Shown: positions 1 to 59,253 of the stretch, piece after piece
How the letters are laid out: the number at the start of each line of letters is the position of its first letter
Numbering within the stretch: the first letter of the stretch is position 1
Program-made: the position numbers and the translations under genes
Assembly: GCA_021790895.1 (NCBI GenBank)
Contig: JAJYFM010000004.1
Coordinates: forward strand, 1 to 59,253
Source: a bacterium
GTDB taxonomy: Bacteria > Vulcanimicrobiota > Vulcanimicrobiia > Vulcanimicrobiales > Vulcanimicrobiaceae
Length of the DNA stretch: 59,253 bases
Reading direction: 5' to 3'
Notes under the pieces: generated by a model
The model's database searches: none
Told to the model about the DNA's origin: nothing
Seen by the model: only the letters and a program-made list of their open reading frames with translations

Positions 1-34
1 TGCCGATATGTTCGCGCACATCGTGGTGAAGTGA
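1..34 (+). CDS. cbaB: ba3-type cytochrome c oxidase subunit II, C-terminal end (partial)
   Basis: Only the last ten codons are inside the window; they read ADMFAHIVVK and then TGA. This resembles the C-terminus of Thermus ba3 oxidase subunit II, which ends in a similar MFGTIVVKE stretch after the CuA-binding loop. The next gene is subunit I of the same oxidase and starts 13 bases later, the order expected for a subunit II-I operon. The assignment rests on this short tail plus context, so it is an inference; the CuA ligands lie outside the window. Confidence 0.55.
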   Translation, partial: ADMFAHIVVK

Positions 35-47
35 GGAGTCAGGACGC

Positions 48-1709
48 ATGATGGTTCTCGATCGGATGAATACCGCGACCACCGCGGCGCAACGGCGTTT
101 AATTTTCGCGCATCTGACCGTCGCGTTCGCGGCGCTCTTCATCGGAACGTTTTTCGGCGTCCTCCAGGCGCTCTCGCATGCCGATGCGATACAGATGCCG
201 CCCTGGTTCGACTACTATCGGATGTTGACGGCGCACGGAGTGCTACTCGCGCTGGTCTTCACGACGTTCTTTATCACCGGGCTCTCGCATCTTGCCGTCT
301 ATCAAACCGAAAATTATCCTCACCGCAGCATCGCGTTGGGATGGATCTCGTTTTGGGTGATGACGCTGGGCACGGTCATGGCGGCCTACGAAATTCTCGC
401 CGGCAACGCCTCGGTGCTCTACACGTTCTACGCGCCGCTCAAGGCGAGCCCGTGGTTCTACGTCGGTGCCGCGCTGTTGATCGTCGGCACGTGGTTCGCG
501 CTGCTGGAGTGGCTGCTGATCACCGCCGTGTGGCGGCGGGAGCATCCCGGCGCGCGTACGCCGCTGCCGGCGTTTATGGTGCTGGCGAACTACATCATGT
601 GGTTCCTGGCGACGATCGGCGTGGCGATCGAAGTGATCTTCATGCTGATCCCGTGGGCTTTCGGTTGGGTTTCCGGCGTCGACGTGCTCTTAGCACGCAT
701 GCTGTTCTGGTACTTCGGGCACCCGCTCGTCTATTTCTGGTTGCTCGGCGCCTATCTTATTTGGTACGGCGTCGTGCCGGCGATTCTCAAAGTGCCGATT
801 TTTTCGGACTCGTTGACGCGCCTCGCGTTCATCCTGTTCATCATCCTCTCGCTTCCGGTCGGGATCCATCACGAATTCTCCGATCCCGGCATCGCGGATC
901 GCTGGAAACTGCTGCAGACCGGTCTGACGCTGATGGTGGTCATTCCATCGCTGATGACGGCATTTGCGCTCTTTGCCACCTTTGAAGAGTATGCCGCGAA
1001 ACTCGGAAAGACGGGATTCTTCGGCATCGTCGGCTCGTTGCCGTGGGGCGACCCGGCATTCGCGGGAATCGCGCTGGCGATGTTGCTCTTCATTTTCGGC
1101 GGAATCGGCGGCATTCTCAACGCGTCGTACACGCTCGATAGCACGATTCACAACACGATGTGGGTCGTCGGCCACTTCCACATCACCGTCGGTGGACCGG
1201 TTGCGTTGACGCTCTTGGCGGCAACGTGGCGCTTGCTCCCGGCGCTGACCGGGAAGCGCTTGTTTAGCGTGGGACTCGCGCGAGCGCAGGTCTGGCTCTG
1301 GTTCATCGGGATGGCGGTGATGTCGTTCGCCATGCATACCGAGGGACTGATGGGCGCCCCGCGTCGCGTCGAGCATTACACCTACGGCGGCTCGGCGATC
1401 GCCGCGGCCTGGCAGCCCTTCTCGCTCCTCGCCGCCGGCGGCGGGATGGTGATCTTCCTCAGCGTGATCGCCTTCGCGATCGTGCTCTTCGGAACGATCT
1501 TCTCCAAACCGGCGATTACCGAAGCCGAGAGCGCCCGCGGCTTTACCTTCGCGCTCGCGCGTCCGGGCGATGAGGCCCCCTCGGTCTTCGATCGCCTGGG
1601 GCTCTGGACGCTCGTCGCGGTGGCGATGGTCGTCGTGGCCTACGCGGGGCCGTTCTACCAACACTTTAGCGAACATGTCTATCTTGTACCGGGAATGAGG
1701 ACTTGGTGA
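48..1709 (+). CDS. cbaA: cytochrome c oxidase subunit I, ba3 type (B-family heme-copper oxidase)
   Basis: Catalytic subunit of a proton-pumping terminal oxidase that reduces O2 to water in the cytoplasmic membrane. It has 553 residues and about 13 hydrophobic segments. The metal ligands are all visible and match the ba3 spacing: His63 in RMLTAHGV (low-spin heme), His225 and Tyr229 in WYFGHPLVYFW (CuB and cross-linked Tyr), His274-His275 in GIHHEFSDP (CuB), and His376/His378 in VVGHFHIT (high-spin and low-spin heme). There are two adjacent ATGs at 48 and 51, with GAGGAG just upstream. The gene follows the subunit II tail and its stop overlaps the GTG start of a response regulator, so oxidase and regulator are translationally coupled. 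The B-family assignment is firm; the exact heme types are inferred. Confidence 0.93.
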   Translation: MMVLDRMNTATTAAQRRLIFAHLTVAFAALFIGTFFGVLQALSHADAIQMPPWFDYYRMLTAHGVLLALVFTTFFITGLSHLAVYQTENYPHRSIALGWISFWVMTLGTVMAAYEILAGNASVLYTFYAPLKASPWFYVGAALLIVGTWFALLEWLLITAVWRREHPGARTPLPAFMVLANYIMWFLATIGVAIEVIFMLIPWAFGWVSGVDVLLARMLFWYFGHPLVYFWLLGAYLIWYGVVPAILKVPIFSDSLTRLAFILFIILSLPVGIHHEFSDPGIADRWKLLQTGLTLMVVIPSLMTAFALFATFEEYAAKLGKTGFFGIVGSLPWGDPAFAGIALAMLLFIFGGIGGILNASYTLDSTIHNTMWVVGHFHITVGGPVALTLLAATWRLLPALTGKRLFSVGLARAQVWLWFIGMAVMSFAMHTEGLMGAPRRVEHYTYGGSAIAAAWQPFSLLAAGGGMVIFLSVIAFAIVLFGTIFSKPAITEAESARGFTFALARPGDEAPSVFDRLGLWTLVAVAMVVVAYAGPFYQHFSEHVYLVPGMRTW

Positions 1710-2407
1710 ACGAAGCAACGGCGGTGAGCAAACGGGTGCTCGTCGTTGACGATGAACGCCAGATCGGGGATGTCCTTTCCGCGTATTTACAGCGGGAAGG
1801 GTACATACCGGTCGTGGCCGAGACGCTCTCAGGGGCGCTGAGCGAGATCGAGCGGCAGCTCCCCGACCTGCTGTTGCTCGATGTCACGCTCCCCGACGGA
1901 AGCGGGCTCGACCTCCTGCGATCGCTCAACGAACAGTCGATTCCGACGATCATGCTGACCGCTCGCGGCGATGAAGTCGACCGCGTCGTCGGCCTTGAGA
2001 TGGGCGCCGACGATTACATCACCAAACCGTTCTCGCCGCGCGAGGTGATCGCGCGCGTGCGGGCGGTGCTGCGGCGCAGCGAAGAGCGCGATCGGCCGGG
2101 TGGTCGTCACCGGCTGCACGTGCTCGATCTCGCGATCGACGGCGATGCACACGAAGTTCGGCGCGACGGCGAGAAGATCGATCTCACTCCCTCGGAGTTT
2201 CGGATCCTCAGCGCACTTGCACGCCATCCCGGGCAGGTTTTCTCGCGCGTGCAATTGCTCGATGCCATCGGTGACGATGGTTCGATCTACGAGCGCACGC
2301 TCGACCGGCACATCAATAACCTTCGCCGAAAGATCGAGGTCGATCCACTCCACCCGCGATACGTGCTGACCGTCTTCGGAGTGGGATATAAGGCTGCTCA
2401 CGAGTGA
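1706..2407 (+). CDS. OmpR/PhoB-family two-component response regulator
   Basis: Cytoplasmic DNA-binding response regulator of 233 residues. The receiver domain (about 8-120) has the acidic pair in VVDDE, the phospho-acceptor Asp in LLLLDVTLPDGSG, the Thr of MLTAR and the Lys of ITKPFSP. The C-terminal winged helix (about 135-230) includes LTPSEFRILSALARHPG and ends in the typical FGVGYK. I prefer the GTG at 1706, which overlaps the oxidase stop as GTGA and has GAGG about five bases upstream; a TTG at 1703 is possible. The stop overlaps the GTG of the next gene, a histidine kinase, so the two form a cognate pair. Embedding in an oxidase operon suggests control of respiration, which is inference. 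Confidence 0.93.
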   Translation: MNEATAVSKRVLVVDDERQIGDVLSAYLQREGYIPVVAETLSGALSEIERQLPDLLLLDVTLPDGSGLDLLRSLNEQSIPTIMLTARGDEVDRVVGLEMGADDYITKPFSPREVIARVRAVLRRSEERDRPGGRHRLHVLDLAIDGDAHEVRRDGEKIDLTPSEFRILSALARHPGQVFSRVQLLDAIGDDGSIYERTLDRHINNLRRKIEVDPLHPRYVLTVFGVGYKAAHE

Positions 2408-3249
2408 CCGATTCGGTAACTCAGCGTCTGGTTCACGCACTCGATCTTGCAACGCTCGGCGATTACGACGCAGCGAAGGCCGAACTCGAACCGCTTGAGG
2501 ACCCGATCTCCGGGCGCCTGTTGTTATTCATCCAAGGATTAGAGGATCGCGATCGGCGAGATCGTCGCGCGCGCTCGATGCTACGCCACGAAGTCGGGAA
2601 CGCGCTCTCGATCGCGCAATCGAACGTCGAAGGGATCGTCGACGGCGTTCTCGATGCCGAGCCCGCACGATTGGAGGGGATTCGCGATGCGATTGTCGGC
2701 GCCGGACGATTGCTCGCCGAGCCGCCGAAATCGGAGATCGCCGAATCGCCATCGGTGACGATCGCGCTCGCTCCGCTCAACATCTGCGCGCTTATCGGTG
2801 CACATGCTGCAGCGACGGCGGGCATGGCAGAGGCAAAAGGGATTCGCATCGTCTACGAGACCTGCGGTGAGCGCAAGAGTTCTTGTGAGAGTTATTACGG
2901 CGATGCGATGCGCGTCGGCCAAATTTTGCGCAACCTTCTCATTAACGCGGTGCGCTACACGCCGCCGGGTGGAACGATCGAGTTGCAATGCAGCCAAGAT
3001 GGCGGGCGACTCAACGTGCGCATCAACGATAGCGGCCCCGGGATCGCACCGGAGGATCGGGAGCGCGTCTTCGAGCCGGGATATCGCGGAGCGAACGTCA
3101 GCACTGCGGGGAGCGGTCTCGGATTGGCGGTCGTCCGTCAGTTAACCGAAGAGCTCGGCGGACACGTCGACGTGCGTTCGCGCCCCGGTAGCGGCGCGAC
3201 ATTTTGGGTCGATCTGCCGATGGTCTCGCTCGCGAAAAAGCCCGACTAA
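2404..3249 (+). CDS. soluble sensor histidine kinase
   Basis: Partner kinase of the preceding response regulator, 281 residues. The H box is MLRHEVGNALS with His62. The ATPase domain has the N box RNLLINAVRYTPPGG (Asn181), G1 NDSGPGI and G2 GSGLGLAVVRQL. There is no membrane segment or signal peptide. The first 50 residues look like a short helical TPR-like region (ALDLATLGDYDAAKAELEP), so signal input must be cytoplasmic or through another protein. It starts at a GTG overlapping the regulator stop (GTGA). It ends convergently with, and overlapping by four bases, the leftward gene that follows. Confidence 0.9.
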   Translation: MTDSVTQRLVHALDLATLGDYDAAKAELEPLEDPISGRLLLFIQGLEDRDRRDRRARSMLRHEVGNALSIAQSNVEGIVDGVLDAEPARLEGIRDAIVGAGRLLAEPPKSEIAESPSVTIALAPLNICALIGAHAAATAGMAEAKGIRIVYETCGERKSSCESYYGDAMRVGQILRNLLINAVRYTPPGGTIELQCSQDGGRLNVRINDSGPGIAPEDRERVFEPGYRGANVSTAGSGLGLAVVRQLTEELGGHVDVRSRPGSGATFWVDLPMVSLAKKPD

Positions 3250-3740
3250 GGAAGCCCGCGCGCGCGGCGCGCGGCGCTCTCCTCGCGTTTGCGAATCGTT
3301 GCAACAAGGCGCGTGGCAATGCTTTGAAGCAACTCGCGCAGGCTGCGCTCCGCCGCGCCGTGCAGCACCGTCGCATCGAAACGTTCGCCGAGCGCGCCGA
3401 AGGGCGCGTTATATTCGCCTTGCAACCAGAGCTCGGAGGTCGTCGCGCCGACCGGATTGAGCGTCATCGTTCCATGAAAGCGCGGGAAGAGCCCCGGGTG
3501 ATCGGCTGCTTGCATCTCGATGCTCGCCTCCCAACGCACCGGCGCGAGTTCGACGTGCGTTGCGACGGGGATGCGGAGCTCGCCCTGAACCGGAAGGTGG
3601 AGCGAACGAAGGCCGACGGCGAGTGCGAGTTCATCGAAGGGCGGCTCGCGCCGACCGAGTGCGGCGAAGAGCTCCATAGCTTCATCGCGAGCAGCCGATG
3701 CCGGAAGCGGCAAATCGACATGCATCTCGACGGCTTTCAT
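3246..3740 (-). CDS. SRPBCC-like hypothetical protein (tandem copy 2)
   Basis: 164-residue cytoplasmic protein without signal or membrane segment. It alternates short beta-like stretches (HVDLPLPAS, GELRIPVATHVEL, RWEASIEMQA, FHGTMTLNP, ELWLQGEY) and ends in a long amphipathic helix, a pattern typical of the START/SRPBCC lipid-binding fold. The last third (YNAPFGALGERFDATVLHGA followed by LRELLQSIA) aligns with the same region of the upstream gene (YEPPLGQFGRVFDAVLGARI, ARELLADLA), so the two are paralogues. The ATG at 3740 overlaps the upstream stop as ATGA, giving a two-gene operon. Fold assignment is by pattern only and the ligand is unknown. Confidence 0.6.
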   Translation of the reverse strand: MKAVEMHVDLPLPASAARDEAMELFAALGRREPPFDELALAVGLRSLHLPVQGELRIPVATHVELAPVRWEASIEMQAADHPGLFPRFHGTMTLNPVGATTSELWLQGEYNAPFGALGERFDATVLHGAAERSLRELLQSIATRLVATIRKREESAARRARGLP

Positions 3741-4192
3741 GATGCTTGCGGTGTTGCCGTTCGCTCCTCGATCTCCTCGGCGAGATCGGCGAGAAGTTCG
3801 CGTGCGGTCGCCGAAGCGATGCGCGCGCCGAGCACGGCATCGAAAACGCGACCAAATTGACCGAGCGGTGGCTCGTATTGACCGTCGAGTTCCAACGAGC
3901 AGCCGCCGCCGTCGCACGAACGAACTGCGAGCACACCCTCGAAATCGGGATAGGGGCCGCCGCCGTATGGATGCCAACAGACGCGCCACACTTCATCGAA
4001 GCGCAACGGATCTTCGGCGAGTTCGAAACTCGCCTCAACATCGTGGGTGGCTTTCATCGCGACGAGCGGGGCACGCAATTCGATACGAGCGCTGCGCGCA
4101 CTCGCTGCAAGCGGCGCGAGCTTGGCGTGAAGCGCTTCGCGCGCCGCTCGATAGGGTGTCCGGAGCGAACGTTGTTGGTGCAAAGCACTCAT
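3737..4192 (-). CDS. SRPBCC-like hypothetical protein (tandem copy 1)
   Basis: 151-residue cytoplasmic protein and first gene of a two-gene leftward operon. It contains beta-like segments (ARIELRAPLVAMKAT, HDVEASFELA, EVWRVCWHPYG, FEGVLAVRSC, CSLELDGQYEPP) and a C-terminal helix with LLADLAEEIEER. It shares the GQFGRVFDA / GALGERFDA motif with its downstream neighbour, which marks a local duplication. The neighbours on either side (two-component system, PadR operon) give no functional hint. SRPBCC membership is a pattern-based inference and a different ligand-binding fold is possible. Confidence 0.6.
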   Translation of the reverse strand: MSALHQQRSLRTPYRAAREALHAKLAPLAASARSARIELRAPLVAMKATHDVEASFELAEDPLRFDEVWRVCWHPYGGGPYPDFEGVLAVRSCDGGGCSLELDGQYEPPLGQFGRVFDAVLGARIASATARELLADLAEEIEERTATPQAS

Positions 4193-4243
4193 CGTGCGAA
4201 TCCTACCGAAACGGCGTGAAGAATCTGAGAAAAGTCTGAACGC

Positions 4244-4594
4244 TCATGCATAAGCTGAGAAGAATTCGTGAGGATATAGAGCAGCTATCGCGAGTTGCGC
4301 GACGGTCGATCGATGCGTTGCATGGTCGTGCAAGTTACCGGTCGCTAAAATTCCGGGAACGCTCGCTTGCTTTTTTGCGCCGATTCCGCGCGCGAGAACA
4401 GCGGCGATCTTCACCGCCGAATCGGTGACGAGCGCGAGCGAGAGATTCGTCGGCGGGACGTTCGTCGAGAGCGCGAACGCGACCGGCGCCCCGTTCGCAC
4501 TTGCAATGGGACTGAGCGGTAGCGCGCCTTGGGCGAGGCTCGGATTCCCGAAGTCGCCACGGGCGAGGAGGGGCGCTGGAGCCGTGAGGTTCAT
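4244..4594 (-). CDS. doubtful small hypothetical protein
   Basis: An open frame of 116 codons in the otherwise empty 4193-4678 gap. It starts with ATG at 4594, preceded by GAAGG at a reasonable distance. The codons in the first 80 positions favour G or C in third position like true genes here, but the last 35 residues look random (GNLHDHATHRSTVAQ). No domain, signal or motif is recognised. It could be a real lineage-specific gene, a decayed remnant or chance. Its start lies 85 bp from the divergent PadR gene, so the space between would hold both promoters. Confidence 0.3.
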   Translation of the reverse strand: MNLTAPAPLLARGDFGNPSLAQGALPLSPIASANGAPVAFALSTNVPPTNLSLALVTDSAVKIAAVLARGIGAKKQASVPGILATGNLHDHATHRSTVAQLAIAALYPHEFFSAYA

Positions 4595-4678
4595 GGCGAC
4601 CTTCAGTCTAGCAAAATTCCGGTAAAGCCGCAGCAGCGGAAGGAAAACTTATTAAAAGTAATAATAGGAGGGTTTACC

Positions 4679-5095
4679 ATGGCATCCCTCGCCAAGCGCA
4701 CCGCCGAAGAGGTTATCCGCGGGCCGATTAAGAGCAAGACGCTCTTCCCCGTGCTGATCCTCCATTTGCTGGAGGAGCGCGAGGATCACGGTTCGGGCCT
4801 GATGGCCCGCATCGAGCTCCTCTGCTCCGGGTTACTCGCCGTGAATACCAATACGATCTACCCGTTGCTGCGCCGTCTCGAAGAGCGCGGTTTTGTCGTG
4901 GGCCAGTGGGAGCATCCCAGCAAACGCTCGCGAAGGTTCTATCGTATTACTACTGCCGGGAGCGAGCGTCTCGCCCGTATTAAAGCCGGCATGCTGCCCT
5001 ATCTCGATTCGCTTGCGACCTCGATCGAACGGCTCCGCAGCGAACTCTATACGACCGAATCCACTCTGACGCCCGTAAGGAAAACATCAGCATGA
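4679..5095 (+). CDS. PadR-family transcriptional regulator
   Basis: 138-residue winged-helix regulator. It shows the PadR N-terminal signature: LFPVLILHLLEEREDHGSGL, then NTNTIYPLLRRLEERGFV, then RRFYRITTAGSERL, followed by a C-terminal dimerisation helix. The start is ATG 4679, with a strong AGGAGGG at 4666-4672; the upstream in-frame extension (from 4529) lacks such a site and is not protein-like. The stop overlaps the ATG of an acyl-CoA dehydrogenase (ATGA), so it leads a beta-oxidation operon. By analogy with PadR members it may repress its own operon and be released by a pathway ligand, which is inference. The AT-rich stretch 4640-4665 is the likely promoter/operator zone. Confidence 0.92.
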   Translation: MASLAKRTAEEVIRGPIKSKTLFPVLILHLLEEREDHGSGLMARIELLCSGLLAVNTNTIYPLLRRLEERGFVVGQWEHPSKRSRRFYRITTAGSERLARIKAGMLPYLDSLATSIERLRSELYTTESTLTPVRKTSA

Positions 5096-6915
5096 GCACC
5101 TACCGAGCCCCACTGCGCGACATGCAGTTCGTCCTCCGCGAACTCGCCGGTATCGACGAGGTCGCAAAGCTCCCCGGGAATGAAGACACGCTCGACGTTC
5201 TCGATTCGATCCTCGAAGAGGCCGGTGCATTTGCGACCGGCGTGCTCGATCCGCTCAATCACACGGCGGATAAAGAAGGCTGTTCGATCGATGCGAACGG
5301 CAACGTCACCACACCGAAGGGCTTCAAAGAAGCCTACAAAAAATTCGCCGACGCCGGTTGGATCGGGCTTCCCGTCCCGGCAGAGTACGGCGGCCAGGGC
5401 CTGCCCCAGCTTTTGCTCGGGCCGACGTTGGAGATGTGGAACGGTTCGAATATCGGTTTCGCCAACGGTCCGTTACTGAACCAGGGCGCGATCGAAGCGA
5501 TCGAACTCTGCGGCTCGCACGATCAGAAGAAGACCTACATTCCCAATCTCGTCTCGGGAAAGTGGACCGGAACGATGAACCTCACCGAGCCGCAAGCCGG
5601 TTCGGATCTCGCGCAGGTGCGCGCGAAGGCCGTTCCGGAGGGCGATCACTTCCTCGTCAGCGGTGAGAAAATTTTCATCACCTTCGGCGAGCACGACATG
5701 GCCGAGAACATCATTCACCTCGTTCTCGCGCGTCTTCCCGACGCGCCCGAAGGAACGAAGGGCATCTCGATGTTCATCGTCCCGAAATTCCTCGTCAAAC
5801 CCGACGGCTCGCTCGGCGAGAAGAACGACGTCATCTGCGCCGGCATCGAGCACAAACTCGGCATCAACGGGAACCCGACCTGCACGATGAAGTTCGGCGA
5901 AAAAGGCAAGGGCGCGATCGGCTTCCTCGTCGGCGAGGCGAACCGCGGCCTCGAATATATGTTCATCATGATGAACGCGGCTCGATTCTCGGTCGGCGTG
6001 CAAGGCTATGCCGTCGCGGATCGTGCCTTCCAGAGCTCGCTTGCCTACGCCAAGGAGCGCGTGCAGATGTCCGATGCGACGACGCGCAATAAAGCGCCGG
6101 TACGCATTATCGAACACCCCGACGTGCGCCGTATGCTGATGTGGCAGAAAGCGAACATCGAAGCGATGCGCGCGCTTGCCTACGTTACCGCAGCCTCGCT
6201 GGATTTCGCGCAGAAGAGCCCCGACGAGAAGACGCGCAAAGAGCATAAGGCGTTCATCGAGCTGATGATTCCGATCGTGAAGGGCTGGTGCACCGAGAAC
6301 GCCGTCGAACTCTGCTCCAACGCAGTGCAGATTTTCGGTGGGATGGGCTACGTCGAAGAGACGGGAATCGCGCAACAGTATCGCGACGTTCGCATCACGA
6401 CGATCTACGAAGGAACGACCGGTATCCAGGCGCTCGATCTCGTGGGGCGCAAGCTGATCCGCGATATGGGCGCAACCGCAACCACCGTGATCAAAACGAT
6501 GGAAAAATTCGCGAAAGAGGCCGCAGCGGACTCGAATGCCGACGTGAAAGCGGTCGGCGAAGCGCTGCTCAAGAGCATCGCGACGCTCGCCGAAGTCTCG
6601 CAATGGATCGGCATGAACGCGATGGGCGATCTCAAGAAAGCCTTTGCCTGTTCGGTTCCCTACCTCAAACTTTGGGGTGTCGTTGCCGGCGGCTGGCAGA
6701 TGGCGCGCGCGGCAAAGGTTGCCGCGGAGAAGATCGCCGCAGGCGATAAGGATCCGTTCTACACGGCGAAACTCGCGACGGCGAAGTTCTACGCCAGCCA
6801 CGTGCTCTCGCAGGGCGCATGGTACAAACGGCAGATTATCGACGGCGCAGGCGACGTGATGACGTTACCTGAGGATGGCTTCGAACTCGACCGCAAGATG
6901 GCGGTGACGGCGTAG
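5092..6915 (+). CDS. acyl-CoA dehydrogenase, DmdC-like long form
   Basis: FAD enzyme that introduces the alpha-beta double bond into an acyl-CoA, 607 residues. The N-terminus (TYRAPLRDMQFVLRELAGI) and length match the DmdC / long acyl-CoA dehydrogenase subgroup. FAD- and substrate-binding stretches are present (MNLTEPQAGSDLAQVRAKA, MMNAARFSVGVQG). The catalytic-base region is TTIYEGTTGIQALDLVGRKL, and an extra C-terminal helical domain follows as in this subgroup. It overlaps padR by four bases and is two bases from the next gene. The subgroup includes methylmercaptopropionyl-CoA dehydrogenases, but with a trifunctional-type partner and a thiolase downstream, ordinary fatty-acid degradation is more likely. 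Confidence 0.93.
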   Translation: MSTYRAPLRDMQFVLRELAGIDEVAKLPGNEDTLDVLDSILEEAGAFATGVLDPLNHTADKEGCSIDANGNVTTPKGFKEAYKKFADAGWIGLPVPAEYGGQGLPQLLLGPTLEMWNGSNIGFANGPLLNQGAIEAIELCGSHDQKKTYIPNLVSGKWTGTMNLTEPQAGSDLAQVRAKAVPEGDHFLVSGEKIFITFGEHDMAENIIHLVLARLPDAPEGTKGISMFIVPKFLVKPDGSLGEKNDVICAGIEHKLGINGNPTCTMKFGEKGKGAIGFLVGEANRGLEYMFIMMNAARFSVGVQGYAVADRAFQSSLAYAKERVQMSDATTRNKAPVRIIEHPDVRRMLMWQKANIEAMRALAYVTAASLDFAQKSPDEKTRKEHKAFIELMIPIVKGWCTENAVELCSNAVQIFGGMGYVEETGIAQQYRDVRITTIYEGTTGIQALDLVGRKLIRDMGATATTVIKTMEKFAKEAAADSNADVKAVGEALLKSIATLAEVSQWIGMNAMGDLKKAFACSVPYLKLWGVVAGGWQMARAAKVAAEKIAAGDKDPFYTAKLATAKFYASHVLSQGAWYKRQIIDGAGDVMTLPEDGFELDRKMAVTA

Positions 6916-6917
6916 TC

Positions 6918-9026
6918 ATGGCGCTCGTTCATACCGAAGACCGCGACGGCGTGCGGATTATCACACTCGATAATCCGCCCGTCAACTCGCTCTCGTTTGC
7001 CCTTTCGGGCGAATTCTATCCGATCGTCGAAGCGGCAAGTGCCGACGAGAAGATCCGCGCCGTCATCGTGCGCGGGGCAAACCGGCAGTTCTCCGCCGGC
7101 GCCGATATCAACGATTTCTCAACCGTCCCGACCCCCGAGACGAAATCGATTCGCGACGTTATCGCCGCGATCGAACGCAGCGATAAAATCTTCGTCGCCG
7201 CGATCGAGAAAAATGCGCTCGGCGGCGGGCTCGAACTCGCGCTCGCCTGCGACTATCGCGTCGCAACTGCCGATACGAAACTCGGCTTACCCGAGATCAA
7301 GCTCGGATTGCTTCCCGGCGCCGGCGGTACCCAGCGCCTGCCGCGGGCGATCGGCGCGCAAGATGCGCTCGATATGATGCTCAAGGGGCGCAACGTTAAG
7401 AGCGAAGAAGCGACCGCGAAGGGACTGCTCGACGAAGTCGTCGACTCGCCGGAGCATCTGCTCGATGCGGCACTCAAGATTGCACTCGCAGCGCCGCTCG
7501 GAAAGCGTCGCATCTCACAGAAACGCGTCGAACTCGGCAAGGGCATCAGCGCACAGGCGGCGGCGTTCGTCGTCTCGCAAGCGCACAAGATGGTTCCCGC
7601 CGAAGATGCCGGCGGGCTCGCCGCGCATAAACTGATCGACGCGGTCGAAGCATCGGTCGAATTACCGTTCGCCTACGGGCTCGCGCGCGAAGCGCGTCTC
7701 TTCGAAGAGCTCGCGCGTTCGGCACCCTCGTTTGCGTTGCGGCACGTTTTCTTTGCCGAGCGCGAACTCAGCAAGATCCCCGGCCTCCCGGCCGCCGAGC
7801 CGCTGCCGATTGCGAAAGCGGCGGTGATCGGTGCGGGCACGATGGGGACGGGCATCGCGATTACCTTCGCGCAGGCGGGCATCCCGGTCGTCGTCATCGA
7901 TTCCAACGATGCCGCGGTCGAGAAGGCGAAACAGACGGTCTTCGGCATGTTCATGTATCAGGTTCAGAAGGGCCGCATGACGCAGGAAGAGGCGTGGAAA
8001 CTCGGCCAGTCGATTCAATTTACCGAAGAGTATAGTGAACTCGCCGACGCCGATGTCGTCGTTGAAGCGGTCTTCGAAAGCATGGACGTCAAGAAAGAGG
8101 TCTTTGCGAAGGTCGACGCGATCGCCAAACCGACGTGCATCCTCGCATCGAATACCTCGACGCTCGATATCGACGAGATGGCAAGCGTGACGAAGCGCCC
8201 GGATCGCTTCCTCGGGCTCCACTTCTTCGTTCCGGCCAACATCATGCCGCTGCTCGAGATCGTGCGCGGCAAGGAGAGCTCGCCGCAGGTTCTTGCGACC
8301 GCCTTCAAGCTCGGCAAGAGCCTCCGCAAGACGGCGGTGCTCTCGACCAACGCCTTCGGCTTTATCGGCAACCGCATGGTCTTCGATTATGCGAAGGCCG
8401 CCGGTGAACTCGCCGAGTGGGGCATCTCGCCGATGCGTATCGACCGCATTGCGAAGAAGTTCGGTTTCCCGATGGGGCCCTTTGCGATGGGCGATCTCTC
8501 CGGAATCGACGTCGCATGGCACATCGCGAAAGCGCGCCCCGATGTGGCGAAGGGGAAAACCAACGTCATCGATCGGCTCGTCGAGATGAAGCGTCTCGGC
8601 CAGAAAACGATGGCCGGTTACTTCAAGTACGACAAGAGCGTCGGCAAAGGACGCGAGCCGATTCTCGACCCCGAGGTCGAAGCGCTCTTCGCTGAAGAAG
8701 CGAAGAAGGCGGGAATCGCCGCGCGTACGGCCGAGGATGCGGAGATTCTCGAACGCTTGACCTTTGCGCTGATCAATCGCGGTGCGTATCTGCTCGAAGA
8801 GGGCGTCGCGCTGCGTCCGGGCGATATCGATATCGTCTACGTCTACGGGTACGGTTTTCCGCCGCACCACGGTGGCCCGATGTGGTATGCCGACGAAGTC
8901 GGTGTCAAACATGTCTACGAACGCGTCGTTGCGTTCGGTTGGGAGCCCGCGCCGCTCTTAAAAGCGCTCGCCGAGAAGAACGGCACGTTTGCAAACTACA
9001 AGCAAGGAGAGTTGATCCATGCGTGA
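6918..9026 (+). CDS. fused enoyl-CoA hydratase / 3-hydroxyacyl-CoA dehydrogenase
   Basis: Bifunctional beta-oxidation enzyme of 702 residues. The N-terminal crotonase domain (1-190) has the oxyanion-hole sequence [11 protein letters not shown] and the two catalytic-Glu regions [15 protein letters not shown] and [20 protein letters not shown]. The 3-hydroxyacyl-CoA dehydrogenase part follows: NAD-binding [14 protein letters not shown] at about 300, catalytic His in [16 protein letters not shown] and the GFIGNRMVF helix, then two C-terminal HAD domains. It hydrates trans-2-enoyl-CoA and oxidises the 3-hydroxyacyl-CoA, feeding the downstream thiolase. The domain order matches FadB/FadJ and the peroxisomal bifunctional enzyme. 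The last eight bases overlap the thiolase start, whose ribosome site (AAGGAGAG) lies inside this gene. Confidence 0.95.
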
Positions 9027-10206
9027 GGCGGCTATCGTCTCGGTCGCTCGGACGCCGATCGGGCGTGCGTTTCGCGGCGCTTTCAATCAAACGCCGGGTG
9101 CGTCGCTTGCGGGATTCGTCGCGCACGAAGCGATCGCGCGCGCGAAGGTCGACCCGGCGGAGATCGGCGAGGTCATCGTCGGCACGGGATTGCCGGAGGG
9201 CGCGACCGGAAATAACATCGGCCGCACGACGGCGCTCCGCGCGGGTTGCCCGGTGAGCGTCCCCGGCTCGACCGTCAGCCGGTATTGCGCCTCCGGGCTC
9301 GATGCCGTCGTTGCCGGCGCGCGCCGCATCATCGTCGAAGGCGAAGAGATCGTCCTTGCCGCGGGAGTCGAATCGGTCTCGATGGTGCAGAACGACTTGA
9401 ATATGAAGTTCTACACCGAAGAATGGCTGCTTCGGCATACCCCCGATATCTATATGCCGATGCTCTACACCGCCGATAACGTCGCGAAGAAATACAAAGT
9501 CTCGCGCGAATCGCAAGATGAATACGCGTTCTCGAGCCAGCAACGCACCGCTGCGGCGCAAGCGGCCGGGAAGTTCGATGACGAGATCGTCGCGATGGAG
9601 ACCTGGATGGCGGTCGCCGATAAAGAGAGCGGCGTCGTCACCGAGAAGAAGGTCACGCTGAAAAAAGATGAAGGGAATCGCCCCGACACGACGCTCGAGG
9701 GACTCTCGGCGTTAAAGGGCGCCGTTCCGGGAATCAAAGAGAGCTCGATCACCGCGGGCAACTCCTCGCAGCTCTCCGATGGTGCGGCGGCGTTGATGTT
9801 GATGGACGCGCAGACTGCAAGCAAACGCGGCCTGACGCCCCTGGGCTTCTATCGCGGTTTCGCCGTCGCAGGTTGCGAGCCGGGCGAGATGGGGATCGGC
9901 CCCGTCTATGCGGTTCCGAAATTGCTCAAGGCGCATGGGCTCACCGTCGACGATATCGGTCTCTGGGAGCTCAACGAGGCGTTTGCGGTGCAGACCGTCT
10001 ACTGCCGCGATCGCTTGGGCATTCCGCAGGAGCGATTCAACGTCAGCGGCGGCGCGATCTCGATCGGCCACCCCTACGGCATGAGCGGCGCGCGCATGAC
10101 GATGCATGCGCTGATCGAAGGCAAACGTCGCGGCGCAAAATATGTCGTGGTGACGATGTGCGTCGGCGGCGGCATGGGTGCGGCGGGGCTCTTCGAAGTC
10201 GCCTAA
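9019..10206 (+). CDS. acetyl-CoA acyltransferase (3-ketoacyl-CoA thiolase)
   Basis: Thiolase of 395 residues that cleaves 3-ketoacyl-CoA to acetyl-CoA and a shortened acyl-CoA. The nucleophilic Cys90 lies in [19 protein letters not shown], the His in [17 protein letters not shown] and the second Cys in [15 protein letters not shown] complete the active site. It is the last gene of the PadR-led operon (dehydrogenase, hydratase/dehydrogenase, thiolase), which contains all four steps of beta-oxidation. A strong intrinsic terminator follows 20 bases after the stop. A degradative FadA-type role is inferred from context; a biosynthetic acetoacetyl-CoA thiolase would look similar. Confidence 0.95.
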
Positions 10207-10225
10207 CCCAAACGACGAGAGAAGG

Positions 10226-10264
10226 AGCGAGCGATGCCGCAAGGCCTCGCTCGCTTTCTTTTTT
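10226..10264 (+). terminator. intrinsic terminator of the beta-oxidation operon
   Basis: The sequence forms a hairpin with nine outer pairs (AGCGAGCGA with TCGCTCGCT), one mismatch, three inner GC pairs and a GCAA tetraloop. It is followed by TTCTTTTTT. It begins 20 bases after the thiolase stop. It is a textbook Rho-independent terminator on the plus strand. Confidence 0.9.
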
Positions 10265-10301
10265 ACCGTCGGCGGCGACGGAGGACGAGGCGTTCTCTGC
10301 G

Positions 10302-11273
10302 ATGCAAGCGAAGGCGAGCGCGATGTTGTGCACCGTGCCTCACTGCGCAACCGCGTTTGCGCTGCGACCCGATGCTGCGGCGATGCTCGCCTCGGCGCGC
10401 TTCGGCGAAGCGCCGGCGCCCGCCCCGACGATGCCGCCGTGCGTGCATCTCGGCCCCGATGCGACGACGCTCTACCGCGGCCCACGCATCACGGGATCCC
10501 GACTGACCTCGGTCGACGCGATGCTCTATCGGAGTCGGCGGCTACGAAATATCGCGGTCGATGTTGCCTATGCCGGGTCGAGCGCGCGGATCTATCTCAG
10601 CCGCGCGGAGCGCGTCGAGCCGGGGACGATCGCTGCCGGAGCGACCTTCACCGCCGGCACCTACGATCCGCCGACGAATACGATCGGTTGGTTTCCGGGC
10701 TATATCGATTACGGCGTCGACCATGCGGGGCAGAACGCGGTGCAGATGCTCTTTCACGAATTCGATCACGGTTGGTACTCGGAGACGACCGCAAGTTCGA
10801 GCGTGATGTCGCCGACGATGTCGGCGGTCATCGGTGCCGTCACCTATCGTTGGACGCTCTATCGACGCGAGCGAGGAAAGACGATCCTCAATAGCATCGG
10901 CTGGAACGGCTATCAACACATGCTGATTCACGACGATCTCGTCGCCGATTTCGGCAGCGATAAAACCGGAGCGCTCTTCGAAGCATTGCAGGCGGCAGAT
11001 GATCCGCCGGCCCATCTCAGCGAAATCGCGCGCCAATTCGAGGATACGCGCCCGTGGTTCCCGGCCGCTTCGCTCTTCCAGCGCGGACGCCCGGCCGCCC
11101 CACCGATGAGCGGCGAGATCTCTTGTTTTCGTAGCGTTCGCCCGCAGCATCACGCGCGCGAGAATTTGCGACCTCAGCTTCCACAGGTCGATGCTACGCT
11201 CGGCGGCGGGCGTCGAGCGCCGCATCTTCGGCGCGAATCCGCGCGCTCAAAAGGATCGCGTCGAGCACGGTAA
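10302..11273 (+). CDS. hypothetical protein with an HExxH motif (putative zinc peptidase)
   Basis: About 323 residues, family not recognised. The central part contains MLFHEFDHGWYSE, an HExxH arrangement typical of zincin metallopeptidases, with a downstream helix and the stretch NGYQHMLIHDDLVADFG that could supply a third ligand. The start is uncertain: ATGs at 10302 and 10323 lack a good ribosome site, and GGAGGA at 10280 is too far. The last 27 codons overlap the leftward methyltransferase gene and are Arg/Pro-rich, so the true C-terminus may be altered by a frameshift. It follows the thiolase terminator and is probably separately transcribed. The peptidase role is inference from one motif. 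Confidence 0.5.
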   Translation: MQAKASAMLCTVPHCATAFALRPDAAAMLASARFGEAPAPAPTMPPCVHLGPDATTLYRGPRITGSRLTSVDAMLYRSRRLRNIAVDVAYAGSSARIYLSRAERVEPGTIAAGATFTAGTYDPPTNTIGWFPGYIDYGVDHAGQNAVQMLFHEFDHGWYSETTASSSVMSPTMSAVIGAVTYRWTLYRRERGKTILNSIGWNGYQHMLIHDDLVADFGSDKTGALFEALQAADDPPAHLSEIARQFEDTRPWFPAASLFQRGRPAAPPMSGEISCFRSVRPQHHARENLRPQLPQVDATLGGGRRAPHLRRESARSKGSRRAR

Positions 11274-11694
11274 AAAGCGCGGCGATCTGCCATGCGCCGA
11301 AGGCGAGCGGAAGCACGGCGATCTCGCAGGCGACGACGAGATAGTTGGGATGGCGGAGGTAGCGGTAGGGGCCGCGCGCGACTAAGGGACGATCGGGAAA
11401 GGTGACGATCCGCGTCGTCCAATACGGGCCGAGCGAGGCGATACTCCAGATGCGCGCGAGTTGGAGCAACGCGTAGATGCCGAGCAAAAGGAGATTCGGT
11501 TGCGCGTTGCGCGGGATGAAGAGCAGCATCGAGGCGATCCACGCGATATGCAGTGCGACGATCCAGCGGTATTGTCGCGCGGCGATCTCGATCGCGCCCG
11601 CAGCGAGCGCGCGGCGCGTATTCGCCCCGGCGTAGAGGAGTTCGATGCAACGCTGCGCGACGACGAAGAGCAGAACGCCGTCAAGCCAGCTCAT
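11194..11694 (-). CDS. isoprenylcysteine carboxyl methyltransferase (ICMT)-family membrane protein
   Basis: 166-residue integral membrane SAM-dependent methyltransferase with about five hydrophobic segments. The conserved core is visible: LGPYWTTRI, then RPLVARGPYRYLRHPNYLVV and a Glu in the next membrane helix (CEIAVLPLAFG). Its ATG overlaps the stop of the type III polyketide synthase (ATGA). In Bacillus (bpsA-bpsB) and Streptomyces (srs) clusters, a member of this family O-methylates the pyrone or resorcinol made by the synthase, so a tailoring role here follows from family knowledge and context. Confidence 0.85.
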   Translation of the reverse strand: MSWLDGVLLFVVAQRCIELLYAGANTRRALAAGAIEIAARQYRWIVALHIAWIASMLLFIPRNAQPNLLLLGIYALLQLARIWSIASLGPYWTTRIVTFPDRPLVARGPYRYLRHPNYLVVACEIAVLPLAFGAWQIAALFTVLDAILLSARIRAEDAALDARRRA

Positions 11695-12743
11695 CGTTCC
11701 AACGTGAGAAAGGCGGCGGTGAATCCTGGCCCCATCGCGCTTAGCAGCGCTCGGCGCGCCTCGAGCGGTACGAGAGCGCCTTCACGCAATGCGCGTTCCA
11801 ATACGAAGAGCAGCGTGACGGAGGACATGTTCCCGTAATCACGCAGCACCGCGCGTGCATCGTGGAGCGAGTCGGGCTTCTGTTCGAAGAGTGTTTCGAG
11901 CGCATCGAGCACTTTCGTGCCGCCGGGATGGCTGAGAAAGGCATCGAAATCGGCGAGCGTGCGATGATGGCGCGTGAGAAAAGCATCGAGAATCGGGCGG
12001 AGTTCGCGCGCGACGAGCGCGGGAATATCGCGCGAGAAGATCGCCTGCAGGCCGTCGTCGGCGACATCCCAGCCCATGATATCGAGAGTGCGCGGAAACG
12101 TATATTCCCCGGCGGCGAGGAGGCGCGGACCCTCACCCGAGGAGGAGAGCAGCGCGGCCGCGGCACCATCTCCAAAGAGCGCCGTCGCGACGATATTGCT
12201 CTTCGTCATCTCGTTTCGGCGGAACCAGAGCGTGCAACATTCGACTCCGACGAGGAGCACTTTCGCGAACGCGCCGGATCGCACGAGATCGGCGGCGCGA
12301 GCGAGGCCGAGCGCTCCGCCGACGCATCCGAGCCCGACGATCGGCAGTCGCGTCGTCTCGCGCCGAAACGGCAATCGTTCCATCAGCAACGCATCGAGCG
12401 AGGGCGTCGCAAGGCCGGTCGTCGAGACGCTAACGATTGCATCGATCTGCTCGGGAGCGAGTTGCGCGCGTTCTAGTGCGCGCATCGTCGCCGTTTCGAT
12501 GAGGTTGAGCGCCTGCTCGCGGTAGATCGCGTTGCGATCGGCCCAGCGATGCTCGTCGTAATACCACTCGACGGGGACGCACGAGTACCGGCGCTCGATT
12601 CCCGTGTTGGCAAAGACGGGAAGAAGACGAGCGACCTGCGCCGATGAGCCGAACTGCGCGCGCACGCGCCGTTCGATATCGGGCTGCTCCAAGCAGTAGG
12701 GCGGCACGGCGGTTGCCACGGCATTGAGATGAACGGCGATCAC
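11691..12743 (-). CDS. type III polyketide synthase (alkylpyrone/alkylresorcinol synthase-like)
   Basis: 350-residue homodimeric chalcone-synthase-fold enzyme that extends an acyl-CoA starter with malonyl-CoA. The catalytic triad is complete: Cys140 in LPIVGLGCVGGALGLARA, His272 in FLSHPGGTKVLD and Asn305 in DYGNMSSVT. MGPGFTAAF near the C-terminus is the usual GFGPG-type loop. The start is the GTG at 12743, with AAGGGAA eight bases upstream. It lies 40 bp after a TonB-dependent receptor gene and is translationally coupled to an ICMT-type methyltransferase. The product is probably a long-chain alkylpyrone or resorcinolic lipid; which one cannot be read from sequence. Confidence 0.93.
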   Translation of the reverse strand: MIAVHLNAVATAVPPYCLEQPDIERRVRAQFGSSAQVARLLPVFANTGIERRYSCVPVEWYYDEHRWADRNAIYREQALNLIETATMRALERAQLAPEQIDAIVSVSTTGLATPSLDALLMERLPFRRETTRLPIVGLGCVGGALGLARAADLVRSGAFAKVLLVGVECCTLWFRRNEMTKSNIVATALFGDGAAAALLSSSGEGPRLLAAGEYTFPRTLDIMGWDVADDGLQAIFSRDIPALVARELRPILDAFLTRHHRTLADFDAFLSHPGGTKVLDALETLFEQKPDSLHDARAVLRDYGNMSSVTLLFVLERALREGALVPLEARRALLSAMGPGFTAAFLTLER

Positions 12744-12783
12744 GGCGTTCCCTTCGAAACGTGCAAGCCCCGCTTCGGTTGCG

Positions 12784-15093
12784 TTAGCGGCGAATCGTCA
12801 CGATCAAGCGCACCCCGAATGGATTGGCAAAATAGCGATTGGTCGGTAAGGGACCGTAGATGGGATTGCCGCCGTTCGTGCCGACGATGCCGCGATACGG
12901 AACGCCGGCGCCGAGGAGCGTATAGCGTCCGGCGATTGCATCGGTGAGGTTCGTCGCTGCGAGCGTGATATCGAGTCCGTCGGAGAGCGTGCGTCCAAAG
13001 GCTGCATCGAGCATCGCAAAGGGGCCCTGGTTATAGGCGTTGTTGCTGCCCTGTGCGTAGCCGTCGAGCACCGCATGCCAGCCGTTCCGCGCCCAATCGA
13101 GACCGAGCGAGCCGCTCTGTTGAGGAATATTGAGGAACTGTTGATTTGCGACCAGGCTACCGCCGGAGGTCGGATTGCTCACCGTCGCGGGAAGCGGCCC
13201 GGGATAGGCGACATTGAGTCCGTAGCGCGCGACCACATTAAAGGCACCGAGCCGATGATGCATGCGAATCTCCGCGCCCTGATAGACGACGTTCCCGACG
13301 TTGATTGGATACGAGGTGAGCGGCGGAAGGCTTGCCGGACAATGCGCACCGAGCGGATAGTAGGTTTCAATCGGATCGCGCAGGTTGGTGCGGTAGAGTG
13401 CAACATCGTAACTATCGCCGGTGGCACCGGCATGTGCGTAGCCGAGCTCGTATTCGGTCGCGTGCTCGGGTTGCTCCGCCGGATTTCCTTGGCCCGTCGC
13501 AACGCAATTGGCATCGATGGGGAGATCGGCGACGGGAAAGAGATAGCGTTCGATGAGTAACGGGGCGCGGAAGCCGGTGCCGATTGCGGCGTGAACGGCA
13601 TCGTGCGGACCAAGATTGAATGCGGCGCCGATGCGGCCGTCGAGGCTCGATCCAAAACTCGAATAATGGGTGAGGAAGATGCCGCCTTGCAGCCGCCAGC
13701 GCGCGTTGATCCGATCGCTCTCGCGCACGAAGCCGGAGAGAATCTGCTGCTGGAGGGTTCCGCTCACGCCCGTTGCGCGGAACGACTCGCCGCTTGCGTA
13801 TCCGCCGATCGCAAAATCGTTGCGATTCCGCGGCAGCTCCCAACTGAGATTGAGCGTCGAACGACGGTCGTAGTGAGTGAGATCGTACGGCGAAACGCCG
13901 CCGCCCTGAAGCGCGAGATCGTTATCAGAGGTGCTCCCGTCGACGAGCAACGATCCCTTGCCGAGCGCCGTGCGCGCGCGGAGATCGTATGCGCGAATGT
14001 GCTGCGCGATCGTCGATGAGCCCGGGCCGATAAAATCGGCGCCCGGCCCTTGCTGCGTCGCGAGCGCGGGGGCGTTGTCGGCGGCGCTCATGTCGCGCGT
14101 GTCGGCCATCGTAAAGAGTCGAAAGGCAAGATCGCTCTCCGGATTGATGGAGTACCGCAGGTTCACGAGACCCGAGCGCGAGAGGATATGCGATCCAATC
14201 TGTTGCGCTTGCGCGCCGGTGCACGGCTGCGGCTTCGATGGATTGTAACCGCCGGTGCAGAGGGTGACGCCTTGGTTCGCTGCACCGATCTCGCTCTGCG
14301 TGTCGAGCGCTGCGGCATAGCCGAGTTTTCCATGCGTTCCCGTCGTGTTGTACCAGATCTCGTTTCGTCCGAATGAACCGGTCGAGAGCGAGAAGGCGCT
14401 CTGCGGCGCGAGCGTCGGATGAAGCGAGATGAGATTGACGGCGCCGCCGATGGTGTTGCTTCCCTCACGGCTGAACGGGCCGAGCCCTTCGCTGATCTCG
14501 ACGTTGGAAAACGCGGCGACCGGAAAACGCGAGAGATCGACGTCACCGGTATTGCCGTCGTTGAGGAGTTGCCCGTCGAGCGTCACGAGCGTCTCCGATG
14601 GATCGGGGCCGCGAAGTGCGACGGTGGCGTACGCGGTCGAGGAACCGCCGTTCGGCCGCGCGATCGTGATCGACGGAATACTTTCGAGCGCACCGATGAC
14701 CTGCGAGACCCCGGCGCGCTCCATCTCGGCGCGCGAGATCGAGATATGCGGTGTCGCCGTGCGCACCGGTCGATCCGCTCCATCGACGCGCACGGTCGCG
14801 ATCACGTGGAGTTGCGCCGAGTCGAGCGGCTGAAGCGCGACCTCGACGCGCTCGTCGTTGCGGGCCGAGACCGGGCCGAGCCGGACGCTTGCATAACCGC
14901 GGCGCGCGACAGCGACAAGATATTTTCCGCGCGCGACGTTCAGTTGTGCATTGCCGCGCGCGTCGGAACGAGCGGCGATTCGGGTGCGATCGGCGAGATC
15001 GGTTGCGACGACGCGGGCTCCGGCAAGCGGAGCTCCCGATGCCGCACGAACATGAATCGCAATCAGACAACAGAGGACGGCGTGAATGGGCAC
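12784..15093 (-). CDS. TonB-dependent outer-membrane receptor with carboxypeptidase-regulatory-like N-terminus
   Basis: 769 residues. A signal peptide (VPIHAVLCCLIAIHVRAASG) is followed by a beta-sandwich domain of the CarboxypepD_reg type (20-95), then the plug (about 105-230; YATVALRGPDPSETLVTLDGQ, NTIGGAVNLIS) and a beta-barrel. The barrel has many aromatic-rich strands and late NVVYQGAEIRMHHR and FANPFGVRLIVTIRR ends. The start is GTG 15093, with GAGAGAG upstream. It imports an unknown substrate across the outer membrane using TonB energy; TonB/ExbBD are not in the window. It sits 18 bp downstream of ettA and 40 bp upstream of the polyketide synthase, so co-transcription is likely. The two Cys pairs in the first half of the barrel are unremarked elsewhere. 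Confidence 0.9.
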   Translation of the reverse strand: MPIHAVLCCLIAIHVRAASGAPLAGARVVATDLADRTRIAARSDARGNAQLNVARGKYLVAVARRGYASVRLGPVSARNDERVEVALQPLDSAQLHVIATVRVDGADRPVRTATPHISISRAEMERAGVSQVIGALESIPSITIARPNGGSSTAYATVALRGPDPSETLVTLDGQLLNDGNTGDVDLSRFPVAAFSNVEISEGLGPFSREGSNTIGGAVNLISLHPTLAPQSAFSLSTGSFGRNEIWYNTTGTHGKLGYAAALDTQSEIGAANQGVTLCTGGYNPSKPQPCTGAQAQQIGSHILSRSGLVNLRYSINPESDLAFRLFTMADTRDMSAADNAPALATQQGPGADFIGPGSSTIAQHIRAYDLRARTALGKGSLLVDGSTSDNDLALQGGGVSPYDLTHYDRRSTLNLSWELPRNRNDFAIGGYASGESFRATGVSGTLQQQILSGFVRESDRINARWRLQGGIFLTHYSSFGSSLDGRIGAAFNLGPHDAVHAAIGTGFRAPLLIERYLFPVADLPIDANCVATGQGNPAEQPEHATEYELGYAHAGATGDSYDVALYRTNLRDPIETYYPLGAHCPASLPPLTSYPINVGNVVYQGAEIRMHHRLGAFNVVARYGLNVAYPGPLPATVSNPTSGGSLVANQQFLNIPQQSGSLGLDWARNGWHAVLDGYAQGSNNAYNQGPFAMLDAAFGRTLSDGLDITLAATNLTDAIAGRYTLLGAGVPYRGIVGTNGGNPIYGPLPTNRYFANPFGVRLIVTIRR

Positions 15094-15111
15094 GGAGACT
15101 CTCTCTTGACG

Positions 15112-16779
15112 CTACAGGTGAACGAGCGGACGAAAACGCACGCGTTTCGGGCGCGCCGCTTCTTCGCCGAGTCGGCGAATTTTATCCGCTTCGTATTCGT
15201 GGTAGTTGCCGGTGAAGAAAGCGACCGTACTCTCGCCTTCAAACGCGAGAATATGCGTCGCAATGCGGTCGAGAAACCACCGATCGTGGCTGACGACGAG
15301 TGCGGTGCCGCCGAATTCTAAGAGCGCTTCTTCGAGCGCGCGAAGTGTCTCGACGTCGAGATCGTTCGAGGGTTCGTCGAGCAGCAAGACGTTCGCGCCC
15401 GAAAGGAGTGCTTTCGCTAAATGCAAGCGACCGCGCTCGCCGCCGGAGAGCACGCCGACCTTCTTTTGTTGGTCGCCGCCCTTAAAATTAAAGCGACCGA
15501 GGTAGGCTCGAACGTGCATCTCGAAACGACCGACGTTGATGATATCGGCTCCGCCGCCGATCGCTTCGAAGACCGTCGCGTCGTTCGGCAGCGAGGCGCG
15601 CGACTGATCGACGACCGCGAGTTTGACGCTCTCGCCGATCGCAACGCTTCCGGTGTCGGCATGCTCGTCGCCGGCGATCGTGCGAAAGAGCGTCGACTTT
15701 CCGGCGCCGTTGGGGCCGATAATTCCGACGATTGCGCCGGCCGGAATCGAAGCGTTTAGTCCTTCGAAGAGCACGCGGCCGTCATAACTCTTCCCGAGGT
15801 CGAGGAAATCGATGACCTTCGCGCCGAGCCGTTCCCCGGGCGGGATGAAGATCTCTTGCGTCTCGTTCCGTTTCTGGTATTCGTAGCTCGCGAGCTCTTC
15901 ATAACGAACGAGTCGGCTCTTCCCTTTCGATTGCCGCCCTTTGCGCGCGGTGCGAGCCCATTCAAGTTCGTGCGCGAGCGAGCGGCGACGCGCGCTCTCT
16001 TGCGCCTCTTCGGCGGCGAGACGCTGCTCTTTTTGCTCGAGCCACGAACTGTAGTTCCCTTTCCAAGGAATCCCGCGTCCGCGGTCGAGTTCGAGAATCC
16101 ATTCGGCGGCGTTATCGAGAAAATAGCGGTCGTGCGTGATCGCGACGACGGTGCCCGGAAAGCGTTGTAAAAAGCCCTCGAGCCATTCGACGCTCTCGGC
16201 ATCGAGATGGTTGGTCGGTTCGTCGAGCAGCAGCATGTCGGGGCGTGAAAGCAGAAGACGGCAGAGCGCGACGCGGCGTTTCTCGCCACCGGAGAGCGTT
16301 CCGACGATCGCTTCCCACGGTGGTAAACGCAGTGCGTCGGCGGCGATCTCTAATTGTGCGTCGCTATCATCGCCGGCAGCGGCAATAATCGCTTCGAGTT
16401 CGGATTGCTCGCGCGCGAGTTTGTCGAAATCGGCATCGGGATCGCCGTAGGCGGCGTAGACGGCGTCGAGACGGCGCCGCGCCTCCATGACTTCGCCCAT
16501 CCCTTCCTCGACGCAGGCGCGAACGGTGAGTGCGGGGTCGAGTTTCGGCTCTTGTTCGAGATAGCCGATGCGAAGATTCGGTGCCGGCTCGGCGGTGCCG
16601 TCGAACTCGGTGTCGACGCCGGCCATAATGCGCAGCAGCGTCGACTTCCCCGACCCGTTGAGGCCGAGGATACCGATTTTCGCGCCCGGGAAGAAACTTA
16701 AGGAGATATCATCGAGGATGCGCCGCTTGGGGGGGACGGTCTTGCCCAAACGGTACATGCTAAAAACATATTGACTCAC
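15112..16779 (-). CDS. ettA: energy-dependent translational throttle protein EttA (ABC-F ATPase)
   Basis: 555-residue cytoplasmic ABC-F protein that binds the ribosomal E site and gates early elongation according to the ATP/ADP ratio. The two nucleotide-binding domains carry GLNGSGKSTLLR with LSGGEKRRVAL and LLLDEPTNHLD, and GPNGAGKSTLFR with LSGGERGRLHLAKA and LLLDEPSNDLD. The arm and P-site linker (RRRSLAHELEWARTARKGRQ) lie between them. The start SQYVFSMYRLGKTVPPKR is the EttA N-terminus and uses a GTG. It is the first gene of the leftward series and divergent from pxpB with 61 bp between them. It is a housekeeping gene by family; grouping with the polyketide genes may be positional only. 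Confidence 0.95.
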   Translation of the reverse strand: MSQYVFSMYRLGKTVPPKRRILDDISLSFFPGAKIGILGLNGSGKSTLLRIMAGVDTEFDGTAEPAPNLRIGYLEQEPKLDPALTVRACVEEGMGEVMEARRRLDAVYAAYGDPDADFDKLAREQSELEAIIAAAGDDSDAQLEIAADALRLPPWEAIVGTLSGGEKRRVALCRLLLSRPDMLLLDEPTNHLDAESVEWLEGFLQRFPGTVVAITHDRYFLDNAAEWILELDRGRGIPWKGNYSSWLEQKEQRLAAEEAQESARRRSLAHELEWARTARKGRQSKGKSRLVRYEELASYEYQKRNETQEIFIPPGERLGAKVIDFLDLGKSYDGRVLFEGLNASIPAGAIVGIIGPNGAGKSTLFRTIAGDEHADTGSVAIGESVKLAVVDQSRASLPNDATVFEAIGGGADIINVGRFEMHVRAYLGRFNFKGGDQQKKVGVLSGGERGRLHLAKALLSGANVLLLDEPSNDLDVETLRALEEALLEFGGTALVVSHDRWFLDRIATHILAFEGESTVAFFTGNYHEYEADKIRRLGEEAARPKRVRFRPLVHL

Positions 16780-16840
16780 GGAGCCCCCCGAGTTCGCGTG
16801 CGGGCGAGGATTTTACTCTCCGGCTCGCGCAGGAGCCGAG

Positions 16841-17467
16841 ATGCGCGCACGAGTGAATCCCTATGGTGAGGAGGCGCTGCTGCTGGAGATCGACGGGGAG
16901 GCAGGGAGAGCAAAGCAAGCGCGGCTCGAGGCGCTCGCACGGGCGATCCGCAGCGATCCGGGGGTGCGCGAAGCGGTGGTCGGCCTCGGAAACCTCGGTG
17001 TGCTCGTCGTGCGGGGGAGCAGGCAGCGCGTTGCAACCGCGCTCCTCGAGGTCTTTGCCGAAGAAGCTGCGGCGAGCCCGCCCGAACGCATTCACGAGAT
17101 TCCGATTCGCTACGACGGCGAGGATCTTGAGGAGATCGCAGCGCTGCATGGGCTCTCGGTCGAGGAGACGATCGCCCGTCATCTCGCTCCGCTCTATAGC
17201 GTGGCCTTCGTCGGATTCGCTCCCGGCTTTGCCTACTTACTCGGCCTCGATCCGCGATTGGTGACGCCGCGACGGATGCAACCGCGCGTGCGCGTTCCCG
17301 CGGGATCGCTCGCCATCGGCGATAGCTTTACCGGAATCTATCCGATCGCATCGCCGGGTGGCTGGCATCTCCTCGGAGCGACGACGAGCGTGCTCTTCGA
17401 TCCGCAGCGTCGCCCCGCCGCGTTACTCGCCGCCGGCGATCGCGTGCGATTCGTGCGCGAACGATGA
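16841..17467 (+). CDS. pxpB: 5-oxoprolinase subunit PxpB (KipI-like)
   Basis: 208-residue cytoplasmic subunit of the ATP-dependent 5-oxoprolinase PxpABC, which opens 5-oxo-L-proline (pyroglutamate) to glutamate. The family core is present: PLYSVAFVGFAPGFAYL, RVRVPAGSLAIGDSFTGIYP and SPGGWHLLGAT. AGGAG sits eight bases upstream of ATG 16841. Its stop overlaps the next gene (ATGA), which encodes the other two subunits as a fusion. The older name KipI refers to the Bacillus kinase inhibitor; the metabolic role is preferred because the full set is present. Confidence 0.93.
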   Translation: MRARVNPYGEEALLLEIDGEAGRAKQARLEALARAIRSDPGVREAVVGLGNLGVLVVRGSRQRVATALLEVFAEEAAASPPERIHEIPIRYDGEDLEEIAALHGLSVEETIARHLAPLYSVAFVGFAPGFAYLLGLDPRLVTPRRMQPRVRVPAGSLAIGDSFTGIYPIASPGGWHLLGATTSVLFDPQRRPAALLAAGDRVRFVRER

Positions 17468-19029
17468 TGCCGGAGCACCTCGTTATCGAGCGCGCCGGGA
17501 TGCAGAGCATCATCGTCGCGGAAGCACGTATGGGTTATCGCCACGAAGCGATCGCCTGGTGCGGTGCCTTCGATGCGCACGCCCTCGCCGATGCGAATGC
17601 GATCGTCGGCAACGAAGCGCATGCAGCGGCAATCGAAGTCGCCTACGGAAATATCTGCGTGCGCTTTCCGCAGGCGAGCCTCGTTGCGCTGACCGGTGCC
17701 GATGCAGATGCATCGCTCGACGGTGAACCGATCGCAGCGTACCAACGAACGCTTGTGCAGCCCGGTGCGCGGCTCCGTCTCGCTTCGCCGCTTGTCGGCG
17801 CGCGCACGGTGCTCGCCGTTCGCGGCGGTATCGCCGTGCCGGAGGTTCTCGGCTCGCGGAGTACCGATCTTCGTGCCGGATTCGGAGGCTTTCAGGGGCG
17901 CGCGCTGCGCGACGGCGACGTGCTTGCGATTGGGGAACGAGGAACGGAGCGTGCGATGACCCGCGAGCCACGCGCGTACGACGCGCGCTTGCGCGTCGTA
18001 CGGGAGCGCCTTCATCTCGGTGCGAGCGCTCCGTTCGCGCAACTCTGCTCGCGTTCGTGGCGGGCGAGCCCGCAGAGCGATCGCACAGGAGTGCGCTGCG
18101 AGGGGCAACCGATCGCGTTTCTCTCCGACGAGATTCAAACACTTGCGGTCTTTCCGGGAACGATCCAACTGCCGCCGAGCGGATTGCCGATCCTCCTCGG
18201 CGTCGACGCGCCGACGACCGGGGGATATCCGGTGCTCGCGCACGTGCTCGCCGAGGATATCTGGAAACTCGGGCAGATACGCATCGGCGATACGATGACG
18301 TTTTTGCCCGTGCAACGCATCGATCTCAATGCCGATCTCGGTGAAGGGTGCGGTGATGACGCCGCGTTGCTCGAGATCGTGACCTCGGCGAATATCGCGT
18401 GCGGAGGGCATGCCGGGGACGAGCGTTCGATGCGCGCGACGATTCGCGCGGCGCTTCGATGCGGTGTCTCCGTCGGTGCGCATCCATCCTATCCCGACCG
18501 CGAAGGCTTCGGGCGCCAAGCGATGGATCTGCGTGCCGAGAGCATTACCGCATTCGTCGCCGAGCAGGTGGGCGCGCTCGCACGGATCGCGCGCGAAGAG
18601 GGTGCCGAACTCACGCACGTCAAGCCGCACGGCGCGCTCTACAATCGCAGCGCGGTCGACGATGAAATCGCCGATGCCGTCGCGCGCGCGGTCGCATCGA
18701 TCGCTTCGAAGCCGGCGTTGGTCGGACTTGCGGGAAGCCGTTCGCTCGAGCGCGCCCGCGCGCACGGATTGCGAACGATCGGCGAGCTCTTCGCGGATCG
18801 TCGCTATCGCGGCGACGGCACGCTCGTCCCGCGCAGCGAGCCCGCGGCGGTCATCGAGCGCTCCGACGAGGCCGCTGCGCAGGCGGTCGAACTCGCCCGC
18901 TCGGGGCGCGGGGAGAGCATCTGCTTGCATGGCGATACGCCGCATGCGCTCGAGCACGCGCGACTCATTCGCGCGCGGCTCGCGCAGGCCGGTTTTGCCC
19001 TTCGCAGCGCTGCGTCGCTCGACGGATAG
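17464..19029 (+). CDS. fused 5-oxoprolinase subunits PxpC-PxpA
   Basis: 521 residues combining two normally separate subunits. Residues 1-284 are PxpC (KipA-like), with GAFDAHALADANAIVGN, VLAVRGGIAVPEVLGSRST and LPSGLPILLGVDAPTTGGYP. From about residue 285 the PxpA (LamB/YcsF) part starts with RIDLNADLGEGCGDD and continues with SANIACGGHAGDE, GAHPSYPDREGFGR and THVKPHGALYN, carrying the usual Asp/His ligands. Together with PxpB this completes 5-oxoprolinase in one two-gene operon. In the PxpC part the usual VQDLGRPGY is changed to IVAEARMGY, a mild divergence. It ends seven bases before the convergent senB. Confidence 0.92.
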   Translation: MMPEHLVIERAGMQSIIVAEARMGYRHEAIAWCGAFDAHALADANAIVGNEAHAAAIEVAYGNICVRFPQASLVALTGADADASLDGEPIAAYQRTLVQPGARLRLASPLVGARTVLAVRGGIAVPEVLGSRSTDLRAGFGGFQGRALRDGDVLAIGERGTERAMTREPRAYDARLRVVRERLHLGASAPFAQLCSRSWRASPQSDRTGVRCEGQPIAFLSDEIQTLAVFPGTIQLPPSGLPILLGVDAPTTGGYPVLAHVLAEDIWKLGQIRIGDTMTFLPVQRIDLNADLGEGCGDDAALLEIVTSANIACGGHAGDERSMRATIRAALRCGVSVGAHPSYPDREGFGRQAMDLRAESITAFVAEQVGALARIAREEGAELTHVKPHGALYNRSAVDDEIADAVARAVASIASKPALVGLAGSRSLERARAHGLRTIGELFADRRYRGDGTLVPRSEPAAVIERSDEAAAQAVELARSGRGESICLHGDTPHALEHARLIRARLAQAGFALRSAASLDG

Positions 19030-19035
19030 GCCGCC

Positions 19036-20049
19036 TCAGCGTTGCGTGCTGCAATCGCGCAGGATGCGCGCCCACGCCGAACGCTCGCGGGCGGGGCGAA
19101 CGAGCGCTGCGAGCTTTGCCACGTGCGCGCGTAGCGATGCGCGAAAGGCGCGATCGACGACGAAGCGTGTGATGAGCGCGCGCAACGCGGCGGTCGAGCC
19201 GACCGTGTAATAGCCCGGATAGGCTTCCCCGAGTAACCCGATGTTGCCGTCGATGCGCGAAGCGAGCACCGGAACGCGCAGAGCGATCGCCTCGCCGAGA
19301 ACGTTCGCACCGCCCTCCATACGCGAGGAAAGAACGAGCGCGTCACTGCGCGCGAGGAGCGCCAGCGCCGCGCGGGCACCGATCTCGCCGCGATAATAAA
19401 AACGCGGATTGCGCGCCGCCTCGTCGCTCGCGCGGGCGCGAAAGCGTTCGTCGAGAATGCCGCCGGCGAGTTGCACGCGGACGGGAAACGCGCGCGGAAG
19501 GCCGCGTACGGCATAGGCGGCGCGGAGGGGGTCTTTTTCGGCGCGTAGGTGCCCGAGCACCGCGAAGCTCTGCAGCGTGTGCGTGCGTTCTCTCCGCATC
19601 GGCAGCGCCGGAAGCGTGACCGATTGTACGATCGTGTACGCCTTTGCGCGCAGCGCCGGAGCGAGGCGGTCGAGCGCGAGCGGCTGTAATGCAACGATTG
19701 CATCGGCGGCCTCGAGCGCGCGTTGCGCGATGCGGCTACGCGGAAGATCGCGATAGATATCGGTGCCGGTGAGAACGACGATCAGGTGGCCGTTCGGAGC
19801 GCTCTTGCAGTAGCGGAGCGCTGCCGCGGCGCTCTTCTTTGCATGGAGGGCGACGACGATCTCGGCGTCGACTGCGGCGACATCGGATGGGTAGATACGG
19901 ACGCGATAGCCCAGTGCGCGAAAGAGGCGCGCGTAGCGGCGCGCGGTGACGGCGTTGCCCGAGCGCGAGGGTCCGCGCGCCGGGGAGAGAATGGCGATCC
20001 GGGTGCCGCTTCTTCGCGCCGAGGAACTCCGCGATGCCCGCGAGCGCAC
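19036..20049 (-). CDS. senB: selenosugar synthase SenB (glycosyltransferase)
   Basis: GT-B-fold glycosyltransferase of about 337 residues. The SenB family (TIGR04348) couples selenophosphate with a UDP-sugar to give a 1-seleno-sugar, the selenium donor of selenoneine. Family-typical stretches are RIAILSPARGPSRSGNAVTA at the N-terminus, DAEIVVALHAKKSA, VVLTGTDIYRDLP, FAVLGHLRAEKDPLRAA, SSRMEGGANVLGEAI and the late ASRIDGNIGLLGEAYPGYY. The start is uncertain: the conserved N-terminus begins inside the divergent senA gene, so a GTG at 20049 (58 bp overlap with senA) is the nearest usable codon; a rare ATT/ATC start is possible. Assignment rests on recognised sequence features plus senA and selD next door. 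Confidence 0.85.
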   Translation of the reverse strand: MRSRASRSSSARRSGTRIAILSPARGPSRSGNAVTARRYARLFRALGYRVRIYPSDVAAVDAEIVVALHAKKSAAAALRYCKSAPNGHLIVVLTGTDIYRDLPRSRIAQRALEAADAIVALQPLALDRLAPALRAKAYTIVQSVTLPALPMRRERTHTLQSFAVLGHLRAEKDPLRAAYAVRGLPRAFPVRVQLAGGILDERFRARASDEAARNPRFYYRGEIGARAALALLARSDALVLSSRMEGGANVLGEAIALRVPVLASRIDGNIGLLGEAYPGYYTVGSTAALRALITRFVVDRAFRASLRAHVAKLAALVRPARERSAWARILRDCSTQR

Positions 20050-21247
20050 CTTGGCGCTCGTCGCCGACCTGCGCGATGAGGAGCTGCTCGTTCCGCTCTT
20101 GCCGATCATCAACCCGTTGTTGTGGGAGCTCGGTCACGTCGCCTTCTTTGCCGAGCATTGGACGTTACGGACGATGCTCGCTCGTCCGTCGCTTTTGCCC
20201 GGGAGCGAACTGCTCTACGATTCGGCGAAGATCGCCCACGACGACCGCTGGTCGTTGCCGCTTCCGTCGCGGGCGAAGACGCTCGCATATCTTCAGCAGC
20301 AACTCGAAGCGACGCTCGCTGCGCCCTATGTCGACGAACGCAGCGAGTATTTTCAATCGCTCGTACTCTTTCACGAAGATATGCACGGCGAAGCGACGCT
20401 CTACACGCGTCAAACGCTCGCCTACGCAGCGCCCACGTTGCCGACCGCTCCGGCACCGGTCGCGGAGACGACGATCGAAGGAGATGCTTCGATTCCGGCG
20501 GGGCGCTATCGGATCGGTGCGCGTCGCGAGGATCCGTTCGTTTTCGATAACGAAAAATGGGAGCACGAGGTCGATCTCGCCGCGTTCCGGATCGCGAAAC
20601 GTTGCGTCACGTGCGCGGAGTATCGAGCCTTTGTCGAAGACGGCGGCTACCATCGCGAAGCGCTGTGGAGCGCGCAAGGTTGGGCGTGGCGCAGCGAGAC
20701 GGGCGCCGAGCAGCCGCTCAACTGGATGCGTTCGAGCGACGGCTGGGAGCGGCGCCACTTCCAACGGCGTATTCCCTTGCGCGACCGCGAGCCGGTCGTA
20801 CACGTGAACGCGCACGAAGCCGAAGCCTTCGCTCGCTGGGCCGCGCGCCGCTTACCGAGTGAAGCCGAGTGGGAGGTCGCCGCGACCGGTGGCGAGCGAC
20901 GGCGCTATCCGTGGGGCGAGGGCGCCGCAGATCCGGAGCACGCGAATCTCGACGGCTGGTACGGCGATGTCGCGAGCGTCGATGCCTTCGCCGAAGCCGC
21001 GTCACCGTGGGGCTGCGTGCAGATGATCGGCAATGTATGGGAGTGGACCGCTTCGCCCTTTCTCCCCTATCCCGGCTTCGCTCCCGATCCTTATGCGGAG
21101 TATTCGCAACCTTGGTTCGGTGTTCAGCGGTCTCTACGTGGAGGCGCGTGGAGTACCCGCGCGCGATTGATCTCCACACGGTGGAGAAATTTTTACCTTC
21201 CGCATCGGCGGGATATTTTCACCGGGTTCCGTACCTGCGCGCTCTAA
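19991..21247 (+). CDS. senA: selenoneine synthase SenA (EgtB-like non-heme iron enzyme)
   Basis: 418-residue non-heme iron enzyme that forms the C-Se bond between hercynine and a selenosugar. The N-terminal DinB-like domain carries the iron ligands: His49 in NPLLWELGHVAFFAEHW and His128/His132 in LFHEDMHGEA. The C-terminal formylglycine-generating-enzyme-type domain has RLPSEAEWEVAATGGERRRY, MIGNVWEWTASPFLPYPGF and RSLRGGAWSTRARLI. The last two resemble SenA more than ordinary EgtB, and no egtC/egtA genes are nearby. The ATG at 19991 has GGGGAGAG upstream. It is followed after 36 bp by a permease and then selD. EgtB with a sulfur substrate remains the alternative; the neighbours argue for selenium. 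Confidence 0.85.
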   Translation: MAIRVPLLRAEELRDARERTLALVADLRDEELLVPLLPIINPLLWELGHVAFFAEHWTLRTMLARPSLLPGSELLYDSAKIAHDDRWSLPLPSRAKTLAYLQQQLEATLAAPYVDERSEYFQSLVLFHEDMHGEATLYTRQTLAYAAPTLPTAPAPVAETTIEGDASIPAGRYRIGARREDPFVFDNEKWEHEVDLAAFRIAKRCVTCAEYRAFVEDGGYHREALWSAQGWAWRSETGAEQPLNWMRSSDGWERRHFQRRIPLRDREPVVHVNAHEAEAFARWAARRLPSEAEWEVAATGGERRRYPWGEGAADPEHANLDGWYGDVASVDAFAEAASPWGCVQMIGNVWEWTASPFLPYPGFAPDPYAEYSQPWFGVQRSLRGGAWSTRARLISTRWRNFYLPHRRDIFTGFRTCAL

Positions 21248-21283
21248 AGCGACTGCACGCGCGCTGGAAGAGGGAGAGAAATC

Positions 21284-22369
21284 GTGTCCGCATCAGCAGA
21301 AACCGTCGGCCGCCAGAACACGCGATCGTTCGTTCTCGGCACGTTGCTCTTTATTGCGATCGCCGTTATCGGTCTCTATATCGTGAAGTGGGCTCCCTAT
21401 TGGGGGAAAGCGCACCTCGCCGCAGCGACGCATTCGATCGGCCCGTCGATGGTCAGCGGGAAGAGCGCCGCTCCGCCGGCGCTTGGTTGGGCTGCTGCGT
21501 GGCAGTATGCCTTTGCGTACTTTAATGCGGTCTGGACCGCAGTCGTTCTTGCTTTGCTCCTCGGAGCAACAATTCAAGTCTTCGTTCCGCGGAAGTGGCT
21601 GCTCCGGCTTCTCGGCGCGGCGAACGCGCGCTCGGCGGCGATCGCCGGTGCGATCTCGCTCGCCGGAATGATGTGCACCTGCTGCACCGCCCCGATCGTC
21701 GTCGGGATGCGCAAGCAGCGCACCAGCATGGAAGGGGCGCTCGCATTTTTCCTCGGCAATCCGTTGCTGAATCCCGCGGTACTCATCTTTATGGGCTTCG
21801 TTTTAGGGTGGCAGTTTGCGGCGATTCGCCTCGTCTCGGCGGTCCTGTTGATCGCGGTCGTCGTCGCCGTCGCCCATCGCTTCGGTGCCGCGCTTCCAAA
21901 CGCGCAGGTCGATGCACCGAGTTTCGATCTTGCGCCGATCGAACGCCCCGACGCCAACGTGCGAACGCTTTCGCTCGCGTGGCTCAAAGAGATGTGGAAC
22001 GAGATCGTCGCCATTCTTCCGGGCTACATCGCCATCGTTCTTCTGCTCGGCGCGCTGCGTGCATTTCTCTTCCCGCCGGGACTGACGCTCCATACAGCGG
22101 GAATTCTTCCGACGGCGTTAGTCGCGCTTGCCGGTACGTTCTTCGTCGTCCCAACGGCGGGTGAAGTCCCGATCGTGCAAACGCTGCTCGCGCACGGAAT
22201 GAGCACGAGCGCGGCGATTGCATTGATCGTTACGCTTCCGGCGATCAGTCTGCCTTCGCTCTTTATCGTACGGAAGGTCTTTCCGCGAAAGGTGCTCGTG
22301 GCAACGTTCGGCATTATTTTCGTGGGTGGCGTCGTGATCGGTAGCATCGCCTCGATCTTTTTCCACTAG
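21284..22369 (+). CDS. DUF318/ArsP-superfamily permease with a CTCC motif
   Basis: 361-residue inner-membrane protein with about nine hydrophobic helices. The two-repeat layout of the predicted-permease family PF03773 is clear: GMMCTCCTAPIVVGM, then EGALAFFLGNPLLNPAVLIF, and in the second half FFVVPTAGEVPIVQTLLAHG. The usual CSC-type motif is replaced by CTCC, giving three cysteines within the membrane path. ArsP relatives export trivalent organoarsenicals through such cysteines. GTG 21284 has GGGAGAG upstream. It lies between senA (36 bp) and the selenophosphate synthetase gene (11 bp), so transport of a selenium compound is a plausible inference; direction and substrate are unknown. Confidence 0.85.
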   Translation: MSASAETVGRQNTRSFVLGTLLFIAIAVIGLYIVKWAPYWGKAHLAAATHSIGPSMVSGKSAAPPALGWAAAWQYAFAYFNAVWTAVVLALLLGATIQVFVPRKWLLRLLGAANARSAAIAGAISLAGMMCTCCTAPIVVGMRKQRTSMEGALAFFLGNPLLNPAVLIFMGFVLGWQFAAIRLVSAVLLIAVVVAVAHRFGAALPNAQVDAPSFDLAPIERPDANVRTLSLAWLKEMWNEIVAILPGYIAIVLLLGALRAFLFPPGLTLHTAGILPTALVALAGTFFVVPTAGEVPIVQTLLAHGMSTSAAIALIVTLPAISLPSLFIVRKVFPRKVLVATFGIIFVGGVVIGSIASIFFH

Positions 22370-22380
22370 CGAGCGATCTG

Positions 22381-23421
22381 GTGACGAAGACCGATATAAC
22401 GCGACTGACCCATCTCTCAAGCTGCGCAGGTTGAGCGTCGAAGCTCGACGCACGTGCGCTCGCGCAGGTTCTGCGCGACCTCCCCCCGGTTCTCGACCCA
22501 CGCGTTCTCGTCGGTACGGCAAACGCCGACGATGCGGGCGTCTATCGTCTCGACGACGAGCATGCGATCGTCGGGACGTTGGATTTCTTCACGCCGATCG
22601 TCGACGATCCATACGATTTCGGTCGGATCGCTGCGGCAAACGCGCTATCGGATATCTACGCGATGGGCGCAACTCCGCTCTTTGCGTTGGCGATCGCCGC
22701 ATTTCCCGAAGATATGGAAGCAGAGACGATCGCTGCAATCCTGCGCGGAGGCATCGATAGCGCGGCGTCGGCGGGGATCGCGGTGATCGGTGGACATACG
22801 ATCAAAGACGACGAACCGAAGTACGGGCTGGCCGTGACCGGCATCGTGCATCCGCAGCGGATCGTGCGGAACAATTCCGGACGCGCCGGCGACGCGCTGG
22901 TGCTGACGAAAGCGATTGGAACGGGAATTCTCACGACCGCGCGGCGCTCCGACACCATCGGCCCCGAGGCACTTGCCCCGGCCGTTGTATCGATGTCGAC
23001 ATTGAATCGATGCGCTTCGGAATGTGCGTTGCGTTTCGGTGTGAGCGCGATGACCGATATCACCGGGTTTGGGCTCTTGGGGCACCTTCACGAAATGCTC
23101 GGAACGGGAATCGGCGCGAACATTGAAGCGAAGAGCGTTCCGTTACTGCCGGGAGTGCTCGAGCTCGCGCGCGAGAACATCGTACCGGGAGGGACGCGAA
23201 CGAATCTCGATGCGGCGCTCGCCGACGGGGCGCGCTTTCGCGATGATGTCGCAAAAGAGTTGCGTCTCGCGCTTGCCGATGCTCAGACCTCCGGCGGGCT
23301 TTTAATCGCCATTCCCGAGCGCGAACTCGATCCGTTTCTCGCCGCGTTGCGAAGCAACGGCGTCGCGGAGGCGGCACGAATCGGCTCGCTCGTTCAGGGA
23401 ACCGGCATCACGATCGCGTGA
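22381..23421 (+). CDS. selD: selenophosphate synthetase (SelD/SenC), selenocysteine-containing by in-frame TGA
   Basis: Makes selenophosphate from selenide and ATP, for SenB and probably for selenocysteine tRNA. Reading from GTG 22381, the frame gives 346 residues, the length of E. coli SelD, if the TGA at 22432-22434 is read as selenocysteine (U18). The N-terminus RLTHLSSCAGUASKL aligns with E. coli RLTQYSHGAGCGCKI: U18 falls on catalytic Cys17 and Lys21 on Lys20. After the TGA the same frame continues with the ATP-binding TANADDAGVY and GTLDFFTPIVDDPYDFGR; later are GGHTIKDDEPKYGLAVTG, TDITGFGLLGHLHEM and DAQTSGGLLIA. The first downstream ATG (22579) would drop residues essential for catalysis. 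A hairpin with a GG loop follows the TGA. Alternatives are a TGC-to-TGA mutation or sequencing error. Confidence 0.88.
22432..22477 (+). promoter_or_regulatory. selenocysteine UGA codon with bacterial-SECIS-like hairpin
   Basis: The UGA at 22432-22434 is followed by a hairpin at 22461-22477 with a six-pair stem (CGCGCA with TGCGCG) and loop GGTTC. The loop starts 32 bases after the UGA, within the 16-37 base window used in published bacterial SECIS models, and its leading GG is the conserved SelB-binding feature. E. coli fdhF has a similar UGCA-GGUC-UGCA tip. A second perfect hairpin (GCGTCGA-AGC-TCGACGC, 22435-22451) directly follows the UGA. It may compete with or support the element. Confidence 0.7.
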
Positions 23422-23434
23422 GGCCGAGACTGCT

Positions 23435-24256
23435 CTACCGAAAGGTGAATCCGAAACCGAGGTAATGCGGCTTGCTATCGGCGCTGGGATTAAATGCGGT
23501 GCCGAGTTCGAGCGAAAAGAGCAATCTCGGGTTGAGGACGCGTTGAACGGCGATCGTGCCGGTGGTTTGCGCGCTGCCGCCGTACGCGGCGACCGATTGC
23601 GTCGCGAGTTCCGCGGTGATCCCGTAGCGAAGGTTGAGATCGTGACTGACCGAGAACGCCGCGGTCGGTGTGATGACGTGCGCAAAACCGAGATTACTCT
23701 GCGTATAGGCGTATCGTCCCACCGATGCTCCGAGGAGCCACGAACGTGCCGGCGACCAATTCGCGTAGAGATTGTAGAGCGAGTCGGGAACGATCGCTGT
23801 ATTGGCAAGCGCCGCGAGCGGCGGGTGCTCCTCTCCGGAGATCGAGAAGTAGGCGTTGTGAAATTCCCCGAGCCCAACCTTCGCACCGACGCCCGCACCG
23901 GTCATAAAATAGACGCCGTTACCGCGCGTTCCGGATTTCGCAATCTCCGAGGGGTAATCGAGAAAGAGTTCGATGCGCGGAGCGAGGCCGTACCGAAAGC
24001 GCGCCTCCGGGAAGGCGGCAAGTGCGGTACCGCCGAGGAGCGAGGCATTCTGATAGTAGGTCGTCTCGAGAATGAAACGATGGAGGGTGGCGACGCAGGC
24101 ATTGACCTTGCCGTGGGTGTGGCTTGCGACCGAACGCAGCGCACGCCCTTTGCAGGCTGCCGTTCCATTGCTCGCCCCCGTGGCGCCGAAAGCCTTTGGG
24201 GTGGTCAGCGGCAAAAACGTTAGAAGAAGAACGACGATAAAGAGTACGCGACGCAT
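23435..24256 (-). CDS. outer-membrane beta-barrel-like secreted protein
   Basis: 273 residues with a clear signal peptide (MRRVLFIVVLLLTFLPLTTPKAFGA). The mature part is made of alternating hydrophobic and polar strands (ARFRYGLAPRIELFLDYPS, YGITAELATQSVAAYGG, RLLFSLELGTAFNP) and ends in HYLGFGFTFR, a C-terminal beta-signal-like stretch. This resembles small transporter-like or MetA-type outer-membrane proteins. Two Cys near the N-terminus (CKGRAL, NACVATLH) could form a disulfide. It converges with selD, 13 bp apart, and has no operon partner. The function is unknown. Confidence 0.65.
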   Translation of the reverse strand: MRRVLFIVVLLLTFLPLTTPKAFGATGASNGTAACKGRALRSVASHTHGKVNACVATLHRFILETTYYQNASLLGGTALAAFPEARFRYGLAPRIELFLDYPSEIAKSGTRGNGVYFMTGAGVGAKVGLGEFHNAYFSISGEEHPPLAALANTAIVPDSLYNLYANWSPARSWLLGASVGRYAYTQSNLGFAHVITPTAAFSVSHDLNLRYGITAELATQSVAAYGGSAQTTGTIAVQRVLNPRLLFSLELGTAFNPSADSKPHYLGFGFTFR

Positions 24257-24400
24257 CGCTTGAAGGAACCTTTCAAGGGTGGGAAACCCGCGCAGTATAG
24301 CATGGCCGGGGCGAAGCGCCTAGCCGGCGAGCCGTTGCTGGGCGGGGGAGCGCAAGCGTGGCTGCGAAAGAGAATGTAAAGTTTCTTGTCGCTCGCTCGT

Positions 24401-24416
24401 ATCCCGGATCCGGGAT
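24401..24416. promoter_or_regulatory. 16-bp perfect palindrome upstream of the metalloprotease gene
   Basis: ATCCCGGATCCGGGAT is a perfect palindrome. It ends nine bases before the GTAGGAGG ribosome site of the gene at 24435. It could be an operator for a dimeric regulator or, in RNA, a short hairpin close to the ribosome site. No copy was noticed at other promoters in the window. Confidence 0.4.
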
Positions 24417-24434
24417 GCTTATGTAGGAGGTTTC

Positions 24435-26948
24435 GTGCGTCGTTTTGCGATGGCAGGCGCGGCCGCGCTTGCCCTAGTCGCCGTACTATCGGGGGGAAGT
24501 GCCCGTGCGCAGGCAGAGCCGGGCGCCGGACCGCAGCCGGCCCCGTACACGGTTTTTATCAAGGGCGCAAAGCTCGAACCGGGGCTTATTCCCCTCATCA
24601 AGAAGGCGGGAATGTACTATTTCGTGCTCTCACCAAAACAGATCGGGAGATCGTTCATAGAGACCTCGGTGCCCTCCACCGGGCTCGGTGGTTTCGGCCC
24701 GGCCGCCGGTGAGCCGTACGTCGCGCCGACGCGCATTTTCGAATTCGATCGCGCAGACGGAAAGATCGCCTTGCGCTGGCCCAATCGCATCGTACAGACC
24801 AAACCCGGAACACCGCAGGCGCTAGCGGCCAAACAATCGATGCCGGCTTCGGTGATCGCGGTCGTTCCGATCGTTGCACGCGATGCAAAGACCGGCAACA
24901 TCGTCATCCCTGCGGCCGCATTTCTCGGCGACGTCGCGGACTTCAACGCGGTCTTCTCGCAAGAGATTCACAATCCGATGCACGGCTATCACCTCGATCC
25001 GTCGCGCGGGTTTTTCAGTGGCGCGAAAGCCTTCCCGACGAACGACGTCCTGAACGTTCGGCAGACCTGGGCGAGTTTCGACCCGAATACGATCGATAAC
25101 GTGCCTGATGCGCGCAGCATCGAGGTCGGAATCACCTATAATATCCTTCAGGAACCGCATGACGGTTTCGTTCCGCGCATCTACGACGCGCGCGTTGGAT
25201 TCTTCAGCGTCCCGCGCCTTGATTTCGCCAATGATTCGCACGAGACGCGCAACGTCAATTACATTCTTCGCTGGAACTTCAAGCCGAAGACGCCCGGAAA
25301 ACCGTCGATTGCGACGCATCCGTTGGTCTTCTCGATTGGCAACGACGTCCCGGTCGCCTATCGTGCGACCATTCGCGATGCCTTGATGACGTGGAACGAT
25401 GCCTTCCAAAAGATCGGCATTCTCGACGCGGTGAAAGTGCAGCAGCTCCCGGCGAACGCCGACCCGGAGAATCTCTCCTATAACGTCGTGCGTTGGGTCG
25501 ATACGACGCAGCCGCAGTACGGTGCCGAAGCGCTGATCATCGGCGATCCTCGCACCGGCGAAGAGCTCAATGTCGGCATCAACGTCGATGCGGTTGAAGG
25601 GACTGCGGGGCGCGCCTATCGCTTCCTGATCGCGCCGGCACGGGGACTTCCCGATTCGGCCGCCGCCGAGCACAAATTCGTTCTCGAGGCGATTCGCGCG
25701 ACGGTGTTGCATGAATCCGGGCACGACTTCGGCCTGCAGCACAATTTCATCAGTGCGATGGCCTATACGGCGAAGGATCTGCAGAGCAAGGCCTTCACCT
25801 CGAAGTACGGCGTCTCGACCTCGGTCATGGCCTACAATCCCATCAATCTCTGGCCCAAAGGTACGCCGCAGGGCGATTACGAGCAACTCGTGCTCGGGCC
25901 GTACGATTACCACGCGATTAAATACGGATACGGTTATATCGGTGCAACGACGCCGCGCGCCGAACTCCCGACGCTCGAGCGCTGGGCCTCGAAGTGGACG
26001 AACCCGTATTATCGATTCGCTTCCGATGAAGATGTCGACTTCGCGGACGGCCATGCAATCGATCCGCGCGTCTTCCAGTTCATGCTGACCGATCATCCGT
26101 TGCACTGGTGCGAAGGACAGGTCGGGATGATGCGCGGACTCATGAACGCGGTTCTCGCGCGTTTCCCCTCGCCGGGGCACGCCTACGACGAAGCGCGCCT
26201 TGCGTTCACCTATCCGTTTATGGACGATATCCGCTGCTCGCTGATGGCCGCGCATACGATCGGCGGCGAGTATCTCTCGCGTGCCTGGCGCACCGATCCG
26301 CACGCACCGCTGCCGCTAACCGCAGTTCCGCGGAAGCAGGAGGTTCGTGCATGGAATCTGCTCGCGAGCGAGCTCTTCGATAACAATGCGTGGCAATTCA
26401 ACGCCCACGTTTTGCGGAGTCTCACCTACTCCGAAGTGAGTTCGTTTACGAATGGAACCTGGGCCTACAATCCGACGCCGCGGCATGATGTGCCGGTCGT
26501 CGAAACTGTCAACGCGGCGCAAAATGCCGCACTCGACGAGATCTTCGCTCCGTTGACCTTACAGCGGATCGCTGATATCCACACGAAATATCGCGTCAAC
26601 TCGACGATGAGCTTGACCGACCTCTTCACGTGGGCGCAGGCGACGATCTTCGGCGACCTCGCCAACGGGATGGTCGAACACGATGGACCGATCAAACGCA
26701 ATCTGCAGATGGCGTTTGCGAAACGACTCGCGATGATGTGGCTCCATCCGATGGCGGGCGCGCCCAGCGACGCACAGGCGTTGGCTCGCGGCGAACTCGT
26801 CAATCTTCGCGACGAGAGCACGACCGGTTTGCAACGGAAGGGGCTCGACGAACTCACGCGCGCGCACCTGGCGGCGCTCCGGGCGCTTGCAAATGCGGCG
26901 TTGAGCGAACGCCTGCCGCTCGGCGGTGGGTCGATGATGGAGCGATAG
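24435..26948 (+). CDS. secreted zinc-dependent metalloprotease (DUF5117/DUF4953 type)
   Basis: 837 residues. A signal peptide (RRFAMAGAAALALVAVLSGGSARAQA) is followed by a DUF5117-like N-terminal region (LIKKAGMYYFVLSPKQIGRS) and a metzincin-type catalytic domain with VLHESGHDFGLQHNF, an extended HExxHxxGxxH zinc site. Further on, SVMAYNPINLWP provides the Met-turn. The C-terminal helical part (NAAQNAALDEIFAPLTLQRI) is typical of the family. GTG 24435 follows a strong GTAGGAGG. The protein is probably periplasmic or surface-bound; the substrate is unknown. It is followed by a convergent S1-domain gene and preceded by a perfect 16-bp palindrome. Confidence 0.9.
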   Translation: MRRFAMAGAAALALVAVLSGGSARAQAEPGAGPQPAPYTVFIKGAKLEPGLIPLIKKAGMYYFVLSPKQIGRSFIETSVPSTGLGGFGPAAGEPYVAPTRIFEFDRADGKIALRWPNRIVQTKPGTPQALAAKQSMPASVIAVVPIVARDAKTGNIVIPAAAFLGDVADFNAVFSQEIHNPMHGYHLDPSRGFFSGAKAFPTNDVLNVRQTWASFDPNTIDNVPDARSIEVGITYNILQEPHDGFVPRIYDARVGFFSVPRLDFANDSHETRNVNYILRWNFKPKTPGKPSIATHPLVFSIGNDVPVAYRATIRDALMTWNDAFQKIGILDAVKVQQLPANADPENLSYNVVRWVDTTQPQYGAEALIIGDPRTGEELNVGINVDAVEGTAGRAYRFLIAPARGLPDSAAAEHKFVLEAIRATVLHESGHDFGLQHNFISAMAYTAKDLQSKAFTSKYGVSTSVMAYNPINLWPKGTPQGDYEQLVLGPYDYHAIKYGYGYIGATTPRAELPTLERWASKWTNPYYRFASDEDVDFADGHAIDPRVFQFMLTDHPLHWCEGQVGMMRGLMNAVLARFPSPGHAYDEARLAFTYPFMDDIRCSLMAAHTIGGEYLSRAWRTDPHAPLPLTAVPRKQEVRAWNLLASELFDNNAWQFNAHVLRSLTYSEVSSFTNGTWAYNPTPRHDVPVVETVNAAQNAALDEIFAPLTLQRIADIHTKYRVNSTMSLTDLFTWAQATIFGDLANGMVEHDGPIKRNLQMAFAKRLAMMWLHPMAGAPSDAQALARGELVNLRDESTTGLQRKGLDELTRAHLAALRALANAALSERLPLGGGSMMER

Positions 26949-26980
26949 CTGCGCGAAACGCAGCCGAGTGGGGGCTGTGC

Positions 26981-28021
26981 CTAGCGGCGCAGCTCCTGCC
27001 CGAGCGGGGCAAATCCCGTCGAACTCATCGCCGGCGTGCCGTGAAGAACGCTTAAACGAAGACGGCGCGCGCGCATATCGAGGGAACGAATCGTGACCTC
27101 GATTTTCTCGCCGATTGCATAATCGGCGGGATCCGCTTCGCGGTCGGAGATCGTACCGACGATACCCGGGGCGACTTCGACGGAGAGTCGCGGTTCGAGA
27201 GCGACCACGGTACCTTCGACGGTCGCGCCGTTGCGCAGGAGCGCTGCATTGTCGCGCCACGGATCGGCGAGCATCGCTTTCCGTGAAGCGGCGATCTTCT
27301 TGCCGTTTCCTTCGACGCGGAGAATGCGCACGCGAAGCTGTTCGCCGACACTGACGACATCGGCGGCTTTGGCGACGCGTTCGAAATCGAGTTCGCTCAT
27401 CGGTATGAGCGCATCGACCCCACCACCGAGATCGACGAACGCACCGAAATCGGTGAGCCGGACGACCGTCGCGTCACACTCTTTGCCGACTTCGAGCGCG
27501 GCGATCGTCGCCGCGCGGCTCTCGCGTCGTTCTTGCGCGAGCGCGCGACGTCGCGAGACGACGAGACGCTTGCGCGCTTCGTCGACGTCGATAATCTTCA
27601 CGTGTATTTTGGTGCCGACCAATGGGTCGAGCGCGGCGCCGCGCTGCTCGCCGCTCTGGCTTGCGGGCAGGAAGGCGCGATAGCCGTCGATATCGAGGAG
27701 CAGTCCGCCCTTCACGAGCGACTTTACGCGCGCCTCGCGGCTCTCACCCTCGGCGTGTGCCGCAACGAGCTTCTCCCAGCGTTCCTGCGCGCGCTGCCGA
27801 GCAGCGAGTTGCTCGGGCGTCGGTCCCTTCGGCGCGGCGGGTGCGGCCTCGACGGCGGCATCGAGCGTGGGCTCGACGGTGGCATCGAGCGTGGGCTCGA
27901 CGGCGGCATGAGGAACTGCTGTCTCGGAGCTTGCCTCAGCGGAGTCGGATGGCGGAGCCGTTTCGAAAATCATGCTCTGCACGGGCGCTTCGGGCGCTTC
28001 AAGGGTCGGGTGCTCGTTCAT
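26981..28021 (-). CDS. S1 RNA-binding-domain protein (ribosomal protein S1-like)
   Basis: 346 residues. An acidic, Ala/Pro-rich N-terminus (1-75) contains a repeated VEPTLDA unit. Three S1 OB-fold domains follow: a diverged one (EARVKSLVKGGLLLDIDGYRAFLP), a canonical one (DATVVRLTDFGAFVDLGGGVDALIPMSEL) and a third (VEGTVVALEPRLSVEVAPGIVGTIS). ATG 28021 has GGAGAG upstream; the longer frame to the right is not protein-like. With three rather than four to six domains it is a short S1 homologue and may act in translation initiation or RNA metabolism. The leader carries a terminator-like hairpin (28072-28092), suggesting attenuation. Confidence 0.85.
   Translation of the reverse strand: MNEHPTLEAPEAPVQSMIFETAPPSDSAEASSETAVPHAAVEPTLDATVEPTLDAAVEAAPAAPKGPTPEQLAARQRAQERWEKLVAAHAEGESREARVKSLVKGGLLLDIDGYRAFLPASQSGEQRGAALDPLVGTKIHVKIIDVDEARKRLVVSRRRALAQERRESRAATIAALEVGKECDATVVRLTDFGAFVDLGGGVDALIPMSELDFERVAKAADVVSVGEQLRVRILRVEGNGKKIAASRKAMLADPWRDNAALLRNGATVEGTVVALEPRLSVEVAPGIVGTISDREADPADYAIGEKIEVTIRSLDMRARRLRLSVLHGTPAMSSTGFAPLGQELRR
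27851..27910 (-). repeat. 24-bp tandem repeat in the S1-protein N-terminus
   Basis: Two full 24-base units (27851-27874 and 27875-27898, one mismatch) and a 12-base partial copy encode the repeated VEPTLDA segment of the S1-domain protein. The length is a multiple of three, so copy-number changes keep the frame. Confidence 0.75.
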
Positions 28022-28066
28022 CGGTAGGCTCTCCGCCAAGAATGGCCGCACGTGGCGGCTCGGCAT

Positions 28067-28092
28067 AAAAAACGCCCGTATCGCTTCGGGCG
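28067..28092 (-). terminator. terminator-like hairpin in the leader of the S1-domain gene
   Basis: Read leftwards, ACGCCCG-AAGCGATA-CGGGCGT forms a seven-pair GC-rich stem followed by TTTTTT, an intrinsic-terminator pattern. No leftward gene ends here: to the right is the rightward cobyric acid synthase gene. The hairpin therefore lies 46 bases upstream of the S1-protein start. It could be a leader attenuator or the end of a small leftward RNA. Confidence 0.6.
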
Positions 28093-28177
28093 TCGGCAAA
28101 GCATCGGTTTTCGCCGCTTGGGTCGCCGGCCCTCCGTGAAAGGCTCTGCCGGGTTCCTCGGGAATCGGAGGCGCCGC

Positions 28178-29707
28178 ATGAATTCGAAGGCTCTGGGGCT
28201 GGGCGGACGCAGACGCGCGCAGGCGTTCATGGTGCTCGGCACCGGATCGGACGTCGGAAAGTCGCTGATTACGGCAGCGCTCTGCCGCGCGCTCGCGCGC
28301 CGCGGCATCGCCGTCGCGCCCTTCAAAGCGCAGAATATGTCGCTCAACTCCGCGGTGACGCCGGATGGAAAGGAGATTGGCCGCGCTCAGGCGCTTCAGG
28401 CCGAAGCCGCCGGGATCGCCCCGAGTGCCGATATGAACCCGGTTCTCCTCAAGCCAAGTTCGAGCGAGGGGGCGCAGGTCGTGCTGCACGGGGAGCGCTT
28501 TGGGACGGTGCACGCCGCCGACTATCGCGGACGGAATCGGGAGCGATTCTGGGGGGCGGTGCTCGAATCGTACGAACGACTCGCCGGAGCGTACGAAGCG
28601 ATCGTGCTCGAAGGCGCGGGTTCGCCGGCGGAGATCAATCTGCGCGAAGGGGATATCGTCAATATGGCGATGGCCCACGCAGCCGACGCGCGGTGCATGC
28701 TCGTCGGCGATATCGACCGCGGCGGTGTCTTTGCCGCAATCTACGGAACGATGGCGCTCCTCGACGCGAGCGACCGCGCGCGCATCGCCGGTTTTGCGAT
28801 CAATAAATTTCGCGGTGAGCGGAGCCTGCTCGAGCCGGGAATCCGCGAGATCGAACGGCGTTGCGAGCGTCGCTGTTTCGGAGTCGTGCCGTTTCTCAAA
28901 AATCTGCAGCTCGATGAAGAAGATTCGCTCTCGCTCGAGCGGCGTCGACTCGGCGCGCCATGGCACGCGCGTCGTGACGACGATCGCCTGCGTATCGCCG
29001 TGCTTGCTCTCCCATATCTTTCGAATTTCACCGATTTTGAATCGCTCGCCGCGGAGCCGTCGGTCGAACTGCGCTACACCGACCGCTGCGACGATATCGC
29101 GAATGCGGATCTCGCGATTCTTCCGGGCTCAAAAAGCACGGTCGCCGATCTGCAGTGGCTGCGCGAGCGGAGGCTTGATGGTGCACTGCAAGGAGCGCGG
29201 AGCGTCCTGGGCATCTGTGGAGGGATGCAGATGCTCGGTCGACAGATTGAGGATCCGCATGCAGTCGAGGCGGGCGGCACGCACGCCGGGCTTGCGCTGT
29301 TGCCACTCTCGACCGTCATGCAGCGCGAGAAAACGACGATCGGCGTTCGTGGAGAGCTCGCCGCGACCGGAGAGGCGATTCGCGGGTACGAAATTCATGT
29401 CGGCACGACGAGCTACGACGAACAGAGCCTCCCCTTTGCGCAGATCGCGAGCGAGGGTGCAACGAGCACGCGCCGCGACGGCGCTCGTTCCTCGGACGGG
29501 CGCGTCGCGGGAACCTACCTGCATGGAATCTTTGACGACGATGCATTTCGGCATCGATATCTCGAACGGCTTCGTGCCTCCCTTGGGCTCGGCGCGATTG
29601 CCGATCGACGTTTCATCGCGCGCGAGCGGGAGCACTCGCTCGACGAGATCGCGGATCTTGTCGAGCGGGAGCTCGATCTCGATGCGTTTTTTCAGTTTGA
29701 GAGGTGA
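28178..29707 (+). CDS. cobQ: cobyric acid synthase CobQ/CbiP
   Basis: 509-residue glutamine-dependent amidotransferase that amidates four carboxylates of adenosyl-cobyrinic acid a,c-diamide in cobalamin synthesis. The N-terminal dethiobiotin-synthetase-like domain has the P-loop VLGTGSDVGKSLITAALCRA and APFKAQNMSLNSAVT, then VLEGAGSPAEINLREGDIVN. The C-terminal class I glutaminase domain has LGICGGMQMLG (nucleophilic Cys) and GTYLHGIFDDD (His). ATG 28178 has GGAGG seven bases upstream. No other cobalamin gene is in the window and I see no cobalamin riboswitch upstream. It overlaps the convergent PAS gene by 16 bp. Confidence 0.95.
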   Translation: MNSKALGLGGRRRAQAFMVLGTGSDVGKSLITAALCRALARRGIAVAPFKAQNMSLNSAVTPDGKEIGRAQALQAEAAGIAPSADMNPVLLKPSSSEGAQVVLHGERFGTVHAADYRGRNRERFWGAVLESYERLAGAYEAIVLEGAGSPAEINLREGDIVNMAMAHAADARCMLVGDIDRGGVFAAIYGTMALLDASDRARIAGFAINKFRGERSLLEPGIREIERRCERRCFGVVPFLKNLQLDEEDSLSLERRRLGAPWHARRDDDRLRIAVLALPYLSNFTDFESLAAEPSVELRYTDRCDDIANADLAILPGSKSTVADLQWLRERRLDGALQGARSVLGICGGMQMLGRQIEDPHAVEAGGTHAGLALLPLSTVMQREKTTIGVRGELAATGEAIRGYEIHVGTTSYDEQSLPFAQIASEGATSTRRDGARSSDGRVAGTYLHGIFDDDAFRHRYLERLRASLGLGAIADRRFIAREREHSLDEIADLVERELDLDAFFQFER

Positions 29708-31812
29708 ACCGCCCCCAAGAATGTTTCGAGTGCGAGCCGGAGCGTCGTTAACTCCGCGTCGCCGAGAGCAGCGCTCCACGTCACCAATGCGCTCTTCGGG
29801 CCGTCGGAAGAATAGTGCAGCGTTGCGCGTCGATGGTTTGGCTCGAACGTCAGGCCGCTGCGCTGACGTTCTCCGTTCGGAAGCACCGACAACGATGCGT
29901 CGAAACCTTCATGCAGTGTAAGGGTCAACGCGCGCATGCGAGCTTCGGGAGTCGGTGCGTGGATCATGTTCTGAATTCCGGCGGTGACGAGGGCGAGTTG
30001 CACGACGCTTGGGCGACCGTCGGGGCTTGTTGTTGAGGCCATATCGCGTTCGATGGTGATGACCGCAGCGAGGCGCCCCGCTCCGTCGAAGAGCGCGCGA
30101 ATCTCAATTTCGGTCACGTGCTCTCCATCGGCGTCGGCTAACATCGTGCGCAGCGGTGACTCGGCGAACTTCCGATCCTTGACCAGCCTTCCGACGATTC
30201 CGCCGCCGCGAACGAGTTCGAGAAAGCGATAGCGCCCGAGATCTGCAGAAGCGGCGTTTTCGTAGGAAACGATAAACTGCTGCTCCTTCGTCGGTTCGTA
30301 GATGGTCACGCGCGCATCGATCTCATCCAAGACCCACGTAAGAAGCGCGATCTGTCCGGTCGCTTGCTTGCGTAACGTAATCTCGCGGCCGACCGTGAGC
30401 CAGTAGCCGCCCTCTTCGGAATCATCAAAGATCGGTTGCGCAACGAACTCGCACCAGATATCGCGTCCATCCTTCGCGCGCATCATCAGCTCGAGGTTCA
30501 CCACCTTCCTGTGCTCGATGCTCTCGGTAAGCGTCGTCAGTACCTGCTGCGTGTTATTCGGCGAGATGATGATTCCAGACGAGCGGCCGAGCAGATCCTC
30601 CGGCGCGTAGCCGACGAGTTGCGCGAACGCAGGGTTCATGTAGAGAATATGGGATCCGCCGCGGCTCGGCGGGATGAAGTCACCGATCGCAAAAAAGTCG
30701 AGCGATTCGGCGATCGCGTTGGAGAGCACGCGACGCTCGCGTTCGGCAGCGATCCGCAGGCTGAGATCGTGTAAGGAGAGGACGATGTATTCATGTTCGT
30801 CGGTCGCACCGCGCAGTCGGCGAGCGTGCATCTCGACGGGAAGTTTTTTCGTACCGTCGGCAACGTAAATGCTGCCCTCGCGTTGCACGAACTCGCGATC
30901 TTCTAAGGCGTGCATGTAGTATTCGACGAGATCTTCGCCATGGTCGATGCGAAGCGAAGCGTTCTCGCCGTCGGCTATCGTGGAGAGGAGGGTGCGAAAC
31001 GCGCGGTTGCCGTAGATGAGGGCGGGTCGTACGGCGTTCCCACGGCTCATGCGGTAGACGGCGATTGCGTCGGCGGCGAGTTCGATGCATGAGGTGAGAA
31101 TGCTCTCGCGTTCTTCGCCGGCGCGAACGACGGTGACATCCGACGAAATAAGAAGGACGCGCGGAACTCCGTCGCAAGCCGGCAACGGAAACGGCTGAAG
31201 TTGTACCCAATAGGAGGCGTCGCTCAACGTCTGGACCTCGCGCGTGATCGTGGAATCGTCGCCTTCGTGCAGCATCGCCAGTACGTCGAGGGCGAGCTGC
31301 CGATTCTTTTGGTCGCGAAAGAGTGCGCGAGGCTCAAGCATGACGCGCTCCGGCGTCGAGTCGATGCGGCGTGCCGCAGAACGGTTGATAAACTCGATTT
31401 CCGGCTCATTCTCCGGATAACGATAGATCGTGATCCCTTCGGAGAGGTTGTCGGCGTAGGCGAACGCGGCGCGCTCGTCGATCGGTGCGGCAACGGCGGC
31501 GGCGAGAAGCTGCAACCGTTCGCGCTCGCGCTGCGGAAGCGCCGCGTCATCGATTCCCGGAAGAAGAATGCAGCCACGCCCGGTGCTGAGGCTGAACGGA
31601 AATCTCGGGCATCCCGGGGCGATGCGCTGCTCGAGCGCTTCGAGCGTCGATTCGGTGAGGTGGGCGCCGTGCTCCGCCTGTCGAGCCTCCACGGGGGCGA
31701 TCGCTGCCTCGACCCGCGCCCTCCCGAACTGCTCTACCAGAAGAACGGCTTGCTCGGTACCGGCGAGTGAGGCCGCGAGTTGCAGGGCTGCGTGCGAGTT
31801 CTCGCCGGCCAT
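29692..31812 (-). CDS. multi-PAS sensory protein without a recognisable output domain
   Basis: 706-residue soluble protein. A GAF-like N-terminus (1-110) is followed by at least three PAS domains. Recognisable parts are ADNLSEGITIYRYPENEPEI with the closing LISSDVTVV, CIELAADAIAVYR with SLHDLSLRIAAER, and SHILYMNPAFAQLVGYAPEDLLGR with WLTVGREITLRKQ, a typical PAS/PAC S-box. A further PAS-like segment follows (TWVLDEIDARVTIYEP with VITIERDM). The C-terminal 110 residues are unassigned. No kinase, GGDEF, EAL or DNA-binding motif is visible, so it may signal by protein contacts. It has no operon partner. Confidence 0.8.
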   Translation of the reverse strand: MAGENSHAALQLAASLAGTEQAVLLVEQFGRARVEAAIAPVEARQAEHGAHLTESTLEALEQRIAPGCPRFPFSLSTGRGCILLPGIDDAALPQRERERLQLLAAAVAAPIDERAAFAYADNLSEGITIYRYPENEPEIEFINRSAARRIDSTPERVMLEPRALFRDQKNRQLALDVLAMLHEGDDSTITREVQTLSDASYWVQLQPFPLPACDGVPRVLLISSDVTVVRAGEERESILTSCIELAADAIAVYRMSRGNAVRPALIYGNRAFRTLLSTIADGENASLRIDHGEDLVEYYMHALEDREFVQREGSIYVADGTKKLPVEMHARRLRGATDEHEYIVLSLHDLSLRIAAERERRVLSNAIAESLDFFAIGDFIPPSRGGSHILYMNPAFAQLVGYAPEDLLGRSSGIIISPNNTQQVLTTLTESIEHRKVVNLELMMRAKDGRDIWCEFVAQPIFDDSEEGGYWLTVGREITLRKQATGQIALLTWVLDEIDARVTIYEPTKEQQFIVSYENAASADLGRYRFLELVRGGGIVGRLVKDRKFAESPLRTMLADADGEHVTEIEIRALFDGAGRLAAVITIERDMASTTSPDGRPSVVQLALVTAGIQNMIHAPTPEARMRALTLTLHEGFDASLSVLPNGERQRSGLTFEPNHRRATLHYSSDGPKSALVTWSAALGDAELTTLRLALETFLGAVHLSN

Positions 31813-31999
31813 GATTTTTAGGCTACCCTACAATTCGGATCGATAAACCGTCGCTCGCGCATCGGTCGAGACTCCGTTCCCGGCGCACCCGGATCGTGTT
31901 CCCCCGTGTCGGCCTTTCGCTGAGAGCGCGCCGCTCCTCCTCGGCGCCGCGAGCGCTCCAAGCGCGTTTTTAAGAAAGTTTACAAAATAGAGACAAACA

Positions 32000-32779
32000 C
32001 TAGCTGAAACGGAAGGCCGAGAGCGTTTTTCCGTAGACGACGTCGTGGTAATCGCGCTCCGCGGCAATCTCGGCGGCGCCGGCGACGACGAAGAGCGGCG
32101 CGAGATGATCCTCTTGCGGGTGGGCGTCGCGCGCATGCGGCGCTTGCTCCCAAGCGATGAGGCGCTCCGCGCGGATCTTCGCGGGTGCGAGAGCCGTTTC
32201 GTTGAGCCAGCGATCGAATCGTTCGGCGCCGTCGTCGTTCCCGTCGAAGATGCGGTGCAAGTTGTGATAGCTCATTCCGCTGCCGATGATGAGGACGCCC
32301 TCGTCGCGCAGCGGCGCGAGCGCCGCGCCGATTGCGAGATGCTGCTGCGGGTCGTAGTGGTGTTGCAACGAGAGCGCGACGACCGGAATGCGCGCCTCGG
32401 GATAGATGACCTTGAGTGGAACGAAGACGCCGTGATCGAGCCCGCGTCGCTCGTCGCTCGCCGAGGGAATCCCCGCCGTTGCGAGCAGATCGCGAACGCG
32501 CTGCGCGAGCGCCGGCGAGCCGGGAGCATCGTAGCGCAGTTGATAGGTGTGCGCCGGAAAACCGCTGTAATCGTAGATGAGGCTCGGCTGCGGATGGGCC
32601 GTCACGGTCGGCAGCGCGCGCTCCCAATGCGCGGAGATGACGAGAATCGCGCGCGGTTCTTCGGTGAGGGTCGATGGAAGCGCACGTAGGTACGCTTCCA
32701 TGTTTTTCCACGGCTCCCCGGGCCACTCCATGAAGAAGCAGGGCCCCCCGCCGTGCGGGATATAGAGTGTCGGTTGCAT
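32000..32779 (-). CDS. DODA-type (LigB-family) extradiol dioxygenase
   Basis: 259-residue cytoplasmic non-heme iron/zinc dioxygenase of the YgiD/DODA group that opens catecholic rings. Metal-binding histidines are in IPHGGGPCF, ISAHWER and GLDHGVFVPL, with GSGMSYHNLHRIF further on. YDYSGFPAHTYQLRYDAPGS is the typical middle motif of the group. It starts two bases after the YceI stop, so the two form an operon divergent from an HxlR regulator. The natural substrate is unknown; such pairs are often induced by quinone or aldehyde stress, which is inference. Confidence 0.92.
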   Translation of the reverse strand: MQPTLYIPHGGGPCFFMEWPGEPWKNMEAYLRALPSTLTEEPRAILVISAHWERALPTVTAHPQPSLIYDYSGFPAHTYQLRYDAPGSPALAQRVRDLLATAGIPSASDERRGLDHGVFVPLKVIYPEARIPVVALSLQHHYDPQQHLAIGAALAPLRDEGVLIIGSGMSYHNLHRIFDGNDDGAERFDRWLNETALAPAKIRAERLIAWEQAPHARDAHPQEDHLAPLFVVAGAAEIAAERDYHDVVYGKTLSAFRFS

Positions 32780-32781
32780 GA

Positions 32782-33321
32782 CTATGCGGTCTGGAGAATC
32801 CCCTCGACGTTGAGTTCGATGCGCACTTCGTCACCGACGAGCACACCACCGGTCTCGAGCGCCTGGTTCCAGGTCAAGCCGAAGTCCTTGCGGGCGATCT
32901 TGGTGTGGGCCGTGAAGCCGACGCGCTGGTTCCCCCACGGGTCGGTCGCGCGCCCTTCGAAGCTCACTTCGAGCGCGACGGGGCGCGTGACGCCGTGGAT
33001 CGTCAGGTTGCCGTGGAGCGTGAAGCTCTCGCCGGAGCCCTCGATCTTCGAGCCGACGAAATCAAGAGTGGGGAAGTTCGCGGCGTCGAGGAAATCGGCG
33101 GATTTGAGGTGTGCGTCGCGCTGCTCTTCGCGGGTGTCGATGGTGGAGGCGTCGATATGCGCCTCGATCTCGCTCGGCAGCGTTCCCTCTTGAGGAACGG
33201 CGAACGAGCCGGTCACGCCGGTGAAGCGGCCGCGGACCTTCGCGAGCATCATGTGGCGGACGAGGAACTCGACCGATGTGTGGGCGGGATCGATGGCGTA
33301 TTTTTGCAGGGTGCTATTCAT
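32782..33321 (-). CDS. YceI-family lipid-binding protein
   Basis: 179 residues of the YceI lipocalin-like family, which binds polyisoprenoids or similar apolar molecules. Family signatures: WAIDPAHTSVEFLVRHMM-like start (AIDPAHTSVEFLVRHM), KVRGRFTGVTGSF, DASTIDTREEQRDAHLKSADFLD, FTLHGNLTIHGVTRPVALE and DPWGNQRVGFTAHTKI. There is no signal peptide, so this is a cytoplasmic form. AAAGGAG precedes ATG 33321. It is the first gene of the YceI-dioxygenase operon, divergent from the HxlR regulator across a region with an inverted repeat. Confidence 0.95.
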   Translation of the reverse strand: MNSTLQKYAIDPAHTSVEFLVRHMMLAKVRGRFTGVTGSFAVPQEGTLPSEIEAHIDASTIDTREEQRDAHLKSADFLDAANFPTLDFVGSKIEGSGESFTLHGNLTIHGVTRPVALEVSFEGRATDPWGNQRVGFTAHTKIARKDFGLTWNQALETGGVLVGDEVRIELNVEGILQTA

Positions 33322-33336
33322 TTAAATCTCCTTTTG

Positions 33337-33360
33337 TGGTATAGTCACTATTGCATACCA
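33337..33360. promoter_or_regulatory. inverted repeat, putative HxlR operator
   Basis: TGGTAT and ATACCA are separated by 12 bases in the divergent yceI-hxlR intergenic region. Related half-sites (ACCA-AAA-TGGT) recur over the hxlR start at 33381-33392. Position and symmetry suit a dimeric winged-helix repressor controlling both directions. Confidence 0.5.
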
Positions 33361-33387
33361 AGTACCAATAATCAATAAGGCACCAAA

Positions 33388-33777
33388 ATGGTATATAGGA
33401 ACAAAATGGAAACCAAGACCGAGCCGGATGCTTTCTCCGGGAACTGCCCCGTGCGCGAGCTGCTCGACCGCATCGCCGATAAATGGACGACCTTGATCAT
33501 CGGCATGCTCGGGCGGGGTGACGGAGCGGTTCGTTTCGGCGAGTTGCGGCGATCGGTGAGCGGAATATCACAAAAGATGCTGACGCAAACGCTGCGCGAT
33601 CTCGAACGCGACGGACTCGTAACGCGAACGCTCTATCCCGAGATTCCTCCGCGCGTCGAATATTCACTCACACCGCTCGGTCGAACGCTCGACGAACCGC
33701 TCAGCGCACTCGCGCGATGGGCGGAGCGACATATGCCGGAAGTACGTTCGGCGCAAGAAGCTTTCGACCAACGCTGA
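33388..33777 (+). CDS. HxlR-family transcriptional regulator
   Basis: 129-residue winged-helix regulator. Family features: [20 protein letters not shown] near the start (with the commonly conserved Cys), [20 protein letters not shown] as recognition region, and [19 protein letters not shown] as the wing. The start could be ATG 33388 or ATG 33406; the latter has AGGAA close by and gives the more usual length. It is divergent from yceI-dioxygenase and probably controls it. HxlR members with this Cys often sense electrophiles, so quinone or aldehyde sensing is plausible but inferred. Confidence 0.93.
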
Positions 33778-33858
33778 CGCCTTCACGCGCGTTCACGGGA
33801 ACTTCTCCCGTGCTTCATCGATCGGCGATACGCTTGCACGGTCGAAGGAGAGCAGAGC

Positions 33859-34359
33859 ATGAAAATGAGCAGGCGTGCGTCGATCGCGACCATCGCAACG
33901 GCAGTAGCCGGCGGTCTCGCGGTCGACGCATTTTCATTTGAGACTGACGAGGCGGCGCCCGCGACGAAACCTCGGCTACGAATCGGAACGCTTGAGGAGC
34001 TCAAAAAACGACGCGCAATCAGCTTCGCGTATCCGGACGCAAGTTCACCCGCACTGGCCGTGTTGCTCGGTAATGGTGATGTGGTCGCCTATAGTCTTAT
34101 TTGCACGCATATGGGTTGTCAGGTTGCCTATGGGCATGAGACGCAGAGCTTTTCGTGCCCGTGCCACGGCAGCGTTTTCGATGCTGCCCGCTCCGGCGAA
34201 GTAGAACGAGGGCCCGCTCCTCGGTCGCTGCCGGAGATCGAGCTCCAGAGCTCGCATGACGGCGAGCTCTATGCCGTCGCCCTCTCATCACCGATCTTCG
34301 GACACACCGAGAGTATCGACGAAAATCAAGCGCTCTACGGAACGGGCGACAAGCGATGA
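33859..34359 (+). CDS. Rieske iron-sulfur subunit with Tat signal (AioB-like)
   Basis: 166 residues. The N-terminus has a twin-arginine signal (SRRASIATIATAVAGGLA), indicating folded export to the periplasm. The Rieske motifs are CTHMGC and CPCHGSVFD; they contain the 2Fe-2S ligands and the extra Cys pair that forms a disulfide in high-potential Rieske proteins. Its stop overlaps the start of a molybdopterin oxidoreductase gene (ATGA), the order seen in arsenite oxidase operons (aioB-aioA). It probably passes electrons from the molybdenum subunit to a cytochrome. GAAGGAGAG precedes the ATG. Confidence 0.88.
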   Translation: MKMSRRASIATIATAVAGGLAVDAFSFETDEAAPATKPRLRIGTLEELKKRRAISFAYPDASSPALAVLLGNGDVVAYSLICTHMGCQVAYGHETQSFSCPCHGSVFDAARSGEVERGPAPRSLPEIELQSSHDGELYAVALSSPIFGHTESIDENQALYGTGDKR

Positions 34360-36470
34360 AACGCAAGGATATCCTCGATCATCTATTTGCTGCACCCGGC
34401 GTCGTCGATCTCCGCTCGAGTTCGACGAGTTGCCGCTTCTGTAATGTCGGCTGCGGCTATCGCGTCCTTACCGCGCGCGCCTTCGATTCGAGGGTGCCCG
34501 ATCTTCCGATCGTTCGCCTTGCCGACGGTCGTTACGTTCAGTTGGTCCCCGATGAAAACTGTCCGGTCAATTCAGGTGATTACTCCGTGCGCGGTGCGTT
34601 TCTCTCTGAGACGCTCTATCGGAAAAACGGGCCGACGCGAGATCGATTGCTGTATCCGCTCGTGCGGGTCGGCGGCCGCATGGTGCGCGCGACCTGGAAG
34701 AGCGCGCTCGATCATGTCGCCGAGAAACTTCAGAAATATTTGGACGACTTCGGTCCATCGAGCGTCGGGATCTATCACGCCGATTGGTTCGGTGGTGAGA
34801 ATGCCTATGCGTACATGAAGCTCGCTGCGGCGCTGAAAATAACAAACTACGATCTCAACGGGCGGCTCTGCGCAGCGACCGGCTCTGCCGGCCTCGCGCG
34901 CTCGCTTGGAAATGCGTCGCACCCATGGGCCTTGGCGGATATCGAAGCCGCAGATACGATCGTTCTTGCTGGTGCGAATGCTTCGGCGACGCTCTCGGTG
35001 ATCTACGACCGGATCGTCGCACGCGCCGAGAGCGGCGCTAAATTCATTGTCGTCGACGTTCGTGAAACCGAGGCCGCGCGCGCGGCGAAAAAATTCGGAA
35101 CCTTCGTACGTATTCGTCCCGGCAGCGATGTCGCATTCTATAACGCGGTCGGCAACGTGCTGTTGCAGGATCGCCTTTACGACGAAGATTTCGTCGCGCA
35201 GCATACCAACGGCCTCGAGGCGTATCGCGAACTCGTGCTGGATCGCTACGCCCCGGAGCAGGTGGAAGGCGCCGTGGGGCAGCCCGCCGCGACGATTCGG
35301 GCGGTCGCGAAAACGATCGGCTCTTCCAAGAAGACGCTCTTTCTATCAGGAAAAGGGTTGGAGCATCAGGCGCACGGTACCGATATGATCTGCTCGCTCA
35401 TCAACCTTGCGTTGTTGACGGGAAATATTGGAAAAGTCGGTGGCTCGTATTCTCCGCTCGGCGGTCATCAGGGATCGATTGTGAATCCGCCGCTTGTTGC
35501 CGGAGCGCTCGGGAACGTCAGCATTCCGAACAAGACGATTTTCGAACAACTCGATGCCATCGAAGCCGGCGAGCAAAAAGCGTTGCTCTGCGCGAGCGTG
35601 CAACCGCTCGTGACGTTACCGAATGCCGGACGAACGCGGAGCGTGTTCCGCGATCATCTGGAGTTTTTGGTGGTCACCGATATCTATCCAAACGAGACGA
35701 CCGAGCTCGCGCACGTCGTTTTCCCGGCTGCATCGTGGGGCGAGAGTACCTATGTATCGACCAACACGGAGCGTCGCGTGCGCTTCTACGACGCCTTCGC
35801 GCCGGCGCCGGGTGCGAGCAAACCCGACTGGTACGTACCCGCGCAACTCGGAAAGCGGTTGAGCGAAGCGAGCAATTTTGCCTGGGAGTCCTCCGAAGCG
35901 ATCTTCGATGAAATGAAGGCGAAATCGCCGTTTGCGGGGCTGAGCTACGGGCGGCTTCGTGATGCGGGTTCGAAAGGCTATCAGCTACCGATCCCGACGA
36001 TCGATTCCGAGGGAACCGAGCGACTCTATAGCGACGCAAAATTCCCGACGCCGGACGGGCGCGCGCAGCTCTGGGCGCTGGAGTATCTCGCGGCGCCGGA
36101 GGTGCCGGATGCGCAGTATCCGCTGACGCTGGTAACCGGTCGGGAGAACGATCTTTGGCAGAGCGGATATACGTTCTCGCGCATTCCGCGACTCGTCGCG
36201 CGTTCGCCGCACAATACGCTCTCGATCAATCCCGCCGATGCGCACCGCTCCTCAGTACGCGACGGTGCGCTGGTGCGCGTCGCATCACGACGGGGCGCCA
36301 TCGATCTTGTCGCTCGCATCACTGAGGAGGTTCCGCAGGGCGTGCTGTTCACGCTCTGGGGCTATCCGGGAAGTCTGGTGAACGAAGTGACGCTCGACGT
36401 GCGCGATCCGATCTCGCAGGAACCCGGTTTTAAGGCCTGTGCGGTATCGGTTGCTGCTGCGACCGGTTAA
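34356..36470 (+). CDS. molybdopterin oxidoreductase, arsenite-oxidase-like large subunit
   Basis: 704-residue DMSO-reductase-superfamily enzyme. The Fe-S cluster motif is SCRFCNVGCGYRVL, close to the CxFCxxGCGY of arsenite oxidase AioA. LYRKNGPTRDRLLYPLVR, LFLSGKGLEHQAHGTD and the C-terminal LVTGRENDLWQSGYTFSRIP support molybdopterin binding. A Cys in NGRLCAATGSAG lies where NapA has its molybdenum ligand. It is about 120 residues shorter than typical AioA and lacks its own Tat signal, which the Rieske partner supplies. Substrate could be arsenite or another oxyanion; this is not decidable here. No ars genes or cytochrome c lie adjacent. Confidence 0.82.
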   Translation: MKRKDILDHLFAAPGVVDLRSSSTSCRFCNVGCGYRVLTARAFDSRVPDLPIVRLADGRYVQLVPDENCPVNSGDYSVRGAFLSETLYRKNGPTRDRLLYPLVRVGGRMVRATWKSALDHVAEKLQKYLDDFGPSSVGIYHADWFGGENAYAYMKLAAALKITNYDLNGRLCAATGSAGLARSLGNASHPWALADIEAADTIVLAGANASATLSVIYDRIVARAESGAKFIVVDVRETEAARAAKKFGTFVRIRPGSDVAFYNAVGNVLLQDRLYDEDFVAQHTNGLEAYRELVLDRYAPEQVEGAVGQPAATIRAVAKTIGSSKKTLFLSGKGLEHQAHGTDMICSLINLALLTGNIGKVGGSYSPLGGHQGSIVNPPLVAGALGNVSIPNKTIFEQLDAIEAGEQKALLCASVQPLVTLPNAGRTRSVFRDHLEFLVVTDIYPNETTELAHVVFPAASWGESTYVSTNTERRVRFYDAFAPAPGASKPDWYVPAQLGKRLSEASNFAWESSEAIFDEMKAKSPFAGLSYGRLRDAGSKGYQLPIPTIDSEGTERLYSDAKFPTPDGRAQLWALEYLAAPEVPDAQYPLTLVTGRENDLWQSGYTFSRIPRLVARSPHNTLSINPADAHRSSVRDGALVRVASRRGAIDLVARITEEVPQGVLFTLWGYPGSLVNEVTLDVRDPISQEPGFKACAVSVAAATG

Positions 36471-38014
36471 CGACGGCGGGCGAGAATTTTCCGGTACCAG
36501 CCTTCGAGTTGTGCGTGGAAGTCGCCGAGCGCGGTGACGTTCAGGTAGATCATGTGCCCCGACGGATAGAATCCATAGGTGATGTGACGCTGGAGCGCGG
36601 GTGCGAGTTCGAGGTGCTCGAGCGTATAGACCGTTGCCAACCAGGGCGTCACCGAGTCGAAGTAGCCGTTCGCCGAAAAAACGCGGAGGTGCGGGTTGTA
36701 GGTCATCGCTTGCGCAAGATCCGGGGCGGTGTTGAGCGGTAACCAACCATCGTGCATGAAATTCCACGGGCCGGTCTTGGCGATGGCGGCGTACGCGCCC
36801 ATCCGATAACGTAAGGGCGTGCGATAGTGAAGATCGTTACGGAGGTAAACGTTCGAGAGCGAGTAGAAGGCCGAGTCGATCGACGCGTCGCTCGCCTCCA
36901 AGCTCGGCTGCATCTCGGCACGGTCGAGCGTGTAGAGTTGATAGCGTGAGTCGTAGATGCCCTCGGTCTTGCCCTGCGCGCGGCGAAATTCCGCGATATA
37001 GCGTTGCGCCGGGATGCGCAGGTTTGAATGGCGGATGTACGATGCCGGAATCGCCAGATAGTGCGCGAGTTGTCCGACCATCGCTGCGCGCGCTGTCGGT
37101 GAAAGCGTTGCGCCGCGGTTGAGTGCCTCGCGATACGGGCCCATGGCGAAGCGTTTCACCTGCTGCATATAGGCATTGAGGTTGCGGTTTGCACCCGGTA
37201 CGGCGTGGTAGTACCATGCCGTGGCCGCTTCGGTCGCAAAGTCGAAGACATATTGCCAGTCGTCGGTATCGGCGCCGCCGTAGATATTGGTCGCGGCAAG
37301 ATTGTAGTTCAAAATCGACGACTGCAGGACGATTCCATCGATCGATACTGCATGATTTTGGAGATAATTGACGAGCATCGCGGTTCGTGGAGTGCCGTAC
37401 GATTCGCCGTAGAGAAAACGCGGAGAGTTCCAACGATTGAATTTCGTCAAATAACGCTCGATAAACTGGGCGAACATCTTCACGTCGTTATCGGAGCCGA
37501 AGACCTTCTTGGCATCGGCGCCGGGCCAAATGCGCCCATATCCGCTCGCCGGCATATCGACGAAGACGAGATCGGTGGTATCGAGCAACGTGTCGGGATT
37601 GCTCACCAGGTGGTATGGCGGCGGGGGCGTGATGCCGCCGTTAGCGGCAATTGCCGCGCGAACCGGTCCCCAGGAACCCATGCGCAGCCAGATCGTCGAA
37701 CTGCCCGGCCCGCCGTTGTAGAGAAAGGTGATCGCACGATCGTTCGGATTCTCGCCGTTGCGCGTGAATGCCGTATAGAACATCGTCGCCAACGGTTTTC
37801 GGTCGGCGCCGCGCAGCACGATCGTTCCGGCGCGCGCGGTATAGGCCAGTCGTTTGCCGTCGAGCAGCATGCTGTGCTCGGTGACCGCATCGGGTACCCG
37901 CGTCCACGCCGGCGGCGGGGCGGGCTTGTTCGGCGCAGCGGCGAGGGCGCCGGGGAAGAGCAGGAGCGCGATTGCCGCCGTAGCGCGCAGCGCAGTCGTC
38001 GTAGAGTTCTTCAT
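36467..38014 (-). CDS. S10-family serine carboxypeptidase-like protein (copy 2)
   Basis: 515 residues with signal peptide (ALRATAAIALLLFPGALAAAP). Alpha/beta-hydrolase fold: oxyanion region FLYNGGPGSSTIWLRMGSWGP, nucleophile Ser in FLYGESYGTPRTAML, and late His in YPSGHMIYLN; an Asp region lies in VFSANGYFDSVTPWLAT. It starts two bases after the stop of a close paralogue, forming a tandem pair. ATG 38014 has GGAGGG and AGGA upstream; a longer frame to the right is not credible. Probably a periplasmic peptidase releasing C-terminal residues. It is convergent with, and overlaps, the molybdoenzyme gene by four bases. Confidence 0.9.
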   Translation of the reverse strand: MKNSTTTALRATAAIALLLFPGALAAAPNKPAPPPAWTRVPDAVTEHSMLLDGKRLAYTARAGTIVLRGADRKPLATMFYTAFTRNGENPNDRAITFLYNGGPGSSTIWLRMGSWGPVRAAIAANGGITPPPPYHLVSNPDTLLDTTDLVFVDMPASGYGRIWPGADAKKVFGSDNDVKMFAQFIERYLTKFNRWNSPRFLYGESYGTPRTAMLVNYLQNHAVSIDGIVLQSSILNYNLAATNIYGGADTDDWQYVFDFATEAATAWYYHAVPGANRNLNAYMQQVKRFAMGPYREALNRGATLSPTARAAMVGQLAHYLAIPASYIRHSNLRIPAQRYIAEFRRAQGKTEGIYDSRYQLYTLDRAEMQPSLEASDASIDSAFYSLSNVYLRNDLHYRTPLRYRMGAYAAIAKTGPWNFMHDGWLPLNTAPDLAQAMTYNPHLRVFSANGYFDSVTPWLATVYTLEHLELAPALQRHITYGFYPSGHMIYLNVTALGDFHAQLEGWYRKILARRR

Positions 38015-38016
38015 TC

Positions 38017-39582
38017 CTAGCGCCCTCCCAGTGTCGCGGCGTACCAACGTTCGAGGTCGGCATGATAGCGCGCAAGCGCTTTCGGAGCGAGGTAGATCAT
38101 GTGTCCCGATTTATAGAATCCGTAGGTGATGTTTTGAAGAAGCGCGGGGCGTACGTTGAGGTGGTCGAGCGCGAATTCCGTTTCGAGAAACGGTGTCGCA
38201 AAATCGTAGTAGCCGTTCGCGGAAAATATTTGCAGGTGCGGATCGTAGCTTAGCGCATCGGCGAGATCGGGGGTGACGTCGGTCGTCGGATTGCCGCGGT
38301 GCGTGTTGTCCCATCCGCCACCCGGTATGCCGTCATTTGCAATGATGTTATAGATCTGCGTTCGATACTGAAGCGTTGGGTCGTATTTTAGGTTGACGCG
38401 CAGATATTGGTTGATCGCCGTCGTGTACGGATAATCGATCGCGGCATCGGTGGGATCCCACCGTGGCTGGTTCTCTGCGCCATCGGTCGTATCGGTCATA
38501 AATCGTCCGTCGAGTCTCCCGGTCTCGAGCCCCTGATTGCGTAAGAGCTGGCTTTCGTAACGCCAATACGGAACGCGGAGGTTGTTGTTTCGGATGAAGC
38601 GCTCGGAGAGCCCGGTATAGGCATGCAGCTTTGCGACGACGGCATCGCGGGTCCGTCGCGAGAGTTGCGAGCCCCGGGCTAAGGCGTTCAAATATTCATT
38701 GAGCGCAAAGGCACTGACTTTTGCGACGAAGGGGCGTAGGTGTGCCGGTTGCTGTGGTAGCGCATGGTGGTACCACGCGGTTGCCGCTTCGGTGGGAAGA
38801 TAAAAAGCATAGGCCCAATCGCTTCCCCCGATCGGCGTCGCTCCGGTGACGTCGAGGCCGAAGTTCAGAATCGACGACTGCAGCACGACGCCGTTAACGC
38901 CGACTCCTTTCTGCTGCAGATAGTGCACGAGGGCTGCAGAGCGGGTGGTTCCGTACGACTCGCCGTAGAGAAATTTCGGTGAGTTCCAGCGGCCGAACGC
39001 GCTTGAATAGCGCTCGATAAACTGACCGAACGCGGCGACATCCTTATCGACGCCGAAAAACATCTTCGGCGTTCCGGCACCGACGATGCGCCCGAAGCCA
39101 CTGTCGGGCATATCGATAAAGACGAGATCGGTGACGTTGAGAAGGCTGTACCGATTTTTAACGATGCGATAGGGCGGTCCACCGAGGATCGTGCCGTCGC
39201 CGACCTCGACGCGCACCGGCCCCCACGAACCCATGTGTAGCCACATGGAAGAGCTTCCCGGGCCGCCGTTATAGAGGAAGGTGATTGGGCGCTTTTCAGG
39301 GCTCGCGCCATTTTTCGTATATGCGACGTAAAACATCCGCAGCGTCGGTTGATGTTGCTCGTTGCGAAGAACGATCGTACCGGCGCGGGCGGTGTAGTGG
39401 ATCGTTTTGCCGTCGAGCACGATCGCATGTTCGGTCACCTTATCGGGATAGAAATGCGCGTTCGACAGCGTGGCGGTTTTAGGGTGGACGGCCGGGGGCG
39501 TCGCCGCAAGCGAAGCGAGCGGCACGCCAAGTGCGAGGGCGATGCCCAACGATGCCGTCGGCAAGGAGAGAGGTCGTTTCAC
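38017..39582 (-). CDS. S10-family serine carboxypeptidase-like protein (copy 1)
   Basis: 521 residues with signal peptide (KRPLSLPTASLGIALALGVP). Shares with the next gene the FLYNGGPGSSSMWLHMGSWG oxyanion motif, Ser in FLYGESYGTTRSAAL, IFSANGYYDFATPFLET and KSGHMIYL, and the same N-terminal KVTEHAIVLDGKTIHYTARA block. I chose the GTG at 39582 because AAGGA lies seven bases upstream and the signal peptide begins there; the frame further right is not protein-like. Two-gene operon of secreted peptidases. Confidence 0.9.
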   Translation of the reverse strand: MKRPLSLPTASLGIALALGVPLASLAATPPAVHPKTATLSNAHFYPDKVTEHAIVLDGKTIHYTARAGTIVLRNEQHQPTLRMFYVAYTKNGASPEKRPITFLYNGGPGSSSMWLHMGSWGPVRVEVGDGTILGGPPYRIVKNRYSLLNVTDLVFIDMPDSGFGRIVGAGTPKMFFGVDKDVAAFGQFIERYSSAFGRWNSPKFLYGESYGTTRSAALVHYLQQKGVGVNGVVLQSSILNFGLDVTGATPIGGSDWAYAFYLPTEAATAWYHHALPQQPAHLRPFVAKVSAFALNEYLNALARGSQLSRRTRDAVVAKLHAYTGLSERFIRNNNLRVPYWRYESQLLRNQGLETGRLDGRFMTDTTDGAENQPRWDPTDAAIDYPYTTAINQYLRVNLKYDPTLQYRTQIYNIIANDGIPGGGWDNTHRGNPTTDVTPDLADALSYDPHLQIFSANGYYDFATPFLETEFALDHLNVRPALLQNITYGFYKSGHMIYLAPKALARYHADLERWYAATLGGR

Positions 39583-39730
39583 GTCGATTCCTTCGCTCTG
39601 TATACGCTTGGAGATGTTTCTCGGGCTTCGAATATCGCTCGCACGCACCCTTTCGCTCGAGAAGAAGCGCGTGCTTGCTTCATCGATGCGAAGCGGCGAA
39701 ACATCACATCATCGGAGGGAACCGTCGACA

Positions 39731-40189
39731 GTGGCTGCATCGATCGCGCTCGTAGCGATGTGGGGAATCGTTCTACCGCTCGTGCTGGTCGTCGTCGCGA
39801 CGATCCGGCGTGGCGCTTGGAGCATCGACGTCGCGAGCGGGGCACTCGGTGGACTCGCGACGATTGTTTTCGTGAAAATCAGCGCGGCGTTGATTTATGA
39901 GCGGCGGCCGTTCTTGGTCGAGCACGTAAAGCCGCTGGTCGCGCATGCTGCCGATAATGCGTTCCCGTCCGACCATCTCGCAGCATGCGGCTTGGCTTTC
40001 GGATACCTTTGGCCACGCTCCAAAGCGTTGGCCTTACTCGCGCTGGTTGCCGCAGGTGCCATTGCGGTCGCCCGCGTGCTCGCCCATTTGCACTATCCCC
40101 AAGATGTCGTATTCGGATTTCTCTTCGGTCTCGCGGGCGCGCTCGTCGGAGCGTGGGCAGCGCGCACCGTCATGACGAAGCGTTCCTAG
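39731..40189 (+). CDS. PAP2-family membrane phosphatase (BcrC-like)
   Basis: About 152 residues with four hydrophobic helices. The phosphatase signature is complete: KISAALIYERRPF, NAFPSDHLAACG and ARVLAHLHYPQDV. Members dephosphorylate undecaprenyl diphosphate or lipid phosphates at the outer face of the inner membrane. The start is uncertain. GTG 39731 has GGAGGG 11 bases upstream but gives a short N-terminus; ATG 39614 would add 39 residues with a poor ribosome site and would overlap the promoter zone of the divergent peptidase gene. It ends convergently, overlapping the thioredoxin-like gene by four bases. Confidence 0.82.
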   Translation: MAASIALVAMWGIVLPLVLVVVATIRRGAWSIDVASGALGGLATIVFVKISAALIYERRPFLVEHVKPLVAHAADNAFPSDHLAACGLAFGYLWPRSKALALLALVAAGAIAVARVLAHLHYPQDVVFGFLFGLAGALVGAWAARTVMTKRS

Positions 40190-40758
40190 TGTAAGAGCTT
40201 TTGCACCGCTCGCGCGAGCGGGGCGTAGTTGGTCTGTCCGCTCTTGAGATAAACAATGCGCTTCGAGCGGTCGATCATCGCTATCGTCGGGTAGCCGCCT
40301 TGGATATAGAGTTGCGAAACGGCGAGCGTCGGATCGTACATCGCGACCGGATAGCGAACGCCGAAACGCGAGATGAACGTCTGTACGTCCCCCTGTGATG
40401 AAGGGCCCGTTCCGGTGATATTGGTCGTGCTTCCCGGGATAGCGATAAATGCGACGCGCTTTCCAAAACGTTGATAGAGACGGTTGAGAATACCGGTTTC
40501 GAACTGACAGTGTGGGCACCAAGTCGCGAAGACTTCAAGCAGTACCGGTCGATTGACCACGGAGAGATCGAATTCGCCTTGCGTCGTAGGAACAGAAAAC
40601 GTCGGCGCGAGCCCACCAACGCTCGCCGGCGCGATAACCGGTGCCGTTGATGCGTTTTGTAGTTGCTGTGATGGTCGCAAACGAACGACGAGAATTGCGA
40701 GGATGACGAGCAGGACGAGTGCGGCGATGCTGAAAGCGAGAAGCGTACGGCGTTGCAT
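40186..40758 (-). CDS. TlpA/MauD-like membrane-anchored thioredoxin
   Basis: 190 residues. An N-terminal membrane anchor (LLAFSIAALVLLVILAILVV) precedes a periplasmic thioredoxin-like domain with VLLEVFATWCPHCQFETGI (CxxC) and a cis-Pro region in YIQGGYPTIAMID. An insert around TTNITGTGPSSQGD is typical of the AhpC/TSA-like TlpA group. ATG 40758 touches the stop of the MauE-like gene by one base. Such pairs pass reducing power across the membrane to periplasmic disulfides; the client is unknown. Confidence 0.88.
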   Translation of the reverse strand: MQRRTLLAFSIAALVLLVILAILVVRLRPSQQLQNASTAPVIAPASVGGLAPTFSVPTTQGEFDLSVVNRPVLLEVFATWCPHCQFETGILNRLYQRFGKRVAFIAIPGSTTNITGTGPSSQGDVQTFISRFGVRYPVAMYDPTLAVSQLYIQGGYPTIAMIDRSKRIVYLKSGQTNYAPLARAVQKLLH

Positions 40759-41201
40759 TACGGTGATATCCTCCGATCGAGTGCAAAAAAACCGGGCCCA
40801 TAGATTGCTACGAATGCGGCGCAGAGCGCCAAACCAAAATCGAATGCGACGTGCGGCCAGTCGGTCGTCGCCCGATCCGATGGGCCGAAGCACCCGCAAT
40901 TGACGGCAAGCCCGCGCAGCACCGCTGAAGCAACTGCCGTACCGTAGAGAACAAATTGCAACATCGCCAGCAACGCAGCCCATTTCGTCAACATGCCGAC
41001 GACAAGGTACAAGCCGACGAAGACTTCGAAGAAGGGAAGCGCGATCGCGATGGGCGCGATTGCTGCCGCCGGTAGAAGGCGGAACGCGGCGATCGCCGAC
41101 GCAAGTTCGATCGCATGCCCGATTTTGAGCGCGCCGGAAACGACCAGCAGCAAGCCGAGTGCGATGCGGATGATGGTGGTTGCCACCGAGCGAGCGATCA
41201 T
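40758..41201 (-). CDS. MauE/DoxX-family membrane protein
   Basis: 147 residues with four membrane helices (IIRIALGLLLVVSGALKIGH, IAIALPFFEVFVGLYLVVGM). A conserved VNCGCFGPSD motif lies in the loop before the last helix, as in MauE-type proteins. In methylamine-utilisation clusters MauE and MauD mature periplasmic disulfide-rich subunits; the same pairing with a TlpA/MauD-like protein is seen here. The ATG at 41201 is preceded by a 104-bp gap to the next gene. It probably feeds electrons to the thioredoxin-like partner, which is inference from family and context. Confidence 0.85.
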   Translation of the reverse strand: MIARSVATTIIRIALGLLLVVSGALKIGHAIELASAIAAFRLLPAAAIAPIAIALPFFEVFVGLYLVVGMLTKWAALLAMLQFVLYGTAVASAVLRGLAVNCGCFGPSDRATTDWPHVAFDFGLALCAAFVAIYGPGFFALDRRISP

Positions 41202-41305
41202 CGTATCGCTCGTTCGCGCAGCCGGTCGTGGTGCCTTTTAACGAGGCGAATGATCGTACGTTTTTCTCAAGTTGCCCGAGTTCTTCTCATTTCGAAGGCT
41301 CGGGA

Positions 41306-41641
41306 TCATTGGGGGAGATTCGAACAGCTGTAATCGAGCGCAATGTTGCAAACGACGAAATTTTTCGTCACCCTCCTGCCCTCCAGTCTGATGCTGGTGC
41401 GAACCGTCGGCACACCTTTCCCGCGAATGGTGAGTCGATAGATGCCGGGGCGCAATCGAAGCAGTCGGTAGCGTCCATCGGGGCCGGTTCGCGCGGAGGC
41501 ATGGCTCGGACCGGTCAGGGTAACGGTCAGTCGTGCGAGCGATTGCCCGGTCGTCCGGTCGGTGATTCTCCCGACAAGAACGACAAAGGCGATGGCGGCA
41601 CACGTCGCGAGCAATCGATGAGCGAGCGAACGAGCATTCAT
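41306..41641 (-). CDS. small secreted carboxypeptidase-regulatory-like (Ig-fold) protein
   Basis: 111 residues. A signal peptide (SLAHRLLATCAAIAFVVLVG) is followed by a single beta-sandwich domain: GRITDRTTGQSLARLTVTL, RTGPDGRYRLLRLRPGIYRL and VRTSIRLEGRRV. Two Cys near the C-terminus may pair. ATG 41641 overlaps the ligD polymerase stop (ATGA), an odd operon partner. It may be a small periplasmic binding or cell-surface protein; the function is unknown. Confidence 0.75.
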   Translation of the reverse strand: MNARSLAHRLLATCAAIAFVVLVGRITDRTTGQSLARLTVTLTGPSHASARTGPDGRYRLLRLRPGIYRLTIRGKGVPTVRTSIRLEGRRVTKNFVVCNIALDYSCSNLPQ

Positions 41642-42642
41642 TCTCGTGCTGCTACCGAATCGTGCCCCGCGAATCCTTTCCCGCGAACGAGCGAACGCGT
41701 CGGAGGAAGTTCGGCGAGCGCCGGTGCGAGTTCACCGGTTTTGCTCTCTAATTGCTTCCAGAGGTCCCCATAGTGGCCGATGCGTGCTCGCACCGAGGAA
41801 ATGTTGAAGCGAGCGAACGTCGCAGCCGGCCGGCCTCGCAATCGCATTGTCGCGAACTCCTCGACTTCGTGCCAATGGAGCGGCGTCGATACCGGAGCTC
41901 CATCGCGAAGCCGAACGGAGTAGGGCAGAACGATCGTTTTCCCTCGCCCGACCTGTCGGTAGTCGAGATAAACCGCTCGATGATTTCGCTCGCGGACCGC
42001 GTGTTCGATCGTCACATCCCGCGGGCGTTCAGAGAGCACGCTGCGGGCGATTTCATAGGTGAGCGTTTTTACGTCACCGTAGTTTCGCTGTCCGGCGAGC
42101 GGCGCGAGCACGTGCATCCCGGTCGCTCCGGAGGTTTTCACAAATGCCGATAGTCCGATGCGCTCGAGATGTGTGCGCACGGTCAGCGCGACGCGCGCCA
42201 GCGTAGCGAGCGAACACTCTTCACCCGGGTCGAGATCAAAAAATGCGAAATCGGGGCTTGCAATACTGCCCGTACGCGAGACCCATCCATGAAATGCGAT
42301 CGTTCCGAGATTAACGAAATACAGTAAAGCTGCACGGTCGTCGCAGAGCGCATAGGTGATGCGTTTCCTTCCTTCGAGAGCGCTCAGGGAGACACGATGG
42401 ACCCACGCCGGCGTGCCGCGAGGAATCTGTTTTTCGATAAAACGCGTGCCGTCGATTCCATCGGGAGCTCGTTCGAGGGTGATCGGACGTCGCCGCGCGT
42501 GGTCGAGCACGTGTTCGGCGACGGCATCGTAATACGCAAGGATATCGCCCTTCGTGATGCCGTTGCGCGGGAAATAGATCTTCGCAAGGTTCGAAAGTTG
42601 GAGCGTACGAGAATCGACGCGAATTGCAGCCTGTGAATTCAT
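41638..42642 (-). CDS. ligD: LigD-type polymerase/primase domain protein (stand-alone)
   Basis: 334-residue archaeo-eukaryotic-primase-type polymerase used in bacterial non-homologous end joining. Conserved parts: LSNLAKIYFPRNGITKGDIL, RRPITLERAPDGIDG, FIEKQIPRGTPAWV, the metal-binding ASPDFAFFDLDPGE, FVKTSGATGMHVLAPL, and YLDYRQVGRGKTIVLPYSVR with PVSTPLHWHEV. Only this domain is present; phosphoesterase is the separate upstream gene and the ligase is absent from the window. ATG 42642 overlaps the phosphoesterase stop by four bases. No Ku gene is visible in the window. Confidence 0.93.
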   Translation of the reverse strand: MNSQAAIRVDSRTLQLSNLAKIYFPRNGITKGDILAYYDAVAEHVLDHARRRPITLERAPDGIDGTRFIEKQIPRGTPAWVHRVSLSALEGRKRITYALCDDRAALLYFVNLGTIAFHGWVSRTGSIASPDFAFFDLDPGEECSLATLARVALTVRTHLERIGLSAFVKTSGATGMHVLAPLAGQRNYGDVKTLTYEIARSVLSERPRDVTIEHAVRERNHRAVYLDYRQVGRGKTIVLPYSVRLRDGAPVSTPLHWHEVEEFATMRLRGRPAATFARFNISSVRARIGHYGDLWKQLESKTGELAPALAELPPTRSLVRGKGFAGHDSVAARE

Positions 42643-43130
42643 AGCTCGTCGAGTTGCTTTCCCGATTTCACCGAGCGCGGATAATTTGCGGGATCGAAGG
42701 CGGCATCGGCGTCTTTGTCGCGGTCTTTGACGAGCAACCACGGCGGCTCGCTTCCGTTCGTGCGCGGGTGAATTTTGACGAGCGTAAAGCGCCCGTGGAG
42801 CTTCTTGCCCCGGAGATCGAAGGTGAATTTCCCACGCTTGATGGCCGCGGCGGGGTCCTCGCCCGGGCGCGCTCGGTAGGTTCCTCGATCCCAGAGGATC
42901 ACGCGCCCGGCTCCGTAATGCCCGGCCGGAATCACTCCCTCGAAATCGCGATATGAGAGCGGATGGTTATCGACGTGGACGGCGAGGCGGGGCTTGCCGA
43001 CGGCGAGAGTGGGGCCTTTGGGAATCGCCCACGAGGCGAAGAGCCCGTCGACTTCGAGCCGGAGGTCGTAGTGGAGGTGCGATGCCTGGTGCATTTGCAC
43101 CACGAAACGGTTTTGCTTGTGATTCGGCAT
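42639..43130 (-). CDS. LigD-type 3'-phosphoesterase domain protein (stand-alone)
   Basis: 163-residue DNA 3'-end-trimming enzyme. Family signatures are FVVQMHQASHLHYDLRLEVD (metal-binding His), SWAIPKGPTLAVGKPRLAVH, VDNHPLSYRDFEGVIPAGHY and LHGRFTLVKIHPRTNGSEPPWLLVK. I prefer ATG 43130, which has GAGGGAGAG upstream, over a GTG at 43157. It forms a two-domain split of LigD with the next gene by a four-base overlap. Confidence 0.93.
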   Translation of the reverse strand: MPNHKQNRFVVQMHQASHLHYDLRLEVDGLFASWAIPKGPTLAVGKPRLAVHVDNHPLSYRDFEGVIPAGHYGAGRVILWDRGTYRARPGEDPAAAIKRGKFTFDLRGKKLHGRFTLVKIHPRTNGSEPPWLLVKDRDKDADAAFDPANYPRSVKSGKQLDEL

Positions 43131-43219
43131 CGCTCTCCCTCGTTCCCCAGCATTCACCTTGATGCAATAGCGAGGTGAATCTGTGAGGAAGGCGGTTTCA
43201 CAGGGGATGGGCTATCGGC

Positions 43220-43618
43220 TCATTGCTCCGCCTGAAGCCAGCGCCAATGCCGAGCGAACATGATGCCGGCGAGAACGAGCATCGCGAGGGCGATGGTGAT
43301 CCGTCGCACCGCTGCGTAACGCGCGTTCGCCAGCATCTCCGCCGGAGGCTTTCCGAGGGTCGCGGGCGCGTGCGGCTGCACCGCTCTCGGAGGCATGGCA
43401 CCCGGATGCATGGCGATGCGCTCGCGCCACATCATATCGGCGGGGCCGCCGAAGCGTTCGATGCGGATATTTCTTCCGATGAACGGATGGAACGGTGTGG
43501 GATGGACGAGCGCGAAGGCGCCGGAAATGCACGCTGCGGTGCCGATGAAAAAGACCAACACGGCAATGAGGCAGACCGCGTAGCCGTAGATATTTGCGAT
43601 GACGGGGACTCGTTGCAT
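43220..43618 (-). CDS. small hypothetical membrane protein
   Basis: 132 residues with two membrane helices, one at each end (YAVCLIAVLVFFIGTAACIS and ITIALAMLVLAGIMFA). The loop between is Pro/Arg-rich (HPTPFHPFIGRNIRIERFGG). GGGAGG lies six bases upstream of ATG 43618. It is divergent from the ferredoxin-NADP reductase-like gene with 106 bp between. No family recognised. Confidence 0.7.
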   Translation of the reverse strand: MQRVPVIANIYGYAVCLIAVLVFFIGTAACISGAFALVHPTPFHPFIGRNIRIERFGGPADMMWRERIAMHPGAMPPRAVQPHAPATLGKPPAEMLANARYAAVRRITIALAMLVLAGIMFARHWRWLQAEQ

Positions 43619-43724
43619 GGGAACCTCCCTTGAGAGATGGTGCGTCTATCGTAATAAGGTGCTCTGAGAGTCACCTGAAGAGAGGCACGAGGGAGGGGAA
43701 GCGACGGCGCGAACAAGCCACGCC

Positions 43725-45053
43725 GTGAGCATGCATGTCGCCATCGTCGGTAGCGGGCCGTCGGGGCTTTATACCGCCGACGCCATCGCGCGCCTTTTCC
43801 CCGATGCGGAGATCGACATCTTCGATCGACTGCCGACGCCGTACGGCCTCGTCCGCGGTGGAATAGCACCGGATCATCAAAGCACGAAGGCGGTCGTGCG
43901 AGCCTTCGAGCGCACGCTCGCTCGCGAGGGAACACGATTTTGGGGGAACGTCGAGATCGGTCGAGATCTCACGTACGACGAGCTCAAGGCGGCCTACGAT
44001 TTGCTGATTTTCAGCGTCGGAGCCGAAAAGGATCGTGCACTCGGAATTCCCGGCGAAAATTTTCCTGAAGTCTACGGTGCAGCTGCCTTCGTCGGCTGGT
44101 ACAACGGACATCCGCTCCACCATGACTTGGAGCCGAAGCTCGCGGGAACCGCGCTTGCGGTTATCGGCAACGGAAACGTTGCGTTGGATGTGGTGCGCGT
44201 TCTCGCAAAAACGCAGGCCGAACTGGGAGACTCCGATATCTGCGAACACGCAGCGCGACGCATCGGTGCAGCGCAACTGACCGATCTCTATTTGATCGGT
44301 CGACGCGGGCCGGTCGAAGCGAGTTTTACACCGATCGAACTCGCCGAACTCGGAGAGTTGGAGCGCTGCGAGATCGTCGTCGACCCTCAAGCTGTAGCAA
44401 TCGATGTCGGTCCGGAGGTGCCGGAAAAAGAAGTCAAAGTGCGACAGCGCAATATCGAGATACTCCGCTCTTTCGCCGCGCGTAACGGCTCAGCGAAGGC
44501 GATGCGCATCCATGTGCTCTTCAACGCTGCGCCGGTCGCGATTCTCGGCGACGGGAGTGTGACGGGATTGTTGCTGGAACGAACGCGCGTCGTCGATGGG
44601 CGCGCGGAGCTCACCGGCGAGCGATTCCAACTTCCCGTTGAGAGCGTCGTCGCGGCGATCGGGTACCACACCCCCGCCCTGCCCGGCGTGCCGTTCGACG
44701 AAAAGAGCGGGCGTTTCAAGAACGACGACGGATTGATCGAGCCCGGCGTCTACGCAGCGGGCTGGTGCAAGCACGGGCCGCGAGGGGTAGTCGGAACGAA
44801 TCGCACCGACGCGGGCATTCTCGTCAAACGGATTGCCGAGGATCTCGCGGCGAAGCCGCCGGCGGGAGGGAAGCCCGGAGCCGGTGCCGTCACCGCGCTC
44901 TTGCACGAGCGGGGCGTTCGTGTCGTCGATTTTGCGGCCTGGAAACGCATCGATGCGGCCGAGATCGCGCGCGCGACGCCGCCGAAGCCGCGTGAAAAAT
45001 TCGTGACGAGCGAGGCGCTGCTGGCGGCAGCCGCTAGCGAGTCGGAGTCGTAG
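43725..45053 (+). CDS. ferredoxin-NADP+ reductase-like flavoprotein (FprA/adrenodoxin reductase type)
   Basis: 442 residues. FAD-binding VAIVGSGPSGLYTADAIARL at the N-terminus, DRLPTPYGLVRGGIAPDHQ characteristic of the FprA/adrenodoxin reductase group, and the NADPH-binding LAVIGNGNVALDVVRVLA with the following GRRGPVEASFTPIEL. The late GVYAAGWCKHGPRGVVGTNR is the conserved C-terminal FAD contact. It moves electrons between NADPH and a ferredoxin; the ferredoxin partner is not nearby. The start is GTG 43725 or ATG 43731. It overlaps the convergent HPt-like gene by 20 bp. Confidence 0.92.
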   Translation: MSMHVAIVGSGPSGLYTADAIARLFPDAEIDIFDRLPTPYGLVRGGIAPDHQSTKAVVRAFERTLAREGTRFWGNVEIGRDLTYDELKAAYDLLIFSVGAEKDRALGIPGENFPEVYGAAAFVGWYNGHPLHHDLEPKLAGTALAVIGNGNVALDVVRVLAKTQAELGDSDICEHAARRIGAAQLTDLYLIGRRGPVEASFTPIELAELGELERCEIVVDPQAVAIDVGPEVPEKEVKVRQRNIEILRSFAARNGSAKAMRIHVLFNAAPVAILGDGSVTGLLLERTRVVDGRAELTGERFQLPVESVVAAIGYHTPALPGVPFDEKSGRFKNDDGLIEPGVYAAGWCKHGPRGVVGTNRTDAGILVKRIAEDLAAKPPAGGKPGAGAVTALLHERGVRVVDFAAWKRIDAAEIARATPPKPREKFVTSEALLAAAASESES

Positions 45054-45798
45054 TCTCGGGAAGGCCCGCCCGCCGTTCGGTGGTCCAACCGATGACGGCT
45101 TGCAACTCGGTGAGTGCATCGCGGTAGAATGCCACCGCGTAATGGCTCTGTCCCCGGTCGAAAGAGCGCTCGATCAGATTGACCTCGGCGAGAACGCGCC
45201 GCGCTCCGATCGTCGTCGAAATCTCGCGAATTCGCTCGCAATGCTCGGCAACTTCCGAACGCGCACCGCGCGTCATGGCGGAGCGAAGGTCGAGAAAGCG
45301 CGTCCGCAATTCGGGGATCGCGCGCTCGCGTACAAAGGCATAGGCGACGTCGACATTACCGCCAAAGCGCTGGGCCATACGATGAATGTCGGCTGAATAG
45401 AGCCGATGGACTTGATGGCTTCCCCCGCTCTGCGCCCGCTCGTAGGCGGCGGCCGCATGTGAAAAACGGAGCAAGTGATGGTCGATGGAGATTGACGCGC
45501 GTTGGAGCCGGTCTTCGATCTCCAACGCCAGTTCTAGAGCACCCTTGGTATCGGAGGCATCATAGAAGCGCTCGACATCCGCAACGAGCGGAGCGAGAAG
45601 ATGCGATCCGATGCCGGCGCCTTCGTTCTTAAGGGATAGGCAAAGCGTATGAACTTTTTCCCCCTCGTGGCGTACGATGGCGCGCTCGAGATTGGCAAGA
45701 TCGGCTTTTGCGAGCGGAATCCAGCTCCGGCGGGCTGCGACGGCATCGGCGACTTCATCGATCTCGGCATTGAGATCGGCGTGGTTATGGATGAACAT
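45034..45798 (-). CDS. protein with two HPt-like helical domains
   Basis: 254 residues, soluble and mainly helical. The first half contains KVHTLCLSLKNEGAGIGSHLL followed by LVADVERFYD, close to the histidine-phosphotransfer (HPt) pattern of His, then Gly-Ala and a later Glu. The second half repeats it: EVAEHCERIREISTTIGARRVLAEVNLIE. Start ATG 45798 has GAGG seven bases upstream; codons further right are not convincing. It is divergent from the large regulator gene with 185 bp between, so the two may form one signalling unit. HPt function is inferred from pattern, and phosphorylation of these His residues is unproven. Confidence 0.55.
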   Translation of the reverse strand: MFIHNHADLNAEIDEVADAVAARRSWIPLAKADLANLERAIVRHEGEKVHTLCLSLKNEGAGIGSHLLAPLVADVERFYDASDTKGALELALEIEDRLQRASISIDHHLLRFSHAAAAYERAQSGGSHQVHRLYSADIHRMAQRFGGNVDVAYAFVRERAIPELRTRFLDLRSAMTRGARSEVAEHCERIREISTTIGARRVLAEVNLIERSFDRGQSHYAVAFYRDALTELQAVIGWTTERRAGLPETTTPTR

Positions 45799-45983
45799 TT
45801 CGACTACCTCATGGCTTAAAGTATGCAAGCGCATAAGGTACGAAGCAGAATCATTGCGGGCGTATCTGCAGCGTATCCAGTGGAGCGATTTCAACGATTC
45901 CATGGGGCTCTTCTTTGAATCTTCCCGTATTTGGTTGAGGAGCAGCATACAATAGGCCTTGGGGGAAGTTCTCGCGAGGTGCG

Positions 45984-48725
45984 ATGGATATTTCTCGTGC
46001 GGCCGCAACCGCACCGCCCCCGATCGGTCGCCTCAAAGCCATTGTGGTCGCCGCCCCGACCGGATTTGGGAAACATCGTTTTATACGGCAGTATGCCGAG
46101 CAATGCGAGCGCTTGGAGGTACGACGGTGTGAACAGGGCCAAAGAACCGCCGACCTTCTACGCCAGGTTCGCTCCATCGCGGCAGGGTCCGCCTCACACG
46201 TTCGATGGATGCTGCTATTCGAAGGCGCCGAAGTACTCGACGATGGTGTCTTAGCGGAATTTCTCACGCAGGCGATTCCGCAAATGCAAGGCGGGGTGGT
46301 CGCTATTACCACATCGCGCGCCCCGGCTCCGGAGGTGTTATCTGCATTTCCGGTCGGTGACATAGCGGTGTTTCTCCGATCCGATATTGCGCTCACCATG
46401 CGACGTATCGCTCTTGTTCCGGAGTTTATCGGGCTCGATGCGTCGGTACTCTTTCGCAGTGCAGCACTCACCTCGGGTTGGAGCGCTCCGATGAGAATCA
46501 TCGCTCGGCGAATGTCCGGCCATGAGGACTCCATAGATATGTTTGACATCCATAACGAAATGTGGAGAGAGGTGTTTGATTGGTTGACAAATCGAGTTAT
46601 CGATCCGTTGCCCGCCGATATTCGCTACGCTCTCATAGCGGCGACCACATTTGGCGATTTGTGCGTCGAGGATTTCGGCGACTTCGACGGACAGCACTCG
46701 AGAATCGCGTCACTCTTGTGCCGGGAGTATCAACTGGCTGATGTCGACAACGGCACCATTCACGTGTTGCCCATCCTTGCGCTGTGCGTCTTTAACCGAT
46801 ACGGGGCTGCAGTGAAGGAAACGGCCGAGAGCATTGTAGGAGCGGTGGATTCTTTTCACGGAGAACTGCGCGACGTTCGGAGTTGCATTACGACCGGCAA
46901 ATTTGCCGATGCGGAGAGCATCCTCCGTGAAAAGCACGTGTTGCATCTATCGGAATATGCGTACCCAGGGCTAATTCTCGAATACATGCAACGTTCTACG
47001 TTCAACCTGTCGGCTTACCCGAAACTTTGGCTTGGGCTCTTGCCGTCTCGTCGGATATTTTGTCCGCCGTACCAGCTTCTCGAGGAAGCTCGATCGGCGA
47101 TCGCGTCGGCCCCGCGAAGCCGAATGCTGAGGACGTTTCTTCAAGCGACCATCGCGCTTTTGTACGCCGAAACGCAGCAAATTGACCGGGCTCGTGAAAA
47201 CGTAGAAGCCCTTCGCAAAGAGCGGGGCGCAAAACTATTCGGCGAGTCGGTCGCGCTTTTTATTGCTTTGGAGAGGGAATCATGGGATGAAGCGCTGGGG
47301 CATTATCTAAATGTGCGATCGGTGATCTCGCGGTATCCGGCGTGGTTTCGATTTCTGCATCGCGCGATCGCGCGGGCGGAGGCGCAGCGAGCGCTTGGCG
47401 GCGAGCCATCGCTCTCCAAGCCTCACGGCGCCATTGCCGGCCAGACGGTTACCGCAGATTATGCCGACGCGTCGGAGACGGTTGATGCCTTTGTAATTGC
47501 ATGGCTTCATGGGGATGAGGACGCCTCGAACATTGCAAAATCGGGGCTCTTGCAGCAACTCTATCGGGGCGCCTCCCCAATGCACTGGCGAATTGCGGCG
47601 GCAGTCGAAGGCATCGACTTACGCACTACCAAGTGGGCCAGCCATCGCGATCAGGCCTTATCGGCGATGTTTTTAGCAGAACATGCGAGCACTCCCGAGG
47701 ACCGGCGACGGTATTTGCAACACGCCGTCGCAATTGCCGAGGGAGCAAGCCTCGATCGCATTCAAATGACGGCCACCTTAGCGTTGGCGGCTGCCGATCC
47801 GGAGCGTTCGACAGCCTTGATGGAAATAGCGACGACGTTAGCCGAAAACAAAGGCTTCACAAGTTTGCAGCCCGAGGTCGTTGAAAAGGCGGCCGGGACG
47901 CGCGGGGAGCTCTCGGGTACGATCGATGTGCTCGCGCGACGTTTTGCCTATTCGAACCAAAGCGAGCGCGAATCCGCCGAGGATCTCTTCGTCGATATCG
48001 TGCGAGGAACAATCAGTTGCGGTCGTGGAGAGCGTCTACGCGTGTCGACTGGTACGTTGGCACTCATAGTACTGTTAGTGACCGAAGGCGGTGCGCTGCG
48101 GCGGGAGCGTGCGATCGATCTGTTGTGGCCGGATCTTGACGGCGAAGCCGGTACGAACGCACTCAAGGCCGCTCTGCACCGTGCGCGCAGGCAACTCGGT
48201 GTTCTGTCGGGGATCCAGCTTCGCGACGGAGTGCTATCGTTAGGCCCATCGGTTCGGTCGAACTTTCAAAAGCTCACGGCTCTGGCAGTTGCGGGCGACC
48301 CGTTGCGCGATGCGCACATCATGGCGACCATTCTCCACGCGGTGGCTGAAGAAACGTGGGAATGGGCATCGTGGGAGTGGTTCGGCGAGCGCGCAGAGCG
48401 GATACGCATGGCCGCGCGCAAGATCGGCCTCGCGCTTGCTGCCGCGCAGAGCGAAGCGCAAGATTGGAGGGCGCTCGTCGCGACGGCGCGCGACTCGATC
48501 GCATTAGAACCTCTCGACGAGGTTCCACGGGCGATGATCGTGCAGGCATACCGGGCGATGGGGAACGAGCCGCTCGCGGTCGCCGAAATTCGGAGCTATG
48601 AAAGCGTCTTGCAGAAGGAACTGGGGATCGCGCTTCCCGTGGAGCTGCGAGCCCTCGCTATGCCCGTCGGGTCGGCTAGCGCAAGGAGTTCTTCGCGATC
48701 TTTCAAACGGCTCTCGGATGGTTGA
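45984..48725 (+). CDS. large LuxR/MalT-like NTPase regulator with C-terminal SARP-type DNA-binding and BTAD domains
   Basis: 913-residue regulator. An N-terminal STAND-like NTPase has Walker A VVAAPTGFGKHRF and Walker B WMLLFEGAEVL. A helical TPR-like middle follows (about 350-640). The C-terminal part has a winged helix of the OmpR/SARP type (LVTEGGALRRERAIDLLWPD, NALKAALHRARRQLGV) and a bacterial transcriptional activation domain (DSIALEPLDEVPRAMIVQAY, ESVLQKELGI). SARP proteins normally carry the DNA-binding part first, so this order is unusual; LuxR-type LAL regulators also bind DNA at the C-terminus. GCGAGGTG precedes ATG 45984. It overlaps a tiny membrane-protein gene by eight bases. 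Confidence 0.85.
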   Translation: MDISRAAATAPPPIGRLKAIVVAAPTGFGKHRFIRQYAEQCERLEVRRCEQGQRTADLLRQVRSIAAGSASHVRWMLLFEGAEVLDDGVLAEFLTQAIPQMQGGVVAITTSRAPAPEVLSAFPVGDIAVFLRSDIALTMRRIALVPEFIGLDASVLFRSAALTSGWSAPMRIIARRMSGHEDSIDMFDIHNEMWREVFDWLTNRVIDPLPADIRYALIAATTFGDLCVEDFGDFDGQHSRIASLLCREYQLADVDNGTIHVLPILALCVFNRYGAAVKETAESIVGAVDSFHGELRDVRSCITTGKFADAESILREKHVLHLSEYAYPGLILEYMQRSTFNLSAYPKLWLGLLPSRRIFCPPYQLLEEARSAIASAPRSRMLRTFLQATIALLYAETQQIDRARENVEALRKERGAKLFGESVALFIALERESWDEALGHYLNVRSVISRYPAWFRFLHRAIARAEAQRALGGEPSLSKPHGAIAGQTVTADYADASETVDAFVIAWLHGDEDASNIAKSGLLQQLYRGASPMHWRIAAAVEGIDLRTTKWASHRDQALSAMFLAEHASTPEDRRRYLQHAVAIAEGASLDRIQMTATLALAAADPERSTALMEIATTLAENKGFTSLQPEVVEKAAGTRGELSGTIDVLARRFAYSNQSERESAEDLFVDIVRGTISCGRGERLRVSTGTLALIVLLVTEGGALRRERAIDLLWPDLDGEAGTNALKAALHRARRQLGVLSGIQLRDGVLSLGPSVRSNFQKLTALAVAGDPLRDAHIMATILHAVAEETWEWASWEWFGERAERIRMAARKIGLALAAAQSEAQDWRALVATARDSIALEPLDEVPRAMIVQAYRAMGNEPLAVAEIRSYESVLQKELGIALPVELRALAMPVGSASARSSSRSFKRLSDG

Positions 48726-48927
48726 TTTTCTCTTTAGCGGCACCGCCCGCATCATCCGCGCCGTTCTCGGCGTGCTGCTCGCGTTCTGGGCCTTCCACTC
48801 CCTGCACGGTATCGGTCGCGATATCGTTGGGATCATCGCCTTGGTCTTCATTCTCTCAGGTCTGATCAATTTTTGCGGGCTCTCCCCGCTCTTCGGTGGT
48901 CCGTTCATGCGTCGCGCTCCAAAATAG
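48718..48927 (+). CDS. small DUF2892/YgaP-type membrane protein
   Basis: 69 residues with two membrane helices (IIRAVLGVLLAFWAFHSLHG and IVGIIALVFILSGLINFCGL), ending in SPLFGGPFMRR. The pattern fits the DUF2892/YgaP membrane domain, including the Cys in NFCGLSPL near the C-terminus. ATG 48718 overlaps the end of the large regulator by eight bases in another frame, so it is translated after it. Function unknown. Confidence 0.75.
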   Translation: MVDFLFSGTARIIRAVLGVLLAFWAFHSLHGIGRDIVGIIALVFILSGLINFCGLSPLFGGPFMRRAPK

Positions 48928-48949
48928 CGGCACGCGCGAACGCGGTCGT

Positions 48950-50500
48950 TTACGAAGGGTATCCGGTGATGCGCCGGATCGCCCGATAGAGCGGCGCGAG
49001 TCGCCCGTACATTCGCCGATAGACGCTCTGATAGAGCTCGTCGTAGAGCGAGCGTGCTTGGGGATTAGGTTCGAAGATGCGCGCGGTTCGCGTCATCGCC
49101 GCGACTGCACTTGGAAAATCACGGTGAAAACCGAGACCGACCGCTGCATCGATCGCCGCGCCGAGCCCCGAGGTCTCGTAGACATGCGGGCGTGAGGTCG
49201 GCAAACCGAAGAGATCGGCGGTGAGTTGGAGCGCGGCATCGCTCTGCGATCCGCCGCCGGCGACGCGTAGGCTTTTCACCACGACGCCGCTGCGCTTTTC
49301 GATTCTCTCCATCCCATCGCGCAGCGCAAAGCCGAGCCCCTCGAGCATCGCTCGGTAGAGATGCGCGCGCGTATGGATGTCGCCGAAACCGACGATCGCG
49401 CCTTTCGCTTCGGGCATGCGAATGCCGGGCGTCCAATAGGGTTGCAGCATCAACCCCATCGAACCCGGCGGAACCGATTCGACAAGGTCGTCGAAATAGG
49501 CCTCGACCGGTTTCCCGCTGCGTTGCGACGCCTGCTGTTCGAGGTGGCCGAATTGCTCCTTGAACCAATTGACCATCCAGTAACCGCGAAAAATCTGTAC
49601 CTCGGTGGTGTACGCGTTCGGAATCGCTGCGGGGTATGGAGGGACGAAACGCATCGCTTCGAGATAACGATGCGAGAGCGTGTTCACCGTTGCGGTCGTT
49701 CCGTAACTCAGCGCGGCGATGTTCGGTGCGATACAGCCCGCCCCGAGCACCTCGCAGGCTTTATCGGCAGCGGCCATGACGACCGGTGTTCCTTCGGGAA
49801 TGCCGGTTGCCAGTGCCGCCTCGCGATGAATCTCGCCGCCGATGCGTCCTGGTGCGAGCAAGCGCGGGAGCATCGCGGGGCGTATCGGCATCGCGCTCCA
49901 TTTCCAATCGCCGACCTGCGCCCATTGCAAGTTTTTAAAATCGAACGGAACGTAGCCGACCTGTGCGCCGACGGAATCGATCCATTCGCCGGTCATGCGA
50001 TGCAAAAGATAGCCGGAGAGCAGGAGAAATTTGTCGGTGTTTCGCCAGAGCTCGGGCTCGCATTCGGCGATCCAGTTCGCCTCAGCCTCACGCTGAAAGT
50101 ATTCGATCGTTTCGCCGACGCCGGCGAGCGCGAAGGCCGCGCGCCATCGGAGCGGAAGATGCGGCACGCGCGAGCTTTTGCGCTGATCGAGCCAGGTGAT
50201 CGCCGGGCGCAATGGTTTTCCGCTGCGGTCGAGGGCTACGACGGTGCCGCGCTGGGTCGTCAAGGCGACGCCGGCGACGCGCTCGGGAAATCCGGCGTCC
50301 ATCTCCCAGAGCGCGTGACAGGCAAGCGCGAGGCTCTTCCAAAAACCCTCGGCGTCGTGTTCGTGTCGCCCCGGAGCGTCGACGATGTAATCGTCGAGCG
50401 CAACGCGCGTCTTCGCTACCAGCGTTCCTTCGGCATCGAAGAGCAATGCGCGCACGCTCTGCGTCCCATTATCGATTGCCAGTAGCAGATCGCGGCTCAC
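48950..50500 (-). CDS. FGGY-family carbohydrate kinase
   Basis: 516-residue sugar kinase. N-terminal LLLAIDNGTQSVRALLFDAEG binds ATP phosphates; GVALTTQRGTVVALD and ITWLDQRKSS are typical; the C-terminal half has ALSYGTTATVNTL and RVAGGGSQSDAALQLTADLF. GTG 50500 overlaps the stop of glpD (GTGA), so the long frame to the right is rejected. As third gene of an AGPS-like/GlpD operon its substrate may be glycerol, dihydroxyacetone or another short polyol; it is not a canonical GlpK, since the usual glycerol-kinase motif around the substrate is not obvious. Two genes upstream define the context. Confidence 0.9.
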   Translation of the reverse strand: MSRDLLLAIDNGTQSVRALLFDAEGTLVAKTRVALDDYIVDAPGRHEHDAEGFWKSLALACHALWEMDAGFPERVAGVALTTQRGTVVALDRSGKPLRPAITWLDQRKSSRVPHLPLRWRAAFALAGVGETIEYFQREAEANWIAECEPELWRNTDKFLLLSGYLLHRMTGEWIDSVGAQVGYVPFDFKNLQWAQVGDWKWSAMPIRPAMLPRLLAPGRIGGEIHREAALATGIPEGTPVVMAAADKACEVLGAGCIAPNIAALSYGTTATVNTLSHRYLEAMRFVPPYPAAIPNAYTTEVQIFRGYWMVNWFKEQFGHLEQQASQRSGKPVEAYFDDLVESVPPGSMGLMLQPYWTPGIRMPEAKGAIVGFGDIHTRAHLYRAMLEGLGFALRDGMERIEKRSGVVVKSLRVAGGGSQSDAALQLTADLFGLPTSRPHVYETSGLGAAIDAAVGLGFHRDFPSAVAAMTRTARIFEPNPQARSLYDELYQSVYRRMYGRLAPLYRAIRRITGYPS

Positions 50501-52071
50501 GCGAGCGCTCCATAGTAGGCCGCGTGGAGCGCTCGATACGCTTGCGCTTCGCGTTCGAATCGCGCGTTCTCCCAAAAAAGCTCCTGCACGCAGATAGCAC
50601 GCAGACGCGCTGCCCAACGGAGATCGACTGCAGGGGCGATGAGCCCGAGCCGTGTGCGGCGTAGCAATAGATCGTCGAGATGCTCGACGCTCTCGTGGCG
50701 CGCAGCCCAACGGAGTTCGGCCCATAGCGTCGGTGTACTATCGACGGGACAATGTTCGCTCGGCGGTGTTTCGTCGAGCAGTAATTGAGCAGAGGCGCCG
50801 TAGCGGCCGGCGAGCCGTCGCCGATCGGCGAGCGAGAGATGCGGCGCGTGCGGAAGTTCGGCGCGCGTAAACGTGGGGCGCGGCGCGAGATCGAATGAAT
50901 CGAGGCGCGCGGCGGCGGCATGCAACGCGGCCATCGCCATCGGGCGAAACGTCGTGAGCTTACCGCCGGTGACGGTGAGCATCCCGCGCTCGTTCCACAT
51001 CGCGCTATCGCGTGATTCTTTGGACGGATCGGCGCGGCCACTCTCGATCACCGGTCGGACGCCGGCGAACGTAGCGATGACGTCGGTGCGATCGATGGCG
51101 CTTGCAGGGAAGCGATGCGCGAGCGCCTCGAGCAGGTAGGTCGCTTCGCTTTCGGAGATGGTGGGTTCGCCGGAACGGCTCTCCGTATGATCGATATCGG
51201 TCGTCCCGACGAGGGTTATGCCGAGCCACGGATAGGCAAAGACGGGGCGCCCGTCGCGCGGATGCGAAAATGCGACCGCCTGCGCTAAAGGCAAACGCCA
51301 ATCGGCGATAAGGAGATGACTTCCGCGAAGCGGACGAAGTTTCGCGCGCGCACCGATCTGCGTACGCAAGGCGTCGGCGGCGCTCCCTGCGGCATTGATG
51401 ACGACGCGCGCGTGAACGTCGGCGCTCGTATCCTCGATCCCGTCGACGGCATGGACGCCGCCGACGACGCCGTCGCGTTCGATGAGTTCGCGTGCCTCGA
51501 CATAGTTGAGCGCGATCGCTCCTGCGGAGCGAGCCTCTTGAATGAGACGCAACACCAGTCGGGCGTCGTCGGTCGTTGCGTCGAGATAGTCATGCGCACC
51601 GAGAAGCCCCACAGGATCGAGCGTCGGCACGAGGCGGAGTGCTTCATCGGCATCGAGCGCGCGATGTTGACGATGTCCGGCAAAGAGATCGTAGAGCGCG
51701 AGTCCGAAGCCGAGCGTTCGCGCACTGGGTTTGCTGCCGCGATAATGGGGCATGAGAAAGCGCATCGGATCGACTAAACCTGGTGCGTCGCGTAGCAACG
51801 CTTGGCGTTCGTGGACCGACTCCCGCGTTAACGCAAGCTTCCCTTCTTTGAGATAGCGCAGCCCGCCGTGCACGAGTTTCGACGAACGACTCGAAGCGCC
51901 GGAAGCAAAATCGGCGCGTTCGAGCATCGCCGCACGCAGTCCGCGGCGCGCCGCTTCGAAGAGAATGGCTGCACCAGTGACGCCGCCGCCGATCACGAGA
52001 ATATCCCACGGCTCGCCGAGGCGCGCCCATGCGGCGGCTCTCGATGCGCGTGGAGAATCGGGCGCTAACAT
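50497..52071 (-). CDS. glpD: FAD-dependent glycerol-3-phosphate dehydrogenase
   Basis: 524-residue membrane-associated enzyme oxidising sn-glycerol 3-phosphate to dihydroxyacetone phosphate with electrons to quinone. FAD motif ILVIGGGVTGAAILFEAARR, then LERADFASGASSRSSKLVHG GLR-type signature (ASGASSRSSKLVHGGLRYL) and TVTGGKLTTFRPMA near the end; the C-terminal helical domain follows. ATG 52071 overlaps the upstream AGPS-like gene by seven bases, and the stop overlaps the kinase start, so all three genes are one operon. The product DHAP is also the AGPS-pathway backbone, a functional link. Confidence 0.95.
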   Translation of the reverse strand: MLAPDSPRASRAAAWARLGEPWDILVIGGGVTGAAILFEAARRGLRAAMLERADFASGASSRSSKLVHGGLRYLKEGKLALTRESVHERQALLRDAPGLVDPMRFLMPHYRGSKPSARTLGFGLALYDLFAGHRQHRALDADEALRLVPTLDPVGLLGAHDYLDATTDDARLVLRLIQEARSAGAIALNYVEARELIERDGVVGGVHAVDGIEDTSADVHARVVINAAGSAADALRTQIGARAKLRPLRGSHLLIADWRLPLAQAVAFSHPRDGRPVFAYPWLGITLVGTTDIDHTESRSGEPTISESEATYLLEALAHRFPASAIDRTDVIATFAGVRPVIESGRADPSKESRDSAMWNERGMLTVTGGKLTTFRPMAMAALHAAAARLDSFDLAPRPTFTRAELPHAPHLSLADRRRLAGRYGASAQLLLDETPPSEHCPVDSTPTLWAELRWAARHESVEHLDDLLLRRTRLGLIAPAVDLRWAARLRAICVQELFWENARFEREAQAYRALHAAYYGALA

Positions 52072-53651
52072 AGTTTCCCAGGATTCATCATCGCATCGGC
52101 GTCGAAATGGCGGAAGATCGCGCGCATCGCGTCGATTCCGAGCGCGCCCTTCTCGGCCGCGAGATAGCGACGATGATCGGTTCCGACGCCGTGCTGGTGG
52201 CTGATCGTTCCACCGTTGGCAACGATCGCTTCGCTCACCGCGCCTTTCAAGCGTTGCCAGCGGGCCAGGTTTTCTTCGTACGTCGCAGCGAGGCGGAAGA
52301 TGAAGGTGCTATAGACGCTCGAACCCTGCGCGTAGACGTGTGAGAGATGCGTGTAATAGTGAAGTGCTTCACCGTCAAAGGATTCGGCAGCGGCGGACTC
52401 GACTGCGGCGACCATCGCGCGAACGCGCGGCCAATCGACAGCCGTCTCGACGGTGTCGACGGCATAGCCGTGCTCCCAGAGCGCGTTTCTCAAGTAGACG
52501 CCGCGAAAACGATTGTGGCGCCAGCGATTGCCGAGTTGCGTACCAATATAGAGGCCGCCGTGGTCGGCGATGATGTCGCGCGCCGAGCGCAGCATGACGC
52601 GCGTCGATTCGCTATCGCCGGTGATGCCGACGATGAGCAAACAGCGTTCGTCGCCGCATCCACAAAAACGGAGATAGCGATCGAGCAGTTCGAGCGCGAG
52701 CCCTCCGCCCGCCAAACGCAGCGTGGTGAGTGTTTCGGCGGCGTTGGCAAGGCGAATCATCGAGAGGCCGATTCCGGCATGCGCGAGTGCGCGCACCGCC
52801 GCTTCGGCGCGCTCCCAATTCGGGAAAAAACAACCGTGAAAAGATTCGTGGTCGGGCAGTGGACGCACGCGTACCGTCGCCTCGGTCAGAATGCCGAGCC
52901 GACCTTCGGAGCCGAGGACGAGTTCGCGCAGATCGATACCGGCGGCGGAGGCGGGAACGGTGGGAATCGTCAGCGTCCCACTCGGCGTCTCGACACGGCC
53001 GCCGGCGAAGAGTTGCTCGATGCGACCGTAGCGCAGCGACTGCTGCCCCGAGGAGCGCGTGACGACCCATCCACCGAGCGTCGAGTATTCAAACGATTGC
53101 GGGAAGTGTCCGAGCGTGTAGCCGCGCGTGCGCAGTTGTGCTTCGAGATCCGGGCCGACGACGCCGGCACCGAAGGTCGCGAGCCGACTCTCCTCATCGA
53201 GATCGAGCAGACGGCGCATGTGTGCGAGCGATATCGTGAGGACGGGTCGATCGGAGTGCTCGGGAGGGTTGATATGCCCGACCACACTCGTTCCGCCGCC
53301 GTAGGGAATAACGCATGCGCCGACGCTGCGAGCGTATCCGAGGAGTTCGCGAACGTCGTGCGAGGTTTCCGGAAAGGCAACGCCGTCGGGTAGGCGATCG
53401 ATGCGCCCGAAGCGCAGTGCGAGCCAATCGGGAAGACTCTGTCCGCGCGCATGGAGCACGCGCGTCGCCGCGGAGCGGTCGATCGATGGATGCGCCGGTA
53501 AGCGCGACTCATCTACACGGGCGACGAGCGCTTCGAAGCGTGCATCGGCGCAGCGCACACCTTCGCCAAGGCGCTCGCGGAGATAGGCGAGCGCGCTTTC
53601 GGGGAGATCGAGATGGACGGCATCGTCGCCCCACCCGTTCCAGCGGCGCAC
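52065..53651 (-). CDS. alkylglycerone-phosphate-synthase-like FAD-binding oxidoreductase
   Basis: 528 residues of the GlcD/vanillyl-alcohol-oxidase superfamily. FAD-binding IPYGGGTSVVGHINPP and FPQSFEYSTLGGWVVTRSSG match alkyldihydroxyacetonephosphate synthase (AGPS) more closely than lactate or glycolate oxidases, and GGTISHQHGVGTDHRRYL near the C-terminus corresponds to the AGPS His-rich loop. AGPS swaps the acyl chain of acyl-DHAP for a fatty alcohol, making ether lipids. Operon with glpD and a kinase supports a glycerol-phosphate substrate. Start GTG 53651. A D-2-hydroxyacid dehydrogenase role remains possible. Confidence 0.85.
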   Translation of the reverse strand: MRRWNGWGDDAVHLDLPESALAYLRERLGEGVRCADARFEALVARVDESRLPAHPSIDRSAATRVLHARGQSLPDWLALRFGRIDRLPDGVAFPETSHDVRELLGYARSVGACVIPYGGGTSVVGHINPPEHSDRPVLTISLAHMRRLLDLDEESRLATFGAGVVGPDLEAQLRTRGYTLGHFPQSFEYSTLGGWVVTRSSGQQSLRYGRIEQLFAGGRVETPSGTLTIPTVPASAAGIDLRELVLGSEGRLGILTEATVRVRPLPDHESFHGCFFPNWERAEAAVRALAHAGIGLSMIRLANAAETLTTLRLAGGGLALELLDRYLRFCGCGDERCLLIVGITGDSESTRVMLRSARDIIADHGGLYIGTQLGNRWRHNRFRGVYLRNALWEHGYAVDTVETAVDWPRVRAMVAAVESAAAESFDGEALHYYTHLSHVYAQGSSVYSTFIFRLAATYEENLARWQRLKGAVSEAIVANGGTISHQHGVGTDHRRYLAAEKGALGIDAMRAIFRHFDADAMMNPGKLC

Positions 53652-53702
53652 GCCGGTAGTATCGTTGCTGAGGGTTGTCGAGACCTGCCGCGCTACGCCG
53701 GT

Positions 53703-54608
53703 TTAGGGTTTCGGCGATGCGGCGGGCATCGTGTGAATGGGCGCGAGGATGTAATGCGACTGGTGACAGACGTTGTACGTGCGAATCAACTGAGAGGTGA
53801 ACGCGAACTCTTGCCCCCGCAGTGCGGTGAGGACTTCGCCGGGGTTTCCATACTGAGCGAGTTGGTCGATACTATCGTAGCCGAAGAACGGATCGTTCGG
53901 TGAAACCTTACGGTTCGCCGCACCGGCGAGCCCAGTGGTATCGCCGAGCAGTAGTTCGCGTAATGAAATTTTAATGGTCGCGACATCGGCGCTATTGTTG
54001 GCGGTCATGCGAGCGAGATCCATCCCGTCGAAATAGGTGCCGGCAAACTGCTCGTAGCGATTGGCAAGCGCTTCCTGAAGCAGCATGACGTTCTGAGCGT
54101 TCCGGCGCATTGCGTCGATTTTGGGGTTTTGGCCTTGCGGAAATTTTTTATAGGATTTCGTCAAAATCGACCGTTCGACCATGATGTTGCCGAAAATCTG
54201 TTGGGCGACGTCATCGATGCGAGCAGCGCTGAGTACCTGCGAGGGCCCATAGAGGAGCGAATCGTTGCCGCGCGAGGAGCTCAGGTTCGTGCTCATAGCG
54301 GTTCCGGTGCCGTTCAGCCCGCTGCCTTGACCGTTGTAGGGCCCGAGCGACGCTTGCAGATCGGCGACCGAGGGGACGTCGCCGGGCATGAAGTGGCTGA
54401 GAAAGTCTCGCGTCGAATACGCCATCGCGCGGAATGCGTCGTCGTTGCGACGGGTCACATAGCCGATCGGGCGCATCATCTCGTGGAGCGTCGTACAGCG
54501 CGCGGTGGTTATCGTGCGAATAATTACGGGAGGCAGCGTCGGCGTCGGAGCGGGGGCCGGCGCGCCGGTGACGGCAAGCAAGCTACTGAGGGTGAGTGCG
54601 GCAAACAT
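53703..54608 (-). CDS. secreted hypothetical protein
   Basis: 301 residues. An N-terminal signal peptide (FAALTLSSLLAVTGAPAPAP) with a Pro-rich linker is followed by a mainly helical domain (CTTLHEMMRPIGYVTRRNDD, QNVMLLQEALANRYEQFAGT). Two Cys, one near each end (ARCTTLHE, YNVCHQSH), could form a disulfide joining the termini. Family not recognised. It stands 51 bp downstream of the AGPS-like gene's start on the same strand, so it is probably an independent upstream unit. Function unknown. Confidence 0.65.
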   Translation of the reverse strand: MFAALTLSSLLAVTGAPAPAPTPTLPPVIIRTITTARCTTLHEMMRPIGYVTRRNDDAFRAMAYSTRDFLSHFMPGDVPSVADLQASLGPYNGQGSGLNGTGTAMSTNLSSSRGNDSLLYGPSQVLSAARIDDVAQQIFGNIMVERSILTKSYKKFPQGQNPKIDAMRRNAQNVMLLQEALANRYEQFAGTYFDGMDLARMTANNSADVATIKISLRELLLGDTTGLAGAANRKVSPNDPFFGYDSIDQLAQYGNPGEVLTALRGQEFAFTSQLIRTYNVCHQSHYILAPIHTMPAASPKP

Positions 54609-54732
54609 TCCGGGAAGGGTTACGCGCCCCCGGGACGCTTACCTCGCGAGGGCGCGTTTCTGGATGGATTCTGAGAAGGTTTCTCGCAGAGGGTGCTTGC
54701 TTCATATGCTTGCATTTGGGAAGAGGACGACG

Positions 54733-55260
54733 ATGACGAAACAGATTACCCCCGCGATTCGCCCGGCCGTGGTTGAGGATCTCGGCGGAGTGCTCGCTCT
54801 TTTCGAGCAGGTCGCCGCCGAAGGAAGCTGGATCGGCACCGAGCCGGGGTTCGACCGCGATCTCTACCTCCGAACGTGGGTGGAGCGGATGGCGGTCGGC
54901 CCCGGTGCATTGATCGTTGCCGCGGAGAGCGACGCCGTCGTGGGCGTGATCGACCTTCGCGAAGGGACGCGCGGCGCGTGGGATTTGGGAATGCTCGTCG
55001 CGCAGAACCGGCGCGGCCAGGGAATTGGGGCTGCGCTCCTTCACGCCGCGATCGACTGCGCTCGCGACTGTGGCATTCCGGCGTTAACCCTCGGCGTCTT
55101 TGCACATAATTCCGCAGCGCTTCGGCTGTACGAAAAAAGCGGATTCGTGCCTACCGGACAGATCGAGCCGCACCGGCGACGACAGAGCGGTGAAATTTGG
55201 GATACGATCATGATGGAGCGCCGCCTGGATGAAAGCGAACGTTCGATATCGCGAGAGTAG
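54733..55260 (+). CDS. GNAT-family N-acetyltransferase
   Basis: 175 residues. Begins TKQITPAIRPAVVEDLGGVL, carries the acetyl-CoA-binding motif A (AQNRRGQGIGAALLHAAIDC) and the motif B FAHNSAALRLYEKSGFVPTG. ATG 54733 has GAGGA upstream; longer upstream frames are rejected. Acetyl acceptor unknown. A small acidic-protein gene follows after 25 bp and may be co-transcribed. Confidence 0.9.
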   Translation: MTKQITPAIRPAVVEDLGGVLALFEQVAAEGSWIGTEPGFDRDLYLRTWVERMAVGPGALIVAAESDAVVGVIDLREGTRGAWDLGMLVAQNRRGQGIGAALLHAAIDCARDCGIPALTLGVFAHNSAALRLYEKSGFVPTGQIEPHRRRQSGEIWDTIMMERRLDESERSISRE

Positions 55261-55285
55261 GGTACAATGTTTGCGGAGGACGACT

Positions 55286-55480
55286 ATGAACGACCGAAAT
55301 TCTGGGGAAGAGATGGTATCTGAGCTGGGGATCGACCCTACGCTCGATATCGATAGCGACCAGCGCGCCGATCTCCTTCGCAGTTGGCACGACGAGGAGA
55401 GCGAGGAAGAGAACGAATCCTCCGATGGGAGCTCCGAAGCCCCCCAACGCGCACCCTCTCGCCCGCATGGGAAGATCTAA
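55286..55480 (+). CDS. small acidic hypothetical protein
   Basis: 64 residues, rich in Asp, Glu and Ser (SWHDEESEEENESSDGSSE), ending in Arg/Pro. GCGGAGGACGACT precedes ATG 55286. The strong ribosome site and compact reading frame support translation. No family recognised. It lies between a GNAT gene and a decayed DUF1203 gene. Confidence 0.55.
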   Translation: MNDRNSGEEMVSELGIDPTLDIDSDQRADLLRSWHDEESEEENESSDGSSEAPQRAPSRPHGKI

Positions 55481-55553
55481 AGCGAGGCTCCCGAGCCGCC
55501 CACCGCAAGATCCGGAATGCGCAGCCCGGCTTTTCGCGATTACAATCGCACCA

Positions 55554-55884
55554 TGATCAGCTTTTGCATCACCGGGTTGGACCCGACGACGTTCGGGCAT
55601 CTCTACGGCAGAACCCGCGTCGCGTTACCGTGGACGAAAGGCATGTCTTACCCGATCGCATCGAAATGCGGGACATGGAGGTTAGTGAGCACGCGATCCG
55701 ATCCGCCCACGCGATCTACATGCGCGCGTTTACCGAGGACGCCATGATGGTTGGGGCCGACGTCATCGAAGGCGGTGCCCTGAGCGATTGGATCGCGCGA
55801 ATGTTCGAGAACGTGTTCGTGGCTTTTATCGACGTCCATAACGCCAAACCGGGTTGCTTTGCGGCACGAGTACGACGAGCGTAG
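55554..55884 (+). pseudogene. DUF1203 protein remnant, frameshifted and internally shortened
   Basis: The first frame reads MISFCITGLDPTTFGHLYG, the usual DUF1203 start. After about 55606 homology continues in another frame: NPRRVTVDERHVLPDRIEM, then IRSAHAIYMRAF, DAMMVGADVIEGG and VFVAFIDVHNAKPGCFAARV, the DUF1203 C-terminus. The middle of the family (the LLLNYEH region and the stretch after SSHAI) is missing. At least one frameshift and two small deletions are therefore present. Its stop overlaps the GTG of the Ada-like gene. Confidence 0.7.
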
Positions 55885-56702
55885 TGAACGACTTTCAGCG
55901 CATCGCGAAGGCGATCGATTACCTCATCGAGCATCGATCCGAGCAGCCGTCGCTCGACGTCATCGCCGGTCTCGTCGGGTTGAGTTCGTTTCATTTTCAG
56001 CGTCTGTTTAAGCGCTATGCCGGCGTCACGCCGAAGCAATTTCTGAGCGCCTTGACCTTGGAGTCGGCAAAGCCGTTACTTGATGGTCACGCGAGCGTTC
56101 TCGATGCGGCGCTCGACGTCGGTCTATCGAGCCCCGCACGGTTGCACGATCACTTCGTTTCGATCGATGCCATGTCTCCCGGCGAGTACAAAACCGGCGG
56201 CCGGGGTATGCAGGTTACGTACGGCTTTGCCGAGACGCCGCTTGGAACCATTCGGGTCGTGCAGACGGCGCGCGGATTAGCGATGCTGGATTTCGACAAT
56301 ACGCGCGCGCCCATCGACCCCGACACCACTCCATTGCCGCATGCGTCGTTTACCCACGACGACCGAGTGGCAGAATCCGTCGCCCTCCGTGCCTTCGGCA
56401 ATGGGGAAAAACACTTTCGCTTCCACGTTCACGGGACGAACTTTCAACTGCGAGTGTGGAATGCATTGCTCGCGCTGGAGGAGGGCGAGCGCGTAAGTTA
56501 TGCGCAGATCGCCGCGGCCATTGGGAACCCGAAAGCGTCGCGGGCCGTCGGGAATGCGCTCGCGGCGAATCCGGTGGGCGTACTGATTCCCTGCCACCGC
56601 GTCATTGCGAGTTCGGGCGCCGTGGGAAATTACAAGTGGGGCAGTCATCGCAAGCGAGCGCTCCTGGCGCTGGAAGCGGCGCGAACCGGGCCGACCTCGT
56701 AA
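55884..56702 (+). CDS. Ada-like AraC regulator / O6-methylguanine-DNA methyltransferase
   Basis: 272 residues. An AraC-type DNA-binding domain (LDVIAGLVGLSSFHFQRLFK, SVLDAALDVGLSSPARLHDH) is fused to a methyltransferase domain with IPCHRVIASSGAVGNY (acceptor Cys) and RVWNALLALEEGERVSYAQIA. The Ada N-terminal Zn/Cys phosphotriester domain is absent, so this is the truncated Ada type. It repairs O6-methylguanine and may control its own gene. I take GTG 55884, which overlaps the stop of the pseudogene; a TTG at 55854 would add ten residues. Confidence 0.92.
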   Translation: MNDFQRIAKAIDYLIEHRSEQPSLDVIAGLVGLSSFHFQRLFKRYAGVTPKQFLSALTLESAKPLLDGHASVLDAALDVGLSSPARLHDHFVSIDAMSPGEYKTGGRGMQVTYGFAETPLGTIRVVQTARGLAMLDFDNTRAPIDPDTTPLPHASFTHDDRVAESVALRAFGNGEKHFRFHVHGTNFQLRVWNALLALEEGERVSYAQIAAAIGNPKASRAVGNALAANPVGVLIPCHRVIASSGAVGNYKWGSHRKRALLALEAARTGPTS

Positions 56703-56734
56703 CGGCCTAGCGTGCCGCACTTCCCGTTGCGTAG

Positions 56735-56970
56735 CTGCCGTTCGTATTCGTCAGTTCAAGGAGTGCGCCGGGCTTTCGCAACCGGAGGTATCCCGTCCAT
56801 TGCAAAACGGTGCCATCGCGATGTCGAGAAAAAGCAATCTTCCGCAATTGACACAGCATATAAAAATCGCCGCGTCGCTCGGGAAGTGCTTTCGGCCCTC
56901 TTCAGGGGTGACATATTTTTTGGGGGTGTCGTCGTCGAACAAAGTTCCAAGCCTCTTTCATCGTTGTTTG
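56735..56970 (+). pseudogene. possible XRE-family HTH regulator remnant
   Basis: In the 56703-57238 gap, broken frames resemble a helix-turn-helix protein: RQFKECAGLSQPE in one frame, then VEKKQSSAIDTAYK in the next, then KIAASLGKCFRPSSG again in the first. Together they match the XRE order GLSQ, I-E-xG, S-I-D-T, Y-K-I-A-x-x-L-G. Two frameshifts are needed. The match is pattern-based and short. The rest of the gap is AT-richer and shows nothing else I can support. Confidence 0.4.
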
Positions 56971-57238
56971 CGATTTGCGCGCTGCATGAGTTGACCGACA
57001 AATAGAATGTCGTCAATCCTAAGAGTTGCGCGCAGATCGTCGATGTGGAACTCGGCACCCTACGGTTCGTCGACGGTCACGAGAATCTTGGGGATCCCGG
57101 CCGAAGCGCATGTTTTTTTTACGCTCTTTACTATCGCTTGAGCGATGGTTGAGGGTGACGATGCTCTGAAGCTTCGCGAAAGGTTCTCCACGCCTTCTCA
57201 AAGCAGGCGCACGCTTGCTATATAGGGGGTAGAAAAAT

Positions 57239-57937
57239 ATGCGAATTCGGCTTTTATTCGGCGTCATGGCGCTAGCAATGGCGATCGCCGCGTGCGGTGG
57301 CGGGGGCTCTTCCACGCCAACGACGACACCGCCGACAACGAATCCATCCACGTCGCCCAGCACCAATCCGTCGACCTCACCGAGCACGAGCCCGTCGACC
57401 TCACCGAGCACGAGCCCGTCGGCGTCGCCGACCGCTTCGCCCGCGACCTTCGGTGGCGGAACGCAGACTGTGAGTTTGACGTCGAGCGGCGGCACGTTTA
57501 CGGTCAGCCCCGCTGACGCAACGTACAGCGGCGGCGTAACGTGGGGCGCAAACAACGCGACGAGCCCGTTCAACTTCACGCTATCGTGGGCAACCTACGC
57601 GCAGATCAGCGGGGCGTCGATTCCACCTGCTCTGCCAAGCTCGATCGGCACGGCCTTGCTCTATTTCGAGCTCAGCAGCTCAGCGACGGTGACGTTCACG
57701 CAAACGCCGGGGATGACCATGACTACGAGTGGGAGCTTCCCGGGAACCTCGTGCGGTTTTGCGACCTATGAGAACAACGGAACCGGCTTCACGTGGTCGA
57801 GCATGACGACGATGGGTATTGCCGAGGTCACGCCGTCGGGCGGATCGTTTAGCGTACCGGCCACCACGCTGCCGCCGCCGAATTCGGTGGATTTCGCAGC
57901 GGGAGCCTACCAGTACGTGGCGACCTACTGTCACTAG
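57239..57937 (+). CDS. lipoprotein with Ser/Thr/Pro-rich repeat linker
   Basis: 232 residues. A lipoprotein signal (LLFGVMALAMAIAACGGGG) has the lipobox AIAAC. A Pro-Ser-Thr repeat linker (about 25-70) follows, then a beta-rich C-terminal domain with two Cys (GTSCGFAT, ATYCH). The linker is encoded by nearly identical 24-base units (57368-57415 and partial copies). GGGGGTAG precedes ATG 57239. A surface or periplasmic lipoprotein of unknown function. A 13-bp perfect hairpin follows 12 bases after the stop. Confidence 0.8.
   Translation: MRIRLLFGVMALAMAIAACGGGGSSTPTTTPPTTNPSTSPSTNPSTSPSTSPSTSPSTSPSASPTASPATFGGGTQTVSLTSSGGTFTVSPADATYSGGVTWGANNATSPFNFTLSWATYAQISGASIPPALPSSIGTALLYFELSSSATVTFTQTPGMTMTTSGSFPGTSCGFATYENNGTGFTWSSMTTMGIAEVTPSGGSFSVPATTLPPPNSVDFAAGAYQYVATYCH
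57368..57415 (+). repeat. 24-bp tandem repeat in the lipoprotein linker
   Basis: Two identical units of ccgtcgacctcaccgagcac plus gagc occur at 57368-57391 and 57392-57415, flanked by degenerate copies. They encode PSTSPSTS. The repeat length keeps the frame, so the linker can change length. Confidence 0.75.
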
Positions 57938-57949
57938 TCGACGTTCGTT

Positions 57950-57981
57950 CGCACCCGGCGACCATTGCGTCGCCGGGTGCG
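57950..57981 (+). terminator. 13-bp perfect hairpin after the lipoprotein gene
   Basis: CGCACCCGGCGAC and GTCGCCGGGTGCG pair over 13 bases around a CATTGC loop, starting 12 bases after the stop. There is no following T-run, so it may end transcription with Rho or stabilise the mRNA end rather than act as a classic intrinsic terminator. Confidence 0.55.
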
Positions 57982-58099
57982 ATGTGGGCGATCGAAGCCG
58001 CGCGATTACCGCGCCGTTGGTCGTCGAGGCGACCTCGGGAAGTTCTTTGAGCCGCGGGCGCGCCCGCTCGTCGCCTTGACGCGAATACGCTGATGTTTT

Positions 58100-58492
58100 T
58101 TATAGATTTTTTACGAGATGGAATGCGTTTCCATCGAACGACAACTTGACGCGCACGACAGGTTTAGGATACCTGTAAAAAACGCCCGTCATTTTCGACG
58201 TGCAGTCTGCCGTCTCGTGAGGATTAGCCGCGACCGTCGCAAAATGACCGTTGAGCCCCTCGAATGTAACGGTTGCTCCCGGTGCCGCCTCGCGTTGCAA
58301 ATACGGTGGGATTGGCATCTCGTCCATCCGCATATCCATTCCACCGGAGGCGTCGAAGCGCTGGCAAACGTGGGAAGTATTGGTGACCGTGACAAGGAGT
58401 TGCAAATCCGAGGTGGGCTGCGAGGCCGCGGCCACATTCGATACGAGCAGCATTGATGAAGCAAGACCGAGGGCGAGCGAACGAATAAACAT
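58100..58492 (-). CDS. small secreted two-cysteine protein, tandem copy 3
   Basis: 130 residues. A signal peptide (FIRSLALGLASSMLLVSNVA) is followed by a beta-rich domain: LLVTVTNTSHVCQRFDASGG, PGATVTFEGLNGHFATV, ANPHETADCTSKMTG and RVKLSFDGNAFHLVK. The two Cys (HVCQRFD and DCTSK) are conserved in all three copies and probably pair in the periplasm. It is two bases from the next copy upstream, so the array is probably one operon read leftwards. Family not recognised. Confidence 0.7.
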   Translation of the reverse strand: MFIRSLALGLASSMLLVSNVAAASQPTSDLQLLVTVTNTSHVCQRFDASGGMDMRMDEMPIPPYLQREAAPGATVTFEGLNGHFATVAANPHETADCTSKMTGVFYRYPKPVVRVKLSFDGNAFHLVKNL

Positions 58493-58493
58493 C

Positions 58494-58886
58494 CTATATC
58501 CTTTCCATGACGTGGAACGTGGTACCGTCGAACGTCAGTTTGACACGCGGCCCACGTGATGAATAGCGGTAACTGTGTCCCGTCAATTTCGACGTGCAGT
58601 CCTTCGTCTCGTGGGGATTCGCCGAGACCATCGTGCGCGCGCCCGCGAGCCTTTCAAATACCATCGTTGCTCCGGGAGGCGCCTCGCGCTTCAAATACGG
58701 TGGCACCGGCTTGTCGCGTTTTGGCGTATGCTCTAGTCCGACCGCGTCGAATCGCTGGCAAACGTGGGAGGTATTGGTGACCACGACGATAGGGTGCGCG
58801 TCCGAAGGAGGCTGCGATGCCGCGGCGACATTCGTTACGAGCAACAAGGACGTGGCAAGACCGAGGACGAGGGAACGTAGAAACAT
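58494..58886 (-). CDS. small secreted two-cysteine protein, tandem copy 2
   Basis: 130 residues, paralogous to both neighbours. Signal peptide FLRSLVLGLATSLLLVTNVA, then VVVTNTSHVCQRFDAVG, REAPPGATMVFERLAG, ANPHETKDCTSKLTG and RVKLTFDGTTFHVME. The segment between the first Cys and the PPYLKRE block is the most variable part among copies. ATG 58886 lies 35 bp after the stop of copy 1. Function unknown. Confidence 0.7.
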   Translation of the reverse strand: MFLRSLVLGLATSLLLVTNVAAASQPPSDAHPIVVVTNTSHVCQRFDAVGLEHTPKRDKPVPPYLKREAPPGATMVFERLAGARTMVSANPHETKDCTSKLTGHSYRYSSRGPRVKLTFDGTTFHVMERI

Positions 58887-58921
58887 CGTATACCTCTCGT
58901 TGTTGTATGTACGATCTCTTG

Positions 58922-59253
58922 CTATAGTTTTTTCACGAAATGAAACGCGTCACCATCAAATGACAATTTGACGCGCGATGAACCTCCGGGATATCGGTAA
59001 AAAATGCCCGTCATTTTCGAGGTGCAGCTTGCCGTTTCGTGAGGATTAGCCGTGACCGTCGCGAACCGGCCTTTGAGCCCCTCGAATGTGACGGTTGCTC
59101 CCGGTGCCGCCTCGCGTTGCAAAGAGGGTGGGATTTGCATGACGCCGCTGTGCGGCTCGCCGGGGAACATCTGCCCCGGGTGGTCATTGATCGGGGGCAT
59201 CATCTCTTCACCGGAGGCGTCGAAGCGCTGGCAGACGTGCGAGGTATTCGTGA
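58922..59253 (-). CDS. small secreted two-cysteine protein, tandem copy 1 (partial, runs off the window)
   Basis: The reading frame is open to the right edge and begins inside the conserved block TNTSHVCQRFDASGEE, so its signal peptide lies outside. Compared with the other copies it has a longer insert rich in Met, Pro and His (MMPPINDHPGQMFPGEPHSG) before the common REAAPGATVTFEGLKGRF block; it ends with CTSKMTGIFYRY and RVKLSFDGDAFHFVKKL. An internal ATG at 59203 is not the start. The Met/His insert could bind metal, which is speculative. Confidence 0.65.
   Translation of the reverse strand, partial: TNTSHVCQRFDASGEEMMPPINDHPGQMFPGEPHSGVMQIPPSLQREAAPGATVTFEGLKGRFATVTANPHETASCTSKMTGIFYRYPGGSSRVKLSFDGDAFHFVKKL

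Follow-up and report, generated by a model that had tools for sequence, protein, structure and literature searches.

Bacteria lack an identified selenium transporter, and a permease encoded between senA and selD is a strong candidate that can be put to the test. There is about an even chance that this permease is dedicated to selenium metabolism, that its substrate is a small thiol-reactive selenium species and that it works, most likely inward, in the service of SelD. Four separate lines of evidence tie the subgroup to selenium: linkage with sen genes and selD, co-occurrence with SelD, nearby LysR genes of the selenium type or a sel island, and a selenocysteine (Sec) codon in the conserved motif. 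More tentatively, and at somewhat less than an even chance, the whole subgroup carrying the CTCC or UTCC motif, including YraQ of E. coli, may be a dedicated bacterial selenium transporter in which a Sec residue in the transport path is part of selenium handling.

According to a 2026 review, prokaryotes have no known specific high-affinity selenium uptake system (PMC13188914), and the deletion of five candidate selenium transporters in Methanococcus gave no phenotype (PMC11097638). The preliminary description of this DNA knew of no transporter assigned to the selenoneine pathway, and the open-access literature searched likewise contained none for selenoneine synthesis. It also offered nothing relevant on COG0701/DUF318 with SelD or on SaoE, and no account of the UTCC subgroup, its hairpin, its linkage to sen genes and SelD or its relationship to YraQ was found in it.

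The permease, its sen neighbourhood and its family

The window, the whole stretch of 59,253 nucleotides that was analysed, contains a sen cluster in which SenA, SenB and SelD/SenC all score at their curated cut-offs beside the permease (Table 1). The permease open reading frame was read directly and has a GTG start and a plausible ribosome site. Direct reading also confirmed the two gaps given in the preliminary description: 36 bp separate the permease from the senA stop codon (TAA, 21245 to 21247), and 11 bp separate it from the GTG start of SelD/SenC at 22381. The permease is the sole PF03773 gene found in this 84%-complete genome. Its arrangement within the sen genes is more than chance, as the genus has retained it and further genera and phyla show it again.

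Table 1. Features of the permease locus, with positions in the window
Feature	Position	Strand	Details
YraQ-type PF03773 permease, motif MM-C131-TCC (Cys form)	21284..22369	+	361 aa; AlphaFold mean pLDDT 90.5
CTCC motif codons (C131-T-C-C)	21674..21685	+	First codon is TGA (Sec) in 12 phylum relatives and 4 others
SenA, selenoneine synthase	19991..21247	+	NF041186, 481 bits versus cut-off of 420
SenB, selenosugar synthase	19036..20055	-	TIGR04348, 304.5 bits versus cut-off of 300
SelD/SenC, selenide water dikinase	22381..23421	+	TIGR00476; in-frame TGA (Sec) at 22432-22434
Sec codon (UGA) of SelD	22432..22434	+	Read-through LTHLSSCAGU-ASK; hairpin directly 3'

The sequence of SelD/SenC in the window predicts that this neighbour, too, is a selenoprotein. 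Its in-frame TGA stands at the known catalytic position and is followed directly by a strong hairpin, the same Sec is found in SelD of 15 relatives, and a SelB gene is present elsewhere in the genome. Because this Sec is encoded by UGA, a standard open reading frame caller places the start of SelD too late. On the other side of the permease, senB is divergent from senA and its exact start is unsettled; the 5' ends of the two genes overlap, or nearly so, at 19946 to 20112, and a shared promoter region would thus fall within coding sequence.

The identification as a PF03773-type permease with a CTCC Cys motif, made in the preliminary description, holds: the protein scores 121.2 bits against PF03773 (ArsP_1; gathering cut-off, 32.3) over positions 15 to 292 of 294, and the residues C131-T-C-C were read directly. 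The motif is invariant in 63 aligned relatives, Sec being counted as C. It had been noted as a motif of the sen-operon permease, in which it is indeed present; it is not peculiar to sen operons, however, and marks a wider YraQ-type subgroup. The other PF03773 genes of the phylum are 24 to 26% identical to the window protein where alignable and have the motif SSSCSY.

Judged by its sequence, E. coli YraQ belongs to the CTCC subgroup, and the proposal can therefore be tested in a model organism; E. coli also encodes SelD, which served as a control in the SelD scan. YraQ of E. coli and Klebsiella (UPF0718, PF03773) shares 46 to 48% identity over 340 aa with the window permease (46% for Klebsiella), and in both organisms the chromosomal yraQ encodes an identical MMCTCC; the helix breaks described below are conserved too. 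The enterobacterial proteins differ in having PTAAE where the window permease has PTAGE, and their gene adjoins dolP, without selenium or sen genes nearby, whereas the window permease sits in a sen operon. The literature searches on selenoneine transport, COG0701/DUF318 with SelD and SaoE brought up no functional work on YraQ.

The name ArsP_1 and weak matches to two named families would suit an arsenic or soft-metal efflux pump (ArsP or Cu/Zn type) whose linkage to sen genes is incidental. This is very unlikely, as the scores fall far below the equivalog cut-offs: 37.3 bits versus 300 for the SO_0444 Cu/Zn efflux family (NF033936) and 59.8 bits versus 325 for the SaoE efflux transporter (NF040736). 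The SO_0444 family belongs to the same Pfam permease superfamily but to a different subfamily, and its metal function is assigned by name. The likeness to SaoE, although weak, extends across most of the length of the permease, and no further Sao gene occurs among the permease neighbours scanned. Selenium linkage that recurs across several phyla also speaks against arsenic or metal efflux, as do the neighbours of unlinked copies considered below; arsenic or metal transport was consequently rejected as the leading view. YedE/FdhT (PF04143), another predicted selenium transporter, is of a different protein family from the window permease. It is a membrane protein tied to genomes with SelD and has a Sec-containing relative (PMC5322559, PMC13188914), and deletion of a YedE gene in Methanococcus gave no selenium phenotype (PMC11097638).

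Association with selenium genes within and beyond the phylum

The preliminary description had proposed a neighbourhood survey for co-occurrence of the permease subgroup with sen genes, and such co-occurrence was found among 149 genomes of the window's phylum. A close relative of the permease is present in 23 genomes and SenA, at or just below its curated cut-off, in 24 (one truncated at a contig end). Both are present in 20 genomes, the permease only in three, SenA only in four and neither in 122 (Fisher p = 5e-18, uncorrected for kinship). In addition, 20 of the 23 permease genes lie beside sen genes or selD: 18 adjoin senA, one adjoins senB and one is placed 9 bp before a Sec-type selD. Two of the remaining three are at contig ends. 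In the window's genus, senA and selD flank the permease, in others it is convergent with selD, and this variation in gene order between genera indicates that the association outlived rearrangement.

As a control, PF03773 genes of any kind were counted and are present in 90 of the 149 genomes. No other PF03773 gene is located on the SenA contig of any SenA genome of the phylum, and four others of the phylum that were read have SSSCSYAA in place of CTCC; these other permeases are without a sen link. One of this SSSCSYAA type (L139; G015 contig 43) is found just downstream of selB. The four genomes with senA only (G029 to G032) lack a CTCC permease and count against the proposal; three of them (G029 to G031; loci L133 to L135) represent a neighbouring family. 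In G029, a gene resembling disulfide oxidoreductases is close to senA, and a similar gene follows the sen operon in the Bacillota locus L075; it is possibly a candidate selenium reductase.

A scan of 84,980 genomes provided 64 further loci, of which 12 lie no more than 8 kb from SenA or SelD (Bacillota, Pseudomonadota and Actinomycetota). SelD is encoded in 48 of 50 subgroup genomes outside the phylum, and the two without it are metagenome-assembled genomes (MAGs), one with a Sec permease and the other with SenA. The probability of finding SelD in 48 of 50 by chance ranges from 7e-20 to 4e-6 for assumed base rates of 35 to 70%. Within single families the association is weaker, which also counts against the proposal: SelD is present in 3/3 permease genomes of the Enterococcaceae versus a base rate of 44/105 (p = 0.07), and in the Micromonosporaceae it does not track the permease (11/15 versus 212/301, not significant). 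Of the four Micromonosporaceae permeases without SelD, three belong to a more distant CTCCAAP branch.

The link to selenium is borne out further by gene context. LysR genes adjoining five permeases form one cluster, and NF040786 (selenium metabolism) is the best match of all four that were scanned, one of them above the cut-off. On a plasmid of Ligilactobacillus salivarius, the permease gene comes directly after a YeeE/YedE gene and borders an island that contains selD, selA, selB, yedE, yedF, DUF3343 and proline reductase (prd) genes. Most unlinked permease copies stand alone, a further point against the proposal; among 92 of their neighbours, no family occurs in more than two, and the 25 families listed, of 84 near them, include no arsenic family. 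Neither a lack of association with sen genes nor an association with arsenic, the two outcomes named beforehand as counting against the idea, was therefore encountered.

Within the phylum, SelD is above the cut-off in 119 of the 149 genomes, and the permease there consequently tracks SenA rather than SelD. This would fit an exporter or importer of selenoneine or of selenosugar intermediates; the preliminary description had envisaged export. As a general function, such a role is highly improbable and is not supported by the wider survey: SenA is above the cut-off in only 5 of the 50 genomes outside the phylum, and enterobacterial YraQ lacks sen context. Selenoneine transport could be a local specialization. 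CTCC as a signature of sen operons only was likewise rejected, as most CTCC loci outside the phylum are without sen genes. The best reading is that the permease is specific neither to selenoneine nor to arsenic and that uptake is favoured over efflux, since the company the gene keeps is SelD and SenA, not tolerance genes, and since almost all of the sampled genomes that have it are those of selenium users.

Predicted structure and proposed mechanism

The AlphaFold model is confident, and its secondary structure points to a protein of two similar halves with a pair of broken helices in each. The first half has its breaks at MMCTCC and GNPLLNP, the second at PTAGEVP and LPAISLP, and many of the invariant residues are located at them. 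A fold search of the PDB with the permease returned no significant match and sequence comparison revealed no solved structural relative, so the structure gave no functional lead.

The data establish the family, the gene order, the co-occurrence with SenA or SelD and, in relatives, the Sec codon with its conserved hairpin; that the protein is a transporter at all, what it carries, that it works inward and what Cys or Sec does in it are what we infer from context. The permease would move selenite, selenide or a thiol-bound form of selenium through the inner membrane in concert with SelD, which would convert the imported selenium to selenophosphate, for selenoneine in the window organism and for other uses elsewhere. 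The paired helix breaks would come together in the core of the membrane to make up the substrate site. C131, C133 and C134 (with Sec131 in many relatives) would lie at one break and PTAGE (290 to 294) at the matching break of the second half, and Cys131, or Sec, could act together with Cys133 and Cys134 as soft ligands.

The selenocysteine form and its hairpin

In 12 relatives within the phylum, the permease gene has one in-frame TGA, always at the first Cys of the motif, giving MM-U-TCC; the window's own lineage has the Cys form. Outside the phylum, UTCC is found in one locus of Rokubacteria (L066) and three of Bacillota (L075, L080 and L101), and two of these four Sec permeases are directly upstream of senA. 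UGA thus occupies a conserved Cys position in 16 relatives, and homology continues past it. A conserved stem-loop of the kind expected of a SECIS element is present just downstream: in intact Sec forms, a hairpin of 8 bp, with a loop beginning GG, starts 12 nt after the UGA. In the alignment of this hairpin, 96.2% of cells are paired, three pairs have changed on both sides and seven cells are compensatory; 0/500 shuffles reach its covariation score, which also exceeds all slid controls. The Cys forms do not keep the hairpin (44% paired, no compensatory cells). Sec machinery, as judged by SelB, is above the cut-off in 15 of the 16 Sec-permease genomes, with a partial match in G080. Sequencing error was rejected as a source of the UGAs, given the same codon in 16 genomes of three phyla and the covarying hairpin.

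On a tree of 63 members, Sec and Cys must have replaced one another six times, and well-supported branches force at least four of these changes. Repeated exchange of this kind is usual in selenoprotein families. Several lineages are thus predicted to make the permease as a selenoprotein, and the UTCC subgroup is a candidate selenoprotein family whose genes are split at the UGA by gene callers. Sec in a PF03773-type permease is not wholly new, as a UxC selenoprotein of the SO_0444 family (WP_014809615.1) has already been listed (PMC13188914).

UxC and UxxC are frequent redox motifs among selenoproteins (PMC13188914) and, together with the repeated exchange of Sec and Cys, they would be consistent with a membrane-embedded redox protein in which U/CxC(C) reduces selenite or passes selenium to SelD, no true transport taking place. 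We consider this very unlikely, as the entire protein is built as an integral membrane protein whose helices break in a permease-like manner, and the PTAGE and GNPxLNP breaks are conserved separately from the Cys motif.

The main rival to uptake is efflux, because the named relatives are efflux pumps and the Sec protein is made only when selenium is present. The permease would then be a valve exporting excess selenide, selenite or organoselenium and sparing selenium-using cells from self-poisoning. The decoding of UGA needs a supply of selenium, and a Sec form made only when selenium is plentiful suits such a relief valve. The motif also suits soft ligands, and the PF03773 relatives NF033936 and NF040736 are efflux pumps by name, which counts against import; so does the difficulty of making a Sec-dependent importer when selenium is scarce, a problem shared by Sec-containing SelD. 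Nevertheless, one would expect to find a pump for detoxification in cells without selenium use as well, yet nearly all subgroup genomes outside the phylum encode SelD, and a supply role accounts no less well for the operonic pairing with SelD and SenA. Efflux is thus rather unlikely, though it is to be taken seriously, and selenium uptake in the service of SelD is preferred.

Two Sec-type copies deserve separate mention. In L047 (G082, positions 9452 to 9823), a Sec-type permease beside senA ends shortly after UTCC, and this copy was excluded from the Sec and hairpin set as truncated after the motif; the rest of the gene was not found nearby, and the copy therefore looks broken. In the Rokubacteria MAG (L066, positions 3711 to 4769), the Sec-type permease is near a SenB-related glycosyltransferase whose best model is NF038229 (343 bits, under the cut-off of 400) and which could hint at another selenosugar pathway.
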